From positions 1 to 64,000 of the forward strand of contig WVYX01000203.1 of assembly GCA_011772755.1 (NCBI GenBank): 64,000 bases of DNA, in the 5' to 3' direction. This DNA comes from Gemmatimonadales bacterium. Lineage in GTDB: Bacteria > Gemmatimonadota > Gemmatimonadetes > Gemmatimonadales > GWC2-71-9. Below are positions 1 to 64,000 of the stretch, one piece after another. Every line of letters begins with the position of its first letter. The stretch's first letter is position 1. The notes below the pieces were generated by a model. The model did no database searches. It saw only the letters and a program-made list of their open reading frames with translations, and was not told where the DNA came from. The translations under genes were made by a program, and so were the position numbers.

Positions 1-167
1 CTGAGCCCGGGGTGCTGGGTGCTCGGTCTTGGGTACTAGGGTCTTGGTTGCCGACCGCAATATATGGCTCGCATCACCCGCGGCACCGCGGCCCGCCGCC
101 CAGCCAGCGCCCCCAGAGCCCGAATACCGATTCCCGTACAGCGTGCCCCGAACGCCATACCCCCACC
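1..167. repeat. Heptamer array pair (gggtnct type); left arm 1-55, diverged right arm 105-167
   Basis: gctgggt gctcggt cttgggt actaggg tcttggt; right agagccc gaatacc gattccc. Confidence 0.55.
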
Positions 168-196
168 TTGACTAACTGCGGTTGGCTGCGTGAGCT

Positions 197-1789
197 TTGG
201 GCGCCCTCTGTGGTGGCAGCCCGGACGCTGAGGTGCCCATCAAGTCATTCGATGCGCTGCTGGTGGACCTCGACGGTGTGGTGACCAAGACCGCCGCGGT
301 CCACGCGGCCGCCTGGAAGAAGCTGTTCGACGAGTTTCTGTCGGAGCGGGCGAAGCTGGAGAGCACGCCGTTCCAGCCGTTCGACATCGATTCCGACTAC
401 CCGACCTACGTGGACGGCAAACCCCGCTACGACGGGGTGCGGAGCTTTCTAGCGTCACGGGGGATCTCGCTCCCGGAAGGTGAGTCTAGCGACGGCCCGG
501 GCACGGGTACCATCTGCGGGCTGGGCAACACAAAGAACCAGTACTTCAACGCGCACCTGAAGCAGCACGGGGCGGAGGTCTTCGACGACGCCATCGCCCT
601 CATACACGGGGCGAAATCCCGGGGACTCAAGGTCGCCATCGTCTCGTCCAGCAAGAACTGCACGGCCATCTTGGACGCGGCGGGACTCGCCGACCTGTTC
701 GACGCCCAGGTGGATGGGTTGGAGCTCGCCCGGCTCGGCCTTCCGGGGAAGCCGGCGCCGGACATGTTCCTAGAAGCGGCCAGGCGGCTGGGAGTGGAGC
801 CTCAGCGCGCCGCGGTCCTCGAGGATGCCGTCTCGGGCGTGCAGGCCGGCCGCGCCGGGGGATTCGGCCTAGTCGTTGGGGTAGACCGAGTCGGCCAGGC
901 CGAAGCGCTCAGGAACAACGGTGCGGATGTCGTAGTATCGGAACTGAGTGAGGGTGTGTTGGAATTAGGTCGTAACCCCAAAGACCGGTCATTCGACCGT
1001 ATCCCCCGCGCTCTGGAACACTTGGACGTCATCGCCCGGCGAATGCGTGGTAAGCGGCCAGCGGTGTTCCTGGACTATGATGGGACCCTCACGCCCATCG
1101 TCGAGCGGCCCGAGCTCGCCGTCCTTTCCGACGAGATGCGGGCGGCACTTCGGGATCTGGCGGAGCTGTGCACAGTAGCCATCGTAAGCGGCCGCGATCG
1201 AGCGGATGTCGTCAACCTGGTGCGCCTCGATTCAGTAGTGTATGCCGGCAGCCACGGCTTCGACATTACTGGCCCAAAGGGACTCCACATGGAACACGAA
1301 GGTGGAGCGAAGCACGCGCCGGCCCTCCGGGAGGCGGCTGATGCCCTCGATGAGAGACTCGGGGCGGTCAAGGGAGCCCTGGTCGAGCGCAAGAAGTACG
1401 CGGTAGCGGTGCACTACCGCCTCGTGGCAGAGGAAGACTTCGCCACGGTCGAGACGGCTGTGGAGGATGCCGCCCGCGACCACCCCGAGCTCCGGCAGAC
1501 GGGGGGCAAGAAGATCTTCGAGCTGCGCCCCCGCCTGGAGTGGGACAAGGGCAAGGCGGTGATGTGGCTGCTGGGTGCGCTGGACATGGACGAGCCCGAC
1601 GTGTTGCCGTTCTACCTCGGGGATGATCTCACCGACGAAGACGCGTTCAAGGCACTAGAGAGCCGCGGCATTGGACTTCTGGTGGCGGAGGATCCTCGGG
1701 ACACCCGTGCCCACTACATGTTACGGGACCCTGATGAGGCAGGAATCTTCCTGCGGCACCTGATCACCAACCTGGAGAACGCTGGCTAA
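197..1789 (+). CDS. Fusion of HAD beta-phosphoglucomutase-like domain and trehalose-6-phosphate phosphatase (OtsB-like) domain; GTG at 233 is an alternative start
   Basis: ORF 530 aa; N-terminal DALLVDLDGVVTKTAAVHAAAWK and LEDAVSGVQAG (beta-PGM type); second HAD VFLDYDGTLTPIVERPE and YLGDDLTDEDAF (OtsB type). Confidence 0.85.
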   Translation: MGALCGGSPDAEVPIKSFDALLVDLDGVVTKTAAVHAAAWKKLFDEFLSERAKLESTPFQPFDIDSDYPTYVDGKPRYDGVRSFLASRGISLPEGESSDGPGTGTICGLGNTKNQYFNAHLKQHGAEVFDDAIALIHGAKSRGLKVAIVSSSKNCTAILDAAGLADLFDAQVDGLELARLGLPGKPAPDMFLEAARRLGVEPQRAAVLEDAVSGVQAGRAGGFGLVVGVDRVGQAEALRNNGADVVVSELSEGVLELGRNPKDRSFDRIPRALEHLDVIARRMRGKRPAVFLDYDGTLTPIVERPELAVLSDEMRAALRDLAELCTVAIVSGRDRADVVNLVRLDSVVYAGSHGFDITGPKGLHMEHEGGAKHAPALREAADALDERLGAVKGALVERKKYAVAVHYRLVAEEDFATVETAVEDAARDHPELRQTGGKKIFELRPRLEWDKGKAVMWLLGALDMDEPDVLPFYLGDDLTDEDAFKALESRGIGLLVAEDPRDTRAHYMLRDPDEAGIFLRHLITNLENAG

Positions 1790-4197
1790 TGGACGGGTGG
1801 TCGCTGGTCTACGAAAGCTTCGATCCCGCCAGGGAGGGGCTGCGCGAGGCCCTGTACACCTTGGGTAACGGCTATTTCGCCACCAGAGGGGCCGCATGTG
1901 AAGCGAAGTCCGACGACGTGCATTATCCCGGCACCTACATCGCCGGGTGCTACAACCGGCTCAAGACCGAGGTCGCCGGCCGCGTGATCGAGAACGAGGA
2001 CCTGGTCAACTGTCCCAACTGGCTGCCGCTCACGTTCCGTGTCGATAACGGGGCGTGGTTCGATCTGCGGACCGTCGAACTCCGCTCCTACCGGCAGGAG
2101 CTCCATCTGCAACAAGGGATCTTCGCACGGACAGTGCGGTTCAAGGATGAGCAGGGAAGGGAGACCACGCTGAAGTGCCGCCGGCTGGTGCACATGGCCG
2201 CGCCACACTATGCCGCCCTCGAGGCCACTCTGATCCCCGAGAACTGGTCGGGCCGGATCGATGTGCGCTCGGCCCTCGATGGTACAGTGGTCAACTGCGG
2301 CGTGGCACGGTACCGCAACCTCAACAGCAAGCACCTGGAACCTTTAGAGGCTGAAGCCGTCTCCGACGAGATCATCTACCTGAAGGTCCAGACCACCCAG
2401 TCCAACGTGCAAATCGCGCAGGCGGCGAGGACACGGGTGATGCGAGACGGGCAGCCGGTAGCCGTGAAGCGTCAGGCGCGAACGGAGCCCGGCTACGTCG
2501 AGCACCGGCTCACCATGGACGCGGAGGAGGGCGTACCGCTGACCCTCGAAAAGGTGGTCGCTCTGTACACCTCCCGGGATCGGGCAATCACCGAATGCGG
2601 ACTGGAGGCCCAGAAGGCAGTGCGCCGGGCAGGCGGCTTCGAGGATCTCCTCCGGACCCATGCCCAGGCGTGGTCGCATCTCTGGCGGCGGTTCGACATC
2701 GGCATCGAGGCGGACCTACCGAACAACTCCATGGAGAGCGCGGCGCTCGTGTTGCGCCTCCATGTGTTCCACCTGCTGCAGACTGTCTCACCCAACAGCA
2801 TGGACCTGGATGTCGGAGTTCCGGCCCGTGGCTGGCACGGTGAAGCATATCGCGGCCACATCTTCTGGGACGAGCTTTTCATCTTACCCTTCCTCAACCT
2901 GCGGATGCCGGAGATCACCCGCGCGCTGCTGCGATACCGTCACCGCCGGCTGAACGAGGCCCGCACTGCGGCACGGGAGGCGAATTGCCTGGGTGCCATG
3001 TTCCCTTGGCAAAGCGGCAGCAACGGCCGCGAGGAGAGCCAGCGGCTCCACCTCAATCCGAAGTCGGGACGATGGGTCCCCGACGTCAGCAGCCTGCAGC
3101 GGCACGTGAACGCAGCCATCGCCTACAACATCTGGCAGTACTACCAGGCCACGGGTGACCTGCAGTTCATGGTGTTCTTCGGGGCGGAGATGCTCATCGA
3201 GATCGCCCGCTTCTGGGCATGTCTCGGCAGCTACAACAAGGAGCTGGACCGCTACGAGATCCGCGGCGTAATGGGTCCCGACGAGTACCACGACGGCTAC
3301 CCCGACGCCGAGGAGCCGGGCCTCAACAACAACTCCTACACCAACATCATGGCCGTGTGGGTGTTGTGGCGTGCCCTCGAGGTACTCGACCTACTGCCCG
3401 AGGACCGGCGCAGGGCGCTGTGCGACATGCTGGGCCTCAAGCCGGAGGAGATCGAGGCCTGGGACTACATCAGCCGCAGAATGCGCCTCGTGTTCCACGA
3501 GGATGGCATTCTCACCCAGTTCGAAGGCTACGAGGACCTGGAGGAGTTCGACTGGGAGGGGTACCGGAAGAAATACGGCGACATACATCGGCTCGATCGC
3601 ATACTCGAGGCAGAAGACGACACGCCCAATCGCTACAAGCTCTCCAAGCAGGCGGACGTCCTGATGCTATTCTACCTGTTCTCCGCCGAAGAGCTCGAAG
3701 CGATCTTCCAACGGCTGGGCTACGAGTTCAAGCCGGACTTAATTCCCAAGACGATCGACTACTACGAGCGTCGGACGTCGCATGGTTCGACGCTGAGCAG
3801 CGTGGTGCACTCCTGGGTGCTGGCCCGGTCCCTCCGTCCGGGATCGTGGGAGCTGTTCACCAAGGCGCTGGAGAGCGATGTCGCCGACGTCCAGGGAGGG
3901 ACGACTCCTGAAGGCATACACCTGGGTGCGATGGCGGGCACAGTCGATCTCGTCCAGCGGTGCTATACTGGACTCGAGACGCGGGGTGACATTCTCTGGC
4001 TCAACCCGCAGTTGCCTGAATACCTCCGGCGGCTGGAACTGCGCCTCTGCTACCGGGGACACTGTATCGAGCTCGAACTGACCCCGAACCGAATTCAGGT
4101 GAGCTCTCATCCCACAGTGGCTCGACCGGTCAAGATCCGCGTGAAGGATGAGATCCACCTGCTCGCGCCGGGCGAAACCAAAAAGGTGGCGGTGTAG
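1789..4197 (+). CDS. Glycoside hydrolase family 65 (trehalose/maltose/kojibiose phosphorylase-like)
   Basis: ORF 802 aa; GH65 motifs ARGWHGEAYRGHIFWDELFILPF and GVMGPDEYHDGY; overlaps upstream stop (TAATG). Confidence 0.9.
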   Translation: MDGWSLVYESFDPAREGLREALYTLGNGYFATRGAACEAKSDDVHYPGTYIAGCYNRLKTEVAGRVIENEDLVNCPNWLPLTFRVDNGAWFDLRTVELRSYRQELHLQQGIFARTVRFKDEQGRETTLKCRRLVHMAAPHYAALEATLIPENWSGRIDVRSALDGTVVNCGVARYRNLNSKHLEPLEAEAVSDEIIYLKVQTTQSNVQIAQAARTRVMRDGQPVAVKRQARTEPGYVEHRLTMDAEEGVPLTLEKVVALYTSRDRAITECGLEAQKAVRRAGGFEDLLRTHAQAWSHLWRRFDIGIEADLPNNSMESAALVLRLHVFHLLQTVSPNSMDLDVGVPARGWHGEAYRGHIFWDELFILPFLNLRMPEITRALLRYRHRRLNEARTAAREANCLGAMFPWQSGSNGREESQRLHLNPKSGRWVPDVSSLQRHVNAAIAYNIWQYYQATGDLQFMVFFGAEMLIEIARFWACLGSYNKELDRYEIRGVMGPDEYHDGYPDAEEPGLNNNSYTNIMAVWVLWRALEVLDLLPEDRRRALCDMLGLKPEEIEAWDYISRRMRLVFHEDGILTQFEGYEDLEEFDWEGYRKKYGDIHRLDRILEAEDDTPNRYKLSKQADVLMLFYLFSAEELEAIFQRLGYEFKPDLIPKTIDYYERRTSHGSTLSSVVHSWVLARSLRPGSWELFTKALESDVADVQGGTTPEGIHLGAMAGTVDLVQRCYTGLETRGDILWLNPQLPEYLRRLELRLCYRGHCIELELTPNRIQVSSHPTVARPVKIRVKDEIHLLAPGETKKVAV

Positions 4198-4764
4198 GTG
4201 GCGCTCTACGATCTGCTCCGCTTCGTCGTCTTCGCCCTCTTCCTGTTCAGTGGCGCCGTTGCTTTTGGCTCATGGGCGGTACGCACCCGCCGGATAAGTC
4301 CCTTCAGCAGACCGGGGCAGCTGATCCGAAAGACCACCGATCCTATTCTCGCGCCGATCGAGACCTGGCTGCTGCGGCGGGGGAGCAACCCCCAGAACGC
4401 CGGCTGGTGGCTCGTTGGGGTCAGCATCGTGGGCGGCATCGTCGTCATCACCACCGCCCAGTGGATCGCCGTACAGCTGGTTCGTACCGCGGGCGCCGCC
4501 GCGTCGGGTCCCCGCGGAATAGTAAGGCTCCTGATCTACTACGCCAGCCAGATCGTGCTCCTCGCCCTCATCGTCCGCGTCATCGGATCCTGGTTCCGGG
4601 TGGGGCGCTACAACCGGTGGATGCGCCCTGCCTACTTCCTCACCGACTGGATCGTAGAACCCCTGCGGCGCGTGGTTCCGTCAATGGGCATGATCGATAT
4701 CACCCCGCTCGTCGCATGGTTCCTGCTGCTGTTGGCGCGGGGGCTAGTGTTGTCGGTGATTTGA
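4198..4764 (+). CDS. YggT family membrane protein
   Basis: ORF 188 aa, several hydrophobic helices, PILAPIETWLLRR and ILDWIVEPLRRVVPSMGMIDITPLVAWF-like repeats of the YggT family. Confidence 0.7.
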   Translation: MALYDLLRFVVFALFLFSGAVAFGSWAVRTRRISPFSRPGQLIRKTTDPILAPIETWLLRRGSNPQNAGWWLVGVSIVGGIVVITTAQWIAVQLVRTAGAAASGPRGIVRLLIYYASQIVLLALIVRVIGSWFRVGRYNRWMRPAYFLTDWIVEPLRRVVPSMGMIDITPLVAWFLLLLARGLVLSVI

Positions 4765-4854
4765 GGGGGCGGTCCGACGGTCGGACGGACGGGCGGTCGG
4801 ATGAACCGTGCGGTCTAGACCGCCGGACCGCCTGACCGCCCGACCGCCTTCCGA
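4765..4854. repeat. Octamer inverted array (ggcggtc-N)
   Basis: gggcggtc cgacggtc ggacggac gggcggtc ... accgccgg accgcctg accgcccg accgcctt, perfect centre gcggtctagaccgc at 4810-4823. Confidence 0.85.
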
Positions 4855-4862
4855 GCACACAG

Positions 4863-5159
4863 ATGAGCCCTGGGAACCGACAGCCGACAGTCCTCACCAT
4901 CCACGTCCAGCCTCGCGCCAAGCGCACCGAAGTAGCGGGGTGGCACGGCGACGCCATCAAGATTCGACTCACCGCGCCCCCAGTAGACGGTGCCGCCAAC
5001 GATGCCCTGCTCCAGTTTCTCGCCCAACGGCTCGGCGTGCCGCGAGCGGCCGTGACGATCGTCTCCGGAACTACAGGCCGTCGCAAGAGAGTGTCGGTGG
5101 ATGGGATCGCCCAAGAGGAAGCGTTCCGCGCCCTGGGTCTGCCGCGGATTGATCAATAA
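4863..5159 (+). CDS. DUF167 (YggU) family protein
   Basis: VLTIHVQPRAKRTEVAGWHGDAIKIRLTAPPVDGAANDALLQFLAQRLGVPRAAVTIVSGTTGRRKRV. Confidence 0.85.
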   Translation: MSPGNRQPTVLTIHVQPRAKRTEVAGWHGDAIKIRLTAPPVDGAANDALLQFLAQRLGVPRAAVTIVSGTTGRRKRVSVDGIAQEEAFRALGLPRIDQ

Positions 5160-5275
5160 CCGATCGCGGATAGGTGCTGCCGCGGGATCATTCTCTGAAC
5201 GCGGATCAGTCTGTGGACGACGGAGGTGACTGCCCCAGACTGGTCCCTGAGCGCTGATCCATCAATCCGCGGCAG
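5139..5275. repeat. Inverted repeat ctgccgcggattgat (15 bp exact) with related inner copies
   Basis: 5139-5153 vs 5261-5275 reverse complement. Confidence 0.75.
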
Positions 5276-6260
5276 CGTTACGTAGCAGCTCCGCCGTCTG
5301 CTCGGGCGCCAGGATCGTTATCGCGATGCCGGAGCCCAGCTCGAATCCGCCGCGGACCGTAAGACGCGGCTGAATGCGACCATGCCAGCGAAAGCCAGCG
5401 ACATCCGGGGCATTCAGCGGAGCTGAAAAGATGGTGACGTTGCAATCCGGCTCGTCGAGCCCACCGGCAAGGCGGGTCAGGGTATCGTGCAGCAGCTCGG
5501 CAAACTGGGTCACACCATCATCATCGGTCTCAGCGAAGCTCGCCCACTCCTCCCGCGGGACGATCCAGGTCTCGCCTGCCCAGCGGGGGGCGTAGGGAGC
5601 GAACGCCACGAAGCGCTGGCCCACCTCGACGATCCTGGTGCCGGCGGCAAGCTCACGCTCCAGAAGATCTCCGTAAACCGACGATTGGCGCCGCTGCCAA
5701 TAGCTCCTGGCAATGTGGAGCATCCGCTCGAGATCGCCTGGAACGACGGGCGTCACCGCGAGTTGCCAATGGGGATGGGGAAGGGACGCACCGGCACCCG
5801 GGCCGTGGTTCTTGAACAGCGAGACGAAGGCCAGATCAGGTTCGGTGCCAAACGCTCGGTAGCGCTCACGAGCGGCGAGGAAGACCTCCTGGAGAACAGC
5901 CGGCTCCGCTGGAGCGAGGCGGCTCCGGTGTGCCCGACCCTCGATGATGACCTCGTAATGCCCTCTGGCCGGCAGGTGCTCGTGAAGTTCACCCCCCGAC
6001 GGCTCTTCAGCCGGGAGGTCGGGAATCAGCGCGGGATACTTGTTGGGCACTACGCGGACGAGCCAGTTACCCTGGGCAGGTCGGCGTAGAATCTCTGGCG
6101 GCGTCTGACCCTCATTGCCGGGACAAAAGGGGCAGTCGGGAGCGAAGTCCACCTCTTCCCTCCGGGATCGCCTCTTGCTCCGGCCGCCCGGCCGCTTCGC
6201 CCGCTCGGCTGCGAGGATCACCCACTCACCGGTCGTGGCGTCTCGGCGAAACTCCGGCAC
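5262..6260 (-). CDS. galT: Galactose-1-phosphate uridylyltransferase
   Basis: PEFRRDATTGEWVILAAERAKRP, CPFCPGNE, FKNHGPGAGASLPHPHWQL. Confidence 0.88.
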   Translation of the reverse strand: MPEFRRDATTGEWVILAAERAKRPGGRSKRRSRREEVDFAPDCPFCPGNEGQTPPEILRRPAQGNWLVRVVPNKYPALIPDLPAEEPSGGELHEHLPARGHYEVIIEGRAHRSRLAPAEPAVLQEVFLAARERYRAFGTEPDLAFVSLFKNHGPGAGASLPHPHWQLAVTPVVPGDLERMLHIARSYWQRRQSSVYGDLLERELAAGTRIVEVGQRFVAFAPYAPRWAGETWIVPREEWASFAETDDDGVTQFAELLHDTLTRLAGGLDEPDCNVTIFSAPLNAPDVAGFRWHGRIQPRLTVRGGFELGSGIAITILAPEQTAELLRNAAAD

Positions 6261-6271
6261 CTCCTGCTCCT

Positions 6272-7795
6272 CTATCCCTCGTCCTTCCTGACAACGGGCC
6301 AGCTACCGGTAGAACGCAAGAACCGCACCGGATCCTCGCAAAATTGCTGGCGGCACTCTTCGCTCTGGAAGTAGTACGTCGTCCCCTCATAGACGAAGAC
6401 GATGGCTTTCGCCGGATCCACCGCCACCCCGGATACCGGATCCCGGATCTCGTCGGCGAGCCCCATCATCGCCACGGGCGTCGGCCGCGGTGGGCGCATA
6501 CCCAGCACCGACGTGTACAGTCTGAGCTCGTCGGCAATCATTCTCGTCAGGAGGAAGCGCTCGCGAACCAACTCCCTGCCCAGCTCGCCGAGACGCGACG
6601 CCTCGTCACGGTGCTCGATCAAACGAGCCACATGGGTCGCGCAGTCCTCCACAGACTGGACCAGGACGCCCCCCGCCCCGCCTTCCATTTGCAGCGGGAT
6701 GCCGCCAGCGGCGCGGGCCACCACCGGCGTTCCCTTCCACAGCGTCTCGGACACCACCAGGCCGAAGCCTTCCCGGATGGACAGCTGGATGACAACGTCG
6801 GCCATTCGCTGGAAGGCGTTGACCTCGATGTTTCCCACACCCGTGAGGTTGGTGAATACGAACAGATCCGGATCTTTGTCTCCGATCTCACGGATCTGAT
6901 TGTAGATGTCCCACCCTTCGGGGTCGTCCAACGCCATAGACCCGACCAGCGCGAGTTGGAGATCGGGCATCTGCTCCTTTGCCACACGATACGCCTGGAT
7001 GACCCCCAACGGATCTTTCCACGGATCAAACCGACTCACTTGCGCCGTGAGCGGTCGGTCGGGGTCAACGCCGATCCACTGCAAGACGCCATTCGCGATA
7101 TCCGGCGTCAGCTCCATGTTCTTGGGGCTCAGGGGGTCAATGGCGGGCGGGATGATTTCAACCCGGTCGATGGGGAGGTCCGGCGGCACGAACCCGCCGA
7201 GGGTGAACACCGCGGCGTCGTAGTGCTTGAGGAAGGGCCTCAGGAAATCCCAGACGTCAGGGTTGGGCTGCGAGGTATCGATGTGACAGCGCCAGATCCA
7301 TTTTGCCGACCCCCGACCGTGAAACTCCAGCAAGCCCATGGGCTGGGGATCGTGGACGAAGTAGAGGTCGTACTCCTTCGATTGGAGCTGCGCATTGATC
7401 TTCGCGTTCTCGACGTAGATCGCACGGTCGAGATCGGTGAGATCACGCTCTGATCCCTGCAGGCCGTTGTGCATGGCCTTGGTCGTCCGGAAGAATGCCT
7501 CGCCGCCCGTGATGATCCGCCAGTCGACCTCCAGACCCAGATCCCGGAGCAGCGGTATCTCGGCACGGAGGATCTCGGCCACTCCACCTCCGTAAGGTGT
7601 GGCATTGACGTGAAGCACCCTGATACCCTTGAGCGGCCTCGCCAGCTCTCGGAGCTGCTCGACGGCGTCACTGCCTGCGCTGTCCTGGTAGGTATCAATG
7701 CTGTTTCTACCCACATCAACGGCCTGGAGCATCGGCAACTCCGGACTGTGTTGGAAGCTTGGCAAGGCGCGTTGGCACATCCCCCGCTTGCGCAC
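6272..7795 (-). CDS. treT: Trehalose synthase-type glycosyltransferase (TreT-like, GT4) with C-terminal YHS-like domain
   Basis: [66 protein letters not shown]-terminus [42 protein letters not shown]. Confidence 0.88.
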
Positions 7796-7868
7796 CCATT
7801 ATCGCCAGCCGCAGGGGATAGCGCAAACCGAGAGTTCTCGGTAGATTGGCAAACCACAACTGAATGCT

Positions 7869-7922
7869 CGTGGTGATTTGCGGCGTATTGCAGCCACGTT
7901 AAACAAGTCGCTAAAAAGCCCG
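7869..7922 (+). ncRNA. SAM-II riboswitch aptamer (metA RNA type), upstream of metH
   Basis: P1 CGUGG (7869-7873)/CCACG (7894-7898); conserved blocks UGAUUU, GUAUUGCA, GUUAAA and GCUAAAAAG in the SAM-II order; L1 GGC can pair with 3' GCC (pseudoknot). Confidence 0.85.
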
Positions 7923-7958
7923 CCCCGGCGCGAATTTAGCGGCGGGGATTGTTTGTTA
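7923..7958 (+). terminator. Intrinsic terminator-like hairpin directly after the SAM-II aptamer (possible expression platform)
   Basis: CCCCG-g-CGC gaattta GCG-g-CGGGG followed by ATTGTTTGTTATT. Confidence 0.6.
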
Positions 7959-7967
7959 TTGCAAGCA

Positions 7968-8092
7968 GTGAGCTGTGCGCGGTGCGCGGGGGTGCAAGAC
8001 AGACATGGTGAGACATTTGAAGTCGCTTGGGGTCTGACCAGCTGACATTTGCCCCAGCGTACAGCTCACCGCGCACTGCGCACCTGCACCAG
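7968..8092. repeat. Heptamer inverted array (gtgcgcg type) between riboswitch and metH
   Basis: gcagtga gctgtgc gcggtgc gcggggg / cagctca ccgcgca ctgcgca cctgcac. Confidence 0.8.
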
Positions 8093-8101
8093 GGAGCATT
8101 C

Positions 8102-11817
<3,716 letters not shown>

Positions 11818-11821
<4 letters not shown>

Positions 11822-13671
11822 GCGCGACACTTCGCGAGTTCATCGACGACGGGCGGGTCCACGTCATCGACGGCGCCATGGGCACGATGCTCTACGGCAA
11901 AGGCATGTTCGTCAACGTGTGCTATGACGAACTCAACCTCACCCAGCCCGACGTCGTCCAGCAAGTGCACGAGGCATACATCCAGGCTGGCGCCAGCATC
12001 ATCGAGACCAACACCTTCGGGGCCAACCCGGTCAAGTTGTCGAGCCACGGCCTGGACACAGAGACGGAGAAGATCAACCAGGCCGCAGCACAGATTGCCC
12101 GTAACGCGGCCCCAGGCCACGTGTGCGTCGTGGGTGCCATCGGACCTCTGGGGATTCGGATCGAGCCGTGGGGTCCCACCGCCCGGGAAGAGGCGGAAGA
12201 GTTCTTCCGCCGGCAGGTCCGTGGCTTGTTGGACGGCGGTGTGGACGGATTCATGCTGGAGACCTTCAGCGATCTGGATGAGATTCACGCCGCCTACCGG
12301 GCCGTGCGCGGCCTCAGCAGTCTCCCGGTCATCGCCCAGATGACCATCGACGAAAGCGGACGGTCCGCATACGGAACGGACGTCGAGAGGATCGCCACCG
12401 CGCTCACCGATTTCGGAGCTGACGTAGTTGGCCTCAACTGTTCGGTTGGCCCGGCAGTCATGCTGGACGGCATTGAACGAATGGCGGAGGTCACGGATCG
12501 GCCGCTCTCGGCATTGCCAAACGCAGGACTTCCCCGGTCAGTCGGTGACCGCAAGATCTACCTCTCGAGCCCGGAGTACATGGCCAACTACGCCCAGCGG
12601 ATGATCCGCGCCGGGGCACGGTTCGTCGGCGGGTGCTGCGGAACCACGCCCGAGCACATCAAGAAGATCCGGGACCTCGTCGCCACCATGCAACCGCGGC
12701 AGCAGACCGTCGTGGTGACGCGATCGGAGGTTGAGGCTCCCGCCGGGGTCGAGCCGGTACCCTTAGCCGAGCGATCCCACTGGGGGGAGAAGCTCGCCAC
12801 CGGAGGGTTCCTCACCAACGTGGAATTGATGCCGCCCAAAGGCTGTCAGCCGGATACCCTCATAGAACAGTGTCGAACGCTGAAGCACGCGGGCGTGGAC
12901 GCGGTGAGCATCCTCGACGGTCCGCGGGCGCAAAGCAGAATGGGAGCCATCCCCGCAGGGATCACCGTCCAGCGGGACGTGGGAATCGAGACGGTGATTC
13001 ACTACACCTGCCGCGACCGCAACATGCTGGGCATGATCAGCGATCTCCTCGGCGCGGCAGCGGCGGGGCTGCGCAACATCCTCATCGTCACGGGGGACCC
13101 ACCCCGCACGGGCCCGTATCCCGACTCGACCGCGGTCTTCGATATCGACAGCATCGGCCTCACCAACGTGGTGTATCGGTTGAATCACGGCCTCGACCCC
13201 GGAGGGAATCCGATCGGGGCCCCGACCAAGTTCGTCATCGGCGTAGCCCTCAACCAGTCCGCCGTGGACGTGGAGCGTGAGCTCAGTCGGCTGGCGTGGA
13301 AGGTCGATGCCGGCGCCGAGTTTGCGGTGACGCAACCCGTGTTCGATCCCGATCAACTCGCGGCGTTTCTAGAGCGGGTCGAGGGCTTCCGCCTTCCCGT
13401 GATCGCGGGAATCTGGCCGCTCCTCTCACTGCGGAACGCGGAGTTCCTGGCAAACGAGGTGCCGGGACAGCAGGTCCCCCGCTCCGTCATCAACCGCATG
13501 CGAAAAGCCCAGGAACGAGGTCAGGAGGCAGCCCGCGCCGAGGGCATCCTCATAGCGCGGGAGATCCTGGAGGCGGTAAGAGACACCGCCCGGGGCGTCC
13601 ACGTGAGCGCGCCCCTCGGCAAGGTGGATGTCGCGTTGCAAGTGGTTGCTGACCGAGCAATTCGCAATTAG
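11818..13671 (+). CDS. Bifunctional homocysteine S-methyltransferase / methylenetetrahydrofolate reductase
   Basis: [27 protein letters not shown], then MTHFR domain ([41 protein letters not shown]); ATGA overlap with metH. Confidence 0.92.
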
Positions 13672-13837
13672 CAATTCGCAACTCGTAACGTTATCGCGAT
13701 TCGCTATTCGCAGTTCGCGATGGGTATTCGTAGCTCGCCGTTCGCAATTCGCTTTTCGTGGGGACGCACGGGCGCAGCATACTCCACCTCTACCACTTGT
13801 CACGAATTGCCAATTGCGACTTGCTAGTTGCGTAGTG
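13657..13837. repeat. Heptamer inverted array (gcaattc)
   Basis: gcaattc gcaatta gcaattc gcaactc ... gcaattc gcttttc / gaattgc caattgc gacttgc tagttgc. Confidence 0.9.
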
Positions 13838-13865
13838 GCAGCCCGCTAGATCCAGCTTTGCGAGC

Positions 13866-14738
13866 TCAGGCTTCCAGTACCTGGATCAGCTTCCGATACC
13901 GATCTTCCGGCTTCCGGAAGCCCAAGTTGCTGACGTAGACCTTGTCCACACCGATGTCGCGCAGTGCGCGAACGGTCCTCGCGCAGATCTCCTCGGCCGA
14001 GAGCCCCGATTCGAATTCCCGCGTCACGGCTTCGGCCGGGACTGGGAAGAACCGCTGCAGTTTCCCAAAGGTTGCCGGATTGGCTGACCGATAGAGAAAC
14101 ACGCCGAATACGCCGGGAGAGGGCACGTCTCGTCGCCGCGCTTCCTCGACGAATCGTTCCACCTGCCGGATGTCGTGGTGTGACACGATCTGCGTGAGGT
14201 AGAAGTCACCGGTGAATTTCTGTCGCAAGAGGTAGCCCACCTGGTCGCCAGGATCTCGATGCGGGTTTGCCCAGCCTCCGAGCCCCAGTGAGGGATGCCG
14301 CCGCCGAATCATCTGCCGCAGCATGTAGGCATACTCGACACACCGAGGTGGCCCGACCGTGCGATCGCCACCCAGGACCGTGAGGGCTTGAAACCCGTGA
14401 GACGCCGCCCGGTCGGCGTACATCAGGCAGTACTCGAGGGCGTGTTTGCAGGTGAGAAACGGCGCCAACTTCGCCGGGCTCACATCACCGGCCAGGTTTG
14501 TCACGAGGTGGCGGAGGTTCTCTTCCTCCGACTCGCCAACGGCGTTGTCCGTGAGGAACAGGACCGTGTCATGCCGTGCCAGCCGCCGCACCGAGTGGTA
14601 CATGTCGATCCACGTGTCCATGCTGGCGGCAGCCGAGAGGCCAATCTTCGGGGGCCGAAGCTCAACCGCTACCAGCGGGCGCTGTTCCGTGAGGCGCACT
14701 AGCAGGGAGCCTTCCGCAGGAGAAGTTGGCGCTGTCAT
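13866..14738 (-). CDS. Methylenetetrahydrofolate reductase-like protein (short, divergent)
   Basis: ALTVLGGDRTVGPPRCVEYAYMLRQMIRRRHPSLGLGGWANPHRDP and QKFTGDFYLTQIVSHHDIRQVERFVEEAR. Confidence 0.7.
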   Translation of the reverse strand: MTAPTSPAEGSLLVRLTEQRPLVAVELRPPKIGLSAAASMDTWIDMYHSVRRLARHDTVLFLTDNAVGESEEENLRHLVTNLAGDVSPAKLAPFLTCKHALEYCLMYADRAASHGFQALTVLGGDRTVGPPRCVEYAYMLRQMIRRRHPSLGLGGWANPHRDPGDQVGYLLRQKFTGDFYLTQIVSHHDIRQVERFVEEARRRDVPSPGVFGVFLYRSANPATFGKLQRFFPVPAEAVTREFESGLSAEEICARTVRALRDIGVDKVYVSNLGFRKPEDRYRKLIQVLEA

Positions 14739-14811
14739 CGTACGGCCGAACCTACTGGTGAGTCTCGCGAGAGTCTACCAAGCAGCGCCGGCAGTGATGA
14801 GGCCTATGACC

Positions 14812-14841
14812 TTGACTTTGTATTGCAAAGTACTTTATACT
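14812..14841 (+). promoter_or_regulatory. Sigma-70-like promoter with overlapping palindromic operator-like sites
   Basis: TTGACT-N18-TATACT; inverted repeat ACTTTG-tatt-GCAAAGT and palindrome AAAGTACTTT inside the spacer; AGGAGG then ATG at 14879. Confidence 0.6.
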
Positions 14842-14893
14842 CGCGGGGAGACGATCCTGTCTCCGCCAGGAGGTGCCCATGCACGGTCTCGCG

Positions 14894-15045
14894 CAAGCTT
14901 GAGCCGTCAGCCATGAACCGGCAGCCATCAACAGCAATCAGCAATTCGCACTTCGCAATTCGTGGTGAAGGGCGGACCAGCGTCCCGCGCATGCACAGTC
15001 ACGAATCGCGAATTGCTAATTGCGAATCGCTACGGCAACAGCGCT
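14894..15045. repeat. Nested heptamer array (agccnnc outer, gcaattc inner) with reverse-complement right arm
   Basis: agccgtc agccatg aaccggc agccatc ... gcaattc gcacttc gcaattc / acgaatc gcgaattgc taattgc gaatcgc. Confidence 0.85.
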
Positions 15046-15046
15046 A

Positions 15047-16564
15047 ATGCCAACCCGCCTCGCAGCCACCGCGCTCGTTGCAACCCTCGGCCTGGGGGTC
15101 TTCGGCGATGCGCTGCTTCGCGCCACACCCTGGGGGCTCAACTTCCTGCTCTGGACGGTTGCCCTCTTGGGCGTAGCCGCCTACGGGCACCGACTGCTTA
15201 GGTCGGACCGCCTGGCAGACATCGCCGTGGTCCTCTTTCCCGCAGCCCTCTTCGCGGCATGCGTGGCATGGCGTGACTCCCACGTCCTGAGAGCGTGGAA
15301 CGTTCTGGCGTTCGGGTCCGCCCTCACCCTTCCGGTGCTCCGAACACAGGGCGTCAAGCTCTGGGCCGGCCGCGTCTCCGACTACGTGCGGGGAATCATG
15401 GCAACGGGCTTCAATGCGGCATTTGGGCCGATCCTCCTTGCAGGCCAGGACGTTGAGTGGCACCTGATCACGGGGCAAGGTCGGCTGAGGCACGCGGGCT
15501 CCGTGTTGGTTGGCGCTCTCCTTGCCATCCCCATCACTCTCGTCTTCGGCAGCCTTCTGATGTCGGCCGACCCAGTCTTCGACAGCGTGATTCGCTCGGT
15601 GTTCGACTGGAACTTCGAGACGATCATCTCGCACCTCATGCTGACCGCCTTCATCGCTTGGGCCACCGCCGGGTATTTCCGAGCCCTCCTCAAGGGTGAC
15701 GCAGTCCCCTCGATGCCGCGGGAGTCCTGGCGGAAACCAACCCTCGGGCTGGTGGAGCTCAGCATACCCCTGGGGATCTTGACATTCCTCTTTCTCATAT
15801 TCGTGGTCGTGCAGGCCCGGTATCTGTTCGGCGGCGAAGAGATCATCCGCACGACCACGGGACTGAGCTATGCGGAGTACGCCCGACGCGGCTTCTTCGA
15901 GCTCGTCGCCGTGATTGGCCTGGTGCTCCCGCTGTTGCTGGCAGCCGACTGGCTGCTCGACCGGCAGAACCCGAAGACGGTCCAGAGCTTCCGAGCGTTG
16001 GCTGCCGGCCAACTACTCCTCGTCGCGTTCATCATGGCCTCGGCGCTAGTGCGGATGCGCCTCTATGTGGACGCCTACGGCCTCACGGAGAGTCGAGTCT
16101 ACGCGACGGCAATCATGATCTGGTTCGGCGCCGCACTGGTGTGGTTCGGGGTGACCATCCTGCGCGACCGTGCGCGGCGCTACGCCTTCGGCGCGGTGGT
16201 CAGCGGGTTCGCCGTTATGGCTGGCTTGAACGTGATCAACCCCGACGCGCTCATCGTTCGCACCAATGTCGCCCGCGCCGAGGCCGGTCGGGAGCTGGAC
16301 CTGACCTATCTAGGTCGCCTCAGCGCCGATGCTGTACCCACCCTCACCGGACGCCTGGGACGGCTCCAACACCACGACCGCTGCGAGATCGCACGGACGC
16401 TTCAGGAACAATGGACTGAGGAGGAAGACTCCGACTGGCGGACCTGGAATATCGCGCGGTGGCGGGCGACGAGAGCGCTAAGCCCTCAGCCTTCAGCCGT
16501 CAGGGGCTGTGAGCCGTCAGCTCTCAGCGGTCAGCCTTCAGCTGACGCAGCAACTAGCAACTAG
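15047..16564 (+). CDS. DUF4173/DUF4153-type multi-pass membrane protein; C-terminal ~28 aa encoded by repeat array
   Basis: Multi-TM ORF; ALVRMRLYVDAYGLTESRVYATAIMIWFGAALVWFG and LNVINPDALIVRTNVARAEAG typical of DUF4173. Confidence 0.75.
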   Translation: MPTRLAATALVATLGLGVFGDALLRATPWGLNFLLWTVALLGVAAYGHRLLRSDRLADIAVVLFPAALFAACVAWRDSHVLRAWNVLAFGSALTLPVLRTQGVKLWAGRVSDYVRGIMATGFNAAFGPILLAGQDVEWHLITGQGRLRHAGSVLVGALLAIPITLVFGSLLMSADPVFDSVIRSVFDWNFETIISHLMLTAFIAWATAGYFRALLKGDAVPSMPRESWRKPTLGLVELSIPLGILTFLFLIFVVVQARYLFGGEEIIRTTTGLSYAEYARRGFFELVAVIGLVLPLLLAADWLLDRQNPKTVQSFRALAAGQLLLVAFIMASALVRMRLYVDAYGLTESRVYATAIMIWFGAALVWFGVTILRDRARRYAFGAVVSGFAVMAGLNVINPDALIVRTNVARAEAGRELDLTYLGRLSADAVPTLTGRLGRLQHHDRCEIARTLQEQWTEEEDSDWRTWNIARWRATRALSPQPSAVRGCEPSALSGQPSADAATSN

Positions 16565-16680
16565 CGATTAGCAGTTCGCAATTCGTGGCTGCGCATCATG
16601 GGCCGACGCACTTGCGACCACGAACTGCGAATTGCGAATTGCAGATTGCCAAGTGCCAAGTGCGGCTGAACGCTGAGGGC
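16488..16680. repeat. Full nested inverted heptamer arrays (agccttc outer + gcaattc inner)
   Basis: Outer aagccctcagccttcagccg vs cggctgaacgctgagggctt (19/20 complementary); inner caattcgtgg vs ccacgaactgcgaattg. Confidence 0.92.
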
Positions 16681-16683
16681 TTG

Positions 16684-17997
16684 TTACAGCCGTCCCCGCC
16701 TCTTCAGCTCAAGGTATTGTTCCACCACCGTGCGGCTCGCCCGCTGTGGATGCACATCCAGCACCACCGCACCCGCCCGGCGCATGGCTACAAGGGCCTC
16801 GTTCCGAGCGGCCAGCAGCTCTTCAGCAGCCGCCTTCCGGTAGGCGCCGGCTACGGCCGTCGGACGGGCAACCGCGGCTCGGTCCAGCTCCGGGTTGCGC
16901 AGCGTCACCACCAGCGGTAGATGCCGGGGTCTGAGGGACGCGAGGTTGGCCACCAGCGCTTCCGAGGCCAGCTGATCAATCACGTCCGTGAAGAACACGG
17001 TGAGCGCCCGCTTCCGGTTGCGGACGGCCAGGTATCGGAAGGCCGCCGGGTAGTCGGGTTCCACCAACTTCGGCTGCACCACCGCCAGCACATCCAGCAC
17101 CTGCCGAAGCCCGCGGCGCCCCCGTTGGGGCGACACGTAGTGGTGAATCGCGTCGGAGAACACCATCGCCCCGACGTTGTCGTCGTGGTAGTTCGCCGCA
17201 AACGCAAGCCACAATGCCGCCCGGACGATGTACTCCATCCGGGCCTCGCCGGCGATGTCTGCGGTCAACAGGCGACCGGCGTCCAGCACCAGGAGGACTT
17301 GCTGCCGCCGCTCCTCCTCGTACTGGCGCGCGATCACTTTGCGGCGCCGCGCGGTGGCCTTCCAGTCGATGTGTCGCGTGTCATCTCCCGGCACCCATTC
17401 CCGGAGGCTCTCGAACTGTCGCCCCTCACCAGGTCGGCGCATGGTCTTGAGACCGCTCTCCCGCCGCCGCACTGCCTCCGCCACCGACGCCTTGAGCCGC
17501 GCAGCCGGGAGGCTGGGGTAGACCGTGACGCTCCATGGAAGGCCGATCCGGCCCTGGCGGTATGCGAGACCCAGCGGTCCGCGGCTCCGCACGGCCAGCC
17601 ACCCTGCGGTCTCCCGCCCGCGACGCGTAGCCAGCACCGGGAGTGTGTCCCTTCGCGTACCGGAGGCCGGCACGGCCACTACCCGCGGCGGTAGCACACC
17701 ACCCAGCAGCTCGGGACGCGCCTCCCGCACCACAAGGGTCGCCGCACGGCGAGCCGGATTCCGCCAGCGGTAGGTGCATTCTGTGGGGCGCCCCACTGAG
17801 AAGCTGTCAGGCGCGAGCCGCTCGACCGTGAGCCGGTCCGGGGCAACGGCCCGGCGCCCATCAACCAGCACGAGGACCAGGATCCCGGCATTCAACGCCG
17901 CCAAGACGTCGAGCGCCACCGGCGAGACGTACCCCAGGAGCGCCACCGGCGCGAAGCAGGCCACCAGGATCACCACCCGCCGCGTCGGCAGGATCAC
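16684..17997 (-). CDS. DUF58 domain-containing protein
   Basis: GEGRQFESLREWVPGDDTRHIDWKATARRRKVIARQYEEERRQQVLLVLDAGRLL. Confidence 0.9.
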   Translation of the reverse strand: MILPTRRVVILVACFAPVALLGYVSPVALDVLAALNAGILVLVLVDGRRAVAPDRLTVERLAPDSFSVGRPTECTYRWRNPARRAATLVVREARPELLGGVLPPRVVAVPASGTRRDTLPVLATRRGRETAGWLAVRSRGPLGLAYRQGRIGLPWSVTVYPSLPAARLKASVAEAVRRRESGLKTMRRPGEGRQFESLREWVPGDDTRHIDWKATARRRKVIARQYEEERRQQVLLVLDAGRLLTADIAGEARMEYIVRAALWLAFAANYHDDNVGAMVFSDAIHHYVSPQRGRRGLRQVLDVLAVVQPKLVEPDYPAAFRYLAVRNRKRALTVFFTDVIDQLASEALVANLASLRPRHLPLVVTLRNPELDRAAVARPTAVAGAYRKAAAEELLAARNEALVAMRRAGAVVLDVHPQRASRTVVEQYLELKRRGRL

Positions 17998-18950
17998 GCC
18001 GTCGGCGCCTCCGTCTGGTCGAGAATCGACTTGAGCGCCACGTCGGGCGTGACTCCCTCGAGCTCCAGCTCGGGCGCCACTGCCACTCGGTGTCGCAGCA
18101 CTGGGGTTGCAAGCTGCTTCACGTCATCGGGGATCACGAAGTCCCGGCCCTCAATCAGGGCCAGCGCGCGGGACGTCTTGAGCAGCGCGACGCCGGCTCG
18201 CGGGCTGGCGCCGAGGGTGAGGGAGGCGGCCTCCCGAGTGGCCCGGATGATCTTGGTGATATACGCGGTGATCCTCGGCTCCACCCGCACAGCCGCGACA
18301 GCCTGCCGCAGCCGCTCCACCCCCTCGGCGTCAACCACCGGTACCACCCCATAGGTCTCCGGCAGATCTGCCTCGAAACCCTCCAGGTAGCGGCCCAGGA
18401 TGCCCTGTTCGACGTCTTCCGGGGGGTAGCCCATGCTCGCCTTGAGCATGAACCGGTCGAGCTCGGCCTCGGGAAGTGGGTAGGTGCCCTCGAACTCAAT
18501 GGGGTTTTGGGTCGCGAAGACTGTGAAGGTCCTGGACAGAGAATGGCTCTTCCCATCCACGGTCACGGTACGTTCCTGCATCGCCTCCAACAGCGCGGCC
18601 TGAGTCTTGGCAGGTGCCCGGTTGATCTCGTCGCCCAGGATGAGGTCGTGGAACAGGGGTCCGGGACGAAATACGAATTCCTGCCCCGTTGTGAGCACTG
18701 AGATCCCGGTGATGTCCCCGGGCATGAGGTCCGGCGTGAACTGGATGCGGGCGTAGCTCACGTCGAGGGCTCGCGCCAGCGTGCGCACCAGGAGCGTCTT
18801 TGCGGTTCCCGGCACCCCTTCCAGCAGCACGTGTCCCCGGGCGAGGAGTGCGACGAGACAGTCGCGGGTGGCACCTTCCTGCCCCAGCACGACGCGGCGG
18901 AGCGCGGCTAGGATCTCTTGTACCTGTGTGCCGGTCGCAGTGCTTCCCAC
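17994..18950 (-). CDS. MoxR-family AAA ATPase
   Basis: VLLEGVPGTAKTLLVRTLARAL, GDEINRAPAKTQAALLEAMQERTVTVDG, FATQNPIEFEGTYPLPEAELDRFM. Confidence 0.93.
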   Translation of the reverse strand: MGSTATGTQVQEILAALRRVVLGQEGATRDCLVALLARGHVLLEGVPGTAKTLLVRTLARALDVSYARIQFTPDLMPGDITGISVLTTGQEFVFRPGPLFHDLILGDEINRAPAKTQAALLEAMQERTVTVDGKSHSLSRTFTVFATQNPIEFEGTYPLPEAELDRFMLKASMGYPPEDVEQGILGRYLEGFEADLPETYGVVPVVDAEGVERLRQAVAAVRVEPRITAYITKIIRATREAASLTLGASPRAGVALLKTSRALALIEGRDFVIPDDVKQLATPVLRHRVAVAPELELEGVTPDVALKSILDQTEAPTA

Positions 18951-20212
18951 ACGTCCTCCACGGATCTGGCGGCATTGAGCACGTGCTCGTCTCCGCCCCG
19001 TTCACGCAGCAGCCAGCCGAGCCGCTTGACCGCCGCCCGGGCGTCGTTGGAGCGAGCGGCGAGGGCCAGCGACTCCAGCCACTGCTTGAGATCACGCCCG
19101 GACGCGCGACGCAGGTGGCCGGTACGACTCAACCGGCGCCGCAGTCCCATGGTGATTAGTTGCACGGCGGTGTCACGGCCTTCCGCACGCTCCAATCCAA
19201 CGGCCAACGCGTCCAGGTGCTCGAGGGGCGAGCGACGGCGCCGCTCGACCACCCGGAGCGCCGGCCCGAATCTCACTGCGCTGACTGCCAGCGCTAGGAG
19301 GCCCGCGAACGCGAGTTGCAGGATCGCCCAACCACCCGGTCGGGTGCGGGCCCAATACCACGCCGCGCCGAAGATCGAGCCTCCCTTACCGAAGCCCTGA
19401 TGGTACTCGTCCACGATGACGCGAGTGGGCCCCTCGTCCAGCAGCCACCGAAGCACGGCCAGTCCGGCGTCGGTCTCCCGCAGGAACTGGTTGGAGAAAT
19501 AGCGGGAGTCGGCGACGAGGATCACCCGACCACCACCCTCCAGCCGCATCTTCCAGGCGACCGCCCGGCCGTTGGCAGCCCGCAGCAACAAGCGGGTCGA
19601 CACGATTTCAGGCGCCTCACACCTCGGGGTGCCGAACTCGTCGCTGTCGGCTGCCCCACGCTCTTGCACCGCTCCTCCGATCCTTCGCAGCACATACCGC
19701 GCTGCGGGTAGCTCTTCAGCCCCAGATGGCGAACTGACCTCCACCACGTCCCGCTCGCCCCTGGGAAGGCGGTCTACCCGAACACCGAGACACCGCTCGA
19801 TCCCTGTTCCCCCCACGAGCAACAGCGCCCCACCCCGGGCCACGTATCTCATGAGCTCACGCGCCTCCACCGGCGAGGGAAGGGCCCCGCCCCCCCCAGC
19901 ACCGCGGGCCGCTCGACTGAAGTCCAGCGGCTGTGGAATCAGGCTCAACAGGGCGAACCACGCGTTGGGGTCCACCGCAACCGTGTCGGCGGCGATGCCG
20001 AACAGCGCCCGCCGCCGCCGCTCCACTCGGACCCCCAGCGCCTCCAGGGCGTCCGCGAATCCCTTGGCCCCGTCCGGCCCGGTGAGCTGCGTGGATCGCC
20101 GCACGTCGAACAGGTCCTCGCTGGGCGCTGATCGGACGCCGGCGAGGGCGGCCAGCACCAGCGCGATGCCGAAGGCCACCAGCAGCACGACCGTGAGTTC
20201 AGCTCGTCGCAC
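18908..20212 (-). CDS. DUF4350 domain-containing protein
   Basis: N-terminal TM, position next to MoxR/DUF58, RVIVDEYHQGFGKG motif. Confidence 0.75.
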   Translation of the reverse strand: MRRAELTVVLLVAFGIALVLAALAGVRSAPSEDLFDVRRSTQLTGPDGAKGFADALEALGVRVERRRRALFGIAADTVAVDPNAWFALLSLIPQPLDFSRAARGAGGGGALPSPVEARELMRYVARGGALLLVGGTGIERCLGVRVDRLPRGERDVVEVSSPSGAEELPAARYVLRRIGGAVQERGAADSDEFGTPRCEAPEIVSTRLLLRAANGRAVAWKMRLEGGGRVILVADSRYFSNQFLRETDAGLAVLRWLLDEGPTRVIVDEYHQGFGKGGSIFGAAWYWARTRPGGWAILQLAFAGLLALAVSAVRFGPALRVVERRRRSPLEHLDALAVGLERAEGRDTAVQLITMGLRRRLSRTGHLRRASGRDLKQWLESLALAARSNDARAAVKRLGWLLRERGGDEHVLNAARSVEDVWEALRPAHRYKRS

Positions 20213-20822
20213 CGTACGCTACCAGGTCGGCGGCCTGCCGATCAAACACGTGGAGGTCCTCAGCCGTGCACGGCACCCCGCCAAACAGGTGCTTGTAGAG
20301 CGCATTGACCAGTCCGGTGAGGGAGTTCCGCCCGGGGTCACCGAGCCGCGCTTCGAAGATGTATTCGGCCGGCGTCTTCGCCGGATGGAACTTGAGCATC
20401 TTGCGCCCATCCAACTCGAGCACGAGGGCCGAGAACCGGTGGGCCAGCGCCTCCGCGTACTGTCCCTCCTGGGCCAGGCGGCGGGCTTCCCCGAGGTGCC
20501 ACGCGGCGTCCCGCGCACGCGCGACCGGCCCGCCACGTACGGCTTCGGCTATAGCCCGTGGCCGGAGCGCCCGCCACACGAGGTAGCCGAAGTGAGCGAG
20601 GATCGCGAGGAGGAGGCCGGTCAGCAGGCCCATGAGCACGTAGAACACAACCGGATGAGCCTGCTGCAGCTGGTCGAGCCACTCGAGGAACGCGCTATAC
20701 AGCTCCCGAAAGAACCGGAGAGGATCCCGCGGCAGCTCCCAGTCGTACTCGGACGACTCGAACACGCGCCGCAACACTGAGCGCAGCGAGTCGGCTGGCG
20801 GCGTCTGGAACTGCGTAGTCAC
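20199..20822 (-). CDS. DUF4129 domain-containing protein
   Basis: C-terminal KTPAEYIFEARLGDPGRNSLTGLVNALYKHLFGG type motif; operon context. Confidence 0.7.
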   Translation of the reverse strand: MTTQFQTPPADSLRSVLRRVFESSEYDWELPRDPLRFFRELYSAFLEWLDQLQQAHPVVFYVLMGLLTGLLLAILAHFGYLVWRALRPRAIAEAVRGGPVARARDAAWHLGEARRLAQEGQYAEALAHRFSALVLELDGRKMLKFHPAKTPAEYIFEARLGDPGRNSLTGLVNALYKHLFGGVPCTAEDLHVFDRQAADLVAYGATS

Positions 20823-21571
20823 GCCTCGACCGGCTCGACACCCAGCTGCTGACTCAGGTGCTCGAGATCAAACGCCTCTTTACGTACGCGAAGGTCGTAG
20901 TAGAACAAGGTGAACGCACACGCCACGATAGGATAGAGCAGGAGCTGAAGCAGCTGTCCGCCCACGGTAAATGTCGTCTCCAACCCGGGCACGAACACGG
21001 CAAACGCCCCAGCCGCCATGAGCGGCAGCATGATGAGGGCAAACACCACGATGCCCAGCACCAGGGCCTTCCCTTTGAATCCTTTGGTCAGTTTCCACGA
21101 ACGGCCCAGGGCATCGGTCGCCGACGGCAGCTTCTCCAGCACGACGGCCTGAGTCACGACGGCGTACCCGCAGGCCACGATGATTCCCGGAATGAGAAAG
21201 AAGAGCGAGGTGATGAAGACCAGGATGTACTTTGCCAGCCCCGCAATGAAGAGCTGCACGATCTTTCCCAGCGCGTAGCCCAGGGCGTTGCCTATCAGGG
21301 GATCGCGGCCCAGGTAAACCTCCGAAATGACCCAGATAGTGGCTCCAGCGGCCACCAAGCCTCCCAGACCTGACAGCACGAACGCAGCAAACCACATCAC
21401 GGGATGCTGCAAAGGGCCCCCTCCCAGCTCGACATAGGTGTTCATCACCGCGGGCACGCCCTCGCACACGATGGCGATGGAGACGAGGGTGGCGAAGTAC
21501 GTACGGTAGATGGCGAAGGCACCGTCCAGGATCTCGCCCAGCGACAGGCTGCGAATCTGGTATGTGGCCAT
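20819..21571 (-). CDS. Multi-pass membrane protein (start revised to 21571)
   Basis: MATYQIRSLSLGEILDGAFAIYRTYFATLVSIA; AGGAG upstream; ORF as given starts at 21724. Confidence 0.7.
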   Translation of the reverse strand: MATYQIRSLSLGEILDGAFAIYRTYFATLVSIAIVCEGVPAVMNTYVELGGGPLQHPVMWFAAFVLSGLGGLVAAGATIWVISEVYLGRDPLIGNALGYALGKIVQLFIAGLAKYILVFITSLFFLIPGIIVACGYAVVTQAVVLEKLPSATDALGRSWKLTKGFKGKALVLGIVVFALIMLPLMAAGAFAVFVPGLETTFTVGGQLLQLLLYPIVACAFTLFYYDLRVRKEAFDLEHLSQQLGVEPVEA

Positions 21572-21602
21572 GGCTCCTCCCGTGCGATAAGATGTTCTGC
21601 AA

Positions 21603-23453
21603 ATGCCCGACACGCGAGACCCGAAGACACTGCAGTTCTCCCGCCGCATCGCCGTGGAGACGCCGGAGCATGTGATTCTCCGGTTCGAGCTGGCGGGCTT
21701 GGGCTCCCGCACGGCCGCAGCCATCTACGACCTCGTGGTCCTGTTCCTCATGCTGATACTGGTGATGTTGATGTTCTCCATCGCCGGTACACTGGGGACC
21801 TGGCTCCGGGGCTGGGCCGGCGCTGCGCTCCTGTTCATCTGGTTCGTGATGTTCTGGGGGTACTTCACGTTGTTTGAGGCCCTCGCGGGCGGTCGCACCC
21901 CCGGCAAGCGCCGCCTGGGGATCCGGGTGGTCATGGATACCGGACACCCCATCACCTTCACCGCAGCCGCCGCACGCAACCTGGTTCGACTGGTCGACAT
22001 CCAGCCGCTTGGGTCGTACGTGGTGGGCATGCTGTTCGTGTTCTTTCAGTCGCATCACAAGCGGCTGGGAGATGTGGTGGCCGGAACCATCGTGGTCCGC
22101 GACCGCCCCGAAGACCTCGTGCTGGCCGCTCCGGTGCCCGCAGAGGCAGAGCAGCTCGACGCCGGACCGCCGGCTCTGTCGGACGACGAGTTCCGGCTCC
22201 TGGAGCAGTTCATCTTGCGACTGGACGATCTGGCACCAGAGGTGCGTCTCCGGTTTGCCCCGGAGCTGGCAGACCGCCTGGGGCAGCGCTTCCCCGAGCG
22301 AGACCCGCGACCGGAGAAGTTCCTCATCACGCTGTATGACACGGAGCTGACCAAGCGACGCGCCAAGACGGCGGCGCGCCGAGGTGGCGGCGGCGCAAGG
22401 GCGGCGGGAATGGGCGACCGGTTCGTGGCGATGAAACAGCAGGCGTGGGAAGCCTTCCGGCAGCGCGCGTCACGCGTGGAGAAAGAAGGGTTGAAGAGCC
22501 TGTCGGGCCGAGAACTCACCGGCTTTGCAGCTGAATACCGAGAGATCGCCGCCGACCTTGCGCGGGCACGGACCTACGGCGTGGATCCCCGGGTCCTCGA
22601 GTATCTCGGTCGCATTGTGAGCGCCGGGCACAATGCGTTGTACGGGCTCCGGGGCGTGCGGCGGCTCCCGCTGGGTCGCCTGCTCCTTCGTGAGTTGCCT
22701 GCCGCCGTCTACCGGGCACGACGGTATGTTCTGGTGGCAAGTTTGCTCTTCTTCATCCCCGGCACGGTTGGCTACATCCTGGTACGCGAGCGTCCGGAGA
22801 TCGTGCACGAGATCATGCCCAACGGGATGATCGCCCGGGCCGAGGGCGGTGAGTACCAGCGCGCAGCCGGTCGTGGCTATGCGGAAGCGCCCTCCCCCTA
22901 CCTGCCATTCATGGCGTCCGCCATCATCACCAACAACGTGCAGGTCGCGTTCGGCGCGTTCGCCTTGGGAATCACCGCCGGCATCGGAACGGTCCTCGTG
23001 CTCGTCTTCAACGGTCTGTTTTTCGGCGCGGTGCTTGGCCTATTTGCCAATTATCATCTCGCTGGCTGGATCCTCACCTTCGTGGCCGGACACGGCGTGC
23101 TGGAGCTCACCGCCATCTTCATCGCCGGGGGAGCCGGGCTCCTAGTCGGGCGGGCGCTGGTTGCCCCCGGCGATCTCGCGCGGCGGGACGCCCTCGTGGT
23201 GCACGGCCGCCTCGCCATCCGGCTCGTCGGCGCGGCGGCGTGCCTCCTGATCCTTGCCGGGTTGATTGAGGGCTTTCTATCGGCGAGCGGAGCGCCGGCA
23301 GTTCTTAAGCTCGTCGTCAGCGTGGCGAGTCTGGTGTTGGTGGGACTGTACCTTGCGGCGGGGAGGCAAGCCCTCGCTCGTAAGCCTTCAGCTTTCAGCC
23401 TTCAGCCGTCGGCGATCGCGAGCAGTTCGCATTTCGCAATTCGCAATTCGTAG
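21603..23453 (+). CDS. RDD domain fused to stage II sporulation protein M (SpoIIM)-like domain; C-terminal tail encoded by repeat array
   Basis: RDD-type N-terminus (ELAGLGSRTAAAIYDLVVLFLMLIL, EALAGGRTPGKRRLGIRVV); SpoIIM-like C-terminus (ITNNVQVAFGAFALGITAGIGTVLVLVFNGLFFGAVLGLF). Confidence 0.85.
   Translation: MPDTRDPKTLQFSRRIAVETPEHVILRFELAGLGSRTAAAIYDLVVLFLMLILVMLMFSIAGTLGTWLRGWAGAALLFIWFVMFWGYFTLFEALAGGRTPGKRRLGIRVVMDTGHPITFTAAAARNLVRLVDIQPLGSYVVGMLFVFFQSHHKRLGDVVAGTIVVRDRPEDLVLAAPVPAEAEQLDAGPPALSDDEFRLLEQFILRLDDLAPEVRLRFAPELADRLGQRFPERDPRPEKFLITLYDTELTKRRAKTAARRGGGGARAAGMGDRFVAMKQQAWEAFRQRASRVEKEGLKSLSGRELTGFAAEYREIAADLARARTYGVDPRVLEYLGRIVSAGHNALYGLRGVRRLPLGRLLLRELPAAVYRARRYVLVASLLFFIPGTVGYILVRERPEIVHEIMPNGMIARAEGGEYQRAAGRGYAEAPSPYLPFMASAIITNNVQVAFGAFALGITAGIGTVLVLVFNGLFFGAVLGLFANYHLAGWILTFVAGHGVLELTAIFIAGGAGLLVGRALVAPGDLARRDALVVHGRLAIRLVGAAACLLILAGLIEGFLSASGAPAVLKLVVSVASLVLVGLYLAAGRQALARKPSAFSLQPSAIASSSHFAIRNS
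23380..23452. repeat. Left nested heptamer array of the S23 element
   Basis: aagccttcagctttcagccttcagccgtcgg ... gcagttcgcatttcgcaattcgcaattcg. Confidence 0.92.
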
Positions 23454-23560
23454 CGCGGCACGCGCGTTGCCACCCGACCCTGCCCTCCCGCAACGGAGTG
23501 CTACAGCACGCAATCGATTGGCACCGTCATTGAACGGCCATGTACCTATGATTAGGGACC

Positions 23561-23950
23561 ATGGCTTCTCAGCCTCGCCGACGACCACTGCTTCGCGACT
23601 TCCGAACGCTGCGCGTTTGGCGAAAGGCACACCGCTTTGTCCTGCTCGTTTACAGAGGAACAAGGACATTTCCCAAGTAGGAGATGTACGGTCTCACCGC
23701 ACAGCTTCGGCGCGCTGCGGTATCAGTACCTGCGAACATCGCGGAGGGCTGCGGCAGGCCGGCAGGACCGGATCGAGCACGTTTCTTCCAGGTAGCCCTG
23801 GGATCCGCGTCCGAGCTTGACTACCTGCTCGAACTCAGTCGCGACCTAGCGTTCCTCGACACCGATGCTTGCGCAGTGCTGTTGAAAGCGGTGGTAGACA
23901 TCAAGAAGATGCTACCACCGCTAATCAGAAAGACGGCATCGAATTGCTAA
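23561..23950 (+). pseudogene. Four-helix-bundle S23/IVP (23S rRNA intervening-sequence protein) family gene interrupted by an in-frame amber codon (TAG 23678-23680)
   Basis: Translation LRDFRTLRVWRKAHRFVLLVYRGTRTFPK*EMYGLTAQLRRAAVSVPANIAEGCGR...FFQVALGSASELDYLLELSRDL matches S23 family along its length; stop TAA lies in heptamer array. Confidence 0.88.
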
Positions 23951-24071
23951 TTGCGAATTGCGATTTGCTTAGCTGAAGGCTGAGGGCTGAAGGCTACAGC
24001 CCTCGAATTGCGAATTGCGAATGGCGAATTGCTCGCGACGCCTAAGGAGACAGCTGAGGGCTGAAGGCTAC
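23941..24071. repeat. Right nested heptamer arrays (two copies) of the S23 element
   Basis: gaattgctaattgcgaattgcgatttgc + agctgaaggctgagggctgaaggct, then a second copy 24004-24071. Confidence 0.92.
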
Positions 24072-24595
24072 GGTCCCCCCCTCCGCCACTCCATATGTCG
24101 TTGATTCTTGAAGCGGATCACACCCTCCGGTACCGCCGAGTAGTAGAACGCGAACTCGTATACCGCCTCTTCGTTGTCGTAGTTGATGGTGTACAACGTC
24201 TCCCGGACGCCCTCGTCCCGTTTCACCTCAAGAATCTCGTGGACCGTCGAATCCGTGCCTCCCTGGTGGAAGATGAGGATGTCCTTGGTGATCTCGAAGG
24301 GGCGATCCGCATACCTGGGATCCGTTGTATGCCAGACGCCCACCAATTCGTCAGGAATGGTCTTGTCCTTCGGGAGGAAGCGGATACCGTAGGCGACGAC
24401 CGCTACAACGGCGATCACCGCGAACACAGCTCCCAATACGGTGATTCGCGTGCGGCCATCCGCCGACGACCCTCTCCTCGGCGGGCGCGAACCAGGGTCG
24501 GGCTGATTCATCGCCGCAAGCACCTCAGCTGCCTTGGCTCGCAGCATGGCTTCACGATGCTGGAAGGGTATCTCGGGATCGTTTGTCTCTGCCAT
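24068..24595 (-). CDS. Hypothetical single-TM protein
   Basis: ORF 175 aa with one hydrophobic helix; stop codon in repeat array. Confidence 0.6.
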   Translation of the reverse strand: MAETNDPEIPFQHREAMLRAKAAEVLAAMNQPDPGSRPPRRGSSADGRTRITVLGAVFAVIAVVAVVAYGIRFLPKDKTIPDELVGVWHTTDPRYADRPFEITKDILIFHQGGTDSTVHEILEVKRDEGVRETLYTINYDNEEAVYEFAFYYSAVPEGVIRFKNQRHMEWRRGGP

Positions 24596-24653
24596 CGGGA
24601 CTGCTCCGTTGCCTTATCCATATCCATAGCTGGCTTGGGTAATCAACGCGCCC

Positions 24654-26786
24654 TCACTCTGTAGCGCTGCGGATGAGGGGAAAGGTCGCGTACCGTGAGA
24701 GCGGCTCCGGCCGCCCCATGACAGCCAGGAACGCGTCCGTCACGGCTGGATCGAACTGGGTGCCGGAGGAGTCGGTGATGTAGTCCATCACCCTGGCCAG
24801 GGGCCACGCTGACCGGTAGGGACGATCCGACGTCAGGGCGTCGTACACGTCGGGAACCGCCAGCAGCCGAGCAAGGAACGGTATGTCCTCGGCGGCCAGC
24901 CCCTCCGGATACCCCGACCCATCCCACCGCTCATGGTGATACAACACGATCGGGATCAGGTCCGCGTACGCGGGGATCGGGGAAAGGATCCTCGCACCCA
25001 CCGTAACGTGGGAGCGCATGATCACCCACTCCTCGTCGTTGAGCCTCCCAGGCTTGTCCAGAACGGAGGCCGGGACGCCTACCTTCCCGACGTCGTGCAG
25101 CAAGCCGCCCCGATGCAAGATATCGATCTGCTCCGGCGGCAGGCCCATTTCGTGGCCCACCGCCAACGACAACCTCGTCACTCGCTCCGAGTGACCCGCC
25201 GTCCACGGCGACTTGGCGTCCACCGTCTGCGCCAGCGCGGCGAGGGCGCCCCAGTTGAACTGATCGAGCTCCTCGAGAAGTCGAGCATTGGACAAGGCCA
25301 CGGCCACCTGGTCGGCCAGCGCTCGGGCTTGAAGGAGATCATCCTCCTGCACAGCCGCTGGGTCGGCGAACCCCAGCGCCACGAGGGCCGCCAAATCCTC
25401 TTTCATGGAAACGGGAAGAACGACGTAGTTCCGAATCGTGCGCTCGGCCAAGGGGACGGAGGCTACATAGCCGGGTACCTCGGCCCCGTCAAGCAGCAGG
25501 TAGTCGGGATGGTCTCGCAGCTCCCTGACCTGCGCCGGTGTGACTTGCACCTCTTGCGCGACCGTCTCCCCCTCGATGACCGCGATCCGGCGCCAGCGAT
25601 CACCATTTCCCGGGGAAACCCTCAAGCTCACGGTCACGCTGTCGCATCCCAGAGCTGCAGGGGTGCGAAACAGCAAGTTCTTGATGATCTCGTCCGTTTC
25701 CAGCGCCGATAGGATGGCCCTGTCGATCTCGTTCATGGCAGTCAGGGCACTGAAGTGCCTGCCCAGCCGCTGGGACATGGCATTGAAGGAGCCCGCGAGG
25801 TCCTCGAACTCGTCCCGGCTCTCAACGACGACCGGCGTATCGAAGTCCCGCTGAGCGACACGGCGCGTTCCCTCTTGCAGCTTCTCAATGGGATTCAGGC
25901 TCCGTCGGATCTGCACGTTGCTCAGAAGCAGCACCACCCACAGCGCCATGAGAACGGCAGGGACGAAGACCATCTTGAAGCTCGCCATGGGTAGGAGAAT
26001 GCTCTCCTTGGACTGACTCAGCACCATGTACCACGGCGGTGCGGCATACGAGCCAGTGACGAAGACCTGCCAGAATCCCGCCAGGAACGCACCCCGGTTG
26101 TCGCGCCACTCGAACTCGCCACCGTTGCCCTCGACGGCGGATCTGACCTTCTCGACCAGCGGGCGCGATGCCAACTCCGAGCAGTAAAGAGGCCGGTCGG
26201 CATGATCGAACAGACAGAGCTCCATGTCCGGCGGCACGGCCGCATCGTCCTCGCCCGCACTCACGTGAGCCGGATCCAGGCTTGCCCACAGGATCCCTCG
26301 ATCTGGGTCCTCGGCATCCACGGCCTGCGCCATGAGGATCGACAACTCGCCGGAGGGCCACTGGACCGAGACCAGGGACTGGCCCATCCGCAGGTGCTGC
26401 TCCTCCGCCGCGTCGAGCGGGGGCGGCTCCGGCAAGCGGCCGCTGAGGGAATCCGTTCGCCCGTCGCGACCCTGAAGCGCCACGCCAAGGAACGGACTGC
26501 CACTCCCCTGCGGGGAGCCCTCCGGCACTCGGCCGGGACGAGCCCGCAGACCGGAGGCCACGATTCTCAGGTCGGCCTCGAAGAACTGCAGTCGCTCGAG
26601 GAGCCCCATACCGGCAATCTTGCTCGCCTGCTGCACCCGCTCCCGACTCTGGTTGTTCAGCTGCCGCGTTACCAGGACATAGGAGATGGATGCCAACAGG
26701 ACCAAGGGGACCATGGCACACAGCACGAACAGGCCGAGGATTCGGCGGGCGACGCGAGTTCGAAGAAAGGCCGTCTGGATAGCCAT
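24654..26786 (-). CDS. HD-GYP domain protein with periplasmic sensor, HAMP and GAF-like regions
   Basis: GHSERVTRLSLAVGHEMGLPPEQIDILHRGGLLHDVGKVGVPASVLDKPGRL, HHERWDGSGYPEGL; HAMP-like region. Confidence 0.88.
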   Translation of the reverse strand: MAIQTAFLRTRVARRILGLFVLCAMVPLVLLASISYVLVTRQLNNQSRERVQQASKIAGMGLLERLQFFEADLRIVASGLRARPGRVPEGSPQGSGSPFLGVALQGRDGRTDSLSGRLPEPPPLDAAEEQHLRMGQSLVSVQWPSGELSILMAQAVDAEDPDRGILWASLDPAHVSAGEDDAAVPPDMELCLFDHADRPLYCSELASRPLVEKVRSAVEGNGGEFEWRDNRGAFLAGFWQVFVTGSYAAPPWYMVLSQSKESILLPMASFKMVFVPAVLMALWVVLLLSNVQIRRSLNPIEKLQEGTRRVAQRDFDTPVVVESRDEFEDLAGSFNAMSQRLGRHFSALTAMNEIDRAILSALETDEIIKNLLFRTPAALGCDSVTVSLRVSPGNGDRWRRIAVIEGETVAQEVQVTPAQVRELRDHPDYLLLDGAEVPGYVASVPLAERTIRNYVVLPVSMKEDLAALVALGFADPAAVQEDDLLQARALADQVAVALSNARLLEELDQFNWGALAALAQTVDAKSPWTAGHSERVTRLSLAVGHEMGLPPEQIDILHRGGLLHDVGKVGVPASVLDKPGRLNDEEWVIMRSHVTVGARILSPIPAYADLIPIVLYHHERWDGSGYPEGLAAEDIPFLARLLAVPDVYDALTSDRPYRSAWPLARVMDYITDSSGTQFDPAVTDAFLAVMGRPEPLSRYATFPLIRSATE

Positions 26787-26796
26787 TGGCAGTCAG

Positions 26797-27330
26797 CTAG
26801 TACCTAACGGCCAAGCCGATGAACGCCCCGTCATTGGCGCGCACGACGTCATCCTGGCTGGGCTTGGCCGTCAGCGCTACCGTGGTTGCGCCGTCCTTGC
26901 CCATGCTATACAGGTCGTAGCTCGTGTTGATGGGAACCAGGAAGCGGTCCCTCCGGGCCCCCGGGGGAACGGGCTTGCCACGCTCGAACCTGAGGTACTG
27001 ATAGGGGTTGCCCCACGGGTCCAACATATCCCGACCAATCTCCGCCAGGGTTTCCGGCAGACCCTCGCCCAGCATTTCTACTCCGGCGAGGTCGGCCTGT
27101 ATGCCCTCGATGTCCAAGATGGCTCTGGCGACTCGGGCCTGGTCGATATGCTTGGTAACCTGCGGTGTGACCATCGCCAGGAGAGTCCCAAAGATCGCCA
27201 CCACCAGCACCATCTCGACTATCGTCCAGCCGAGCTCGTACCAGGCGCCGCGGGAGTGGCGCGCGGCCGCCAGCCAGCGAGTGACAGTCGCCACGGCAGA
27301 GAGATCGCGAGGAGCAGGCACAGATCCCAT
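26797..27330 (-). CDS. Type II secretion/type IV pilin-like (GspG-like) protein; start approximate
   Basis: Prepilin motif G|WTIVEMVLVVAIFGTLLAMVTPQ; LDPWGNPYQY typical of GspG. Confidence 0.75.
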   Translation of the reverse strand: MGSVPAPRDLSAVATVTRWLAAARHSRGAWYELGWTIVEMVLVVAIFGTLLAMVTPQVTKHIDQARVARAILDIEGIQADLAGVEMLGEGLPETLAEIGRDMLDPWGNPYQYLRFERGKPVPPGARRDRFLVPINTSYDLYSMGKDGATTVALTAKPSQDDVVRANDGAFIGLAVRY

Positions 27331-27788
27331 ACAAACTGGAACGGCGGCTCCGTGCGGTCCGTGCCAAACATCACGAACCGACGCCGGAGTGCGCCGGCCA
27401 GTGTACTCTACGCCGTTCCCCGGGGTTCGCAAGTAGCGCAGCGGGGCTCCCGGGCTCGGGGGGCAGCGCTGGAAGTTTGCTTGCCACACGCGGTTGCGCT
27501 CACGCGATGAATGACGAGGCGCAGCCGGAAGGAAGTCGACGCGTAGCTGGCACAATTCGACCCAGTAGGCCCTGCACCCAGAGGTGTCGTAGGTCACCGA
27601 CCCTGGAGGTTCCAATTGGGCAAGTTGAGCGGGTTCTTGCAGGCGGGAGCGGGCGCCCGTGGCGGGATGGACCGGCAACCGGCCGGCTTCTGGTGCCCCG
27701 CCTTGCGCCCTCCGGCGCACCGCTCCTGCCTGCTACACGTGTACGCACACATCTAACACGAGTGCACACAACGAGTTAACTTGGCGCG

Positions 27789-28325
27789 ATGCTACATCGC
27801 CTAGCGTGGTGCGAACCACACCACTCATCGCACTTATCCCAGGTAGGCCGGTCCACCCCGGCCGCCGGAAGACTACGATTGGCCGGCTTCACTCTGGCCG
27901 AGATGCTGCTGGTGCTCGTAGTGCTGGGCATCCTCACCTCAGTGGGCTACTGGCAGATGTTGCCGGCCCTCGAGCGGCAGAGGGTGCGGCGAACGACTGC
28001 CGTCATCGCAGCCGATCTCCAGTACGCGCAGGCCATGGCGGCGCGGCAGCGTCGGCCGGTTGTGATCATCGCTCAGCCGGTGCTCAAGGCGTACCTCATC
28101 CGCGACCGCCCGGGCACCACCGTGTATCGCCAACGGTTCTTCGGAGACGAAACCGACTACATGATCGACGCGTTCGACGTGAGCCCCAAGACGACGGTAG
28201 AGATCTTCCCCAACGGCGTCGCCACGGCAACCACCACGTTCACCGTGTCGATTCAGGACTATGAACGGCACGTGAGACTGACCAGCGCCGGGCAGGTGCG
28301 CATCCTCGGCGTGAGCGAGAGTTAG
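27789..28325 (+). CDS. GspH/FimT-like pseudopilin
   Basis: G|FTLAEMLLVLVVLGILTSVG; RRTTAVIAADLQYAQAMAARQRRPVVI. Confidence 0.75.
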   Translation: MLHRLAWCEPHHSSHLSQVGRSTPAAGRLRLAGFTLAEMLLVLVVLGILTSVGYWQMLPALERQRVRRTTAVIAADLQYAQAMAARQRRPVVIIAQPVLKAYLIRDRPGTTVYRQRFFGDETDYMIDAFDVSPKTTVEIFPNGVATATTTFTVSIQDYERHVRLTSAGQVRILGVSES

Positions 28326-28327
28326 CA

Positions 28328-28753
28328 ATGGTGCCGCGCCGGCTCCGTGCCATCCGGGTAGCCCGGGGAGATGCCGGCATCTCCCTGGTCGAGATCATGA
28401 TCGCGCTGAGCATCCTGGCCGCGGTGCTTGTGGCCCTTGGGGGACTCATGTTCCAGGTGGCACGCCATACGCGCCAGTCGGCGGCCGCGGGATACCGCAG
28501 CGCTGCCGTCACCAGCGCGGCAGCCTGGGCACGAGGCCTGGCGTGGGACAGCCTCGATACGGCGATTGGCTGCACCACGGACACCACCGGGCTGCTCACC
28601 TACTCCAAGTGCGTCACAGTGCAGACGCTCTCCACCAATCTGAAGCGCGTCACAGTAGTCATTTCCCCCACCGGTTCACTGGTGGCACTACCTGACACGG
28701 TTGAGGTGGACCGCAACAAGCCGAGGCTCAAATCAACACTGCGAGCAAGCTGA
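28328..28753 (+). CDS. GspI/PilV-like pseudopilin
   Basis: G|ISLVEIMIALSILAAVLVALGGLMF. Confidence 0.7.
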   Translation: MVPRRLRAIRVARGDAGISLVEIMIALSILAAVLVALGGLMFQVARHTRQSAAAGYRSAAVTSAAAWARGLAWDSLDTAIGCTTDTTGLLTYSKCVTVQTLSTNLKRVTVVISPTGSLVALPDTVEVDRNKPRLKSTLRAS

Positions 28754-29562
28754 ATTCGCGGGGCTTCACGCTCGTGGAGCTGATGGTCGCCACCACCGTG
28801 ATGGCGATCCTCGGCATCGCCTTGGTGCGCATGCTGATGAGCGACTCCCGGTTCGTTAGCCGGCAGGACGCCATGGTGAGCGCCCGGCAGACGGCACGCT
28901 CGGCGTTGAACGTGATGGCCGTCGAGCTGCGCATGGTTTCCGACAGCGGGCTGATGGCGGCCTCGCCCGACTCCGTGACGGTGCGAATCCCGGTGGCATT
29001 CGGGATGACCTGCCGGACGACCGCCGAGGGTACGATCGCGACCCTGGTGCCCTACGACTCGCTCACCTACGCGTCGGCGGTCGTCGCCGGCATGGCCTGG
29101 CACGACGACGCCGGGGAGTACCGCTTTCTCGCAGGGGTCAAGGCGAACCCCTCAACTGAGGAGGCCCAGTGCACGGCTGACAGCATCCGGGTCGTACCCG
29201 GTGGCGAGCTCGTTCAGATCAATCCGCCGACAGCCGTGCCGTCTGGCCGAGTATTCTACCTGTACCAACTGGTGACGTACCGCTTCGCCGCATCGGCTGA
29301 GCTCGCCGGCCGCGTGGCCCTGTGGCGCAGCGTGGGGAAGTCGAACGATGAGATTGCTGTGCCGTTCGACTCCGCCGCGGGATTCGGCTTCCTAACCGGG
29401 CCGAAGCTCTCGGTGCAAGACACGCCTCCGGCCGACCTGGAGACGGTCCGGGGACTAGAGCTCCGTCTGATCGGCATCAGCGAAAGCCCGCCCCAAGGCA
29501 GGACGGAACCCGAGCGGTTCGAGCTCGTGACGCAAGTGGCATTCACCAACAAGGCGAACTGA
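28732..29562 (+). CDS. GspJ/PilW-like pseudopilin; probable non-AUG start (ATC 28732 or CTG 28750)
   Basis: G|FTLVELMVATTVMAILGIALVRMLM; first ATG-class codon (GTG 28774) lies inside the prepilin motif. Confidence 0.7.
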   Translation: MNTASKLNSRGFTLVELMVATTVMAILGIALVRMLMSDSRFVSRQDAMVSARQTARSALNVMAVELRMVSDSGLMAASPDSVTVRIPVAFGMTCRTTAEGTIATLVPYDSLTYASAVVAGMAWHDDAGEYRFLAGVKANPSTEEAQCTADSIRVVPGGELVQINPPTAVPSGRVFYLYQLVTYRFAASAELAGRVALWRSVGKSNDEIAVPFDSAAGFGFLTGPKLSVQDTPPADLETVRGLELRLIGISESPPQGRTEPERFELVTQVAFTNKAN

Positions 29563-29564
29563 GC

Positions 29565-30665
29565 ATGCAAGGCATGAGGCGCGAAGACGGGTTTGCGTTG
29601 CCGATGACGATCTTCGTCTTGGCGATGGTGACCATCATGCTCTCGGCAGTGTTCGTGCGGGTGCAGATGGACCGTCGCGTCGCCGAGTCGAGCGGCGACG
29701 TCGTGAACGCGCTGGCGGTGGCTGAGAGCGGACTACAGACCTACCTCGGCACCGTAAACTTCGATGCCTGCTATCGGGCGATCCGCCCTCTGGACGGCGA
29801 TTCCACCCGCATCAACGTGAACGGCGGCTACGCCTGGGTGGTGCCGCATGTGATCCAGAAGCCGGCAGACACGCTTCTCCCGTGGAAATACGTAGTCCGC
29901 TCGACAGGGTATCTCGTCGACCCCACGCAGGGCTCTGACCCGCAGGCGGTGCGGACCGTGGCGCAGTTCGCCTACTGGCAGCGCAACAGCATGGAGGTAC
30001 TGGCGGCATTCACGGCGGCAAACGGTCTCGTCCAGATGGCATCGAGCTCGGGCGCCTTCTACGGGGAAGACGTAACCGGCTGGTGGCTCCCCGGTTGCGA
30101 AGACCCGAATCTCCCGGCGCTCCGGGTACCCAACGGGCAGCGCCCGAACAACCTATCGCGATACACCCTCAACGGCACATCTCCGCGCGTGCGGGAAGGC
30201 GGCAGCGGCAAGTGGGTGGCTGATCTGACCAAGATCGACTGGGTTGAGAGCATCACCGGGGGTATCGAGCCCGATTATACCTCGTTCCCTCTGGGAAGCA
30301 TGGACTTTGGTGTCACGATCATCGAGGGCGACCTGAACATCAATTTCGGATCGGGTTGGGGCATGGGCAGCGGCATCCTGATCGTGACGGAAGACTTGGA
30401 CGTCAACGGCAGCTCGTGGTTCTACTGGCTTGGGGTAGTCCTGGTCGGCGGCGAGATCGAATGGGACACGTACGCCAATTACGTGCGGGGGGCGGTGGTC
30501 TCCGGCCTGTATGAGCAGACCGGCCGGAACGCCGACGTCGGCGATGTAGACGGGAACTACCTCTACGTTTACCACGACTCCTACTACGTGCGACGGGCGC
30601 TGGCCTCCCTGGCCGGATTCGCCCCCATGACGAATACCTGGATAGACAACTGGGCGAGTTACTAG
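29565..30665 (+). CDS. GspK/PilX-like protein
   Basis: GFALPMTIFVLAMVTIMLSAVFVRVQMDRRVAESSGDVVNALAVAESGL; position at end of pseudopilin set. Confidence 0.6.
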   Translation: MQGMRREDGFALPMTIFVLAMVTIMLSAVFVRVQMDRRVAESSGDVVNALAVAESGLQTYLGTVNFDACYRAIRPLDGDSTRINVNGGYAWVVPHVIQKPADTLLPWKYVVRSTGYLVDPTQGSDPQAVRTVAQFAYWQRNSMEVLAAFTAANGLVQMASSSGAFYGEDVTGWWLPGCEDPNLPALRVPNGQRPNNLSRYTLNGTSPRVREGGSGKWVADLTKIDWVESITGGIEPDYTSFPLGSMDFGVTIIEGDLNINFGSGWGMGSGILIVTEDLDVNGSSWFYWLGVVLVGGEIEWDTYANYVRGAVVSGLYEQTGRNADVGDVDGNYLYVYHDSYYVRRALASLAGFAPMTNTWIDNWASY

Positions 30666-30728
30666 GGCGGTCAGGCGGACGGGCGGACGGGTAGGAGGGG
30701 GGTCGGGCGGTTCGGCGGTCGGGCGGTC
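30665..30728. repeat. Single-arm octamer array (ggcggtc-N), 8 units
   Basis: gggcggtc aggcggac gggcggac gggtagga ggggggtc gggcggtt cggcggtc gggcggtc. Confidence 0.88.
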
Positions 30729-30830
30729 AAGGCACACACCTAGAGCGGGACGGTTCGCGGCGGTCGGTGTTGCTACATTTCACCGGAACGTCGTCTCGGA
30801 TCGTCCCTGAATTGTGTCTGACGACCTCTG

Positions 30831-31493
30831 ATGCCTCTCAGCGTGGGCGGTGCCCTGTCTACGTTACCGGCGCGCGGCCGTTTCCTTCGAGCGCTCGCTG
30901 GCCTCGCCGTTCTGTCGGGGAGCGTTGCGTGTAACCCCAACGCGCAGCCCAAGCCCGGGGAGCTCCGGGGAATCCTGCTTCCCGATCCTCTGCCCAAGAT
31001 CGATTTCACCCTCGCCAACACCGCTGGCGAGCCGTTCGCCTTCCGGCAGCAGACGGACGGCTACGTCACGCTGCTGTTCTTCGGGTTCACCTACTGCCCG
31101 GACATCTGCCCGGTGCACATGGCGAATCTGGCAGCGGTGTTGCGCAAACTGCCGCTTCGGACGGCGAACAGGGTGAAGGTCGTGATGGTGAGCGTTGACC
31201 CCGACCGGGACACCCCGGAGCGGCTGCGGACCTGGCTCAACGCGTTCGATCCGTCCTTCGTGGGGCTCCGGGGGCCCATCGAGCAGGTGAACGAGATTCA
31301 ACGAGCGCTGAATCTCCCGCCCGCCATCAAGCAGCAGACCAGTGAGGACGACTACACCGTCGGTCACGCCGCCCAGATCATCGCGTTCACCGGTGACAAC
31401 CGGGCGCATGTGGTCTACCCGTCGGGCACCCGGCAGGCCGACTGGGCCCACGACCTCCCCCTGCTGGTGGAGGCCGACTGGCCGGCGCAGTGA
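30831..31493 (+). CDS. SCO1/SenC family copper chaperone lipoprotein
   Basis: LSGSVAC lipobox; LLFFGFTYCPDICPVHM; VDPDRDTPERLRTWLNAFDPSFVGL. Confidence 0.9.
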   Translation: MPLSVGGALSTLPARGRFLRALAGLAVLSGSVACNPNAQPKPGELRGILLPDPLPKIDFTLANTAGEPFAFRQQTDGYVTLLFFGFTYCPDICPVHMANLAAVLRKLPLRTANRVKVVMVSVDPDRDTPERLRTWLNAFDPSFVGLRGPIEQVNEIQRALNLPPAIKQQTSEDDYTVGHAAQIIAFTGDNRAHVVYPSGTRQADWAHDLPLLVEADWPAQ

Positions 31494-31993
31494 AGACGAC
31501 CAACTGCCTGACACTCCTGATCTCCACGCTGGCAGCATTGAGCTGTGCCAGCGGCGAGCGGGCATCGGCGCCGGTTGCCGTCGCGTCGTCGGGCGATCTC
31601 ACGGTGTACCACGCCTACGCGCCCGCATCCCCGGCACCGGACGTGGCTTCCCTCTACTTCACGGTGGTCAACGACGGTGAGGCTGCGGACACGCTTCTGA
31701 CCATTACCTCGCCGGCCGGGGAGGCGACACTCCACAACGTGGTGACCCAGGACGGCATCGCTCGCATGACGCCCGTGGAGGCGTTGCCGATCCCGCCCCA
31801 CGGTCTCGCCCGCCTAGCACCAGGGGGCTATCACGTGATGTTCTCCAACCTCGTCCGGCCGCTGAACTTGGGCGACACCATTGCCGTGGAGCTGGCACTA
31901 GCCAGCGGTACCATGCTGCGGTTTCCGGTGCCCGTCCTCAGCTACACCGAGGTCGTCAAGCGGCTGGACCAGGGCGAGCCTTCGCGCCGATGA
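31490..31993 (+). CDS. PCu(A)C copper chaperone
   Basis: LHNVVTQDGIARMTPVEALPIPPHGLARLAPGGYHVMF (H-X-M type motif). Confidence 0.88.
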   Translation: MKTTNCLTLLISTLAALSCASGERASAPVAVASSGDLTVYHAYAPASPAPDVASLYFTVVNDGEAADTLLTITSPAGEATLHNVVTQDGIARMTPVEALPIPPHGLARLAPGGYHVMFSNLVRPLNLGDTIAVELALASGTMLRFPVPVLSYTEVVKRLDQGEPSRR

Positions 31994-32805
31994 CCTGGTG
32001 GTGCTTCGCTCAAGGAACGGCGTGGGAGTGGACCTGGCGTCCGTACCCCGGGGTGTGGTTGCTCGCCGCTCTCCTGATTGGCGGCTACGTGGCCGCGCTC
32101 CGCCGGCTCAGACCGCCGGGTGAGCCCATACCAGCCAGACGGGGCCAGATCGTCTCCTTCGTGCTGGGCGTGCTGGCGCTGTGGCTCGCCGCGGATTGGC
32201 CGGTGGGCCCCCTGGGAGCCGGTTACCTCGTCAGCGTCCACACCGGGCAGTATCTGCTGTTCGCCCTGGTGGCCCCTCCCCTGCTCATCCACGGAACTCC
32301 GGCGTGGCTGCTGCGCCTGCTGATCAAGCCCCGACCGGCATACCACACCGCCCGCTTCTTGAGCCGCCCGCTCATAGCCTTCGCGATCTTCAACGTCGTG
32401 CTGCTAGCCACGCACCTTCCCACACTGGTGGACCGGCTCACCGTCAGCCAGCTCGGATCGTTCCTGATGGACATGACGTGGCTCGCTTCCGGATTGGTGT
32501 TCTGGTGGCAGGTGCTGGGCCCCCTACCTGAGCTTCATCCCCTGTCGTACCCGGCTCGCATTCTCTTTCTCATCTTGAACGTCTTCATTCCCACGGTGCC
32601 AGCGGCGTTCCTCACCTTCGCCGACTATCCGCTCTACGCCCTGTACGAGCTTGCTCCCCGAGCGGTCAACCTCTCGGCGCGGCAGGATCAGCAACTGGCC
32701 GGGTTGATCATGAAAGTGGTCGGCGGGCTGATCATCTTCGGCACCGCGTCAGTACTGTTCTTCAAATGGCACGGTATGGAAGAGCGGGAAGAGGGGAGGA
32801 TGTGA
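31990..32805 (+). CDS. ctaG: Cytochrome c oxidase assembly factor, CtaG (caa3) family
   Basis: Multi-TM, SVHTGQYLLFALVAPPLLIHGTPAWLLR, PAAFLTFADYPLYALYE. Confidence 0.85.
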   Translation: MTWWCFAQGTAWEWTWRPYPGVWLLAALLIGGYVAALRRLRPPGEPIPARRGQIVSFVLGVLALWLAADWPVGPLGAGYLVSVHTGQYLLFALVAPPLLIHGTPAWLLRLLIKPRPAYHTARFLSRPLIAFAIFNVVLLATHLPTLVDRLTVSQLGSFLMDMTWLASGLVFWWQVLGPLPELHPLSYPARILFLILNVFIPTVPAAFLTFADYPLYALYELAPRAVNLSARQDQQLAGLIMKVVGGLIIFGTASVLFFKWHGMEEREEGRM

Positions 32806-32811
32806 AAAAGG

Positions 32812-32907
32812 GGGTGGTTTGTTGTCTGTGGGTTGTGGTTTGTGGTACGTCGTCACCTGGGGGATCCTCGTGACCGGAACGAACCACTAACCACACAACC
32901 ACTGACC
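32812..32907. repeat. Heptamer inverted array (gtggttt)
   Basis: gtggttt gttgtct gtgggtt gtggttt gtggtac / gaaccac taaccac acaacca ctgacca. Confidence 0.85.
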
Positions 32908-32968
32908 AGGCAGGGCTGCCCCCCGCCACCTACTCCACCGTCATATACCCAACCATTCCCGCTGCCTC

Positions 32969-33205
32969 ATGCAGCATCTCACAGGTGGGGGCGTGGCCCT
33001 GGTGGACATCCTGGGGGTGCGGGTCACCGGACTCCTGGCGTGGTGGATCTATCGGACGGTGTACCTGCTCAGACTGGTTGGCACCAAGAACAAAGTGCGT
33101 GTTCTCACGACCTTGATCCTCAACCGCCTGTTCGAGCCGGACGTGACTGGAGACTACGCCGGCGGATCGGCGGTTCGGCGGTACGAGGGAACGATGGAAC
33201 GGTAG
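32969..33205 (+). pseudogene. Possible C-terminal remnant of a type II NADH dehydrogenase-like protein
   Basis: LVDILGVRVTGLLAWWIYRTVYLLRLVGTKNKVRVLTTLILNRLFEPDV resembles the NDH-2 membrane tail; no FAD/NAD domains upstream; flanked by two repeat arrays. Confidence 0.5.
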
Positions 33206-33250
33206 ATCTCGCGACACACGTTCCGTCGTTCCAACCTTCCGTCCTACCGC
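33160..33250. repeat. Nested octamer inverted array (ggcggatc outer, gatggaac inner)
   Basis: ggcggatc ggcggttc ggcggtac gagggaac gatggaac / gttccgtc gttccaac cttccgtc ctaccgcc. Confidence 0.88.
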
Positions 33251-33663
33251 CCCTCCGTGTCGTCAAACCCCGGGTACGCCACAAGACCCTCGCGCCGGAA
33301 CACCGAAACCAGCTTCCCCAACCGCTGCTCGGCCGGCTCGACCGCGTCGCCGAACCGCTCGCGCAGCTGCACGGCAACCTCCCCGACGGTGCGTGTGCCG
33401 TCGAGCTGGCGCCAGGCGAAGCTCCCGACCTCATCCAAGCGGAGTCGCTTGGCCGCCAACTCGTACAGCAGCCGGTCGAGCAGCGAGCGTAGCCCTTTGC
33501 TCTCCGGTGCTGGCCGGATGACGACCACACGCTCCCCGACTTCCTCCCACTCGGCGATCCGTACCGGCACCAGCTCCAGGAGGTTCACGCCTTCGAGCTC
33601 GTCGCGTCGCCGCCTTGGCCACACCATTCTACGTCTTGAGATAACGACAACCGCCTCCCACAC
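33244..33663 (-). CDS. PqqD-family protein
   Basis: LDEVGSFAWRQLDGTRTVGEVAVQLRERFGDAVEPAEQRLGKLVSVFRREGLV. Confidence 0.65.
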   Translation of the reverse strand: MWEAVVVISRRRMVWPRRRRDELEGVNLLELVPVRIAEWEEVGERVVVIRPAPESKGLRSLLDRLLYELAAKRLRLDEVGSFAWRQLDGTRTVGEVAVQLRERFGDAVEPAEQRLGKLVSVFRREGLVAYPGFDDTEGR

Positions 33664-33672
33664 GGGAGGCGG
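33651..33672 (-). terminator. Terminator-like hairpin downstream of the OPT transporter gene
   Basis: 9-bp perfect stem ccgcctccc/gggaggcgg, 4-nt loop, followed on minus strand by TTGTCGTTAT. Confidence 0.55.
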
Positions 33673-33717
33673 CTGCCCTCGATACGCATGCCGAGGGTGC
33701 GCCCCAATCTTTGGGGC

Positions 33718-35685
33718 TCACCCGTTCCCTTGCCGCATCTTGTCGATGGTGAACCATGCGAGGAGGTAGAGCACGACCGGGAAGATGACGAGGCCCAGCC
33801 AGAACTGCGGTTCGGCCCCGAACGAGAGCCTCTGGAAGCCCAACAACCAGGGGAACTTCTCCGAGCCGATGAACAGGAGCGCAATCAGCACCGCCATGAG
33901 CGACTCACCCGCGATGAACCCGGATGAGAGCAGCACACCCGTGTTCTCGGCACGCTGTCGCTGCTCGTTGGAGACCTCCATTCGCTTGAGGCGCACGTCA
34001 AACAGCCATCTGAAGATCCCGCCAACGAAGATCGCGGCCGTGGAGTAGAACGGCAGATACATGCCGACGGCGATGAGCATCGGCGCCGGCGCCTTGATGA
34101 GGATCAGTCCCAGGGCGAAGAACATCCCCACGATCACCAGCGGCCACGCCATCTCGCCCCCGACGATCCCCTCCGCCATGAGCGCCATCAGCCCGGCCTG
34201 AGGGGCGGGGAGCTGCTCCGATCCTATCGTGTAGGCGCCGTGCAGCGCGATGAGCGGCAACGCCAGGATGAAGGCGGCGAAGATCACGCCGATGATCTCG
34301 CCGATCTGCATGCGCCACGGCGTGCCGCCCAGGATGTGGCCCACCTTGAGGTCCTGCATCATGTCGCCGGCGATGCCCGCCGCGCAGCAGACGACGCCCG
34401 CCACACCGAGCACACCCGCGATACCGCGTACGTCGGTCACTCCCAGCAACACCATGAGGACCGCCGCGATCAGTAGTGCGCTCAGCGTGAGCCCGGAGAT
34501 CGGGTTGTTCGAGCTGCCGATCAGGGCGACCAGGTAGCCCGCAACCGCCGCGAACAGGAACCCGAGGATCACCATGATGACGGTGAGCACCAACGCCCCG
34601 CCGAACGCGCGGGAGAAGTGTAGGTAGAGGAAGAACGTCGCCACCGCGCCCACCCCGACCGCGAAGAAGACCTTCTTGAGATCCAGGTCGATCTCTGTGC
34701 GCCCCAGCTCGGCTCCGACTCCCGCCAGGCCAATGTGCTTGAGCGCCTTGCCGATTCCCGCAACGAGCGACGTACGCAGATTGTACAGGGTGTAGAACGC
34801 CGCCACGATCATGGCACCTACTGCGAGGGGCCGCACCTGCCGCTCCCACACCTCCACGGCAAGGTCGGTCATACTCTGGTCGGGACCCAGAATCGCCGTG
34901 AGCCCAGGGTTCAGGAACAGCGCCAGCGGCACCAGCAGCAGCCACCCCATGAGAGCGCCGGTGAACAGCACTGCTGAGATCCGCGTTCCCACGATGAAGC
35001 CCACGCCCATGAGCATGGGGGATGCCTTCGGGCTCGTGAGCAGCAATCCGCCCGCGTACTCGAAGCGTTGCCCGAGCAGCTCGACGCTGGAGGTCCCGAA
35101 CTCGTAGAACCTGCGACTGTACTCCTCGACGAACTGGATGCCCCTCAAGTTCTTGATGAGCTCCCAGAACGCCGCGAAGCCCATGGCTGCGAATAGGAAC
35201 TTGGCGCCGGTCTGGCCGCCTTGGCCGGCCTTCACGATCTCCGCCGCGGCAACGCTCTCGGGAAACGGGAGGTCCGCCTCGACCACCAGAGTCCGGCGTA
35301 GCACGATCACGAAGAGCACGCCCAACGTGCCGCCGATCAACATGATCGCGGTGCTCTCGACGTAGCGCAGCTCGTCCCACGCTCCGCTCAGCACGAAGGC
35401 CGGGATGGTGAAGATGGCGCCCGCCACCAGCGCCTCCCCCACCGATGCCGTGGTCCGGGCGATGTTCTCCTCGAGGATCGTGCCCCCAAAGCCCCGAAGC
35501 ACCGCCATGGCCACGACGGCCGCCGGGAAGGTGGCCGCCACGGTCAGTCCCGCCGTCATGCCCACGTACGCGTTCGCCGCCCCCAGCGCTACCGCCATCA
35601 GCGCACCCAGCACCACTGCTTTGATGGTGAGCTCGGGCATGCTCTCAGAAGCCGGAACGAAAGGCTTGAACTCTTTGTCTGGCAT
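33718..35685 (-). CDS. OPT family oligopeptide transporter
   Basis: ELTIKAVVLGALMAVALGAANAYVGMTAGLTVAATFPAAVVAMAVLR; multi-TM. Confidence 0.9.
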   Translation of the reverse strand: MPDKEFKPFVPASESMPELTIKAVVLGALMAVALGAANAYVGMTAGLTVAATFPAAVVAMAVLRGFGGTILEENIARTTASVGEALVAGAIFTIPAFVLSGAWDELRYVESTAIMLIGGTLGVLFVIVLRRTLVVEADLPFPESVAAAEIVKAGQGGQTGAKFLFAAMGFAAFWELIKNLRGIQFVEEYSRRFYEFGTSSVELLGQRFEYAGGLLLTSPKASPMLMGVGFIVGTRISAVLFTGALMGWLLLVPLALFLNPGLTAILGPDQSMTDLAVEVWERQVRPLAVGAMIVAAFYTLYNLRTSLVAGIGKALKHIGLAGVGAELGRTEIDLDLKKVFFAVGVGAVATFFLYLHFSRAFGGALVLTVIMVILGFLFAAVAGYLVALIGSSNNPISGLTLSALLIAAVLMVLLGVTDVRGIAGVLGVAGVVCCAAGIAGDMMQDLKVGHILGGTPWRMQIGEIIGVIFAAFILALPLIALHGAYTIGSEQLPAPQAGLMALMAEGIVGGEMAWPLVIVGMFFALGLILIKAPAPMLIAVGMYLPFYSTAAIFVGGIFRWLFDVRLKRMEVSNEQRQRAENTGVLLSSGFIAGESLMAVLIALLFIGSEKFPWLLGFQRLSFGAEPQFWLGLVIFPVVLYLLAWFTIDKMRQGNG

Positions 35686-35824
35686 CGGGTTTCCCCAGAT
35701 TGTGGGTCAGAACTCCGCGGATTCTAGCAGCCGCCTCACCCGGCTGTCAAACCGCCGGGATCGCCTGCCCGGAGTACGCGGGTGCGGTGCCCTCGTGCCA
35801 GCGGTGTGGTGGTTATAGAATACT

Positions 35825-35839
35825 CCTCCTGCGAGGAGG
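35825..35839 (+). promoter_or_regulatory. Hairpin sequestering the Shine-Dalgarno of the downstream peptidase gene
   Basis: CCTCCT-gcg-AGGAGG, followed by gaaaATG (start 35844). Confidence 0.55.
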
Positions 35840-35843
35840 GAAA

Positions 35844-37304
35844 ATGACATTCGTTGACACGTTGGAACCGAAGGCGGTGTGGCAGCATTTCGATCAGATC
35901 CTCATGATCCCCCGTGGCTCGAAAGAAGAAGACAAGATACGCCAGCACGTCATCAGCGTCGCTGAGAGGGCCGGTCTCGCACAGCAGACCGACGAGGCCG
36001 GGAACCTGGTGGTTCGCAAACCGGGGACCAAAGGACACGAGAAAGCTCCCGTTACCATCCTCCAGAGCCATCTGGACATGGTGAACGAGAAGAACTCGGA
36101 CGTGGAGCACGACTTCTCGAAAGACCCCATCAAGCCGCGCCGCGATGGCGACTACCTCACAGCCTCGGGAACCACGCTGGGCTCAGACAACGGGATCGGT
36201 GTAGCCTCCATGCTAGCCATCATGGAAGCCAAGGATCTGACCCACGGCCCCCTGGAGCTGCTGTTCACCATCGACGAAGAGACAGGGCTCGTCGGCGCCT
36301 CCGGCCTGGCGGGGGACATGCTGCAGGGTCGGCGGCTCATCAACCTGGACTCGGAAGAAGAAGGGGCGCTCTACGTGGGCTGTGCTGGCGGTGCCGACAG
36401 CACGCTCACGCTCCCCCTCGGCTCGACGCCTACGCCCTCGGGGTGTACAGCACTGCGGACCCGATTCCACGGCCTCAAGGGCGGTCACTCCGGAGTAGAC
36501 ATCCACCTCCAGCGGGGCAATGCGGTGAAGCTCCTTGCCCGGGCACTGTTCGCCGTCTCGCCCCGCGCGCCGTTCCACCTGGCGGCCATTGAGGGTGGCA
36601 ACAAGCACAACGCCATCCCCCGAGAAGCCTTCGCCACGGCGGTAGTGGGTGAGACCGAGAAGGACGCCTTCGGTGCCGCGCTGAACGAGGAGTTCTCCGC
36701 AATCCGACAGGAGTTCCGGCCCGCAGATCCGGAGATGCAGCTGGAAGTCGCCGACGCGGAGATGCCCGGGGAAGTGTGGGACCACGCCAGTGCCGAAACC
36801 GCTCTCCGGCTGCTCACGGGGTTGCCTCACGGAGTCCTGGCGATGAGCTACGACATTCCCGATCTGGTGGAGACCAGCACCAACCTGGCCACGGTGCGGC
36901 AGCGGGATAACTCCCTGGTGATCGGCATGAGCAGTCGGTCCTCCGTCGACACAGCCCTCGCGGCCCTGCGGCAGAGGATTCGGGCAACCGCCACGCTCGC
37001 CGGCGCCGCCGTGGAGGAGGGGAGCGGGTACCCCGGCTGGAAGCCCAATCTCGACTCCCATCTGCTCAAGGTGTTGAAGGACGTCTACGCGCGAGAGTTG
37101 GGCCGGGAACCAGAGATCAAGGCCATTCACGCCGGGCTCGAATGTGGTATCATCGGTGAGAAGGTCCCCGGGACCGACATGATCTCCATGGGTCCACAGA
37201 TCGAGTTTCCCCATTCGCCGGACGAGCGGGTGAAGATCGACTCAGTGGGTGAGTTCTACAGCCTGCTCACGACGACGCTCGAGGTGCTGGCGGCGGCAAG
37301 CTAG
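35844..37304 (+). CDS. pepD: Aminoacyl-histidine dipeptidase (PepD, M20 family)
   Basis: QSHLDMVNEKNSDVEHDFSKDPI, GTTLGSDNGIGVASMLAIME, HAGLECGIIGEKVPGTDMISMGPQ. Confidence 0.92.
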   Translation: MTFVDTLEPKAVWQHFDQILMIPRGSKEEDKIRQHVISVAERAGLAQQTDEAGNLVVRKPGTKGHEKAPVTILQSHLDMVNEKNSDVEHDFSKDPIKPRRDGDYLTASGTTLGSDNGIGVASMLAIMEAKDLTHGPLELLFTIDEETGLVGASGLAGDMLQGRRLINLDSEEEGALYVGCAGGADSTLTLPLGSTPTPSGCTALRTRFHGLKGGHSGVDIHLQRGNAVKLLARALFAVSPRAPFHLAAIEGGNKHNAIPREAFATAVVGETEKDAFGAALNEEFSAIRQEFRPADPEMQLEVADAEMPGEVWDHASAETALRLLTGLPHGVLAMSYDIPDLVETSTNLATVRQRDNSLVIGMSSRSSVDTALAALRQRIRATATLAGAAVEEGSGYPGWKPNLDSHLLKVLKDVYARELGREPEIKAIHAGLECGIIGEKVPGTDMISMGPQIEFPHSPDERVKIDSVGEFYSLLTTTLEVLAAAS

Positions 37305-37323
37305 TAGGTAGGCGTCTTTCTCG

Positions 37324-37365
37324 CCCAGACTGATCCGCGTTCGTTGGTCGATCAATCCGCGGCAG
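37324..37365. repeat. Second copy of 42-bp dispersed repeat (see 5234-5275)
   Basis: Same length; first 9 and last 15 bp identical, divergent middle. Confidence 0.65.
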
Positions 37366-37371
37366 AGAGGA

Positions 37372-38457
37372 TTGCGCATTGTCATGGTCATGAGAGCTAC
37401 TTCCCTGGACTTCCTCAAGCGGCTGCTCGATAGCCCCGGCCCCTCCGGCTTCGAGACCGCACCGGCCGTCATGTGGCGCCACGAGGCCGAGGGGTTCGCC
37501 GACGAGGTCTCGGCAGACGTGTCAGGCAACTCCGTCGCAGCGCTCAATCCGGGGGGCAGCCCTCGGATCATGCTGGCCGGACACATCGACGAGATCGGCC
37601 TGATGATCGTCCACGTGGACGATGAGGGTTTCCTGTACTTCTCGACCATCGGTGGCTGGGACCCTCAGGTCTTGGTCGGCCAACGGGTGCTGATCGTGAC
37701 GAAGAAGGGGCCCATCGACGGGGTGATCGGCAAGAAGGCCATTCATCTCATCAAGTCGGAGGACCAGGATCGCGTCACCAAGCCCGCCGAACTGTGGATC
37801 GACATCGGGGCGAAGAACAAGGCCGACGCCCTCAAACGGGTGCGCATAGGCGACCCGGGGGTCCTGGCGGCGCAGGCGGTGCAATTGCCCAACGGACGCA
37901 TCGTGTCCCGCAGCATCGACAATCGGATCGGCGCGTTCGTCGTGTTGGAGGCACTACGCAGCCTGGCGCGGCGGAAGCCGAGGGCGGCGGTCTTCGCGGT
38001 GGCGACGACGCAGGAGGAGATCGCCTGGACCGGGGGCGGCGCCCGCACCAGCGCCGTCGGCCTGAATCCGGACGCGGCAGCAGTCGTGGACGTGATTCAC
38101 GCAACGGATCACCCCAACGTCGAGAAGAAGGAGCACGGTGACTTCAAGCTGGGCGCCGGTCCCGTGCTGTCCCGGGGATCGGCGGTGAACCCAGTGGTCT
38201 TCGAGCTGCTGGTGGAAACCGCCGAAAAGCAGCGTATTCCCTATGCCATCGCTGCGGCACCCCGGGACACGGGCACCGACGCAGACGCGATCTATACCGC
38301 GTTGCGGGGCATCCCAACCGGGCTGGTCTCGGTGCCGAACCGCTACATGCACAGCCCCAACGAGATGGTCGACATAGCCGACCTCGAGCGAGCCTCGAAG
38401 CTGCTGGCGGCATTCGCGCGGCGGGTGACGGCGAAGACGGACTTCACGCCCCGATGA
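37372..38457 (+). CDS. M42 family metallopeptidase
   Basis: LLDSPGPSGFETAPA, LAGHIDEIGLMI, ATTQEEIAWTGGGARTSA, NRYMHSPNEMVDIADLE. Confidence 0.92.
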   Translation: MRIVMVMRATSLDFLKRLLDSPGPSGFETAPAVMWRHEAEGFADEVSADVSGNSVAALNPGGSPRIMLAGHIDEIGLMIVHVDDEGFLYFSTIGGWDPQVLVGQRVLIVTKKGPIDGVIGKKAIHLIKSEDQDRVTKPAELWIDIGAKNKADALKRVRIGDPGVLAAQAVQLPNGRIVSRSIDNRIGAFVVLEALRSLARRKPRAAVFAVATTQEEIAWTGGGARTSAVGLNPDAAAVVDVIHATDHPNVEKKEHGDFKLGAGPVLSRGSAVNPVVFELLVETAEKQRIPYAIAAAPRDTGTDADAIYTALRGIPTGLVSVPNRYMHSPNEMVDIADLERASKLLAAFARRVTAKTDFTPR

Positions 38458-38458
38458 C

Positions 38459-38574
38459 CGGGTCCTAGCTCCTCGGGGCTGGGTCCTAGGGATCGCCCCC
38501 AGCGGACGGCGGGTATCCGTCAGCAATCCCTAACACCCAGGACCCAAGACCGAACACCCAGGACGCAACACCTC
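38459..38574. repeat. Heptamer inverted array (gggtcct)
   Basis: cgggtcc tagctcc tcggggc tgggtcc / ccctaac acccagg acccaag accgaac acccagg acgcaac. Confidence 0.85.
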
Positions 38575-38726
38575 ACCCCGCATCAGGGTTAAGTTTGGGG
38601 TTCACCTGACACAGGTGGCCCTGCCCCGCCAGCCCACCCCGGCGGCAGGGGCGGCAGATGAAGAAAGGGTGGGCAGGAGGGGCAGTTGGGGCAGAAAAGA
38701 CACGACACCAACCCCGGGACAGTTCG

Positions 38727-40013
38727 ATGACACTAGCGCAGTTGATCAGCAGGTTTGTCACCGCAGGAATCCTTGTCCTTGCCGGGACACAAACCCTCAC
38801 GGCCCAGTCGACCCCTGACAGCGCTACTGCGGCGCGGGTGCTCGCCGACGTCGCCTACTTAGCCGACGACGCCCGTGAGGGTCGTGGCGTGGGAACGGCC
38901 GGCCTGGACTCGGCGGCGGCGTATGTCGCGGCGCAGTTTGCCAAGGCCGGTCTCCGGCCGGCGGGCACGGACGGTTACTTCCAGCCCTTCGTGATCGACT
39001 CAACCGCCCCGGGTGCCGCGCATGCGGGGCTCGGCGGCAAGGCGGTGAAGAATGTCGTGGGACTGCTACCCGGGCGTGGTGCCCTCGCCGGGCAAGTTGT
39101 GGTGCTCGGTGCACACTACGACCACCTGGGGCTCGGCGGCCCCGGGAGCCTGGATCCCGACAGCGTGGGTGTGGTCCACAACGGCGCTGATGACAACGCT
39201 TCAGGGACGGCGGCGCTCCTCGAAGCCGCCCGCATCATCGCGGCACGAGAGGAGCAGCATCACCGCACATTCGTCTTCGTTGCCTTCACTGCCGAAGAAC
39301 TGGGGACGATCGGCTCCTCGTACTACGTACGGAATCCCGCACGGGCCAATCGCGCGACCTACGCCATGATCAACTTCGACATGGTGGGACGGCTGAGGAA
39401 CGACTCCCTGCTGGTGATCGGCACAGGATCCGCTGAGGAATTCAGCGGCTTGCTCGATTCTCTGAACGCGGACCACGGATTCAGCCTCACGAAGACGGAG
39501 GATCCGTGGGGTCCCAGCGATCAGACGTCGTTCTATGGCGACAAGATCCCGGTCGTTCACTTCTTCACCAATACTCACACCGACTACCACCGCACCACGG
39601 ACGACTGGGACAAGATCAACGCCGAGGGGGTCGTCCGCATCGCGAGTTTCGCGGCAGATTTCGCGTTCGCCCTCGCGATGCGCCGCAACCAGTTGGCCTT
39701 CGTGGACGTCCCACGGCCGCCCCCACCAACCCGGGGCGGTGGCTACGGCGCCTATCTCGGCACCATTCCGGACATGAGTGGGTCGCCAGGCGGCGTCCGG
39801 CTGACCGGGGTGCGGGCTGGTAGCCCGGCTGAGAAGGCAGGGATTGCGAGCGGCGACATCATCGTGCAGATCGGCGATCACGAGGTGAAGAACCTGTACC
39901 ACATGACCGACGCCCTCAGGGCCCACAAGCCGGGCGATGTCGTGAAGGTCGTCGTGCTGCGGGGGGACGAGCGGCTCGAACTGACGGCCACGCTGGGGAG
40001 ACGGGGTGGCTGA
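38727..40013 (+). CDS. M28 family peptidase with C-terminal PDZ domain (start revised to 38727)
   Basis: Signal peptide; VVLGAHYDHLGLGG, GADDNASGTAALLEAAR; PDZ GVRAGSPAEKAGIASGDIIVQIG. Confidence 0.9.
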   Translation: MTLAQLISRFVTAGILVLAGTQTLTAQSTPDSATAARVLADVAYLADDAREGRGVGTAGLDSAAAYVAAQFAKAGLRPAGTDGYFQPFVIDSTAPGAAHAGLGGKAVKNVVGLLPGRGALAGQVVVLGAHYDHLGLGGPGSLDPDSVGVVHNGADDNASGTAALLEAARIIAAREEQHHRTFVFVAFTAEELGTIGSSYYVRNPARANRATYAMINFDMVGRLRNDSLLVIGTGSAEEFSGLLDSLNADHGFSLTKTEDPWGPSDQTSFYGDKIPVVHFFTNTHTDYHRTTDDWDKINAEGVVRIASFAADFAFALAMRRNQLAFVDVPRPPPPTRGGGYGAYLGTIPDMSGSPGGVRLTGVRAGSPAEKAGIASGDIIVQIGDHEVKNLYHMTDALRAHKPGDVVKVVVLRGDERLELTATLGRRGG

Positions 40014-40467
40014 GGCAGTCCTGAACGCTGATCCCATCGTGCGCGCACTACAGGCAGCGTTTTGCCGGGATGCCCCTCGGCAGGAACTCCTGGAACTCGT
40101 AACCCGGAAGATGCGGCAGGCCGGCCCACCGTACACCGGCGTATACCTCTACATGCTCCACGGCGACGAGCTCGTGCTCGAAGCGTTCGACGGCCGGCCC
40201 ACCGACCTCACGCGCGTGGCGCTTGGCACCGGCGTCTGCGGGCGAGCCGTGGCGGAGCAACGTGACCTCAACATACCGGACGTGTCGGTCGTCGAGGACT
40301 ACCTCGCTTGCAGTGCTGAAACCCAGTCCGAGCTCGTCGTGCTCATTCGCCGCCACGACGAGATCCTGGGAGAGATCGACATCGACAGCGATGTCCTAGC
40401 CGGCTTCGACGATGCCGAGGAGCGCGCCGTGAGAGAAGTGGCCGACGCACTGGCCACCCTCCTGTGA
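40006..40467 (+). CDS. GAF domain protein, free methionine-(R)-sulfoxide reductase-like
   Basis: GTGVCGRAVAEQRDLNIPDVSVVEDYLACSAETQSELVVLI. Confidence 0.75.
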   Translation: MAEAVLNADPIVRALQAAFCRDAPRQELLELVTRKMRQAGPPYTGVYLYMLHGDELVLEAFDGRPTDLTRVALGTGVCGRAVAEQRDLNIPDVSVVEDYLACSAETQSELVVLIRRHDEILGEIDIDSDVLAGFDDAEERAVREVADALATLL

Positions 40468-41333
40468 TTTCCGACCCAGACGATCTGACCGCCACAGAAG
40501 CAGCCGTTACGGTCAACGGCGTGAGCCTCCACGTCCGATTCGTCGGTGAGGGTCCGGACGTGGTCGTGTTGCACGGCGGCCCGGGCGCCCATCACGACTA
40601 TCTCCTCCCCCAGTTTGACGCTCTGGCGAACGGGCGATGCCTGCGGTACTACGATCAGCGGGGCGGCGGTCGGTCCCCCGTCGCCCGGGGCGTGCCCGTG
40701 GGCTGGCGGGAGCACGTAGCGGATCTGAACGCGCTCGTAGATCTGTGGGGGTTGGCCCCCGTCACGCTCCTGGGGTACTCCTGGGGTGGACTCCTAGCGC
40801 TGTTGTACGCCGCCACGTATCCGGATCGGGTCGGACGTCTGGCCCTCGTGTCGCCCGCACCTCTCACCCCAGAGCATCGAGCCGAATTCGAGCGCCGCAT
40901 CACCGAGCGGCTGGCACACCCGCGCGTGGTGGAAGCCCGGGAGGCCCTCAGGCGATCCAACCTGCGCCACCAGGACTCCGGCGCGTACCGCCAACGGGCA
41001 TTCGAGCTGTCGGTGGCGGGTTACTTCAGAAACCCGGATCGGGCACGGGACCTCACACCGTTCCGCGTCACGGGCCGCACGCAGCGGGCGGTGTGGGAGA
41101 GTATCGGCGCTTCCGACCTGCGCGAGGAACTCGCCCAACTCGAAGAGCTCTGCATACCGGCGCTGGTGATCCACGGACGGCACGACCCTATTCCCCTCGC
41201 CACCGCCCAACACGTGTCGCAGCTCCTCGGTGCCCGCCTCGACGTATTCGAGAACTCCGGTCACGTGCCGCACGTGGAGGAGCACGAGGACTTCGTGGAG
41301 ATCCTGGACGAGTTCCTTCCCAAGCGCCAGTGA
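40464..41333 (+). CDS. Alpha/beta hydrolase, proline iminopeptidase-like
   Basis: VVVLHGGPGAHHDYLLPQFDAL, RCLRYYDQRGGGRS, GYSWGGLLALLYA. Confidence 0.88.
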   Translation: MISDPDDLTATEAAVTVNGVSLHVRFVGEGPDVVVLHGGPGAHHDYLLPQFDALANGRCLRYYDQRGGGRSPVARGVPVGWREHVADLNALVDLWGLAPVTLLGYSWGGLLALLYAATYPDRVGRLALVSPAPLTPEHRAEFERRITERLAHPRVVEAREALRRSNLRHQDSGAYRQRAFELSVAGYFRNPDRARDLTPFRVTGRTQRAVWESIGASDLREELAQLEELCIPALVIHGRHDPIPLATAQHVSQLLGARLDVFENSGHVPHVEEHEDFVEILDEFLPKRQ

Positions 41334-41998
41334 CCCGACTCGACCCTTTCGACTACGCGTTTGCCCAGCTGGCTGAGACCCGGTTTGCCAAGATCCGCGA
41401 GGAGACGTCCGAGGCACCGAGACACACCACAGACCGAGCGCGGTTTGCTGCGCTCCCCTCGGTGCAGCACATTCTGGCGGATGTCGAGGCGCCGGACGTC
41501 ATCGAGGCGAATCCAACAGCGGCAGATGAATACCTCTCAGCGCTCTACGTAGCCTACCGCTTCTGGGATGCCGGGTGTCCCGTCTTCACCGTTGCCCGCA
41601 AGGGCCTGGAGGAGGCGCTCGCATCGGAACGAACCGGTAGCGCACCATCGGTTCCCGGTGGTGCCTGCTACCTCCGATTCCCGGAGCGGTGGTGCTGGGC
41701 GCAGATCGGGCCGGCGGAACCTCACGAACCCCTCGACGGCTTGTTTCTGGCGGCTTCGCCTGACAACCGGGAGATCACCATCGTGGCGGTCCTCGGTCTG
41801 CGCTCGGACCGACCCGGGTTCAGCCAAGTCACGGTGACGGCGGCGCCGGAGGATTTCGCCGCGGCACGCCAGGAAGCCCGCACGCCACTATTCGCGCCAG
41901 TCCTCGACGGTGGGGAAGCCGCCGGGCTCAAGTCGGTGGTGACGACGGCGGAGGTGCTGCAGCTTGCGGAGATGGGACTGGCGGCGGTGGGATACTAG
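41330..41998 (+). CDS. Hypothetical protein (GTG start overlapping upstream stop)
   Basis: GTGA overlap; coding frame TRLDPFDYAFAQLAETRFAKIREE...; ends at 41998. Confidence 0.6.
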   Translation: MTRLDPFDYAFAQLAETRFAKIREETSEAPRHTTDRARFAALPSVQHILADVEAPDVIEANPTAADEYLSALYVAYRFWDAGCPVFTVARKGLEEALASERTGSAPSVPGGACYLRFPERWCWAQIGPAEPHEPLDGLFLAASPDNREITIVAVLGLRSDRPGFSQVTVTAAPEDFAAARQEARTPLFAPVLDGGEAAGLKSVVTTAEVLQLAEMGLAAVGY

Positions 41999-42012
41999 AT
42001 GTCGATGGCGAA

Positions 42013-42111
42013 GGCAATTCGCAGTTCGAGGGTGCCAACCGCGGGTGACGAGCAGGCCGGCGTCCCACGAATCGCGAACTGCGAATTGCGAGCTGCGGAT
42101 TGCATATCGCT
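42013..42111. repeat. Heptamer inverted array (gcaattc), upstream of polX
   Basis: gcaattc gcagttc / acgaatc gcgaactgc gaattgc gagctgc ggattgc. Confidence 0.85.
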
Positions 42112-42113
42112 CT

Positions 42114-43841
42114 ATGGATAAGAAATCCGTCGCAAGCGCGCTGGAAGAAATCGCCGCCTGCCTCGAACTGAAGGGGGAGGATCGGTTCCGCGTGCGGGCT
42201 TATGAGACGGCGGCTCGCGCGATAGCGGGTTACGAGGGCGATCTCCGCGAGGCACTGCACACTGGGGAGCTGGCACAGCTCAAGGGTATCGGTCCCGCCA
42301 CCTTGGAGGTCGTGTCCGAGGTCCTGAAGACCGGTCGGAGCCGCACCTTGCAGACGCTGCGGGACCAGGTGCCCTCCGGACTGGTAGAGATGCTCCAGAT
42401 CTCGGGACTCGGAGTGGCCAAGGTTCGTCAGATCCACGAAACGTTGCTCATCGACTCCCTGGACGAGCTGGAAGAGGCGGCCCGCAACGGGACACTGTCA
42501 AAGCTCCCTCGATTTGGTCCAAAGACCGCAGAGAAGATCCTCAAAGGAATTCAGTTCGTCCGACAGGTGCGCGAGTTTCGACTGCTACACCACGCGCGCC
42601 AGGAGGCCGCCGCGTTGGCCGGCGTCCTCGAGGGCATGCCAGGTGTCACCCGCGTCGCAACCGCGGGGAGCGTGCGTCGGGGGCGGGAGGTGATCCGAGA
42701 TCTGGATTTCGTGGTGGCGCTGGAGGGCAAGCCCTCGGCGCTCGTCGAGCGGTTGGGCACCGCTCCCGGCGTGCGAGAGTTCGTGCACGAGAGCGATCGG
42801 GTTCTGACGCTGCGGTTCGCAGGCGGCACGGTGGCCGATGTCTACTGGACGAGCGAACGCGGTTTCGGCTATCAACTTCTCCGTGCGACGGGCAACGACG
42901 ACCATCTCGCGAGCCTCAAGGTGCGGGCGGAGGAGCAAGGGCTCACCTGGGGGGACTGCGACCTCTCCCGGGAGGGGGAAATCGTCTCCACCCCGTCAGA
43001 AGAGGATATCTATCACGCCGTCGGGCTACCGTTCATCGTGCCAGAGCTGCGGGAGGGGAAGGGGGAAGTAGAGACAGCGGCGGCCGGCCGGCTGCCTCAG
43101 TTGATCGAGACGGCTGACATCCGAGGGTTCCTCCACTGTCACTCCAACTACTCCGATGGGCGGAGCACGGTGCGCGAATGGGCCGAGGCATGCCAGTTGG
43201 AGGGCTACGAGTACCTCGGTATCACCGATCACAGCTTGGCGGCGGCGTACGCCGGAGGCATCACTCTAGACCAGATTTGCGAGCAACACGCTGAGATCGA
43301 CGCCGTCAACCAGGAGCTAGCGGATCTCCGAGTCCTCAAGGGGGTCGAGGCGGACATCCTCACGGACGGATCCCTTGACTACACTCCCCAGGTGCGTGCC
43401 TCGTTCGATTTCATCATCGCCTCGGTGCACAGCACGTTCGGCATGACCGAGCGCAAGATGACCGAACGCATTCTCAAAGCCATGGATGATCCTTCCATGG
43501 CTATCCTGGGCCACCCGACGGGACGGCTCCTGTTGTCACGCGACCCTTATCCACTGGATCTGGGAGCCGTCTTCACGAAGGCGGCCGACTGCGGCATAGC
43601 GGTGGAGATCAACGCCGATCCTCAGCGGCTGGATCTCGATTGGCAGGTCGTGAGGCAGGCCGCTGAACTGGGGGTGACCATATCCATCGGAGCCGACGCT
43701 CACAGTGTCGCAGCGCTGAGCAACATGGAACTCGGCGTGACCGTCGCTCGGAAGGGATGGCTCACGAAGGGGCAGGTTATCAATTCGCGGCCGCTCGAAG
43801 GATTCCTGGAGTACGTCGAGCGGCGGAGGTCACGGAATTGA
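42114..43841 (+). CDS. polX: DNA polymerase X family / PHP domain protein (start revised to 42114)
   Basis: MDKKSVASALEEIAACLELKGEDRFRVRAYETAARAI; AGSVRRGREVIRDLDFVVAL; PHP: FLHCHSNYSDGRST, EINADPQRLDLDW. Confidence 0.93.
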   Translation: MDKKSVASALEEIAACLELKGEDRFRVRAYETAARAIAGYEGDLREALHTGELAQLKGIGPATLEVVSEVLKTGRSRTLQTLRDQVPSGLVEMLQISGLGVAKVRQIHETLLIDSLDELEEAARNGTLSKLPRFGPKTAEKILKGIQFVRQVREFRLLHHARQEAAALAGVLEGMPGVTRVATAGSVRRGREVIRDLDFVVALEGKPSALVERLGTAPGVREFVHESDRVLTLRFAGGTVADVYWTSERGFGYQLLRATGNDDHLASLKVRAEEQGLTWGDCDLSREGEIVSTPSEEDIYHAVGLPFIVPELREGKGEVETAAAGRLPQLIETADIRGFLHCHSNYSDGRSTVREWAEACQLEGYEYLGITDHSLAAAYAGGITLDQICEQHAEIDAVNQELADLRVLKGVEADILTDGSLDYTPQVRASFDFIIASVHSTFGMTERKMTERILKAMDDPSMAILGHPTGRLLLSRDPYPLDLGAVFTKAADCGIAVEINADPQRLDLDWQVVRQAAELGVTISIGADAHSVAALSNMELGVTVARKGWLTKGQVINSRPLEGFLEYVERRRSRN

Positions 43842-44500
43842 AGCGCACGAACGTGAAACGCGGTGGCATCAAGAACGCCAGAGACCGCATCAAGCCCATC
43901 ATCAGGAAGCTCAAGCAGCAGTATCCCGAAGCCCGGACCGCTCTGCGCCACCGCAATCCCCTGCAATTGTTGGTGGCCACGATCCTCAGCGCCCAATGCA
44001 CCGACGAGCGCGTCAACATGGTCACCAGGGATCTGTTCCAGAAGTACCGCAGCGCAGCCGACTACGCGAACGCGAATCCAGAGATGTTCGAGCAGGAGAT
44101 CAAGTCCACCGGCTTCTTCCGCAGCAAGACCAGGTCAATATTGGGTATGGCCCAGGCACTGGTCGAACAGCATGACGGCAAAGTACCCAACAAGATGGGC
44201 GAGCTCGTGAAGCTCCCCGGCGTCGGGCGGAAGACGGCCAACGTCGTGCTGGGAAGCGCCTTTGGCATCGACGAGGGAATCGTGGTCGATACTCACGTCA
44301 AGCGCATCGCCAACCGCCTCAAGCTCACGACCAAGAACGATCCTGAGAAGATCGAACAGGACCTGATGAAGTTGGTACCCAAGTCGGACTGGACCCCATT
44401 CTCCCATATGCTCATCCACCACGGCCGGGCGATCTGCGTAGCCCGGAAACCGAAATGCGAGATCTGTCCGGTGGCCGATCTCTGCCCGTCGGCGAAATGA
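43838..44500 (+). CDS. nth: Endonuclease III (TTG start overlapping polX stop)
   Basis: LLVATILSAQCTDERVNMVT, LPGVGRKTANVVLGSAFGID, VDTHVKRIANRLKLT, Fe-S cluster CVARKPKCEICPVADLC. Confidence 0.95.
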   Translation: MKRTNVKRGGIKNARDRIKPIIRKLKQQYPEARTALRHRNPLQLLVATILSAQCTDERVNMVTRDLFQKYRSAADYANANPEMFEQEIKSTGFFRSKTRSILGMAQALVEQHDGKVPNKMGELVKLPGVGRKTANVVLGSAFGIDEGIVVDTHVKRIANRLKLTTKNDPEKIEQDLMKLVPKSDWTPFSHMLIHHGRAICVARKPKCEICPVADLCPSAK

Positions 44501-44503
44501 CGA

Positions 44504-44693
44504 CCGAGCGACGGAACGACGGAAGGATGGAACCACGGAACGGTAAGCCGATCGCACCTAGCCGCGTTCCGTCGTTCCGCCGTTCCGACGTTCCGTCCAG
44601 CGGTCCCCAACCCACCACATCACCACCCTGGCGGTCCGGCGGCCGGTCACGGCACCCATATCCGACCGCCTGTCCGCCGATCCGCCTGTGCGG
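44504..44693. repeat. Two adjacent octamer inverted arrays (gacggaac; ggcggtcc)
   Basis: gacggaac gacggaag gatggaac cacggaac / cgcgttcc gtcgttcc gccgttcc gacgttcc; then ggcggtccggcggccggtc / gaccgcctgtccgccgatccgcct. Confidence 0.88.
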
Positions 44694-44734
44694 GGAGCGG
44701 CGGGTGCGGGGAACCGCCGAGTAGGGGCTTTGAC

Positions 44735-45955
44735 GTGGCGGCCCTGCCCCCCATCGACACCGAGCGACTCATCGCCGACCGCCGCGACTTCCACATGCAC
44801 CCCGAGCTGGGCTATCAGGAGGTGCGGACGGCGGAGCGGGTGGCGCAACGGCTCCGTGAGCTAGGCTACGAGGTCCGGACGGGAGTCGGGAAGACGGGAG
44901 TCATTGGTGTGCGACGGAAGGACGGAACGGTGGAACGACGCAAGGAACAAGCACGGCGCACCCGTTCCGACCTTCCGCCGTTCCCACGTTCCGTCCTACT
45001 CCGCGCCGATATGGACGCGCTCGCCGTCACGGAGGCGAACGACCTGTCGTTCCGGTCTACCACCGACGGCGTGATGCACGCCTGCGGGCACGACGGGCAC
45101 ATCGCGGTGGGGCTCTCGGTCGCCCAGCGCCTCGCCACGGCGGATCCGCCCGGAGCAATCAAGCTGGTGTTCCAGCCCGCTGAGGAGGGCGGCAAAGGCG
45201 CCGTCGCGGTGATCGACGACGGAGCGTTGGAGCAGCCATCCCCAGATGCAGCCTTCGGCATGCACCTGTGGAGCGACCTGCCGACGGGGGTCATCGCCAT
45301 CGCCCCTGGCGCGGTCTTCGCTTCGGTGGATCTGCTCGAGATCACCGTGACCGGACGCGGGGGGCACGCTGCCATGCCACACCTCGCGATCGACCCCGTG
45401 GTCGTCGCGGCCCATCTCGTCACCGCACTCCAAACCGTCATTTCTCGACGGCGTGACCCGACGCACAGTGCCGTATTGAGCGTGACGGCAATCCACGGCG
45501 GCACCACACACAACGTCATTCCGGACCGGGCGACCCTCTTGGGCACCGTCCGTACGTACGGCGGGGAGTTCTTCGACAACGCGCCCACGCTCATCGAAGA
45601 AGTGGCACGAGGGGTTGCCCGCACCTTCGGGGCCAGCGCCAAGGTGAAGTACGAGCGTCTGTGCCCACCGACGGTGAACGACGGATCCATGGCGGCGCTC
45701 ATGGCGAGTGTCGCCGAAGGTATCGTCGGCGCCGGGAACGTCGTGCCCGACTACCGCACGATGGCTGGGGAAGACATGGCGTTCTTCCTGGAGCGGGTAC
45801 CCGGCTGCTACGCCTTCGTCGGGTGCAGGAACCCGGCGAAAGGCGCCGACCACCCACACCACTCACCCCACTTCAATATCGACGAGGATGCGCTGACGAT
45901 CGCGGTGGAACTGTTGAGCCAGACGGCGCTTCGTTTCCTCACGAGCGGGATGTGA
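44735..45955 (+). CDS. M20 family amidohydrolase/peptidase with an in-frame repeat-array insertion
   Basis: RRDFHMHPELGYQEVRTAERVA, LLRADMDALAV, MHACGHDGHIAVGLS; segment RKDGTVERRKEQARRTRSDLPPFPRS encoded by inverted octamer arrays. Confidence 0.92.
   Translation: MAALPPIDTERLIADRRDFHMHPELGYQEVRTAERVAQRLRELGYEVRTGVGKTGVIGVRRKDGTVERRKEQARRTRSDLPPFPRSVLLRADMDALAVTEANDLSFRSTTDGVMHACGHDGHIAVGLSVAQRLATADPPGAIKLVFQPAEEGGKGAVAVIDDGALEQPSPDAAFGMHLWSDLPTGVIAIAPGAVFASVDLLEITVTGRGGHAAMPHLAIDPVVVAAHLVTALQTVISRRRDPTHSAVLSVTAIHGGTTHNVIPDRATLLGTVRTYGGEFFDNAPTLIEEVARGVARTFGASAKVKYERLCPPTVNDGSMAALMASVAEGIVGAGNVVPDYRTMAGEDMAFFLERVPGCYAFVGCRNPAKGADHPHHSPHFNIDEDALTIAVELLSQTALRFLTSGM
44912..44997. repeat. Octamer inverted array inside the M20 peptidase CDS
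   Basis: gacggaag gacggaac ggtggaac gacgcaag / ccgttccg accttccg ccgttccc acgttccg. Confidence 0.88.
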
Positions 45956-46002
45956 GGGGCACTGGCACCCTTCCCTCCACCAAGTCGGCAGACCATGATT
46001 GC

Positions 46003-48117
46003 ATGATGACCTCCCGCCTGGCCCTGGAGCAGTCTTCGTACCTCCGATCAGCCAAAGACCAACCGGTTCAGTGGTACCCCTGGGGGCGCGACGCCTTCGA
46101 GCGCGCTCGCAACGAGAACAAGCCGATCCTGTTGGATATCGGCGCTGTTTGGTGCCACTGGTGCCACGTGATGGATCACGAGTCGTACGACGATCCCAAC
46201 GTTGCCGCGATCTTGAACCGTGATTTCATCTGCATCAAGGTCGATCGGGACGAGCGACCGGACGTGGACGCCCGCTACCAGCGCGCGGTCCAGGCCCTCA
46301 CCGGCCAGGGGGGATGGCCGCTCACGGCGTTTCTCACACCCACCGGCGAGGTGTTCTACGGCGGCACCTACTTCCCGCCGGATGGGAAGTACGGCCGGCC
46401 CGGCTTCGTTACCATCTTGACGGAACTCGGCCGGATGTATCGGGACGATCCGGAGCGAGTAGCCAAGCAGGCCGGCGAGATCTCACAGCATCTGCGCACT
46501 GTCGAGGCCGAGCCTCAGCGAGGCCAGCTTACCACGCAGATCCTGACCCAGACGGCCGATGCGATGGCCCGCCAGTTCGACTTCCGCCACGGCGGCTTCG
46601 GTTCCCAGCCGAAGTTTCCGCACCCCGGGGCATGCGAATTCCTGCTGGCTCGCTGGTTCGACACGAGAGAAGCGTGGCCGCGGGAGATTGTCGACCGCAC
46701 CCTCGTCGGCATGGCCCGTGGTGGAATCCGCGACCACCTGGGCGGGGGCTTTCACCGGTATTCGGTAGACGCCCGCTGGATCGTGCCGCACTTCGAAAAG
46801 ATGGCGTACGACAACTCGGAGTTGCTGCGGGTCTATATCCATGCCGCGACTGCCCCTCCTCCCCCGGGGGAGCGGGGGCAGACGGGGGAGGAGGTAGAGA
46901 CACGCCAACTCTATTCCGAGGTGATCAAGGGAATCGTGGGCTGGGTGGAAGAGTCCATGTCCGACCCATCGGGCGGCTACTACGCATCCCAGGACGCGGA
47001 CGTGGGTCCGGGCGACGACGGGGACTACTTCACGTGGACGCCGGACGAAGTCCGGGCCGTCACGGAACGGGACGAGTTCGAGGTCCTGGCACGCTACTAC
47101 GACGTCGACGAAGCGGGAGAGATGCACCACAACCCGCAGAAGAACGTCCTTTGGCTGAAACAGTCCACCGCGCAAATTGCGGCCGCGCTGAGCAGCAGTC
47201 CGGAGGAAGTCGAGTGGTTGTTGGCGATGGGACGTGAAAAGCTGCGGGCTGCCCGCCAGAGACGCCCCCCGCCATTCGTGGACCAGAGGCTGTACGTCAG
47301 TTGGAATGGCATGATGGTGTCGGCCATGATCGAGGCCGCCGCTTTCCTGAACCGTCCCGAGCTGGAGGAGCACGCCATCCGCACTCTCGAGCGGCTGCTT
47401 CGGGACGCTGCCGAACCCGAGCTCTCCGCCGGGATGCGCCGCGCACCGGGAAGCTCTGTAAGGGGCATTCTCGAAGACCAGGTCTTCACCGCCCATGCCG
47501 CCATGGACGCCTACGAGGCCACTGGAAGCCCAGAATGGCTCCGGCGCTCAGCGGCGCTGATGGAGGTCGTGTGGCGGGATTACCGGGCTGACGACGGTGG
47601 CCTGCTTGACATCGCCCGTGGGCGGGGAGGGGAAGGCTTCCTCGAACAGGAAATGAAGCCGGCACAGGACTCACCAACGCCTTCGCCCAACGGGGTCGCG
47701 GCCATTGTGCTGAGCCGCCTTGCCGAGCACACTGGAGAGGCTCGCTGGCGAGAGCGCCGCGATGAACTGCTGGAGGCATTCGCTGGGTCCGCCGCGGGGC
47801 TATCCCTGTACGGAGCAACGCTGCTGAGGGCGATCGACTGGGCTCTCCTGCCACCGACGCACGTGGTGGTGGTCGGCCGGGATGACGAGCGAACCGCGGA
47901 GCTGCGCCGCGCGGCCCGTCGCGTGTACCGGCCAAGGAAGGTTGTGAAATGGCTGACGCCCGATGCGCCAACCGACACCCTGGCGCAACCAGTCAAGGCC
48001 ATGCTCGATGGCAACGCGCCACGGGCCTACGTGTGCGCCGGCGCCCAGTGCGCCGCACCCGTGGCATCTCCCGAAGAGCTAGCCGAGACGCTGCGGACGT
48101 TTGCGGTGGCGACGTGA
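46003..48117 (+). CDS. DUF255/thioredoxin-domain protein (YyaL/SPATA20-like)
   Basis: WYPWGRDAFERARNENKPILLDIGAVWCHWCHVMDHESYDDPNVAAILN; GQGGWPLTAFLTPTGEVFYGGTYFPP. Confidence 0.92.
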   Translation: MMTSRLALEQSSYLRSAKDQPVQWYPWGRDAFERARNENKPILLDIGAVWCHWCHVMDHESYDDPNVAAILNRDFICIKVDRDERPDVDARYQRAVQALTGQGGWPLTAFLTPTGEVFYGGTYFPPDGKYGRPGFVTILTELGRMYRDDPERVAKQAGEISQHLRTVEAEPQRGQLTTQILTQTADAMARQFDFRHGGFGSQPKFPHPGACEFLLARWFDTREAWPREIVDRTLVGMARGGIRDHLGGGFHRYSVDARWIVPHFEKMAYDNSELLRVYIHAATAPPPPGERGQTGEEVETRQLYSEVIKGIVGWVEESMSDPSGGYYASQDADVGPGDDGDYFTWTPDEVRAVTERDEFEVLARYYDVDEAGEMHHNPQKNVLWLKQSTAQIAAALSSSPEEVEWLLAMGREKLRAARQRRPPPFVDQRLYVSWNGMMVSAMIEAAAFLNRPELEEHAIRTLERLLRDAAEPELSAGMRRAPGSSVRGILEDQVFTAHAAMDAYEATGSPEWLRRSAALMEVVWRDYRADDGGLLDIARGRGGEGFLEQEMKPAQDSPTPSPNGVAAIVLSRLAEHTGEARWRERRDELLEAFAGSAAGLSLYGATLLRAIDWALLPPTHVVVVGRDDERTAELRRAARRVYRPRKVVKWLTPDAPTDTLAQPVKAMLDGNAPRAYVCAGAQCAAPVASPEELAETLRTFAVAT
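46850..46881. repeat. Loopless inverted repeat inside the DUF255 CDS
   Basis: ctgcccctcctccccc|gggggagcgggggcag, 14/16 complementary. Confidence 0.7.
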
Positions 48118-48208
48118 CGGACGGGCGGAACGACGGAACGACGGAAGGACGGAAGGACGGACGGAACGAGAGATTCCTCGGTCTGCCTTCCGAACCGACC
48201 TTCCGTCG
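48115..48208. repeat. Octamer inverted array (gacggaac)
   Basis: gacggacg ggcggaac gacggaac gacggaag gacggaag / tctgccttccgaaccgaccttccgtc. Confidence 0.85.
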
Positions 48209-48260
48209 GGGCGGCGACCGCCCGAATGTGCGGTAGGCCCGCAGGAGGAAGGAGCAAGGG

Positions 48261-48686
48261 ATGAACATCGATCTCGCCGTCGCGTGCGACTATGCCGTCA
48301 TCGACCGGTACGGGAAGCTCTCTGTCCTCGGCATCTTCTCCCATATCTGGGTGGCCAAGTTCCCCGCGGTACATCCCCGGCTCCACCTGGTCTTGCACCT
48401 CAAGGGGCGCCGCACCGAAATCGGCGATCACAGGGTGCGCATCTGTCTCCGGGATCAGGCGGGCGACGAGATCATCAGGGGAGATGGGACGGTGTCCTTC
48501 GCCGAGCCCCCCGCCGGCGTGCTGGAGATCGCGGCCGGCTGCATCCTGGTGTTCGACGTCCCGTTCCGCACAGCGGGGGAGTACTGCTTCGAGATCACGG
48601 TGGACGACGATCTCAAGACGGAGATCCCCATCACCGTGGCCCAGGGTCCTAGTTCACGCGCGCCTGAAGTCTCCGAATCGCTGTGA
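48261..48686 (+). CDS. DUF6941-like conserved hypothetical protein
   Basis: ORF 141 aa, GGAGGAAGGAG upstream; CDYAVIDRYGKLSVLGIFSHIWVAKFPAVHPRLHLVLHL. Confidence 0.6.
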   Translation: MNIDLAVACDYAVIDRYGKLSVLGIFSHIWVAKFPAVHPRLHLVLHLKGRRTEIGDHRVRICLRDQAGDEIIRGDGTVSFAEPPAGVLEIAAGCILVFDVPFRTAGEYCFEITVDDDLKTEIPITVAQGPSSRAPEVSESL

Positions 48687-49125
48687 CCAACTGGGGATCC
48701 TCCGGACGCTTCTCGGCTGCCTGGGACAGTTCCGCCAAGGCCTCCAGCAGCTGCCCACGGGATTCATAGATCCGCGCCAGATTCATATGCGGGAACTGGG
48801 GCGCATCGTAGCGCGGCGCCTCTGTCGCACGCTTGAACCAGGGGATGGCCTCGTCCTTGCGGCCGAGCTCGACGAGGTACGCCCCGATGTCGTTGTAAGG
48901 ATTGCCAAACGCGGGATCTACGGCGATAGCACGCTTGCACTCGGTGATGGCCTCGGCATAACGCTTCTGCATCCCGTAGACCCACCCCAGGAAGGTGTGG
49001 GCTTCCGCCGTCGGATATTCCGCGATCGACGCCTGATAAAGGCGGATAGCATCCTCCAACTCACCGCTCCGCTGGCACGCGTATGCGCGCTCGAAGAGCT
49101 TCAGCGCCGACCTGCGTTCACCCAT
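48649..49125 (-). CDS. TPR-repeat protein (start revised to 49125)
   Basis: TPR motifs AEAHTFLGWVYGMQKRYAEAITECKRAIAVDPAFGNPYNDIGAYLVELGRKDEAIPWFKRA. Confidence 0.8.
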   Translation of the reverse strand: MGERRSALKLFERAYACQRSGELEDAIRLYQASIAEYPTAEAHTFLGWVYGMQKRYAEAITECKRAIAVDPAFGNPYNDIGAYLVELGRKDEAIPWFKRATEAPRYDAPQFPHMNLARIYESRGQLLEALAELSQAAEKRPEDPQLVTAIRRLQARVN

Positions 49126-49158
49126 ATTCCATCTCAGGATACCAACACAGCGCTCTGA

Positions 49159-51075
49159 GTGACAATCGCACGGCAGACATACTGGCTCGCTGCCTGTGCA
49201 GCGATCGTGCTGGCCGGTCTCGTATTTGAGATCGACGGCTACCCCCTGCTCGATCCCGACGAGGGGCGCAACGCCGAAATCGCTCGGGAGATGGCAGCGA
49301 CCAACGACTACGTATTGCCCAGGCTGAACAGCCTGCCCTACCTGGACAAACCGGTGCTGTACTTCGCTGCCGGGGCCCTCGCGATGGAGGTGCTGGGTCC
49401 CTCGGTGCTGGCGGCACGCCTCCCCTCCCTGATCTTCACCCTCGCGACGCTGGCGCTCTTGGCGTGGTTCGCGGCTCACCTCTACGGACGCGACGGTGCC
49501 TGGACAGCCACCATCGCCGCAGCTGCCACACCGTTCACCTTGGCCTACGCCAGGACGGTGATCCCCGATAGCGCGCTGACGTGCTTCGTGACAGCCGCAT
49601 CAGTGGGGTTCTATATGGCGGTGGACAGGCAGGTCGGCGGGTCGGCGGGTCGGCGGATCGGCGGATCGGGGGATCGGCGAGTCGGCGGCTCGGCGGATCG
49701 CGGGGTCGGCGGACCGCCGGACCGCCGGGGAGGAGCGGGGAGCGGCGGCGGACCGCCGGGGGCGGAGCCGGCGGGGATGGGCGGGAACGCCCGGGGAGGG
49801 GGAGATGGGAGAGCGGCTTGGTGGCGCGCACTCGCCTGGAGCGCCATTGGGCTGGGGGTGCTCACCAAAGGCCCCATCGCTCTCGGGCTACCCCTCATGG
49901 TGGCCATCCCCTACGCCATTTGGCGACGCAGAGGGCGCGCGCTGGTAGATCCCATCGCGCTGCTGCTGTTCGCCGCCATCATCCTCCCGTGGGCCTTTGC
50001 GATATCACGCGAGGCACCGGGATTCCTACGGTATGCTCTCCTTACTGAGACGGCAGGCCGCCTCACCACCAGCGAGCTCGGCCGAACGGGTCCCATCTGG
50101 TATTTCCTGCTGATTCTTCCCGCGGCGGCGCTGCCGTGGTCGGTGGTTGCTCTCGCCGCGTGGCGGGCGGTCAGGCGGTCGGGCGGTCATCACGACGGAA
50201 CGGTGGAACGATGGAACGACGGAACGTGGCCGGATAGGCGAATCGTCTTCCTCCTGCTATGGATTCTCGTGCCGCTCCTGTTCTTCACCCTCTCCCAGTC
50301 CAAGCGCCCCCAGTATGTGCTCCCGCTCATACCGGCGGTGGGACTCCTTGTCGCCGCCGTGTGGCACGACGCACGTGGTCGATTCCCGGGGGTCCGACCG
50401 GCCGCCGTATTCCTCGGCGCGGTCGGGCTCTTCTTTATCCTGGGGCGTAATGCCATCCCCGGTCTGGTGCCTGCGAGTACGGCCGTGGCAGCAGCGATTC
50501 CCAAGACAGCCGTGGCGCTGGGGGTCGTATGCCTCGTGTCCGCAGCAGTGGCCTTCGCGGCCGCCGGGCGCCGAGAGATTGCACTCATCGGGCTTTGCCT
50601 GCCGGTGGCCGCCATCCCCTTCGCGAGCCGCGATCTCATGGACGCCATCGGCGCCGACCGCTCCGCGGTGGAAGTGGCTCGGGTGCTGGACGACGTGGCC
50701 GGTGCGGAGACTCAAGTGATCGCCGTGCAAGCATTTCCACTTTCCCTGCCCTTCTATCTGCGCCGCACGCTGATCGTCTCAACCGCCGACGGCTCCGAAC
50801 TGACCAGCAACTACCTCGTGCGGCACTTCCGCGCATGGGCGCACAGGCCGGGCTCCCCGCTCCGCTCCCTTGATTGGTGGCGCGAGGCGCTCATCCAATG
50901 CGACCACCCCCGGGTATTCGTGGTCCGCGCCGACGACCGAGCCGCCCGCGAGCTGCTCAGTGAGCAGCTCGCGCTCCTGGTCGAGACCCGAAAGCACGCG
51001 GCATACGGGCCCTGCGGCATCAGTGGTCTCGCGTCCTCACCCAGCGTGACTCCCAATCGGCCTCCGTCAAGCTGA
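49159..51075 (+). CDS. ArnT-like (GT39) membrane glycosyltransferase carrying two repeat-array insertions
   Basis: YPLLDPDEGRNAEIAREMAATNDYVLPRLNSLPYLDKPVLYFAAGALAMEVLG; multi-TM; low-complexity insert 49621-49815. Confidence 0.85.
   Translation: MTIARQTYWLAACAAIVLAGLVFEIDGYPLLDPDEGRNAEIAREMAATNDYVLPRLNSLPYLDKPVLYFAAGALAMEVLGPSVLAARLPSLIFTLATLALLAWFAAHLYGRDGAWTATIAAAATPFTLAYARTVIPDSALTCFVTAASVGFYMAVDRQVGGSAGRRIGGSGDRRVGGSADRGVGGPPDRRGGAGSGGGPPGAEPAGMGGNARGGGDGRAAWWRALAWSAIGLGVLTKGPIALGLPLMVAIPYAIWRRRGRALVDPIALLLFAAIILPWAFAISREAPGFLRYALLTETAGRLTTSELGRTGPIWYFLLILPAAALPWSVVALAAWRAVRRSGGHHDGTVERWNDGTWPDRRIVFLLLWILVPLLFFTLSQSKRPQYVLPLIPAVGLLVAAVWHDARGRFPGVRPAAVFLGAVGLFFILGRNAIPGLVPASTAVAAAIPKTAVALGVVCLVSAAVAFAAAGRREIALIGLCLPVAAIPFASRDLMDAIGADRSAVEVARVLDDVAGAETQVIAVQAFPLSLPFYLRRTLIVSTADGSELTSNYLVRHFRAWAHRPGSPLRSLDWWREALIQCDHPRVFVVRADDRAARELLSEQLALLVETRKHAAYGPCGISGLASSPSVTPNRPPSS
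49621..49755. repeat. Octamer array (ggcggatc) inside the GT39 CDS
   Basis: ggtcggcgggtcggcgggtcggcggatcggcggatc... / ggaccgccggaccgccgg. Confidence 0.88.
50164..50226. repeat. Nested left-arm-only octamer array inside the GT39 CDS
   Basis: gggcggtcaggcggtcgggcggtc + gacggaacggtggaacgatggaacgacggaac. Confidence 0.85.
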
Positions 51076-51076
51076 C

Positions 51077-52927
51077 ATGTGCGGCATCTACGGGATGGTC
51101 GCCCTGAGGTCAGCTCCGCTCCACGCGCCCGAGCTGCTGGAGCAAATGGGGCGGAGGCTGCGGCACCGGGGCCCCGACGATCGGCGCGTCATGACGCGCC
51201 CCGACGCGGCTATGGGCGCCGAGCGTCTCCGCATCGTCGATCCCGGTCCGCAGGGGGCACAACCCTGCACCGACCCGGCATCCCGCATCTGGCTCAGCTG
51301 TAACGGCGAGATCTACGGGGCGGCGGCGCTACGGAGACGGTACGCCGACTACCCGTACCAGTCTCGTACGGATGTCGAGCCCCTCGTGCCTCTTTTCCTT
51401 CACAAGGGACCCGCCGGACTGGCGGAGCTCGACGGGATGTTCGCCATCGCCATCTGGGACACCTGCGAGCGCCGGCTGGTGTTGGCTCGGGATCGGGCAG
51501 GCGAGAAGCCGCTGTTCTATACCCGCGCTAACGGAGAGGTGTGGTTCGCCTCCGAGATTCAAGCACTGCTGCAGCTTCCCGCCGCCTCCAGCGAGTTGGA
51601 CCCCTTTGGGTTGGCCGACCTCCTCGAGCTGGGCTACGTGCTCGAACCGCGCACGATGTTTGGGCACATCCGCAAGGTGGAGGCGGGGACGATCGTCGAA
51701 CTCACCGAGCGGGGGCAGCAGGTGCATCGGTATTGGAATCCGGGGGCCATAGTCACCGAACCCCGGTCGGAGCTGGAGGCCGAGCGACACCTGGCGGCTC
51801 TGCTCGAGGGGGCCGTGCGAAAGCAAGTCGTCGCCGACGTTCCCGTCGGCGTCTTCACCAGCGGGGGCGTTGACTCGGCGCTCCTCACTACCCTCGCGCG
51901 CCGAGCAGTGCACCCCGAGGTGCTGCACACTTTCACCGCAACCTTCGCCGAGCCCTTGTACGACGAAGCTCCGCACGCGGCATCGGTGGCGCGGGCGCTG
52001 GGGACGAAACACGTCGAAGTCCCCGTCGACGAGCGCGCGCTGGGTGAGGCGTTCGCGACCGTCGCCGACCGTGTCGCTGAGCCCATTGCGGATCCGGCGA
52101 TTCTACCTACTTACATCCTGGCCCGGACGGCGCGGGACCACGTCGGGGTCGTCCTGAGCGGCGAAGGCGCTGACGAGCTGTTCGGTGGATACCCCACCTA
52201 CGTTGGCCACCAGTTGGCGCCGTGGTTCAACGCCCTCCCACCGGTGGTGCGCCGAACGGTGAGGAGGCTGGCGAGCTTGCTCCCACCGTCGACCGGCAAG
52301 GTACCACTGGAATTCTTGCTCAAGCGCTTCGTGGCAGACGCTGACAAGAGCGTGCTGGACCGACACGTCACATGGTTCGGCACCGGCTTGGATCAACGCG
52401 TGTGGAACCAGACGCCGGAGGTCGCACCGCGGTTGCTCCCCATCAAGGATGCCTCGGCCGATCCCCTACGCCAGGTGATGCTATTCGATTATTTGACGTA
52501 TCTCCGGGACAACCTGCTGGTCAAGGTCGACCGGGCCACGATGCTGGCCTCCCTCGAAGCCCGGGCACCCTACCTCGACTCGGAGCTTTCGACCTTCGCC
52601 CTGAGCCTGGACAGCGGCCTCAAGGTCCGCGGCCTCCGAACGAAGTGGCTTCTCAAGCGAGTGGCGCGAACATTACTCCCCCGGTCCATCGTCCGCCGCA
52701 GGAAGCGAGGTCTGAGTGTCCCCCTAGCCCAGTGGATCAACCGGGGTCTCAAGACCGAAGTCGACCGCCTCCTCGCGCCGGAACGATTGCGTCGGGAGGG
52801 GGTGTTGCGTGAGAGGCGGGTGCGTCAACTTCTGTCGGAGCATCGCGCCGGTCGCGCCAACCATGCGCGACCGCTCTGGACGCTCCTGGTGTACGAGTCT
52901 TGGCGAGAACGCTGGTTGGGAGACTGA
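51077..52927 (+). CDS. asnB: Asparagine synthase (glutamine-hydrolysing)
   Basis: MCGIYGMVALR; RHRGPDDRR; VPVGVFTSGGVDSALLTTLA; VLSGEGADELFGGYPTY. Confidence 0.93.
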   Translation: MCGIYGMVALRSAPLHAPELLEQMGRRLRHRGPDDRRVMTRPDAAMGAERLRIVDPGPQGAQPCTDPASRIWLSCNGEIYGAAALRRRYADYPYQSRTDVEPLVPLFLHKGPAGLAELDGMFAIAIWDTCERRLVLARDRAGEKPLFYTRANGEVWFASEIQALLQLPAASSELDPFGLADLLELGYVLEPRTMFGHIRKVEAGTIVELTERGQQVHRYWNPGAIVTEPRSELEAERHLAALLEGAVRKQVVADVPVGVFTSGGVDSALLTTLARRAVHPEVLHTFTATFAEPLYDEAPHAASVARALGTKHVEVPVDERALGEAFATVADRVAEPIADPAILPTYILARTARDHVGVVLSGEGADELFGGYPTYVGHQLAPWFNALPPVVRRTVRRLASLLPPSTGKVPLEFLLKRFVADADKSVLDRHVTWFGTGLDQRVWNQTPEVAPRLLPIKDASADPLRQVMLFDYLTYLRDNLLVKVDRATMLASLEARAPYLDSELSTFALSLDSGLKVRGLRTKWLLKRVARTLLPRSIVRRRKRGLSVPLAQWINRGLKTEVDRLLAPERLRREGVLRERRVRQLLSEHRAGRANHARPLWTLLVYESWRERWLGD

Positions 52928-52930
52928 ACG

Positions 52931-53506
52931 ATGACCCGTGACGAAGCTCTGGCACTCATGCATGAGTACACTCCGTCGGATGCACTCCGAAAACACATGT
53001 ACGCGGTGGAGGCGGCAATGCGGGCCTATGCCCGCAAGCTGGGCGAGGACGAAGAGACCTGGGGGATCGTCGGCCTGCTTCATGACTTCGACTACGAGCG
53101 CTATCCCAACCAGGAGCACTCGCCCACCGAAGGGCACCCCAGTCACGGCGTCCAGGTTCTCCGGGAGCGCGGGTTCCCGGAAGAGCTGTGCCAGGCGATC
53201 CTCGGCCACGCCTCATACACCGGCGTTCCCCGGGAGTCCGTCTTGGCGAAGACGCTGTTCGCCGTGGACGAGCTGTGTGGCTTCCTGATCGCCTGTGCGC
53301 TGGTGCGGCCGTCCAAGAGCCTTAACGATTTGGGGGTGAAGAGCGTCAAGAAGAAACTGAAGGACAAGGCCTTTGCCCGGGCCGTAAATCGGGAGGAGGT
53401 GAGGCAGGGCGCCGAAGAACTAGGTGTCCCCTTCGAGGAGCATGTCCAGTTCGTCATCGAGGGGCTTCTCCCAGTGGAGGAGCGCCTGGGCCTCGGGACC
53501 GCTTGA
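52931..53506 (+). CDS. HD domain (HDIG) protein
   Basis: LRKHMYAVEAAMRAYARKLGEDEETWGIVGLLHDFDYERYPN; HPSHGVQVLRERGFPEELCQAILGH. Confidence 0.85.
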   Translation: MTRDEALALMHEYTPSDALRKHMYAVEAAMRAYARKLGEDEETWGIVGLLHDFDYERYPNQEHSPTEGHPSHGVQVLRERGFPEELCQAILGHASYTGVPRESVLAKTLFAVDELCGFLIACALVRPSKSLNDLGVKSVKKKLKDKAFARAVNREEVRQGAEELGVPFEEHVQFVIEGLLPVEERLGLGTA

Positions 53507-54921
53507 CCCACCCGCTCGTCGACCGACCATCGCGTCTCGAGCGCGACGCCCTGGAACGGGCCCTGGATCGGGTGTGCCGGGCGCGGGCGATCCCCGGCAA
53601 CGCAGTTACCCACCTCACCGACGGGCCCCAGGCGTTCGGGTCGATGCTTTCGCTCATCGAGGGTGCCCGGCGGTGGATTCACTTCGAGAACTACATCATC
53701 CGGAGTGACTCCACCGGTGAGATCTTCGCTGAGCACCTGGCCGAGGCGGCGCGGCGGGGAGTGCAGGTACGCATCCTGTATGACCATCTGGGCAGCCGTG
53801 GCACATCCCGTTCCTACTGGAAGCGGCTGCGCCGGGCGGGAGCCGAAGTGCGGGCCTTCAACCGGGTCAACCCGCTACGACCGCTGAAATCGTTGCGGCG
53901 GGACCATCGCAAGTACGTGAGTGCCGACGGCACGGACGGGGTGATCGGCGGCATATGCATCGGTGACGAGTGGGCCGGAGCGCCGGCAGACGGCCGTCCT
54001 CCCTGGCGAGACGCGGCCGTCGAGATCCGCGGCCCGGCCGTTCCCGCCCTCGACCTCACGTTCCTGCGGCTGTGGCAGGCTGCGGGCGGGACGGCCCCAG
54101 TCGACCAGGCCCCCTCGCGGCTGGACCCGTGCGGCGCGGCGGCGGTCCGCGTGGTGGACGGGGTTCCCGGCAGGCTGCGCCTGTACCGGGCCATGGAGTT
54201 GCTGGTAGCGGGAGCGGCCGAACGGCTCTGGCTCACAGACGCCTACCTGGTGGTCGCCACCCCTCTCTTCGCGAGCCTGATGGCGGCGGCCCGGGACGGC
54301 GTCGATGCGCGACTCCTGGTCCCGGGTCACAGCGACATCCCCACTATCCGTGCCCTTACCCGGGTGGGGTACCGGGAACTCCTCCATGCCGGCGTACGGA
54401 TCTGGGAGTGGCACGGTCCGATGCTTCACGCCAAGACGATCATCGCAGACGACACCTGGTTCAAGGTGGGGTCGAGCAACCTCAACCCCTCCAGCTTCCT
54501 GAGCAATCACGAGCTGGACGTTCTGGTTGAGGATCGCGCCATCGCCGCGAGCGCAGCCCAGCAATATCGGCGTGACCTGGGGCACGCCGTGGAGATCGTG
54601 TTACGACCGCGACGCGCTCCCGAGCGCTTGGCGACACGGCTGCCGCCCGCGGTGGTGCCCGCCCAGCCCAGGCCACTTCGCACCGGCCAGATACGGGCCC
54701 GCAAGGAGCTCTCGCGACGCGCCGCCGTCACGCTGCGCAAGGTGGCGGGCGGCGCGCGCCGATCGGTGGCCGGTGCGATCATCTTCACCCTCCTGGGGAG
54801 CGGCGTCCTACTCATCGCCGTCCCGCGCGTCATGGCGTACGCGCTAGCGGTGGTGTGCTTTTGGCTCGGAGGAGCTGCGGTGTGGCAGTTCCTCGAGCGA
54901 CGCCGTCACTGGGAGGATTAA
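53503..54921 (+). CDS. Phospholipase D-like / cardiolipin synthase family
   Basis: HRKYVSADGTDGVIGGICIGDEW and LHAKTIIADDTWFKVGSSNLNPSSFLSNHELDVLV (HxK motifs). Confidence 0.9.
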   Translation: MTHPLVDRPSRLERDALERALDRVCRARAIPGNAVTHLTDGPQAFGSMLSLIEGARRWIHFENYIIRSDSTGEIFAEHLAEAARRGVQVRILYDHLGSRGTSRSYWKRLRRAGAEVRAFNRVNPLRPLKSLRRDHRKYVSADGTDGVIGGICIGDEWAGAPADGRPPWRDAAVEIRGPAVPALDLTFLRLWQAAGGTAPVDQAPSRLDPCGAAAVRVVDGVPGRLRLYRAMELLVAGAAERLWLTDAYLVVATPLFASLMAAARDGVDARLLVPGHSDIPTIRALTRVGYRELLHAGVRIWEWHGPMLHAKTIIADDTWFKVGSSNLNPSSFLSNHELDVLVEDRAIAASAAQQYRRDLGHAVEIVLRPRRAPERLATRLPPAVVPAQPRPLRTGQIRARKELSRRAAVTLRKVAGGARRSVAGAIIFTLLGSGVLLIAVPRVMAYALAVVCFWLGGAAVWQFLERRRHWED

Positions 54922-54943
54922 CCGTCAACGCCGTCGGCCTGCC

Positions 54944-55510
54944 GTGCGTACCTCTCATATGCAGGACGCTGAGTTGGCTGCTCTGGCTCAGGCGGGGGAT
55001 CGGGAGGCGTTCGGCGAGCTGGTGAGCCGCTACGCCGGACAGGCCCGCCGGGTGGCCCGGGCGATTCTGCACAGCGCCGACGACGCGGACGACGCCGCGC
55101 AGGACGGGTTTCTCGCAGCTCTGAGGCACTTGGGCCGGTATGACCCGGCGCGTCCCTTCGGCCCTTGGCTGATTCGGATCGTGGCGAACGCCGCCAGCGA
55201 CAGGCGGCGGCGCCTGAAGGTCCGGCGCACGGAGGCGATCCCGCCGAGCCTGCCGGCTCGGGAGCCGGCTCCGGACACCGATACGGACCGCCGCAGCTTC
55301 AGGGAGGCGCTGCTACAGGCGCTGGCGACGCTGCCAGAGCGCCAGCGAATCGCGGTCGTGCTGTTCGACGTGGAAGGCTACTCCCACCGGGAGGTCGCCG
55401 CGATACTCAAGGTGCCGGAAGGTACGGCCCGGTCCGACGTGTTCCACGCAAGGCGGGCATTGCGAACCCAACTCGCCGCGTGGGAGGGCTGGAAGGAGGA
55501 AACCGGATGA
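54944..55510 (+). CDS. ECF-type RNA polymerase sigma factor
   Basis: MQDAELAALAQAGDREAFGELVSRYAGQARRVARAILHSADDADDAAQDGFLAAL; sigma-4 region. Confidence 0.9.
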   Translation: MRTSHMQDAELAALAQAGDREAFGELVSRYAGQARRVARAILHSADDADDAAQDGFLAALRHLGRYDPARPFGPWLIRIVANAASDRRRRLKVRRTEAIPPSLPAREPAPDTDTDRRSFREALLQALATLPERQRIAVVLFDVEGYSHREVAAILKVPEGTARSDVFHARRALRTQLAAWEGWKEETG

Positions 55511-55902
55511 GCACCACGTCGCCGTTTGACCACCGGCAGGACTCGGAGCTCGGTGACGCGCTGCGGAGCGCGCTATCGGCCGACGACGACGCACAGTTCG
55601 CCCAGAGGGTGGTGGCGGCGTCGGAAGCCGTGTTTGTCGGCCCAGGCGTGCCCGAACAGTGGTGGAACGTGTTGACGGCGTGGGCCCGACCTGGACTCGT
55701 CGCCGCCCTCGTGCTGGTGGCCGCCGCGGCGTTCTGGCTCGGAGCGTGGGTGAATCGGGACACCAGCGGGCCTGCCGCCAATGGCACGATGCTGGGCGAC
55801 CCGTTGCTGGCCGACAGCGATCAGCTCGCCGTGCCGGTGCTGCTGGCGGGTCAGAGCGCGCCAAATATGGATGAAGTGCTGGCGGTGGCACTAGGCAACT
55901 AG
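55507..55902 (+). CDS. Putative anti-sigma/membrane-anchored protein
   Basis: ATGA overlap with sigma gene; one TM helix; stop TAG supplied by the heptamer array. Confidence 0.6.
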   Translation: MSTTSPFDHRQDSELGDALRSALSADDDAQFAQRVVAASEAVFVGPGVPEQWWNVLTAWARPGLVAALVLVAAAAFWLGAWVNRDTSGPAANGTMLGDPLLADSDQLAVPVLLAGQSAPNMDEVLAVALGN

Positions 55903-55963
55903 CAATTCGCAATTCGCGGCTCGCAGTTCGTGACGAATTGCTAGTTGCAAATTGCGAACTGCT
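55893..55963. repeat. Heptamer inverted array (gcaattc)
   Basis: gcaacta gcaattc gcaattc gcggctc gcagttc / gaattgc tagttgc aaattgc gaactgc. Confidence 0.9.
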
Positions 55964-55998
55964 GTGGAAGCAATCCGAGAAGACCTAAGGACGTCTAG

Positions 55999-56439
55999 AT
56001 GTTCGACCGATCCAAAGCCAAAGCTGCAAGCCTGCTCGTTGCCATCTTCGTGCTGGGGGTAGCAGTGGGTGGCGCGGCGTTGGCGGCGTGGGGTGATAAC
56101 GACCCCGGGCGATCGCGCCGCCCGCGGGAGCGCGTGAGTTACACGGAGCGGCTGCGGCAGGAACTCTCACTCACTACAGCCCAGCGCGAATCCGTGGAAG
56201 CGATTCTGGAGCGCAGCCAGGAGTCGATGCAGCAATACTGGCGTGAGGTCGGGCCGCGATTCGACACCCTGCGCGCCCAGGTTCGTACGGAGATCATGGC
56301 GGTCCTAAGCGAGGAACAGCAGGAGGCATTTCAGCAGCTCATGGCACGAAGCGACAGCGCTCGGCGGTACCGCGACCGGAGGGGGGAACCTCATTCCCGA
56401 GTGCGGCGGGACTCCAGGGGTGATTCTCATGAACAGTAA
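55999..56439 (+). CDS. Spy/CpxP-like (heavy-metal resistance/periplasmic) protein
   Basis: N-terminal TM; YTERLRQELSLTTAQRESVEAILERSQESMQQYWREVGPRFDTLRAQVRTEIMAVLSEEQQEAFQQL. Confidence 0.65.
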   Translation: MFDRSKAKAASLLVAIFVLGVAVGGAALAAWGDNDPGRSRRPRERVSYTERLRQELSLTTAQRESVEAILERSQESMQQYWREVGPRFDTLRAQVRTEIMAVLSEEQQEAFQQLMARSDSARRYRDRRGEPHSRVRRDSRGDSHEQ

Positions 56440-57730
56440 GAGCATGTACGTGGTGTTGGCTTCTGCTGCAGTTGTGGCGCTTGCCGCTGGCCCCACGGCG
56501 ATACCGGCACACGCACAGACGCGATCCGTTACGCTGGACGAAGCGGTGACGATGGCGATCCAGACCCAGCCCGGGATGGTCCAGGCTCGGGGACAGGTGC
56601 GCAATGCCGCTGCGTCCAAGCGGCAGGTGGTGGGAAGCTGGTTGCCGGATCTTCGGGTGAGCACGGGGATGAGCACCAACTCCACCCGGCGCTTCGATGC
56701 CAACACCCAACGGACGGTGTCGGGCTCGTCCACGTCGTTCTCCAGCAGCCTCAGCACTTCCCTCGTGCTGTTCGACGGCTTCAGCCGCCTGGCGGAGGGG
56801 CGGGCGGCGAGCGCCGATTTGGCGAGCGCCGACGCGTCGCTGGTGAACCAGCAGTTTCAGGTGATCCTGCAGACCAAGCAGGCCTTCTTCAATGCGCTGG
56901 CCGCCGAGGAACTCGTCCGGGTAGCACGAACCAGCATCGAGCGCGCAGCCGAGCAGCTCAAGATCTCCAAGGACAAGCTTGTGGCGGGCCAGGCGACGCG
57001 CTCTGACACGCTGCGCTCCCGTGTCGAGCTGGCCAACGCGCAACTACAGGAGCTCAATGCGGAGACGCAGCTGGCGACGGCGCAGGCCAATCTGGCCCGC
57101 CTGATCGGAGTGGATGGGCTGATACGGGCCGTCGGCGAGGAGCACCTGCGGAACATCGTCGAACTGGACACGACGGGGCTTCGGCAGGAGTCCCTGGACC
57201 GTTCGCCGGTGATCCAACAGGCCCTCGCCGCCGCGAGGGCGGCCGATGCGCAGGTAGTGGTCTCCCGCGCCCAGTACTTCCCGTCGCTGTCGGCCTCGTA
57301 CTCGAGATCCTGGGCCGGCAATTCGCTGACCGAGCTGAACCCCAGCTGGTCAGCCCGCCTCAGCCTCTCATGGCCGCTGTTCAACAGGTTTTCTCGGGAG
57401 CTCAATTACACCCGCAGCACGGTGACCCGGGATGCGGCCCACGCCCAGGCTGAGGATGCCCGACGCCAGGTAAACGCGCAGCTCACCCAGTACCTCGCCG
57501 CCCTCGAGAGTGCCCAAACGCGAGTGGAGATCGCGGAGGCGAGCCACGCGGCTGCTGAGGAGGATCTCCGGGTGCAACGGGAGCGGTACCGCCTTGGCGC
57601 GGCCACCATCGTGGAGGTCCTCACCTCTCAGGTCAGTCTCGACCAGGCGGAAATCGACAGGATTCAGGCGCGCCTCGATTACCTCGTGGCGAAAGCCCAG
57701 ATCGAGGCCCTTGTAGGGAGAGAACTATGA
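56420..57730 (+). CDS. TolC family outer membrane efflux protein
   Basis: [45 protein letters not shown]; repeated coiled-coil OEP domains. Confidence 0.9.
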
Positions 57731-58473
57731 CGGGTGCGATCCAGCACATGGAGTTCCGGACCGGGGACATCCCCCAGCCGGACATCATCATCCTCACCCA
57801 CAAGCTCACGCGGCACTACGCGCTCGGCGCGGAAGTGGTACACGCCCTCGAGGGGGTGAGCATCCAGATCCGGCAGAACGAGTTCACCGCGATCATGGGC
57901 CCGTCGGGCTCCGGGAAGTCCACGCTGATGAACCTGCTGGGCTGCTTGGACACCCCGACCAGCGGCGAGTATTGGCTCAACGGCCAGAGGGTGAGTGAGC
58001 TGGGAGACGACGAGCTGGCTCACATCCGCAACAAGGAGATCGGCTTCGTCTTTCAGACGTTCAACCTGCTACCGCGCGCGAGCTCACTGCACAACGTCGA
58101 GTTGCCGCTGATCTACGCGGGGGTTCCGGCGCGAGTGCGCAAGGAGCAGGCCGCGAACGCCCTGGAGCGCGTCGGACTCGGCGACCGGATGCAGCACCGG
58201 CCCAACGAGCTGTCCGGTGGCGAGCGTCAGCGCGTGGCGATCGCCCGAGCGCTGGTCAACGACCCCAGCGTGTTGCTGGCCGACGAGCCGACGGGCAATC
58301 TCGACAGCCACACGAGCGCCGAGATCCTGGAGGTGTTCGAAACCCTGCATGGCGCCGGACAGACGATTCTGCTGATCACCCACGAGCGCGACATCGCGGC
58401 GCACGCTGGCCGCCAGATCCACCTGCTCGATGGGCAGGTGGAACAGGACATTCAGACCGAGAGACAACGATGA
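57727..58473 (+). CDS. ABC transporter ATP-binding protein (MacB/LolD-like)
   Basis: [63 protein letters not shown]. Confidence 0.95.
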
Positions 58474-59978
58474 AGCGGATTGGGATTCTGATTCTCGTGG
58501 CCATCACGGCCGTAGTAGCCGTCACCTTGGCGGCCCGGAACTCCAACGAGGAGGAGATTCCGGTTTACCAGCTGGTCCCCGTGTCGACACGAGACATCGT
58601 GGTGTCGGCCAGTGCCGCTGGCGTGGTGGAGCCGGTTACTACCGTCGACATCAAGTCCAAGGCGTCCGGCGAGATCATGGAAGTCCGGGTGGAGACGGGC
58701 GACGTGGTGAGCCCGGGTCAACTGCTGGTCAAGGTCGATCCCCGGGTTCCCCGCAACGCCCTCCAGCAGGCTGAGGCCGATCTGGATGTCGCCAAGGCTC
58801 AGCTGGCCAACGCCGAGTCACAGCTACGGCGTGCCGAGGAGCTTTACCAGACCCAGTCCATCACGGAGCAAGAGTACGAGACGGCGAATCTCAACGCAGC
58901 CACCGCTAGGGCTCAACTCGTGCGGGCTGAGCGGTCGCTGGAGGACGCCCGCATCTCGTTTGAGGATACGGACGTCAGGGCCCCGATTCGAGGAGTCATC
59001 ATTGAGAAGGCCGTCGAGGTCGGCACCGTGATCTCCTCGGCTACCCGGGAGGTCGGCGGCGGCACTGTGCTGCTGCGGATGGCCAACCTCGACACGGTGC
59101 AGGTGCGCTCGCTGGTGGACGAGACGGACATCGGGAAGATCCGTGCCGAGATGGACGTCACCATCACGGTGGACGCCTACCCCAATCAACCGTTCCAGGG
59201 TCAGGTGCTGAAGATCGAGCCGCAGGCCACGGTACAGCAGAACGTCACCATGTTCGCGGTGCTGGTCCGGATTCCCAACCGGCAGGGTCTGCTGCGGCCC
59301 GGCATGAGCGCGGAGGCCGAGGTGCACGTGGGCGAGCGGCGCGGCGTGCTAGCGATCCCGAACGCGGCGCTCCGCACGGACCGGGACGTTGGTTCCGCGG
59401 CCACCGTGCTGGGCCTGGACCCGGAGACGGTGCAGCAGCAGATCGCAGCGGCACGCGACGCGGCACGGGAACGAGCAGCACAACAGGGTGAGCCCGGAGG
59501 AGCCTCGCACGGTGACACGGCAGCCGCCAGTCCACATGGCGAGACGATCACAATGGGTGGCAGGGAGATAACGCTTCCGGAAGGCGTCACCGCTGACCAG
59601 GTGCGGGCGGTGTTCCAGAGGATGCGCGAGGGTGGCGGCCCCCAGGGTCTGAGCGCGGAGGACCGCGCCGTACTGGAAAAGATGCGCAGCGCCGGAGGCG
59701 GTATGGGCGGCGGACGGAGCGGCCGGCAGCGTGCGTCATCCGACGAGTACCTGTTCGGCGGCAACTACATCGTGTTCGCGGTGCGCAACGACGCGGCCAT
59801 GCCGATCCCCATCCGGACCGGCCTCACGGATCTGGATTACTCGGAGGTCATCTCTGGACTCACGCAGGCGGATACGGTGCTCATCCTGCCCAGCGCCAGC
59901 CTGCTGGCCAGTCAGCAAGAGTTTCAGGAGCGGATGGGTAGCCGCTTCGGCGGCCTGCCCGGCGTGTCGCGTCGCTGA
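58470..59978 (+). CDS. Efflux RND/MacA-like periplasmic adaptor
   Basis: [66 protein letters not shown]. Confidence 0.9.
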
Positions 59979-60013
59979 CGATCACAGCTCGGATCTGAAC
60001 GGAAGGAACCTTC

Positions 60014-61228
60014 ATGCTCTTCGGCGAAATCATCAACGTCGCACTCGGTGCGATCCGGACGAACAAGCTTCGCTCCTTTCTGACCATGCTCGGCATCGTG
60101 ATCGGTGTCGCAGCCGTGATCACCATGGTCGCACTTGGCACCGGAGCACAGAAGGCCGTGCAAGATCAGATAGAGGCACTGGGGACCAATCTGCTTTCGG
60201 TTTACGCGGGGCAGTCCATGCACCGGGGGATTGCCAGGGCGGACCGTGTCAGTCTCACCACTGACGACGCGACGGCGCTCGCCCGGGATGCCCAGGGGCT
60301 CACGGCCGTGATCCCCGAGCTGAGGCGCAGCCAACAGGTCGAGTACGGCAGCCGGAACATCAACGTGAACATCATGGGCACCGTGCCCGAGTTCGTGCCG
60401 GTCAACAACTACGAGGTCGCCACGGGCCGCATGTTCACCGCCGGCGACGCGAGTACACGAAAGCGAGTGGCCGTACTTGGGTACGCCGTGCCCGAGATGC
60501 TCGATGCAAACGGGGCTGCCATGATTGGCCAGCAGATCATGATTAGAGGCATCCCGTTCGAGATAATCGGTGTTCTGGACGAGAAGGGCTCGACGAGTAG
60601 CTGGTTCAACCCGGACGAGCAGATCCTGGTCCCGCTGCAAACCGCGCAGCACCGGATCTTCGGCAGCGATCGCGTCAACTCGATAACCGTACAGGTCGGA
60701 CATCCCGATTCGCTGGCTGTCGCAATGATTGAGATCGAGCGGGTGCTGCGACGCGAACACGCCCTTGCGCCGGGGAAAGACAACGACTTCCAGATTCGGA
60801 ATCGTGCCGAGTTCCTCGCCACGTTTGAGGAGACCACTCAGGCCTTCACGTTCCTCCTGGGCGGCATCGCCGCCGTAAGCCTGCTGGTCGGCGGCATCGG
60901 GATCATGAACATCATGCTCGTCTCGGTGACCGAGCGTACCAGAGAGATCGGAGTGCGCAAGGCGATGGGAGCGACCCGCCACAACATCATGATGCAGTTC
61001 CTGGTAGAGGCTCTCGTGTTGTGCATGCTGGGCGGAGTACTCGGGATCATGGTGGGGTCAAGCGGTGCCGTCGCCCTCTCGGAACTGGCCAACTGGAATA
61101 CCTTCGTCTCACCCGGAGCGATCCTACTTGCTTTCGCCTTCAGCGCCGCCGTGGGGGTCTTCTTCGGCCTGTGGCCCGCACGCCGCGCCGCTGCCCTGGA
61201 CCCGATCGAAGCGCTGAGATACGAGTAG
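60014..61228 (+). CDS. MacB-like ABC transporter permease
   Basis: LRSFLTMLGIVIGVAAVITMVALGTGAQKAVQDQIEALGTNLL; GGIGIMNIMLVSVTERTREIGVRKAMGATRHNIMMQFLVEA. Confidence 0.95.
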   Translation: MLFGEIINVALGAIRTNKLRSFLTMLGIVIGVAAVITMVALGTGAQKAVQDQIEALGTNLLSVYAGQSMHRGIARADRVSLTTDDATALARDAQGLTAVIPELRRSQQVEYGSRNINVNIMGTVPEFVPVNNYEVATGRMFTAGDASTRKRVAVLGYAVPEMLDANGAAMIGQQIMIRGIPFEIIGVLDEKGSTSSWFNPDEQILVPLQTAQHRIFGSDRVNSITVQVGHPDSLAVAMIEIERVLRREHALAPGKDNDFQIRNRAEFLATFEETTQAFTFLLGGIAAVSLLVGGIGIMNIMLVSVTERTREIGVRKAMGATRHNIMMQFLVEALVLCMLGGVLGIMVGSSGAVALSELANWNTFVSPGAILLAFAFSAAVGVFFGLWPARRAAALDPIEALRYE

Positions 61229-61237
61229 CTACTAAGA

Positions 61238-61333
61238 GCAATCAGCAGTTCGCAGTTTGCAATTCGCAATTCGCAGTTCGACGACGGAGACTGCCTCCTT
61301 CACGAATTGCCGATTGCGAATTGCTAATTGCGT
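61238..61333. repeat. Heptamer inverted array (gcaattc)
   Basis: gcaatca gcagttc gcagttt gcaattc gcaattc gcagttc / gaattgc cgattgc gaattgc taattgc. Confidence 0.92.
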
Positions 61334-61350
61334 ACAGGAGGAGAACGCAG

Positions 61351-61764
61351 ATGCTCCAACTCTTGTCCAAACTCGAGCCGATCGCCCGAAACGCCATGCG
61401 CGTAATGGTAGGCCTCCTGTTCTGGTCCCACGGCGGGCAGAAACTGTTTGCCTGGTTCGGCCGGGACGAGGCGGTGGACCTGATGAGCCGCTTCGGTATC
61501 GCGGGCGTCCTCGAGTTCTTCGGCGGACTGGCCATCATCCTGGGCATCTTCACCCAACCGGTGGCGTTCATCCTGTCTGGAGAGATGGCCGTCGCCTATT
61601 TCTGGGGGCACGTCCCCAGGGGGAGTCTCTGGTGGTGGGCAAACCGCGGTGAGCTCGCTGCCCTGTACTGCTTCATCTTCCTGTTCATCGCGAGCTCCGG
61701 CGGCGGCAAGTTCAGCCTCGATCACCTCCTGCGGAAAAAGAAACAAGGACGCACGGAACAGTAG
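61351..61764 (+). CDS. DoxX family protein
   Basis: RNAMRVMVGLLFWSHGGQKLFAWFGRDEAVDLMSRFGIAGVLEFFGGLAIILGIFTQPVAFIL; GGAGGAG upstream of ATG. Confidence 0.88.
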   Translation: MLQLLSKLEPIARNAMRVMVGLLFWSHGGQKLFAWFGRDEAVDLMSRFGIAGVLEFFGGLAIILGIFTQPVAFILSGEMAVAYFWGHVPRGSLWWWANRGELAALYCFIFLFIASSGGGKFSLDHLLRKKKQGRTEQ

Positions 61765-61843
61765 GCGCGCAGCATGCTGCGCCCCTACGAGCACGAACGA
61801 ACAACTTACCGCTTGGGAACGGGCGGGGTATCTTGGTGTGGCC

Positions 61844-62698
61844 ATGATCGGCGTCCGCGTACCTGCGACCACCTCCAATCTGGGGGCGGGGTTCGATTGC
61901 CTGGGCCTTGCCCTGGACCTGTGGCTCGAGGTCCAGCTCGAGGAGGGCTCCGGCGCACCGGAGTACGTCGGCGCTGTGGAGAGCCTCAGCCCCTCCGAAG
62001 ACATCGTGCTGCGGGCCGTAGGTGATGCGCTGCCGACACAACACCACCTCGTAGTCCGGTCCGACATCCCGATGGCCCGCGGCCTGGGATCCTCAGCCGC
62101 CGCCGCCGTGGCCGGCTTCGCGTTGCGCCAGCTGATCCAGAGCAATGCTGTGGACCGGGATGTGGTATACGAGTCGGCCGTGGAGCTGGAGGGCCACCCG
62201 GACAACGCCGGCGCGGCCACTTACGGTGGCTTCGTGCTGGCGGCGCCCCGACCTGCACGGCTCGCCTTCAGCAAGCGTCTGGCGGTCGCCCTGGCCGTTC
62301 CCGAGGCACCCATCGACACGTATACCGCCCGGAGCATCCTGCCTCAGGAGGTCTCCCGGGCGGCCACCATCGCTCAGACGTCCCGGGCGGCAGCCCTCGT
62401 CCTCGGACTGATGAACGCTGAAGGCGATCTCATCGCTTTCGGGATGGACGACCAGATCGCCGTACCGCATCGCAAGAGGCTGATCCCCGGGTTCGACGAA
62501 GCCGTGGCTGCGGGAACAGGGGCCGGGGCGTTCGGGGTCACGATCTCGGGCTCCGGGTCGGCTCTCCTCGCAATCGCCCCGCTGGAGAGTGCCCAGGAGA
62601 TCGCCGCAGCGATGGCCAGCGCATTGACCACCCAGGGCAACCCGGCAACCCCGCTCACACCGGCGGTGAGCCCCCAGGGGGTGGCGGTGATGGAGTAG
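61844..62698 (+). CDS. thrB: Homoserine kinase (start revised to 61844)
   Basis: MIGVRVPATTSNLGAGFDCLGLALDLW; PMARGLGSSAAAAVAGF; GHPDNAGAATYGGFVLA. Confidence 0.93.
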   Translation: MIGVRVPATTSNLGAGFDCLGLALDLWLEVQLEEGSGAPEYVGAVESLSPSEDIVLRAVGDALPTQHHLVVRSDIPMARGLGSSAAAAVAGFALRQLIQSNAVDRDVVYESAVELEGHPDNAGAATYGGFVLAAPRPARLAFSKRLAVALAVPEAPIDTYTARSILPQEVSRAATIAQTSRAAALVLGLMNAEGDLIAFGMDDQIAVPHRKRLIPGFDEAVAAGTGAGAFGVTISGSGSALLAIAPLESAQEIAAAMASALTTQGNPATPLTPAVSPQGVAVME

Positions 62699-62705
62699 AC
62701 AATCG

Positions 62706-62815
62706 AGTGGTGAAAAGCTGAAGAGTGAAAAATGAAGCGACCGCCAATCCGCCCAAATCTCACTCCTCACCCCTCACACTTGACTGCTTCATCCTACTCC
62801 TCACACCTCACTGCT
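62706..62815. repeat. Heptamer inverted array (gagtgaa / ctcactc)
   Basis: gtggtga aaagctga agagtga aaaatga / ctcactc ctcaccc ctcacac ttgactg cttcatc ctactc ctcacac ctcactg. Confidence 0.85.
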
Positions 62816-63323
62816 TTCTCGCCCACTCCAGCCGATCCTCCATCTGCCGCGCGTGGTGCCGGTTGTGCAGGTAATGAAACCGCACCCATTCCGGCAGGTT
62901 GAGGTCCCCCAGAAGCGGGTGCCGCACGAACACCTGGAGCTGCCGCTCCTCCGGCCATTGTTCGACGAACGCCTTCAGCCGCTCTACACCCATGCGGAAC
63001 TGGGCCAGCATCAGCTCGGGGTCCGGCTTCTCGCTGGGCCGCGCGGCCTCCGGCGCCCGGAGGCCAGGGGGGATCGTCTCGAGCCCAAGAATGAGATGTC
63101 GCAGAAGCCCCTGGACCGGCGTGGCGCGGCGCCGCATGCCTTTCTTGTTGGCCCGCTTCTCAAACAGGCCAGCCACGAGGTCGACACTGATTGAGAGGTG
63201 CTCAACGATCTGGGCAACTGTCCACTTCCCCTTCGGTGCACGGTGCCACTCGTCGTCGCTCAATCCCCGCAGTGGATTGAGTACCAGGGATTCGAGCCGC
63301 GCTAGCTGCCTAGTGACTTTCAT
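62808..63323 (-). CDS. DinB-like protein (start revised to 63323)
   Basis: LSDDEWHRAPKGKWTVAQIVEHLSISVDLVAGLFEKR; FHYLHNRHHARQMEDRL; upstream 22 codons of the given ORF fall in a repeat array. Confidence 0.8.
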   Translation of the reverse strand: MKVTRQLARLESLVLNPLRGLSDDEWHRAPKGKWTVAQIVEHLSISVDLVAGLFEKRANKKGMRRRATPVQGLLRHLILGLETIPPGLRAPEAARPSEKPDPELMLAQFRMGVERLKAFVEQWPEERQLQVFVRHPLLGDLNLPEWVRFHYLHNRHHARQMEDRLEWARKQ

Positions 63324-63349
63324 GCTCAGATGCCTATCAGCAGACGCAG

Positions 63350-63460
63350 GTGGAGTGAAGCGTGAGACGTGAATGGTGAAACGTGACACGTGAAGACGGG
63401 TGAGCGCAGAGAGAACCTTTCACGTTTCACATCTCACCTTTCACGTTTCACCGTTCACAC
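63350..63460. repeat. Heptamer inverted array (gtgaaac)
   Basis: gtgaagc gtgagac gtgaatg gtgaaac gtgacac gtgaaga / ttcacgt ttcacat ctcacct ttcacgt ttcaccg ttcacac. Confidence 0.92.
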
Positions 63461-63462
63461 CG

Positions 63463-63903
63463 CTATCCCGCCAGTGCAATACACTCGATCTCCACCCTCG
63501 CCCCCAAGGCGAGACCGCTCCCGGCGACGGTGGAGCGGGCCGGTGGATCCTTCGGGAAGAACGTGCGATACACCTCGTTCATGGCCTGGTAGTCGGCGAT
63601 GTCGGCCAGGAAGACCGTGCACTTCACCACCCGGTCCAGTGAGCTCCCCGCGTGCTCCAGCACGCGCCGAATATTCTCCAGGGTCTGCCGAGTCTCGGGA
63701 CCGACTCCGCCCGCCACGAGCTCGCGACTCCCTGACGGCACCCCGACCTGTCCAGAGAGGTAGATGACGTTCCCGACACGCACGGCGGTGGAGAACGGAA
63801 GCCCTTCGAGCGAGCCGGGCAAGCGAATGACCTGCTTCTCCTGCGCCGCCGCCATTGCCGGGGCAGCAACGAGCAGCGTGCCGACGAGTACGACCGTTCG
63901 CAT
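63463..63903 (-). CDS. RidA family protein with signal peptide
   Basis: VRVGNVIYLSGQVGVPSG, TRQTLENIRRVLEHAGSSLDRVVKCTVFLADIADYQAMNEVY, RSTVAGSGLALGARVEIECIAL. Confidence 0.9.
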   Translation of the reverse strand: MRTVVLVGTLLVAAPAMAAAQEKQVIRLPGSLEGLPFSTAVRVGNVIYLSGQVGVPSGSRELVAGGVGPETRQTLENIRRVLEHAGSSLDRVVKCTVFLADIADYQAMNEVYRTFFPKDPPARSTVAGSGLALGARVEIECIALAG

Positions 63904-63924
63904 GGTGGTCCTCCGATACGTTGG

Positions 63925-64000
63925 CTAGGCCTGAGCCTCGTCCACCGCCGTGACGATGGCATCGAACAGCTGGGCCTTCGGCGTGAGCTGGCCCGTTTCG
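63925..64000 (-). CDS. C-terminal end of a CDS continuing past the window
   Basis: Minus-strand frame ETGQLTPKAQLFDAIVTAVDEAQA* open to the window edge. Confidence 0.4.
   Translation of the reverse strand, partial: ETGQLTPKAQLFDAIVTAVDEAQA

Follow-up and report, generated by a model that had tools for sequence, protein, structure and literature searches.

A SAM-II riboswitch with a candidate antiterminator upstream of metH in a Gemmatimonadales bacterium, and its relatives across the Gemmatimonadota

The window analyzed here, a 64-kb stretch of DNA from a 4.24-Mb draft genome of a Gemmatimonadales bacterium, encodes a cobalamin-dependent methionine synthase, MetH, preceded, as the initial annotation had it, by a compact RNA element. 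The metH frame is open from 8027, and its likely start is the TTG at 8102, with AGGGAG 5 nt upstream. It overlaps by 4 bases the gene for a bifunctional homocysteine S-methyltransferase/methylenetetrahydrofolate reductase (HcyS-MTHFR), so the two are probably carried on one transcript and would both respond to the element. The aptamer is located between metH and a divergent trehalose-synthase-like gene starting near 7795. This divergent gene (6272-7795, minus strand) encodes a TreT-like trehalose synthase fused at its C terminus to a YHS domain (Pfam PF21269, PF04945), a combination that looks uncommon. A 290-aa ORF convergent with the metH operon (13866-14738, minus strand) matched neither NCBIfam (at 0.001) nor Pfam (at 0.01). 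The features of the leader and operon are as follows:

7842..7847, plus strand: possible -10 promoter element TAGATT (by the position of TANNNT in relatives)
7856..7863, plus strand: ACAAYYGA box directly 5' of the aptamer, conserved in relatives
7869..7920, plus strand: SAM-II aptamer core (RF00521, 53.3 bits over 7860-7935)
7869-7873 and 7894-7898, plus strand: P1 helix, CGUGG/CCACG
7874-7887, plus strand: L1, UGAUUUGCGGCGUA
7882-7884 and 7918-7920, plus strand: P2 outer pairing, GGC/GCC
7888-7891 and 7910-7914, plus strand: UUGC with GC(U)AA, parts of the aptamer core
7910-7920, plus strand: GCUAAAAAGCC
7907..7915, plus strand: predicted antiterminator 5' strand GUCGCUAAA, lying within the aptamer and pairing with 7935-7943 in nascent-RNA folds
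7935..7943, plus strand: predicted antiterminator 3' strand UUUAGCGGC, shared with the loop and 3' arm of the terminator
7923..7947, plus strand: terminator hairpin CCCCG-G-CGC gaauuua GCG-G-CGGGG, -16.7 kcal/mol, with equivalents in relatives
7948..7960, plus strand: U-rich tract AUUGUUUGUUAUU, interrupted
7965..8083, plus strand: inverted repeat with arms 7965-7987 and 8057-8083, built of the GCGCGGTGCGC motif
8102..11821, plus strand: metH, cobalamin-dependent methionine synthase (NF007024, 2114.6 bits; TIGR02082, 1768.5 bits)
11818..13671, plus strand: bifunctional HcyS-MTHFR (NF006396, 714.5 bits)

The initial annotation had read a SAM-II riboswitch from the letters of the plus strand and had proposed an Infernal search against RF00521 as the check. 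That search (Rfam cmscan) returned a plus-strand match to RF00521 (SAM_alpha, SAM-II) at 7860-7935 of 53.3 bits, above the gathering cutoff of 36 (E-value 3.6e-9), which covers the model end to end (positions 1-79), and the letters are as they had been read. RF00521 is the sole Rfam family above gathering in the 64-kb window; a match to SgrS (12.1 bits, gathering 37) was taken as chance. With this score, a P1 helix, a covarying P2, and a position 5' of methionine/SAM genes, the element is, on sequence grounds, a genuine further member of the known SAM-II class, and it presumably binds SAM.

The pairing of GGC in L1 with the 3' GCC had been suggested to reflect covariation, and this is borne out by 90 related elements, in which the outer P2 helix occurs as GGC/GCC (24) and CGGC/GCCG (10), as CGC/GCG (23), or as GCG/CGC (14). 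At least three P2 pairs are possible in 88 of the 90; because these GC-rich strands still reach three pairs in 73% of cases when partners are swapped, covariation is better argued from the distinct compensatory alleles.

Two short motifs precede the aptamer. ACAAYY is found within 30 nt of P1 in 77 of the 90 elements, mostly starting 9-16 nt upstream, against a shuffled rate of 2.6%, and TANNNT, often upstream of the ACAAYYGA box, occurs 45 to 14 nt 5' of P1 in 73 of the 90, a count made without a shuffle control. No good -35 was seen with TAGATT, and a sigma-70 scan of this region of the window found no promoter. The ACAAYYGA box probably marks the 5' end or start region of the transcript, or it may have a separate role of its own.

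Directly 3' of the aptamer, the GC hairpin with a U-rich tail noted in the initial annotation folds at -16.7 kcal/mol; its tail is interrupted, and a simple terminator scan did not list hairpin and tail on the plus strand. Rated by sequence and folding, the hairpin at 7923-7947 is a putative intrinsic terminator placed between aptamer and gene. A terminator-like hairpin directly follows the aptamer in 85 of 89 related elements, which supports the transcriptional control that had been proposed, and under a stricter tail rule it is present in 75 of 89 versus 19 of 178 shuffles. In the exceptions, which have no terminator, the start codon lies 12-16 nt past GCUAA, an arrangement that suggests direct occlusion of the ribosome site; some HcyS-MTHFR loci in Gemmatimonadota look to be of this type.

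Two premises of the original argument for transcriptional control did not hold. One was that SAM-II acts mostly on translation, which is contradicted by Corbino et al., SAM-II terminators being already known as common. The other was the distance of about 180 nt between aptamer and gene. The aptamer end at 7920 is separated from the likely metH start by ~182 nt, and this unusual distance is probably due to a dispersed palindromic repeat in the spacer, so it is in itself no argument for transcriptional control; in relatives with the same kind of terminator, the gene start is often ~55-90 nt past GCUAA. The arms of the repeat consist of GCGCGGTGCGC, a 13-mer with 106 near matches in the genome on both strands, versus 48 for a reversed control pattern. 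The motif is dispersed, with opposed pairs ~70-150 nt apart at several places, and no second full-length copy of the whole inverted repeat at 7965-8083 was found. As a dispersed palindromic family with GCGCGGTGCGC arms, it is reminiscent of REP or MITE elements.

Among the relatives, complementarity between aptamer and terminator takes two forms. In type A, the P2 3' strand GCUAAA, with the bases that follow, finds its complement in the loop and 3' arm of the terminator, which carry the motif UUU(A/G)GC; in type B, the complementarity is between L1 and the 5' arm of the terminator. This division was made after seeing the data: a pooled duplex test over all loci had shown little because the two wirings were mixed, and the result became clear once they were split. 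The check sample consisted of another 60 loci, of which 56 were parsed; almost all of them came from new genomes. The terminator rule in this sample was lax, with 67 of 168 shuffles passing, and the terminator count from it was not used.

The type A motif is found in 24 of 85 terminators, versus 0.8% after shuffling, and in 13 more in the second sample. Bases beyond the motif track the aptamer variant (ACG with CGU, GAG with UUC, AAG with CUU); in statistics that ignore kinship, as do all the covariation statistics for both types, extra pairs reach 2.40 with the element's own partner versus 1.56 with swapped ones (0 of 5000 permutations). For type B, L1 GCCGCG goes with CGCGG and GCCGCC with GGCGG (14:0 versus 0:7, p 8.6e-6; second sample 4:0 versus 2:9, p 0.011). 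At loci without the type A motif, the longest L1 complementarity is 4.82 with the own terminator versus 3.96 (0 of 5000 permutations); at type A loci, L1 complementarity is no higher with the own terminator. The two types are largely exclusive, since the type A motif is present in 1 of 42 distinct L1-GCCGC loci versus 34 of 86 others, and many loci fit neither motif simply.

In the folding model, the window element has the type A wiring. When the nascent RNA is folded at successive 3' ends, the core pairs between 7907-7915 and 7935-7943 have probabilities of 0.77-0.93 at 3' end 7941 and 0.82-1.0 at 7943-7945, and the terminator takes over (0.95-0.99) once the 3' end reaches 7947 and beyond. 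The model is nested and the pseudoknot is not scorable in it; under constraints that mimic the SAM-bound state, P1 being enforced and the P2 strands kept out of pairing, the probability of the terminator is ~0.99. The terminator is thus exclusive with a pairing that involves the aptamer, for which the comparative support ignores kinship. The full-length RNA at equilibrium favors the terminator even without ligand, so a switch would need kinetic control, and the folding series fits a kinetic OFF switch.

It is therefore likely, in our judgment, that this SAM-II riboswitch turns off metH and the overlapping HcyS-MTHFR gene by transcription termination when SAM is high. While the polymerase passes, the nascent RNA would either bind SAM and form the P1/P2 pseudoknot or adopt the alternative pairing. 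Without SAM, the P2 3' strand GUCGCUAAA would pair with UUUAGCGGC, using up part of the terminator loop and 3' arm and allowing read-through. With SAM bound, the P2 3' strand would be occupied, the hairpin at 7923-7947 would form, and the polymerase would stop in the U-rich tract.

The interrupted U tract counts against termination and would suit an element that works chiefly through translation or RNA stability, with the hairpin as a weak or constitutive terminator. Such a role has a parallel in Sinorhizobium meliloti metA, where riboswitch control of the terminator is not predicted and translation is regulated from a distance (PMC9373788), and in those Gemmatimonadota elements that have no terminator and a start codon just past GCUAA. 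Here, however, the metH start and AGGGAG are ~180 nt away, with the palindromic repeat in between, and hairpin and aptamer share an element that covaries in relatives; we regard this explanation as unlikely. We consider an ON switch, in which SAM would keep the P2 strand out of a longer hairpin (7919-7946) and so prevent termination, to be very improbable. CCCGCC at 7919-7924 can indeed pair with GGCGGG at 7941-7946, and 7919-7920 belong to P2, but this alternative terminator was rejected on folding, its probability being near zero in all folds, and the hairpin at 7923-7947 lies entirely downstream of P2. Repression of metH at plentiful SAM also suits both feedback logic and the OFF switch proposed for SAM-II by Corbino et al. 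2005 (PMC1273637).

Still less probable is a decayed or non-binding SAM-II relic. The draft genome contains a single SAM-II copy, and two genomes of the same genus have no SAM-II match, as a relic might predict, but the strongly conserved model positions are retained in the 53.3-bit match. As for the two genomes, the metH match in one starts right at the beginning of a contig, which cuts off the leader, and the other yielded only a C-terminal piece of metH.

The genome falls in one order with G109, a genome whose 1,106,233-bp replicon is 100% identical over 6 kb to a plasmid of Gemmatirosa kalamazoonensis, a species of the Gemmatimonadales. SAM-II is otherwise widespread in this lineage. Matches occur in 56 of the 61 nearest genomes (Gemmatimonadales), 54 of them above the cutoff, and in 205 of 300 genomes of the phylum, with 175 above it; phage records gave no match. 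We lean toward the view that in Gemmatimonadota SAM-II is a main SAM sensor, working through two largely exclusive transcriptional wirings, A and B, and, at some loci, through direct occlusion; type A would then represent a SAM-II platform not described before.

Terminators downstream of many SAM-II members are established as predictions (PMC1273637, PMC2258182), and in S. meliloti the terminated metZ leader RNA is higher in rich (high-SAM) medium (PMC9373788). The window element shares with the SAM-II (metA/SAM_alpha, RF00521) of Corbino et al. 2005 the aptamer sequence, P1 and the P2 pseudoknot, the position at methionine genes, and terminators. It differs in its host, a member of the Gemmatimonadota rather than of the proteobacteria or Bacteroides, in its gene, metH, and in the predicted alternative pairing between the P2 3' strand and the terminator loop. 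Like the S. meliloti metZ element (PMC9373788), it has a terminator directly after the aptamer. The S. meliloti locus and two further rhizobial loci have an L1 CCGG that could base-pair with the 5' arm of the terminator, an arrangement that resembles type B; none of the three showed the type A motif. The same aptamer fold is expected as in the Sargasso Sea metX SAM-II (structure 2QWY), but the latter blocks the ribosome site directly (PMC10907184), whereas here there is a terminator, with the ribosome site ~170 nt away.

The switch type is thus known, while its near-universal use in Gemmatimonadales and the two terminator wirings were not found in the open-licence literature searched, nor did any open-licence paper found treat Gemmatimonas and SAM-II together. 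Type A is most likely the new part, as judged from sequence comparison with very few alpha-proteobacterial loci. This comparative platform result lifts the element modestly above routine annotation. The findings extend a compact pseudoknot riboswitch, known chiefly from alpha-proteobacteria, to the probable control of methionine, aspartate-family, and sulfur genes throughout a phylum that has received little study, and they offer a concrete, testable antiterminator model for transcriptional SAM-II, a mechanism far less studied than the translational form.

The genes behind the 90 related elements include metH and the fused HcyS-MTHFR, which form one cluster of 46, as well as thrC, panB, homoserine dehydrogenase with or without aspartate kinase, metF, metY/metB-type enzymes, metX, aminotransferases, cysH, and a nitrite/sulfite reductase family protein. 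Such a gene set is consistent with feedback by SAM on methionine, on its precursors, and on the assimilation of sulfur. A less expected regulon member is panB, found behind five of the elements (L033:2106-2999 and four related loci); it functions in pantothenate synthesis and consumes a folate one-carbon unit.

No SAM-I was found in the draft genome containing the window. Both SAM-I (RF00162) and SAM-II (RF00521) were matched in genomes G064, G075, G078, G084, G086, G090, G102, and G170, and also in G183, G218, G227, G229, G276, G303, and G308. These belong mostly to one genus (g75), and both matches are above the cutoff where scores are given. Barrick and Breaker 2007 (PMC2258182) found no species with both. 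Contamination may account for the co-occurrence, many of the genomes being drafts, but its recurrence within one genus speaks against this.

In four elements (L084:2019-3002, L078:3375-4556, L054, and L060), SAM-II precedes a gene for an ATP-grasp-like protein (IAIYHEHPDWFRPLFAELD...). Its Pfam matches to ATP-grasp are no more than weak, and the one member run against NCBIfam gave no match there. The L002/L078 locus (G049:C13:14227-14583) has a back-to-back pair of SAM-II elements, ~200 nt apart and on opposite strands, in front of panB and the ATP-grasp-like gene.
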